From: Chloroflexi bacterium RBG_19FT_COMBO_55_16
Lineage (GTDB): Bacteria; Chloroflexota; Anaerolineae; Anaerolineales; UBA4823
Assembly: GCA_001795335.1 (NCBI GenBank)
Contig: MGOK01000121.1
Coordinates: 8,527-18,769, forward strand
Direction: 5' to 3'
DNA: 10,243 bases
The translations under genes and the position numbers were made by a program. Positions 1-10,243 of the stretch are shown here, in pieces. The notes under the pieces are model-generated. The model was not told the origin of the DNA and did no database searches. It worked only from the letters and a program-made list of their open reading frames with translations. The first letter of the stretch is position 1. Every line of letters starts with the position of its first letter.

Positions 1-180
1 GCGAGTTGGCTTGGCCGTATGCGGGTGTTACCTTGCACCTGCACGGGTTTACCGCCGAAGAGATCCTCCTCGAGCGTAGAAAGGTCTCCCTCCATCAAGG
101 AAGAGTAGAGACCGGACAGTTTGCCCGCCTGCGCATTCCTGGTTGATGGCCGCTTTCAGCTCATTGGTGAAACCTTTCAT
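1..180 (-). pseudogene. Start of an unrecognised leftward gene, apparently frameshifted
   Basis: Read on the minus strand from ATG 178-180, the frame gives MKGFTNELKAAINQ and then runs into low-quality sequence and a TAA at 49-51. Shifting frame by one base at about 138-139 (a CC pair on the plus strand) gives natural-looking protein to the window edge, including AQAGKLSGLYSSLMEGDL and then LEEDLFGGKPVQVQGNTRI. That second frame has a stop just upstream and no good start of its own before the internal TTG-ATG. The simplest reading is one coding region with a single extra base, either a real mutation or an assembly error. A CATAAT hexamer (minus strand, 203-208) could be its -10, giving a short leader without a Shine-Dalgarno. 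I do not recognise the family. The gene continues outside the window. Confidence 0.4.
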
Positions 181-269
181 CTATCAACAAGTTTGGGGTA
201 GAATTATGTCCCCTTCGGCATTCCTCAGAGAAGTATTGGTTTAGCTTGAACCCCCGCGGAGATGAGGCC

Positions 270-812
270 ATGGTTTTTCGTCCCCAGAACCCCAATCGCA
301 ATCCAATGCGTCCCGTCCAAGAATTGTTGTCGAGAGCGAATAATCTCCTCGCCGCTGGACAGCCACAAGAGGCCGCGCCGCTCTTCGCCCAGCTTGCGCA
401 AATGATGGAAGAAAGAGGCAATGCGATCCGCGCAGCCAACCTGCACGCCCGTGCTGCGCACGCTTATGCCGACAGCCGCGATCCGTCTTCAGCATTGAGC
501 GAATCTCGCCGCGCATTAACTCAATTCATCCAGTTAGACCTGCGCGACCGGACACCGATCTTTTATACGAATATCATGCGTAAATTAAATACCAGGGGGA
601 TGAAAGCTGCCGCGGATAACCTGAAAGGTGAGTTCGAAGGAAAAGTAGGACCGCTCATTCCCCAAGCGGTATCGACGCTTGCGCAAAGTAGACACCTACC
701 CGAGATGTGTCCTCATTGCGGTGCTCCGATCATCAGCACCGAGATCGAATGGATCGATGAGCGTAGCGCCGTGTGCAGCTATTGCGGGAACGTGATCTTA
801 ACCGAAGCCTAA
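270..812 (+). CDS. Hypothetical helical (TPR-like) protein with C-terminal zinc ribbon
   Basis: A 180-residue protein. ATG 270 is preferred over the in-frame TTG at 246 because GGAG lies eight bases before it (258-261). Residues 15-95 are Ala-, Leu- and Arg-rich helices with the spacing of tetratricopeptide-like pairs (AAGQPQEAAPLFAQLAQ, then RAANLHARAAHAYADS). The C-terminus holds two Cys pairs, CPHC at 147-150 and CSYC at 169-172, which form a classic zinc ribbon. No signal peptide or membrane segment is visible, so it should be cytoplasmic. No catalytic motif is visible; a scaffold or protein-binding role is a guess from the architecture. It sits 54 bases before the aminotransferase on the same strand and may be co-transcribed with it. 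The exact family is not recognised. Confidence 0.85.
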   Translation: MVFRPQNPNRNPMRPVQELLSRANNLLAAGQPQEAAPLFAQLAQMMEERGNAIRAANLHARAAHAYADSRDPSSALSESRRALTQFIQLDLRDRTPIFYTNIMRKLNTRGMKAAADNLKGEFEGKVGPLIPQAVSTLAQSRHLPEMCPHCGAPIISTEIEWIDERSAVCSYCGNVILTEA

Positions 813-866
813 ACCGTCCCTGTTTTAAGAGATCCATCAATCCTTACATGAAAAAAGAATCCAGAT

Positions 867-1979
867 ATGCTACTCAACCAATTTAAACTAGAAAGGTACT
901 TCGCTGAATACGAGTTCAAGGTGAAGTATCTGCTAAGCCCCTCGGACTGCGAAAGCCTCTCGCTGAGCGAATTATTGCAGATGGCTGATGCAGATAGCTT
1001 AAAGCTCTGGGAGGAGTTGAGGCTGGGGTACACCGAGTCACAGGGCCATCCAGATTTACGCGCCCAGGTCGCTCGTCTGTATCCACGCCTCTCGCCGGAC
1101 GGGGTTATGATTGCCGTCCCGGAAGAAGCGATCTTCATCGCCATGTACACGCTGCTCAATCCAGGCGATCAAGTCATCGCCGTCTTTCCAGCCTACCAAT
1201 CACTGTACGAAATCGCCCGCGCCATCGGCTGCGAGGTAACTCCCTGGAGGTTCGAATTAGGCGCGCACGGGTGGTGGCTTGACTTCGACTATTTGACAAG
1301 CAATATTACTGACCGCACCCGGCTGATCGTCTTGAACTTCCCTCACAATCCAACCGGTTATTTGCCTACTCATTCTGAGCTGGAGCGGATCATCGAGCTT
1401 GCTCGCAAGCGAGGTATTTACATCTTCTCTGATGAGATGTACCGGCTGTTGGAATATGAGCCAGACAGGCGACTGTCGCCAGTCTGCTCAATCTACGAGC
1501 GGGGAATTTCGCTTTCGGGACTTTCCAAGACATTTGCCCTGCCCGGGCTGCGCCTTGGTTGGTTAGCCACGCAAGACCAGGCTTTGCTAGATCGTTGGCT
1601 GGCCTTCAAAGACTACACCACCATCTGCCACAGCGCGCCGAGCGAGGTCTTGGGCCTCATGGCCTTGCGGGCAAAAGAGGCGATCATTCACCGTAACCTG
1701 GGGATCGTCCAGGAAAACTTGAAGGCTGCCGAGCGGTTCTTCGCTGAACACCAGGATCTGTTCACCTGGATCAGGCCAACCGCTGGCTCGGTTGCCTTCC
1801 CACAATGGGCAGGCAGCACTCCGGTGGAATCATTTTGCCAGAGCGTGCTGGATCAGGCAGGGGTGATGGTTGTGCCAGGCAGCATCTTCGACTTTCCAGG
1901 CAACCACTTCCGAGTAGGCCTGGGACGCAAGAACCTTCCAGTCGTACTGGAGCGAGTCAGCGATTATTTGGGAAAATAA
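867..1979 (+). CDS. PLP-dependent aminotransferase, class I/II (fold type I)
   Basis: A 370-residue enzyme, slightly shorter than the usual 380-400. Fold-type I landmarks are in order: NFPHNPTGY with the cofactor Asn161, SDEMYR with Asp189 (pyridine nitrogen) and Tyr192, SGLSKTFALPGLRLGWL with the Schiff-base Lys221 and phosphate-binding Arg229, and FRVGLGR with Arg349, which in this family binds the substrate alpha-carboxylate. The enzyme should move an amino group between an amino acid and a 2-oxo acid. The substrate cannot be read from sequence; the short N-terminus and overall look recall the branch containing capreomycidine synthase-like and other unassigned aminotransferases. ATG 867 has no clear Shine-Dalgarno, but an earlier ATG at 848 is out of frame and soon stops. 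It lies 234 bases before the AOR gene, so an amino-acid to aldehyde to acid route is possible but unproven. Confidence 0.93.
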   Translation: MLLNQFKLERYFAEYEFKVKYLLSPSDCESLSLSELLQMADADSLKLWEELRLGYTESQGHPDLRAQVARLYPRLSPDGVMIAVPEEAIFIAMYTLLNPGDQVIAVFPAYQSLYEIARAIGCEVTPWRFELGAHGWWLDFDYLTSNITDRTRLIVLNFPHNPTGYLPTHSELERIIELARKRGIYIFSDEMYRLLEYEPDRRLSPVCSIYERGISLSGLSKTFALPGLRLGWLATQDQALLDRWLAFKDYTTICHSAPSEVLGLMALRAKEAIIHRNLGIVQENLKAAERFFAEHQDLFTWIRPTAGSVAFPQWAGSTPVESFCQSVLDQAGVMVVPGSIFDFPGNHFRVGLGRKNLPVVLERVSDYLGK

Positions 1980-2084
1980 ATCGAATCCAAGTTATGTTAG
2001 AGCGCAACGAAATATATTACTTAAGTCACTTGTAATTCAGAAGTATTTGATATACAAAGTTAAAGCAATCCACCGTCGCTCTCA

Positions 2085-2112
2085 TTGACAATTATTCGAT
2101 CGTCTATATGAC
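2085..2112 (+). promoter_or_regulatory. Possible promoter for the AOR gene
   Basis: A perfect TTGACA at 2085-2090 is followed 16 bases later by TATGAC (2107-2112), a moderate -10; CTATAT or TATATG (2104-2110) are better hexamers but at a short spacing. The gap 1980-2213 holds no other gene. Two Shine-Dalgarno-like AGGAGG blocks occur: the one at 2203-2208 serves the AOR start at 2214, while the one at 2131-2136 has no usable start codon after it. No molybdenum-cofactor-type riboswitch was recognised. Confidence 0.4.
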
Positions 2113-2122
2113 TGATTCAGTC
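2110..2122. promoter_or_regulatory. Dyad (possible operator) in the AOR leader
   Basis: GACTGA-T-TCAGTC is a 6+6 base inverted repeat with a single central base. It overlaps the end of the proposed -10 and the expected transcription start, where a dimeric repressor would block initiation. The arms are too close to form an RNA hairpin, which favours a DNA-binding site. No matching regulator gene is in the window. Confidence 0.35.
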
Positions 2123-2213
2123 TCAAGGAAAGGAGGATATTCCCGGCAGAATTGATATAAACGGTTGACTCGATCAGCAATATTCTGGCCAACCTAGAGA
2201 AAAGGAGGCAAAG

Positions 2214-4040
2214 ATGACACTCGGAGGATATGCCGATAATATTGCCAGGATTAACCTGACAGATGGTAAGGTGACTTACGAAGCCATACCAGAAGATTGG
2301 AAGCGGAAGTACATCGGTGGCCGTGGGCTAGGTGTAAAGTATGCCTTTGAGAACGGACCGCTGGTCGATCCACTCTCTCCAGATAATATTCTATGTTTCA
2401 TGAATGGACCGCTAACCGGCACGGAGGTGAACCTTAGTGGCCGAATGGCTATTGTAACGAAGAGTCCACAAACCAATACGATCACTGACAGCCACCATGG
2501 AGGGTGGTCGGCAGCGCGTCTGCGCTGGGCAGGCTTTGATGGCCTGATCTTCAAAGGCAAGGCGCCAAAAGCTGTCTATGCTTTCGTAACAGAAGGGAAG
2601 GTCGAGATCCTGGATGCATCGGAACTGTGGGGCAAAGGCGTGCATGAGACGATCAAGTTCTTCCAGGCGAAATATGGTGAGAAAGACCTGAGTGTGATTG
2701 CTATTGGACAGGCGGGTGAGAAACTAAATCTCTTTGCCAATTGGATGAATGAGCATGACCGCTCCAGTGGGCGCGGAGGCACGGGATGCGTGGGCGGAAG
2801 CAAACAGCTTAAAGCAATTGTGATCAAAGCTGAAAAGAAGATGCCCAAGGCAGTCAACAAAGAGCTTTGGAAAGACGCGCATGCCAAGGCTCTGGAAGAG
2901 TTGAGTGACCCGCGTGTCGTAACCTCGCCGCGTAAAGGTGGATTGTCGGTATTTGGCACGAATGTCTTGATGAACATGGTTAACGTAATTGGCGGGATGC
3001 CTACGAACAACTCACAAACCACCTTTTTCCCAGACCATGAAGCGATTAGTGGCGAGCGGGTGAAAGAAACGATCCTGGTGGATGATCCCACCTGTCATGC
3101 CTGTCCGGTTGCTTGCAAGAAGGAAGTGGAGGTAAAGGACGGCCCATTTGCTGGCCTGCGCATGGAGAGCTTCGAGTATGAGCCGGCCTGGGCGGTGGGC
3201 GCCAATTGCGGCAATGATTATGCTCCCGGAGTGGCCAAGGTCATTGATCAATGCAACGATTACGGCATGGACGCGATCGAAACTGGCAATGTACTCTCAA
3301 TGTACATGGAAGCTACTGAGAAGGGTTATCTCGATGGTGATGATGGGCTGGCATGGGGGGACTATATGGGCATGGTGGCACTGGTCGATAAGATCGGTAT
3401 GCGTCAGGGGATTGGAGACCTCCTGGCTCAGGGTACAGAGAGAGCTGCCAAGCATTTCGGTCATCCTGAGATTGCCATGACGGTGAAGGGTATGGCAATC
3501 CCGGCGTATGACCCGCGTGGAATCAAAGGGATGGGCCTCGGTTATGCAACCAGTAACCGTGGCGCCTGTCACTTAAGAGCTTATACTCCAGCTGCTGAAG
3601 TGATCGGAAATGTGCTTGGTCCATCAACCATCACCGATCCAATAGAATGGAAAGGCAAAGGCAAATTAGTCGTTATTTTCCAGCATGTTCATACCGTCAC
3701 AGACTGTCTGGATGTGTGCAAATTTGCTACTTTTGCCGAATCACTGGATACATTCGCGGCCCAGTTTGCAGCTGTCACTGGCATGGAAGCCGACGCGGCT
3801 TATTTGCTTAAAGTTGGCGAACGCGTCTGGAACCTGGAGCGATATTACAATAACTTGAACGGTTTTCGGGAAGGGAGTGATTATCTTCCTGAGCGCTTCC
3901 TGAGTGAACCAGCCACAGGACCAGGATCTACTGGTCAGGTGTGCGAGCTTGACTTAATGCTGGAAGAATACTATCAGGAGCGGGGTTGGGTCAATGGAGT
4001 TGTCACGGAGAAGAAGCTGGTAGAATTAGAGATTGTTTAG
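2214..4040 (+). CDS. Aldehyde:ferredoxin oxidoreductase family tungstopterin enzyme
   Basis: A 608-residue protein, the normal length for the AOR family, which oxidises aldehydes to acids with a bis-pterin tungsten centre and passes electrons to ferredoxin in the cytoplasm. The N-terminal pterin-binding domain shows GGRGLGVKYAF (36-45) and NLSGRMAIVTKSPQ (73-86). Three [4Fe-4S] ligands are Cys294, Cys297 and Cys301 (CHACPVAC), and the fourth is Cys502 in DCLDVCKF, where family members usually have DxxGLCKF. The other pterin motif, NDYGMD, is at 348-353, and DPRGIKGMGLGYATSNRGAC is at 433-452. AGGAGG at 2203-2208, five bases before the ATG, fixes the start. Exact substrate (aliphatic, aromatic, glyceraldehyde-3-phosphate or other) cannot be assigned. 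Nearby MoaD-like genes fit tungstopterin supply. It ends at a strong shared terminator. Confidence 0.96.
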   Translation: MTLGGYADNIARINLTDGKVTYEAIPEDWKRKYIGGRGLGVKYAFENGPLVDPLSPDNILCFMNGPLTGTEVNLSGRMAIVTKSPQTNTITDSHHGGWSAARLRWAGFDGLIFKGKAPKAVYAFVTEGKVEILDASELWGKGVHETIKFFQAKYGEKDLSVIAIGQAGEKLNLFANWMNEHDRSSGRGGTGCVGGSKQLKAIVIKAEKKMPKAVNKELWKDAHAKALEELSDPRVVTSPRKGGLSVFGTNVLMNMVNVIGGMPTNNSQTTFFPDHEAISGERVKETILVDDPTCHACPVACKKEVEVKDGPFAGLRMESFEYEPAWAVGANCGNDYAPGVAKVIDQCNDYGMDAIETGNVLSMYMEATEKGYLDGDDGLAWGDYMGMVALVDKIGMRQGIGDLLAQGTERAAKHFGHPEIAMTVKGMAIPAYDPRGIKGMGLGYATSNRGACHLRAYTPAAEVIGNVLGPSTITDPIEWKGKGKLVVIFQHVHTVTDCLDVCKFATFAESLDTFAAQFAAVTGMEADAAYLLKVGERVWNLERYYNNLNGFREGSDYLPERFLSEPATGPGSTGQVCELDLMLEEYYQERGWVNGVVTEKKLVELEIV

Positions 4041-4041
4041 A

Positions 4042-4081
4042 AAAAAGGTCGGGTAAGCTTGATCGCCTACCCGACCTTTTT
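4042..4081. terminator. Bidirectional intrinsic terminator between AOR and MoaD genes
   Basis: A perfect 14-base inverted repeat, AAAAAGGTCGGGTA (4042-4055) and its complement (4068-4081), with a 12-base loop. A-tract and T-tract flank the GC-rich core on both sides, so it can stop transcription from both convergent genes. It begins one base after the AOR stop codon and ends just before the MoaD stop codon at 4084. Confidence 0.93.
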
Positions 4082-4083
4082 AG

Positions 4084-4362
4084 CTAACCACCGCCTACAG
4101 GTGGAAAAATCGAGATTGTATCGTTTGGCTCCAGGATGGTATCTAATCCCCCATCCAGGATGGAGCTGTCACGTCCATTCACAAAAATGTGAATGTGTCC
4201 GTGAAGATATCCCTGAGAATCGAGCATCTCGGCGCGCAAAGCGGGAATTTGTCTGACAATTTCAGCAATGAGCTGGCGTACTGTGCTACCTGGCAGCAGT
4301 GGAAATTCTACCTGTCGGCTGCCGACTATCTCCCGCAGAGTTGCATAAAAATTCACGACCAT
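4084..4362 (-). CDS. moaD: MoaD/ThiS-family ubiquitin-like sulfur carrier
   Basis: A 92-residue beta-grasp protein. The N-terminal strand MVVNFYATLREIVG, the helix STVRQLIAEIV, the strand HIHIFVNGRD and the end DTISIFPPVGGG match the MoaD family closely. The C-terminal Gly-Gly is the site that is adenylated and thiocarboxylated by a MoeB-type E1 so that sulfur can be inserted into molybdopterin. Next to an AOR gene, its natural role is the dithiolene sulfur of tungstopterin. Archaeal-type MoaD relatives can also act as protein modifiers, and the longer insert at about 45-60 resembles that group, so the symbol is provisional. GGGAGG lies about nine bases before the ATG. It is convergent with the AOR and so has its own promoter. 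No MoaE is in the window. Confidence 0.92.
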   Translation of the reverse strand: MVVNFYATLREIVGSRQVEFPLLPGSTVRQLIAEIVRQIPALRAEMLDSQGYLHGHIHIFVNGRDSSILDGGLDTILEPNDTISIFPPVGGG

Positions 4363-4408
4363 CTTCCTAATCCTCCCACTTTAACAGCAAACTAAATCCT
4401 TCTTGAAT

Positions 4409-4418
4409 GGAAATTTCC
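4409..4418. promoter_or_regulatory. Perfect 10-base palindrome in the MoaD leader
   Basis: GGAAATTTCC lies between the proposed transcription start (near 4433, minus strand) and the MoaD start codon at 4362. It could be an operator. A palindrome this short and AT-rich can also arise by chance. Confidence 0.2.
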
Positions 4419-4439
4419 GCTTAGCATGCCAACAATCCT

Positions 4440-4469
4440 ATCTTACAACAATCATCTTCTATAAGTCAA
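4440..4469 (-). promoter_or_regulatory. Sigma70-type promoter for the MoaD-like gene
   Basis: On the minus strand TTGACT (4464-4469) is followed after 18 bases by TAAGAT (4440-4445). Transcription would start near 4433 and give a leader of about 70 bases before the ATG at 4362. It overlaps the region upstream of the divergent gene at 4536. Confidence 0.5.
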
Positions 4470-4535
4470 GGATTTCTCTCTGAACAAGATCCGCAAGCAA
4501 CGCTCAAACTACTTTTCAATGAGGAAGCGGACTAT

Positions 4536-4799
4536 ATGATCGATGACCTGCTAACCTGCTTACAAATGCCCAGCGAAGCGCGCCGTATCACCTTTATTAA
4601 CGGGGAGTTGAGCGCAATGCCCGGCTTGCAGCCTGACCTTGCCCACCCCCTCCAAGATGGCGACCGAGTGGCTTTCTTTCACCTGCAGGCGATGTGGCCT
4701 TTTCAATACCGGTTCGGTATCGCGATGGGCGATGAATTGTCCAAGGAGATGGGGGCTAGAAAAGACCAGGGCTTGCGCCACGCCTACGAGAGCGAGTGA
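4536..4799 (+). CDS. Divergent beta-grasp (MoaD/ThiS-like) protein without Gly-Gly tail
   Basis: From ATG 4536 the product is 87 residues. YMIDDLLTCLQMP, ITFINGEL and HPLQDGDRVAFF match the helix, middle strand and final DGDxVxxF strand of MoaD/ThiS proteins. Instead of ending in Gly-Gly it continues with MWPFQYRFGIAMGDELSKEM and a charged tail ending AYESE, so it cannot be a normal sulfur carrier. The first beta strand is missing from this start. The frame stays open upstream to 4425 with plausible sequence (ATLKLLFNEEAD) but no start codon; ATG 4426 in another frame encodes MPTILSYNNHLL, which resembles the missing strand, so the true start may be 4426 with a frameshift near 4460. GAGG at 4521-4524, eleven bases before ATG 4536, is a weak ribosome site. 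Its place beside AOR and MoaD suggests a tungsten-enzyme accessory role, by inference only. Confidence 0.6.
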   Translation: MIDDLLTCLQMPSEARRITFINGELSAMPGLQPDLAHPLQDGDRVAFFHLQAMWPFQYRFGIAMGDELSKEMGARKDQGLRHAYESE

Positions 4800-4824
4800 G
4801 GCGTTCTGGATTGGAGATATATTC

Positions 4825-4849
4825 AATCGGCGCGACGTCGGTTTTTTTT
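4825..4849 (+). terminator. Intrinsic terminator after the second beta-grasp gene
   Basis: AATCGGCG (4825-4832) pairs with CGTCGGTT (4836-4843) around a three-base CGA loop, with two G-U pairs, and runs into eight T residues at 4842-4849. It lies 25 bases after the stop codon. Downstream, 4850-5034 holds no clear gene apart from the promoter at 4999-5028. Confidence 0.65.
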
Positions 4850-4998
4850 GTTGTTTTTGTGGTTTAATATAAGGCTGACCTCAACAAGCACCATTTGTAA
4901 TCCACAAGAATGTAATTTATGGGGGGCCGCTTCTGGGCCACAAGCCGCGCTGGCTGCAACTACAGTTCGACGGAAATCTTACTATCATCAAGCCCTGA

Positions 4999-5028
4999 TT
5001 CACCTGGGCCTTCCGAGCATGCTATAAT
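4999..5028 (+). promoter_or_regulatory. Extended -10 promoter producing a leaderless mRNA
   Basis: TGCTATAAT at 5020-5028 is a perfect extended -10 (TGn plus TATAAT). TTCACC at 4999-5004 is a fair -35 at an 18-base spacing. The ATG of the next gene is at 5035, only six bases after the hexamer, which is where transcription itself should start. No Shine-Dalgarno is present in the gap, so translation is probably leaderless. Confidence 0.75.
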
Positions 5029-5034
5029 CACATT

Positions 5035-5250
5035 ATGGATAAATCATTGGTTAAGGCCTACCGGGACCGGTGGCTGGAGATTAACGAGGTGGAGAAAATC
5101 GAGCGACGAGCGGCCTCGATCGCTCTGCGCTGGCAGCAAACCAACGCGATCTTAGGTCTGGCGATCGGGCTGGGATTACCATTGGAAAGGTCAGACTACC
5201 AGGAAGACCTTGTCCGCCTGCGCTGGGCGAAACTGAAAGGATCTTGGTGA
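5035..5250 (+). CDS. Small helical partner of the nucleotidyltransferase (putative antitoxin)
   Basis: A 71-residue protein that is almost wholly alpha-helical by composition, with alternating charges (VEKIERRAASIALRW) and a hydrophobic patch NAILGLAIGLGLPLE near residues 37-51 that is more likely a buried helix than a membrane span. There is no signal peptide or catalytic motif. The last four bases (GTGA, 5247-5250) overlap the start of the next gene, so the two should be translated together in fixed ratio. Small helical proteins directly ahead of MNT-type nucleotidyltransferases recur in bacterial genomes, usually as an uncharacterised partner. Antitoxin or activity-controlling subunit is inferred from this arrangement. 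The gene is expressed from the leaderless promoter just upstream. Confidence 0.8.
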   Translation: MDKSLVKAYRDRWLEINEVEKIERRAASIALRWQQTNAILGLAIGLGLPLERSDYQEDLVRLRWAKLKGSW

Positions 5251-5831
5251 AAGAACCTCCCGAGAGCGTTACACCTTTGCTCGCTCCTTTGGCTGCTTTA
5301 CAGCGATTGTTGTCTCATTTTGAAGACCGGGGGGTCATTATCGGGGGCGTGGCAGCCAGCCTTTTAGGAAGACCACGCTTAACCGCTGACCTGGATGCAA
5401 TGTTGCTGATTTCTGTGGACGAAGTTCCACTCTTGATCGAGGCTGCACAGGCAGAAGGGCTAGCGCCACGAATAGAAGATGCTGAAGATTTTGCCCGAAA
5501 ACATCGGGTAGTGTTGTTACGCCATACAGAAAGCGGTACGAATATCGATATCTCGCTCGGAATATTACCCTTCGAAGAAGAAATAGTTGTGCGTAGCATA
5601 GTCTTCCGCGTGGCGTCGCTTTCGATCCGCTTACCCACCCCAGAAGACCTGGTCATCCTGAAAGCGGTTGCTCACCGCCCCGTGGATATGATGGACATCC
5701 AGGCGATCATCGAGAGCCACCCCGAGCTGGATCGAGAACGGATTAAGGATTGGGTGGACCAGTTCGCACAGGCACTAGAAATGCCAGAGTTGTGGGATGA
5801 TATTGCAGGATGGTTTCGAACGATGAGATAG
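5247..5831 (+). CDS. Minimal nucleotidyltransferase (AbiEii/MNT-like), putative toxin
   Basis: A 194-residue protein starting at GTG 5247, with AGGA five bases upstream; the in-frame TTG at 5244 is too close to that site. The polymerase-beta type nucleotidyltransferase signature is intact: GG at 33-34 in IIGGVAASLLG, the metal-binding pair D48 and D50 in RLTADLDAML, and a third acidic residue D101 in TNIDISLG. The C-terminal part (TPEDLVILKAVAHRPVDMMD, 131-150) matches the helical segment of AbiEii-type enzymes. Related enzymes transfer NMPs to tRNA or to a partner protein and act as toxins in toxin-antitoxin or phage-defence loci. The donor nucleotide and target here are unknown. It is coupled to the small upstream gene. 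A housekeeping role is possible, but the paired layout favours a toxin-antitoxin module. Confidence 0.88.
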   Translation: MKEPPESVTPLLAPLAALQRLLSHFEDRGVIIGGVAASLLGRPRLTADLDAMLLISVDEVPLLIEAAQAEGLAPRIEDAEDFARKHRVVLLRHTESGTNIDISLGILPFEEEIVVRSIVFRVASLSIRLPTPEDLVILKAVAHRPVDMMDIQAIIESHPELDRERIKDWVDQFAQALEMPELWDDIAGWFRTMR

Positions 5832-5970
5832 AATATCATAACAGGGGGAATATTGAGCATTACTTTTCGGTAAAGTTTGAGATTGCGGTTTAAAATTAAC
5901 GCAAAGTCGGATCGGTGCTAAGACACAACGTCGAACAAAATTATCAGCAAGCTAAATAAAGTAAACCTTC

Positions 5971-6426
5971 ATGAGTGAAATCATCCGTACAGCAAGGGAC
6001 ACAGATTGGGCGAAAATCCTGTCTTTAGCCAACAAAATGCTACCCCTGGCAGAAAAGGAAAACGAGGAATGGTTGCAAAACCGCCAGGGTTTTGACCGGA
6101 TGCGATTTATCCGCCGTCATTATGTCGCCGAAGATAGAACGACCCGGGAATTGGTTGCCTATTGTGCAATCGAAGAGGGTCCAGACAAAGGGGACTACCG
6201 GGTTTTCCTTGTGGTGGTACCTGATATATTTCAGAGGCTTGGAGAACGGATGTACCTGCAGCTCATCCGCGGTTTAAGAGAACTCGGCGCAAAGCTGGCC
6301 TGGGCCCGGGAAGAAATTGGCGATCCAGTCGTAGATTTCCTAAAGGATCATGGCTTTGAAGAAAGCTCCCAATTTACTCTGCCTGACGGGAGAGAGGCAG
6401 TCGTTCTTTCAAAGCAACTATCTTAA
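5971..6426 (+). CDS. GNAT-family N-acetyltransferase-like protein
   Basis: A 151-residue cytoplasmic protein with GNAT-like layout: SEIIRTARDTDWAKILSLAN at the N-terminus (strand 1 and helix 1), the central strand VAYCAIEEG, strand 4 as YRVFLVVVP, the CoA-loop region RLGERMYLQLIRGLRELG, and VVDFLKDHGFEE as the final helix-strand, typical of GNATs. The pyrophosphate-binding Q/RxxGxG/A motif is degenerate (here QRLGER), so acetyl-CoA binding is probable but not certain. The substrate is unknown. There is no clear Shine-Dalgarno ahead of ATG 5971. Its stop codon overlaps the stop of the convergent wall hydrolase by four bases and no terminator separates them. The gap before it (5832-5970) holds nothing recognisable. 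Confidence 0.75.
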   Translation: MSEIIRTARDTDWAKILSLANKMLPLAEKENEEWLQNRQGFDRMRFIRRHYVAEDRTTRELVAYCAIEEGPDKGDYRVFLVVVPDIFQRLGERMYLQLIRGLRELGAKLAWAREEIGDPVVDFLKDHGFEESSQFTLPDGREAVVLSKQLS

Positions 6427-8018
6427 CGGACGATGACTGAGCTCTGCGAGCCGCCTGGATTGGCGGTGACGATCTGATCCCCCCTAATTAGAGAGCCTGC
6501 ATAAGATTTATTCCCCGCTTCAACCTCCCACCCGCTCAAGACGAATGGCAGTGGACCATCAGCGGGGATCCATTCACCGTTGTATTTGCGGGCGAGGTGG
6601 ACGTGCGTGCCGGTCGATTTGCCTCTCTCGCAGGACGGATGGCCCAAGCGATCATCGACTTCAACGCGCGTCCCTAGGGGTACGCGATCCGGCTCGGGCA
6701 GGTGCAGGTATAGCAAAACCCAACCGGTGCCCTCATAGCCATCGCCGTCAAGGTCGATCGCCACCACCTCGTGGCTGGAGCGCGCCACAATTCCCGGCGC
6801 AGAGGCAGTCACCCAGGCGCTGGAAGGGAGGCAGATCGCTTCCCCGGTGACTGGCGAAAAATCCAGCGCCCCGCGCGCGCTGCCCGAATTCCAGGAGAGG
6901 TGCGGGCCGCCAGTAAAGCTCCAACGCTCCCCCGGTGCAAAGGGCAGCTCCAGTGGCGGCTGCGCCAAGTCCATAGGGAACAAGGGCTCGCTGCGGGTGG
7001 CTCGCGCCCACGGGTCGTTGAACGTCTGCTGGTACATCCGGGTGAAGCTTTCTGGACCGTAAAGGGTCTCCCGCCACTCTTCCTGCCGATAGAATTTGGA
7101 GAACAAGACCTGCAAAGCGACCGAACCGGCGTTCAAACCAGGGCTCAAGCGGGCGGCGCTCCCATCGGGGAAGGTGAGCATGGTGAGCATCCCAGACCGC
7201 CAACCATAGTAACCCATGCCCAGCTGCGTCGCAGTCAGCAACAATTCCTTATAAAGCCCACGATAATCGGGAACATAGAAGCCGATCGGGTAATCCACCT
7301 GATTTGGGTCTTTTGGCTGCCCCAGCACCCAATTGGAGCGGTACTCCAGGAAGGCCAGCAACACCCGTGGATTGATCGAGTTCTCGATAGCCACCTTCTG
7401 GACGATCTGTGCGCCGGTGAGCCATTCCCCCTCCAGGGATTCGCCGTACGAACTGAGATAACCGCTGGCTTTTTGAACGAAATCCTGGACCTGGAAATCA
7501 ATCGCCGCGGGGGAATAAACCACTTCACTATCTGGCAACAAGGCGCTGGGATAGGGTGTCTCACCCAGTGTGCTCGGAATGCTCAATAATTGACCAGGGG
7601 GTATCAAGGCTTCGATGGGGATTGGTTGCGGAGAGGTGATGTGCTCGGGCTCCACCCCAAACCGCTTGGCAATTGCGGAAAGCGTATCGCCAGATTGAGC
7701 AATATACTCAAATAGTGAGGGGACCTCGCTCTGCCCAGGTGCAGGAGGCGTACCCAGGGGTGGCTCGTCTGGCGTAGCGGTTTGCAACCCCTGAAAAGGG
7801 GAAGGAGCAGAAACATCCGGGGAACTCGGGGGTGGGGTTGCGATCGAGTAGGTAGAGACCGCCAGGGCGGTCAGCGTGAGGCGCAACTCTTCCTCCAAGA
7901 GGCTCGGAGGATTCTGTGGTCGCCTGGGGAAATTACAGGCGAAAACCGGCAACAGGCAGGCTAAGACGACTATCAAGACCCTTTTCACCGGCACGCTCGC
8001 CCTTTTTCTGGCAACCAT
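6423..8018 (-). CDS. Secreted wall hydrolase: LysM, lysozyme-like region, LasA-type M23
   Basis: A 531-residue envelope protein. Residues 12-28 form a signal segment ending VFAC, a near-lipobox, so it is probably a lipoprotein anchored at Cys28; a Pro/Ser/Thr linker follows to about 100. One LysM (104-148) binds glycan. Residues 186-340 resemble a lytic-transglycosylase fold (SINPRVLLAFLEYRSNW), but Arg227 stands where such enzymes have their catalytic Glu. The C-terminal M23 domain has H373 and D386, 13 apart as in LasA, in HLSWNSGSARGALDF, then H439 (YLHL) and H472/H474 (THVHL), so zinc ligands and catalytic His are all present. It should cleave peptide cross-links of peptidoglycan. An in-frame TGA just upstream limits the start to ATG 8018, without a clear Shine-Dalgarno. 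The start overlaps a decayed PIN gene. Confidence 0.93.
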   Translation of the reverse strand: MVARKRASVPVKRVLIVVLACLLPVFACNFPRRPQNPPSLLEEELRLTLTALAVSTYSIATPPPSSPDVSAPSPFQGLQTATPDEPPLGTPPAPGQSEVPSLFEYIAQSGDTLSAIAKRFGVEPEHITSPQPIPIEALIPPGQLLSIPSTLGETPYPSALLPDSEVVYSPAAIDFQVQDFVQKASGYLSSYGESLEGEWLTGAQIVQKVAIENSINPRVLLAFLEYRSNWVLGQPKDPNQVDYPIGFYVPDYRGLYKELLLTATQLGMGYYGWRSGMLTMLTFPDGSAARLSPGLNAGSVALQVLFSKFYRQEEWRETLYGPESFTRMYQQTFNDPWARATRSEPLFPMDLAQPPLELPFAPGERWSFTGGPHLSWNSGSARGALDFSPVTGEAICLPSSAWVTASAPGIVARSSHEVVAIDLDGDGYEGTGWVLLYLHLPEPDRVPLGTRVEVDDRLGHPSCERGKSTGTHVHLARKYNGEWIPADGPLPFVLSGWEVEAGNKSYAGSLIRGDQIVTANPGGSQSSVIVR

Positions 8019-8143
8019 TTTAGGTCAACATTTTCATCGACGACTTGGAAATCGGGATCACCTGTGATAATGACGTTATCCAATTCTAATGTGGTTATAA
8101 CTGTAAAAGCATCTATGTAGAAGAAAGTATAATATATATTACG
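7985..8143 (-). pseudogene. C-terminal remnant of a PIN-domain (VapC-like) toxin gene
   Basis: A minus-strand frame open from 8143 to TGA 7985-7987 encodes IDAFTVITTLELDN, then VIITGDPDFQVVDENVDLKW. PIN ribonucleases end in just this way: a DAF-type acidic motif, a strand, then TGDPxF and an acidic tail before a closing W-L. Only about the last 43 residues of a roughly 130-residue protein are present; a TAG at 8144-8146 closes the frame upstream and there is no start codon, so two of the usual catalytic acids are missing and it should be inactive. Its last 34 bases lie inside the start of the wall hydrolase gene in another frame. It is probably the scar of a lost toxin-antitoxin locus. The alternative is chance resemblance, which the length and order of motifs make less likely. 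Confidence 0.62.
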
Positions 8144-8231
8144 CTATCCATTCAGTTAAGCGAGCGCTACCGGAGACCATGTTCGCGACCGGCGCTAAGA
8201 TTCGAGCGAAAATTGGCACATCTCTTGCATT
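8139..8231 (-). pseudogene. Possible second PIN-like fragment (heavily decayed)
   Basis: Another minus-strand frame ending at TAA 8139-8141 reads RDVPIFARILAPVANMVSGS, followed by ARLTEW. This resembles the DxPILAAALAAGADxLVTGD segment of PIN_3-type proteins, with the key Asp residues lost or replaced (SGS instead of TGD). The sequence upstream of 8231 in this frame is Phe-rich and unnatural. It overlaps the start side of the PIN remnant at 7985-8143 by a few bases but in a different frame, so it would be a separate gene scar. The similarity is short and could be chance. Confidence 0.25.
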
Positions 8232-8247
8232 AAAGCAAGCAATGCAA
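8225..8247. promoter_or_regulatory. Inverted repeat upstream of the LysM lipoprotein promoter
   Basis: TTGCATT (8225-8231) and AATGCAA (8241-8247) are perfect complements with a nine-base spacer. A second dyad, CTTGC/GCAAG (8224-8228 and 8235-8239), is nested in it. The site ends 11 bases before the -35 hexamer, a position suited to an activator or regulator. No T-tract follows on either strand, so it is not an intrinsic terminator. Confidence 0.35.
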
Positions 8248-8258
8248 AAAAAATTGGC

Positions 8259-8287
8259 TTGACGCATTAACAGGATTGTGCTAGTAT
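8259..8287 (+). promoter_or_regulatory. Sigma70-type promoter for the LysM lipoprotein
   Basis: TTGACG (8259-8264) and TAGTAT (8282-8287) are separated by exactly 17 bases. Transcription should start near 8294, giving a leader of about 75 bases to the ATG at 8370. This also rules out the in-frame ATG at 8289 as a start, since it would lie upstream of or at the transcript's first bases. Confidence 0.75.
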
Positions 8288-8369
8288 CATGGTCAAAGTA
8301 GAAAAAAATGAAATATCGTTTGCTAAACAAGCAGCGCAGGCAGGTGATATTCCATATGGAGGAGAAAAA

Positions 8370-9014
8370 ATGTCCACCAAGCGCTATCTAGTTCTACTTG
8401 CACTGGCGTTCCTGGCAATCGGCCTGGCGGCGTGCACATTATCTGCTTCAACCCCCCCACCAGCCTCTTCCACAGCCGATAGCGCCATGCAGACCTTGGA
8501 CGCGAATCTGAGCAATATCGCTACCCAAACGGCTGCAGCGGGTGGGGGTGGTGAGGCCATCCCAACCGCCACTGCAACGGCAGGGTCTGTCGACACAGGT
8601 GGTGCTCCCGCAACCACTGAGCCTCCCCCTCCGCCTCCACCACCCGAGAAAACTGCCATCCCCGAGGCCACACCTGGCATCCCAAAAACATACAAGCTTG
8701 AGAAGGGAGAATTCCCCTTCTGCATCGCCAGGCGTTTTGATGTGGACGTGGGAGAATTGCTCAGCCTGAACGGTTTGAACTTGAACTCCGTCGTGTCAGT
8801 AGGATATACCCTCAAGATCCCGCAGACCGGACATGATTTCGACGGAGATCGTTCACTTAAGAAGCATCCCACTACCTATGAAGTCCTGTCAGGCGATACG
8901 ATCTTCAGCATCGCCTGCAAGTATGGTGATGTCGACCCCTATCTGATCGCCAAGATCAATGATTTGGGGGCGCCCTACACACTGAAAGCCGGGAGAAAAC
9001 TAGACATCCCCTAA
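8370..9014 (+). CDS. Lipoprotein with two LysM domains
   Basis: A 214-residue lipoprotein. GGAGGAG (8358-8364), five bases before ATG 8370, fixes the start. MSTKRYLVLLALAFLAIGLA plus AC forms a textbook lipoprotein signal with lipobox LAAC and anchor Cys22. A low-complexity Ala/Thr/Gly/Pro linker (about 25-100, with a run of eight prolines) spans from the membrane. Two LysM domains follow, 107-151 (EFPFCIARRFDVDVGELLSLN) and 169-214 (SGDTIFSIACKYGDVDPYL), which bind N-acetylglucosamine-containing glycans. Each LysM has a Cys (118 and 183), possibly forming a disulfide outside the cell. There is no catalytic domain, so it is likely a wall-binding or sensing lipoprotein. It is divergent from the M23 hydrolase at 6423-8018, and the two may act on the same wall. 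Confidence 0.92.
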   Translation: MSTKRYLVLLALAFLAIGLAACTLSASTPPPASSTADSAMQTLDANLSNIATQTAAAGGGGEAIPTATATAGSVDTGGAPATTEPPPPPPPPEKTAIPEATPGIPKTYKLEKGEFPFCIARRFDVDVGELLSLNGLNLNSVVSVGYTLKIPQTGHDFDGDRSLKKHPTTYEVLSGDTIFSIACKYGDVDPYLIAKINDLGAPYTLKAGRKLDIP

Positions 9015-9079
9015 TCCTATCGATTTGTTGCTCACCCAGCTCTCGCTCCCTCGGTTAAAAAGGGCTGGAGACAATCCAT

Positions 9080-9120
9080 GGGGGCAGGGAGTGGCGATGC
9101 AGTCGTCACTCCCTGCCCCC
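9080..9120. repeat. Long GC-rich hairpin between LysM and Nudix genes
   Basis: A perfect 14-base inverted repeat, GGGGGCAGGGAGTG (9080-9093) and its complement (9107-9120). The 13-base centre can pair further (9094-9098 with 9102-9106, two G-U pairs), leaving a GCA loop and a stem of about 19 pairs. It lies 65 bases after the LysM stop and 32 before the Nudix start. No T-tract follows, so it is an atypical terminator at best; an mRNA-stabilising element or a dispersed palindromic repeat are alternatives. Confidence 0.8.
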
Positions 9121-9152
9121 AATATCATCCTTCTCTTAACCAACGAGTTACT

Positions 9153-9701
9153 ATGGCATTTGAGACAATAAGTTCTGAGACAAGCTACCAGGGCAAGGTA
9201 TTCGACGTGCGCCGCGACCAGATCCGCCTGCCAAACGGCAAGTCGGTCTCCCTCGATATCGTCGAACATCCAGGCGCGGTCACCCTGGTACCCATCGACG
9301 AACAAGGCCAGGTGTGGTTCGTGCGCCAATATCGCTATGCAGCCCAGGTAGAGTTACTGGAACTGCCAGCTGGCTCTCTGGACAAAGGGGAATCCCCGCA
9401 GGCCTGCGCCCTGCGCGAAGTGCGCGAAGAGATCGGCATGGCAGCCGGTCAGCTTCAAAAAGTGGGGGAATTCTTCCTGGCTCCTGGGTATTCCACGGAG
9501 TACATGTACGTTTACCTGGCGACAAACCTGCGGCCAGATCCCCTGGAAGCAGATGCCGACGAGTTTTTAACCGTCGAATCAGTCCCCGCCGATCAGGCAT
9601 ATAAAATGGCTGAATCCGGTCAGATCCAGGATGGCAAAACGTTGGCCGCGCTCTACCTGGCGCGGCCTCGTTTGGTAAAGATGGGGGTTCTTCAAGGCTG
9701 A
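9153..9701 (+). CDS. Nudix hydrolase, ADP-ribose pyrophosphatase type
   Basis: A 182-residue cytoplasmic enzyme. The Nudix box is complete: G74, E80 and R88-E-V-R-E-E-I-G95 (GSLDKGESPQACALREVREE, then IG), with the E92/E93 pair binding Mg2+. ELPAG just before it and P111 about 15 residues after it (FFLAPGYSTEYMYVYLA) are typical of ADP-ribose pyrophosphatases, which split ADP-ribose into AMP and ribose 5-phosphate. Dinucleotide or sugar-nucleotide substrates cannot be excluded. The start at ATG 9153 matches the family N-terminus (SYQGKVFDVRRDQI); an in-frame ATG at 9078 would run through the hairpin and is unlikely. The Shine-Dalgarno is weak (CGAG). Its last ten bases overlap the convergent YgiT-type gene. 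Confidence 0.93.
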   Translation: MAFETISSETSYQGKVFDVRRDQIRLPNGKSVSLDIVEHPGAVTLVPIDEQGQVWFVRQYRYAAQVELLELPAGSLDKGESPQACALREVREEIGMAAGQLQKVGEFFLAPGYSTEYMYVYLATNLRPDPLEADADEFLTVESVPADQAYKMAESGQIQDGKTLAALYLARPRLVKMGVLQG

Positions 9702-9997
9702 GGCTGGTTCCCTCGCGCCGGCCCGCTCTTTCGGCGGATCTTACCAGCCGGGGAACGCCCGGCAGCCGGGTTGAGCAAAGTGTTTAACCAGGTCACCGCC
9801 CGCGGATCAAAATCCCGCCGCCCGCACAGGTCACACACCCAGGCTGGAAAATTGGGCACTGTGACCAGCTCTTCGTTCAACCAGGTGAAGTAAGTAATAT
9901 GCCTCAGACGCATGACGCCCGCGGCACATTCAGGGCACTGCAGTAGTGACTCATTTGGTTCGTTCCCTGGTTCATTCGCCTTGGTGTTTTTATCCAT
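9692..9997 (-). CDS. YgiT-type zinc-finger protein
   Basis: A 101-residue protein with Cys pairs at 21/24 (CPEC) and 55/58 (CDLC) around a beta-rich segment, HITYFTWLNEELVTVPNFPAW. This is the YgiT-type zinc-finger pattern found in the N-terminal half of MqsA antitoxins and in many stand-alone proteins. The DNA-binding HTH half of MqsA is absent; the C-terminus is instead a basic, Pro/Gly/Arg-rich tail (from about 78), which could contact nucleic acid. No toxin gene is adjacent, so an antitoxin role is not supported here. It starts 37 bases after the signal peptidase gene on the same strand and is probably co-transcribed with it. ATG 9997 has no strong Shine-Dalgarno; an ATG at 10010 is out of frame. 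Its end overlaps the Nudix gene by ten bases. Confidence 0.85.
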   Translation of the reverse strand: MDKNTKANEPGNEPNESLLQCPECAAGVMRLRHITYFTWLNEELVTVPNFPAWVCDLCGRRDFDPRAVTWLNTLLNPAAGRSPAGKIRRKSGPARGNQPQP

Positions 9998-10034
9998 GCT
10001 GGTTGTCCATTAACAATGCTAGCGCTGAATATGA

Positions 10035-10243
10035 TTAAGGAGCGGCGCTGGCAGCCGGAGGATACTCGACCACGCCCCACTCAGTTGGCGGCCAGTAGAC
10101 GAAGATCGCTTTGCCTACCACGTAACCCATGGGCACCGACCCCCAGTTGTGCGAATCGGAAGAATTGTTACGGTTGTCACCAAGTACGAAGAGCGAATCG
10201 GCTGGTACATCCCAAGTCGACTCGTAGACCGGCGGGGAAGCGA
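10035..10243 (-). CDS. lepB: Signal peptidase I, C-terminal part (cut by window edge)
   Basis: The last 68 residues of a protein that continues beyond the window. VPADSLFVLGDNRNNSSDSH, followed by NWG, is the conserved box E of type I signal peptidases (GDNRxxSxDSRxxG), and VPMGYVVGKAIFVYWPP is the usual closing strand. Box E lies near the Ser/Lys active site and helps shape the substrate pocket; the catalytic Ser and Lys themselves are outside the window. The enzyme sits in the membrane with its active site outside and removes signal peptides from exported proteins. A short Pro/Ala-rich tail ends the protein. The usual Arg in DSR is His here, a tolerated change. The YgiT-type gene follows 37 bases downstream. 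Confidence 0.95.
   Translation of the reverse strand, partial: ASPPVYESTWDVPADSLFVLGDNRNNSSDSHNWGSVPMGYVVGKAIFVYWPPTEWGVVEYPPAASAAP

Follow-up and report, generated by a model that had tools for sequence, protein, structure and literature searches.

A conserved gene pair of Chloroflexota, built on the MenAT1 plan and often preceded by a leaderless-type promoter, as a probable toxin-antitoxin module

A small helical protein and the nucleotidyltransferase encoded directly behind it probably constitute a mobile chromosomal toxin-antitoxin module built on the plan of MenAT1 (probability roughly 0.68), with toxicity as a prediction. The pair lies at 4999-5831 of the window, by which we mean the whole 10,243-nt stretch analysed (GCA_001795335.1, contig MGOK01000121.1, positions 8,527-18,769, forward strand); all coordinates follow window numbering. 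Its protein relatives suggest that the window is a piece of an Anaerolineae/Chloroflexota-type chromosome. The results obtained here are a conserved pairing, a promoter motif, an enzyme fold with its active site, and one-sided loss of the transferase; the module is judged genuine. The toxin-antitoxin character suspected in a first-pass annotation of this DNA is well supported by comparative evidence. The features of the region are as follows.

4825-4843, + strand: terminator-like hairpin with T-run (consensus scan; 2 found versus 1.3 expected in shuffles)
4999-5004, + strand: weak -35-like TTCACC, with an 18-nt spacer to the -10 (consensus scan)
5020-5028, + strand: extended -10, TGCTATAAT, its position kept in about half of the family
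5035-5250, + strand: gene for a small helical protein of 71 aa with ATG start, candidate antitoxin, predicted to be leaderless
5237-5241, + strand: AAGGA, Shine-Dalgarno (SD)-like site for the transferase, within the K-L-K-G codons of the small gene and 5 nt before the GTG
5247-5831, + strand: gene for a MenT1-like nucleotidyltransferase of 194 aa with GTG start; T46, D48, D50, D101, K139, R144, D147 and D150 intact

The GTG of the transferase overlaps the TGA of the small gene as GTGA (open reading frames 5035-5250 and 5247-5831), an arrangement already described in the first-pass annotation and present as stated. An ORF program starts the transferase one codon earlier, at TTG 5244; the GTG at 5247 is used here. 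The hairpin at 4825-4843 would part the module from the upstream ORF. At Rfam gathering scores, the window shows no structured RNA.

A scan of genome contigs confirmed 85 stretches, from which 80 loci were kept. The small gene lies just upstream of the transferase in 65 of these, in two (L051, L059) recognized only at E 0.003-0.006; of the 15 loci lacking it, 14 have distant transferases and the remaining one (L062) lies at a contig edge. Among 62 de-duplicated full-length copies scoring at least 200 bits, 60 have the small gene by the first profile and two (L046, L051) at weaker scores. To gauge frequency in the class, 396 evenly drawn genomes were surveyed, with the core transferase defined by E <= 1e-40. 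The core transferase was found at 26 places (24 genomes) and the small gene at 48 places (46 genomes), and every one of the 26 core transferases had a small-gene match just upstream; the refuting outcome named in the first-pass annotation, homologues of the transferase mostly lacking the small gene, did not occur. With script-chosen starts, 57 of 66 pairs show an overlap of the two reading frames (a -4 overlap in 26), and the earlier view of a coupled two-gene module is supported. Distances among small genes and among transferases were correlated (r 0.84 versus a permutation maximum of 0.31). When the ten genes flanking the module in the window were compared with the 80 loci, three weak paralogue matches and nothing else were found; thus, the two genes appear to travel alone. 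The pair occurs in Chloroflexota and in metagenome-assembled genomes (MAGs) labelled with several other phyla, labels that may reflect contamination. A viral or phage module is unsupported: two viral-contig searches (56 and 10 pattern stretches) confirmed no relative, PHROGs gave one match at E 0.18, and PADLOC gave none at E up to 1.

The start of the small gene is of leaderless type. Six bases (5029-5034) separate TGCTATAAT from the ATG at 5035, confirming the perfect extended -10 reported earlier, and since transcription begins about 7 nt after a -10, the transcript would begin at the ATG itself. The promoter scan by itself is not above chance (one promoter-like site in 4600-6000 versus a shuffle mean of 1.1); the comparative evidence is. 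Sixty-five small genes, that of the window among them, have sufficient upstream sequence; exact TATAAT stands before 36 of these, versus 13 of 560 other ORFs at the same loci (Fisher p 8e-30), in support of the leaderless start proposed for the first gene. From the end of the hexamer to the start codon, these 36 genes have 6 bases in 27 cases, 7 in seven, and 8 and 10 in one each. A TG extension accompanies TATAAT in 32 of the 36 and in only two of the 13 control ORFs. No conserved -35 was found in relatives, with columns -70 to -5 relative to the hexamer holding at most 0.35 bits. TGCTATAATN6ATG is present in 24 of the 80 loci, one copy each, at the small gene. SD-like motifs precede one of 35 leaderless-type small genes, 15 of 30 other small genes and 40 of 54 transferase starts, against a background of 15%. 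The promoter is kept in only part of the family (36 of 65), and an SD-like motif stands before half of the other small-gene starts; both points weigh against the explanation favored below. The earlier statement that the module lacks a Shine-Dalgarno sequence holds for the ATG of the small gene but not for the transferase, which has the AAGGA listed above.

We rejected the idea that this promoter is exclusive to the module: TGCTATAATN6ATG was found in 131 of 199 class genomes, and a reversed control in 8. Twenty of 30 sampled places (L143-L172) lead an ORF of at least 60 aa, several of them housekeeping-like by eye, and the motif looks like a general, rare leaderless promoter of the class. Because the same promoter serves other class genes, the module is not its sole owner; it draws on a local promoter class unusually often. 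Leaderless genes are reported to average 4.7% in the four of 12 Chloroflexi genomes with a detected signal, which has a TAtaaT pattern (PMC3160421). In Mycobacterium tuberculosis as well, most toxin-antitoxin pairs with a primary start site have leaderless transcripts (32 of 37; PMC3898074), so the association of leaderless starts with toxin-antitoxin pairs may be wider.

The transferase belongs to an enzyme class that is already known. Its Pfam matches are AbiEii, DUF6036 and DUF2204, with PF08843 (AbiEii) at 25.8 bits against a cut-off of 22.5; no MNT model is among them, and the label "MNT-type" given earlier is wrong in family terms. The motif residues named with that label are intact in the window and near-invariant among 57 transferases, window included: G34, D48, D50 and D101 are identical in all 57 and G33 in 56. 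T46, D48, K139 and D150, which align to catalytic T39, D41, K137 and D152 of MenT1, are likewise present in 57 of 57. In both sequence and fold the transferase is nearest to MenT1, at about 20% identity in the fold match.

The small protein was described in the first-pass annotation as helical, and its structure model agrees, with three helices (3-26, 29-46 and 54-70) and no other secondary structure (mean pLDDT 88.9; pTM 0.48). The gene is real, as judged from its sequence relatives: 45 database matches at E <= 0.001, its own entry counted, and a median dN/dS of 0.095 (28 measurable of 40 pairs compared). R12, W13, E20, E23, R63, W64 and L67 are the most constant residues. Searches of Pfam, NCBIfam and PADLOC gave no family at E up to 1, in keeping with the earlier judgement that the partner is neither HepT-like nor AbiEi-like. 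Among 38 members, no family matched more than two (best E 0.031). Two profiles yielded no sequence match to MenA1 at E up to 10, and MenA1 was not among the matches listed by Foldseek for the predicted three-helix protein, an absence that does not exclude likeness.

MenAT1 (Rv0078B-Rv0078A of M. tuberculosis) was missed in the first-pass annotation, and its impression that nothing comparable was known is not borne out. As described in PMC10435456, an antitoxin of 68 residues, MenA1, is encoded upstream of the MenT1 nucleotidyltransferase and controls it; MenA1 binds across two MenT1 protomers and so blocks the enzyme. In E. coli, MenT1 showed no detectable toxicity (PMC10435456). According to PMC11375011, MenA1 induces phosphorylation of MenT1 T39, and a simulation puts R40 on the triphosphate in the reactive pose. 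The present pair shares a DUF1814-type enzyme of about 195 residues (MenT1 chain 196, here 194), the MenT1-type fold and a short helical partner gene directly upstream (68 aa for MenA1, 71 aa here; PMC10435456). By published numbering (PMC10435456, PMC11375011), MenT1 T39, D41, D43, K137, R146, D149 and D152 align with T46, D48, D50, K139, R144, D147 and D150. The pairs differ in that the small protein is not recognizable as MenA1, in that R40 of MenT1 corresponds to A47 and is nearly always alanine in the close family, and in that the MenT1 R84 column is not arginine, a difference that depends on the alignment as R92 adjoins. The R40 and R84 triphosphate contacts are modelled detail rather than a formal family criterion. 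A conserved leaderless extended -10, natural fusions, and occurrence in Chloroflexota and in MAGs labelled as other phyla also set the present pair apart. The invariance of T46 makes the same phosphorylation control possible, though the two simulation arginines are not clearly conserved. The distinct class proposed earlier is partly supported: as the small protein is not recognizable as MenA1, the pair may be a family apart from MenAT1, built to its plan. We leave membership in MenAT1 open because homology of the antitoxin to MenA1 could not be shown.

Other known systems were compared and rejected. AbiE, MenAT3 and MenAT4 (COG5340-DUF1814, type IV) share the enzyme superfamily, as the PF08843 score indicates, yet MenT3 chains have 287-290 residues versus 194 here, and their antitoxins are described as larger wHTH proteins (PMC11375011), versus 71 aa and no wHTH match here. 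Membership was rejected as the small partner has no wHTH or COG5340 Pfam match at E up to 1. HEPN-MNT (HepT-MNT) is likewise a two-gene module with a protein of nucleotidyltransferase fold, and neither protein of the present pair matched HEPN or MNT (NTP_transf) Pfam models at E up to 1. In HEPN-MNT systems, toxicity resides in the HEPN protein, and the MNT protein serves as its antitoxin.

Among the 14 distant transferases lacking the small gene, 10 have a different ORF, roughly 70-130 aa long, immediately upstream. Such upstream ORFs were seen at L067, L068, L070, L073 and L075-L080 and at L105, L108, L113 and L118, some with a C-terminal SGLVEQQR motif; none of eight searched against Pfam reached the cut-off. 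The SGLVEQQR-type partners have little sequence similarity to the small protein (hhalign probability 40%, E 2.9e-4, 66 columns), but the alignment runs end to end and may point to a larger superfamily of such small partners.

Decay of the module is one-sided. The 48 small-gene places divide into 24 with an intact transferase, two with a broken transferase adjoining (one premature stop, one internal deletion), 13 with a transferase remnant, seven with none detected, one at a contig end and one where the small gene itself is a remnant. Thus, of the 46 small genes that can be assessed, 22 have no working transferase and are still open, whereas none of 24 intact transferases lacks a small gene. 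Remnants end at many points, giving about 13 structures, some of which may share history. Were loss proportional to gene length, it would strike the transferase every time with a chance of 0.017 (13 events) or 0.001 (22 events). The asymmetry is good, yet not overwhelming, and it carries the caveat that badly decayed small genes are harder to detect than decayed transferases, while a lone transferase would be detected. At L216, L218, L219, L222 and L226-L232, the small gene is open and the transferase remnant next to it has internal or terminal deletions; the internal deletion in L232 is in frame.

A query with the read-through chain of both proteins retrieved two natural fusions (P0279, P0280) among 120 listed of 3,763 matches. 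They come from different sources, whose longest contigs measure 120,802 and 2,559 bases, have 263 residues, are 81% identical, and carry the small protein and the transferase as a single chain in which the active-site motifs are kept. The structure model of the fusion has a pTM of 0.71, with low confidence at residues 51-80. As sequences, the fusions support a physical association of the two proteins; lasting linkage fits poorly with a toxin whose release needs antitoxin degradation.

Could the pair instead be a non-toxic two-subunit nucleotidyltransferase, with the small protein as activator or specificity subunit for RNA or small-molecule modification in an accessory metabolic or resistance function? 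We consider this unlikely, though it is the alternative to be taken most seriously. There is no reason for an activator to persist once its enzyme is gone, yet the 22 small genes left without a working transferase stay open. With a margin of about 7 Z units, MenT1 is also the closer match. Those orphans, being common, would sooner suit a small protein that counteracts another target, such as a related transferase elsewhere, with the operon merely a common arrangement. In line with this, 47 of 199 class genomes have some transferase match at E 1e-10 and only 15 places are core, and orphan-to-orphan dN/dS is low in the two pairs measured (0.12 and 0.24). These low values may, however, predate loss of the transferase; the small gene stays adjacent to all core transferases and overlaps in most pairs, and co-divergence together with the fusions points to the cognate enzyme as main partner, so we regard another principal target as very improbable.

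Hardly more probable is that the system is MenAT1 proper, its small protein a MenA1 orthologue diverged past recognition and working identically, heterotrimer included. Gene order is the same, sizes are similar (71/194 versus 68/196), enzyme fold and core catalytic set agree, and the antitoxin is helical. Against this stand the failure of both profiles to match MenA1, its absence from the matches listed by Foldseek, which does not exclude likeness, and the lack of conservation of R40. We favor a toxin-antitoxin module on the MenAT1 plan.

In the mechanism that we infer for this module, the transcription start, toxicity, substrate, binding and self-phosphorylation are predictions. The 71-residue helical protein would be the antitoxin, made first and probably from a leaderless mRNA starting at its own ATG, and the toxin would be translated from the overlapping start using the SD-like site inside the antitoxin gene. 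By analogy with MenT1, the 194-residue DUF1814-type enzyme most likely adds nucleotides to RNA, with tRNA 3' ends our best guess, and this addition would stop translation. The antitoxin probably makes direct contact with the enzyme and closes the active site, perhaps by moving the conserved threonine T46 to the nucleotide bound there, which would lead to self-phosphorylation of the kind that MenA1 brings about at T39 of MenT1.

To the extent of our searches, four features are new: the antitoxin family, its frequently leaderless start next to a toxin gene with SD-led initiation, the natural fusions, and decay that strikes one side; titles and abstract starts of the open-access papers searched showed no description of this pair. 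The family suggests that a MenT1 enzyme with a tiny helical antitoxin is no mycobacterial oddity, offers models outside the listed pathogens for how such an antitoxin silences such an enzyme, and is a case of a visibly conserved leaderless-type start of an antitoxin gene. A bolder and rather doubtful extension is a toxin-antitoxin family, perhaps across phyla, with the antitoxin hard-wired to leaderless translation and the toxin to an SD-like site in the last codons of the antitoxin, the state of the translation machinery setting the balance. Its new antitoxin family would induce self-phosphorylation at T46, though the lack of R40 makes this extension less likely, and the fusion would be an intramolecular switch operating without antitoxin degradation. 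Conditions favoring leaderless over SD-led initiation would then keep the toxin silent and recovered SD-led initiation would release it, or the reverse.

The window holds further genes on either side of the module. Upstream, an aldehyde ferredoxin oxidoreductase (2214-4040, + strand; PF01314/PF02730) adjoins a ThiS-family protein on the opposite strand (4084-4362, - strand), and a second ORF (4536-4799, + strand) has a marginal ThiS match (E 0.14). Downstream, 5971-6426 (+ strand) holds a GNAT-like ORF (14.5 bits versus a Pfam cut-off of 20.7) with no match in the other 80 loci. A 100-residue protein at 9692-9997 (- strand), with no Pfam match at E 0.01, has two CxxC pairs and presumably resembles YgiT-type zinc-finger proteins.
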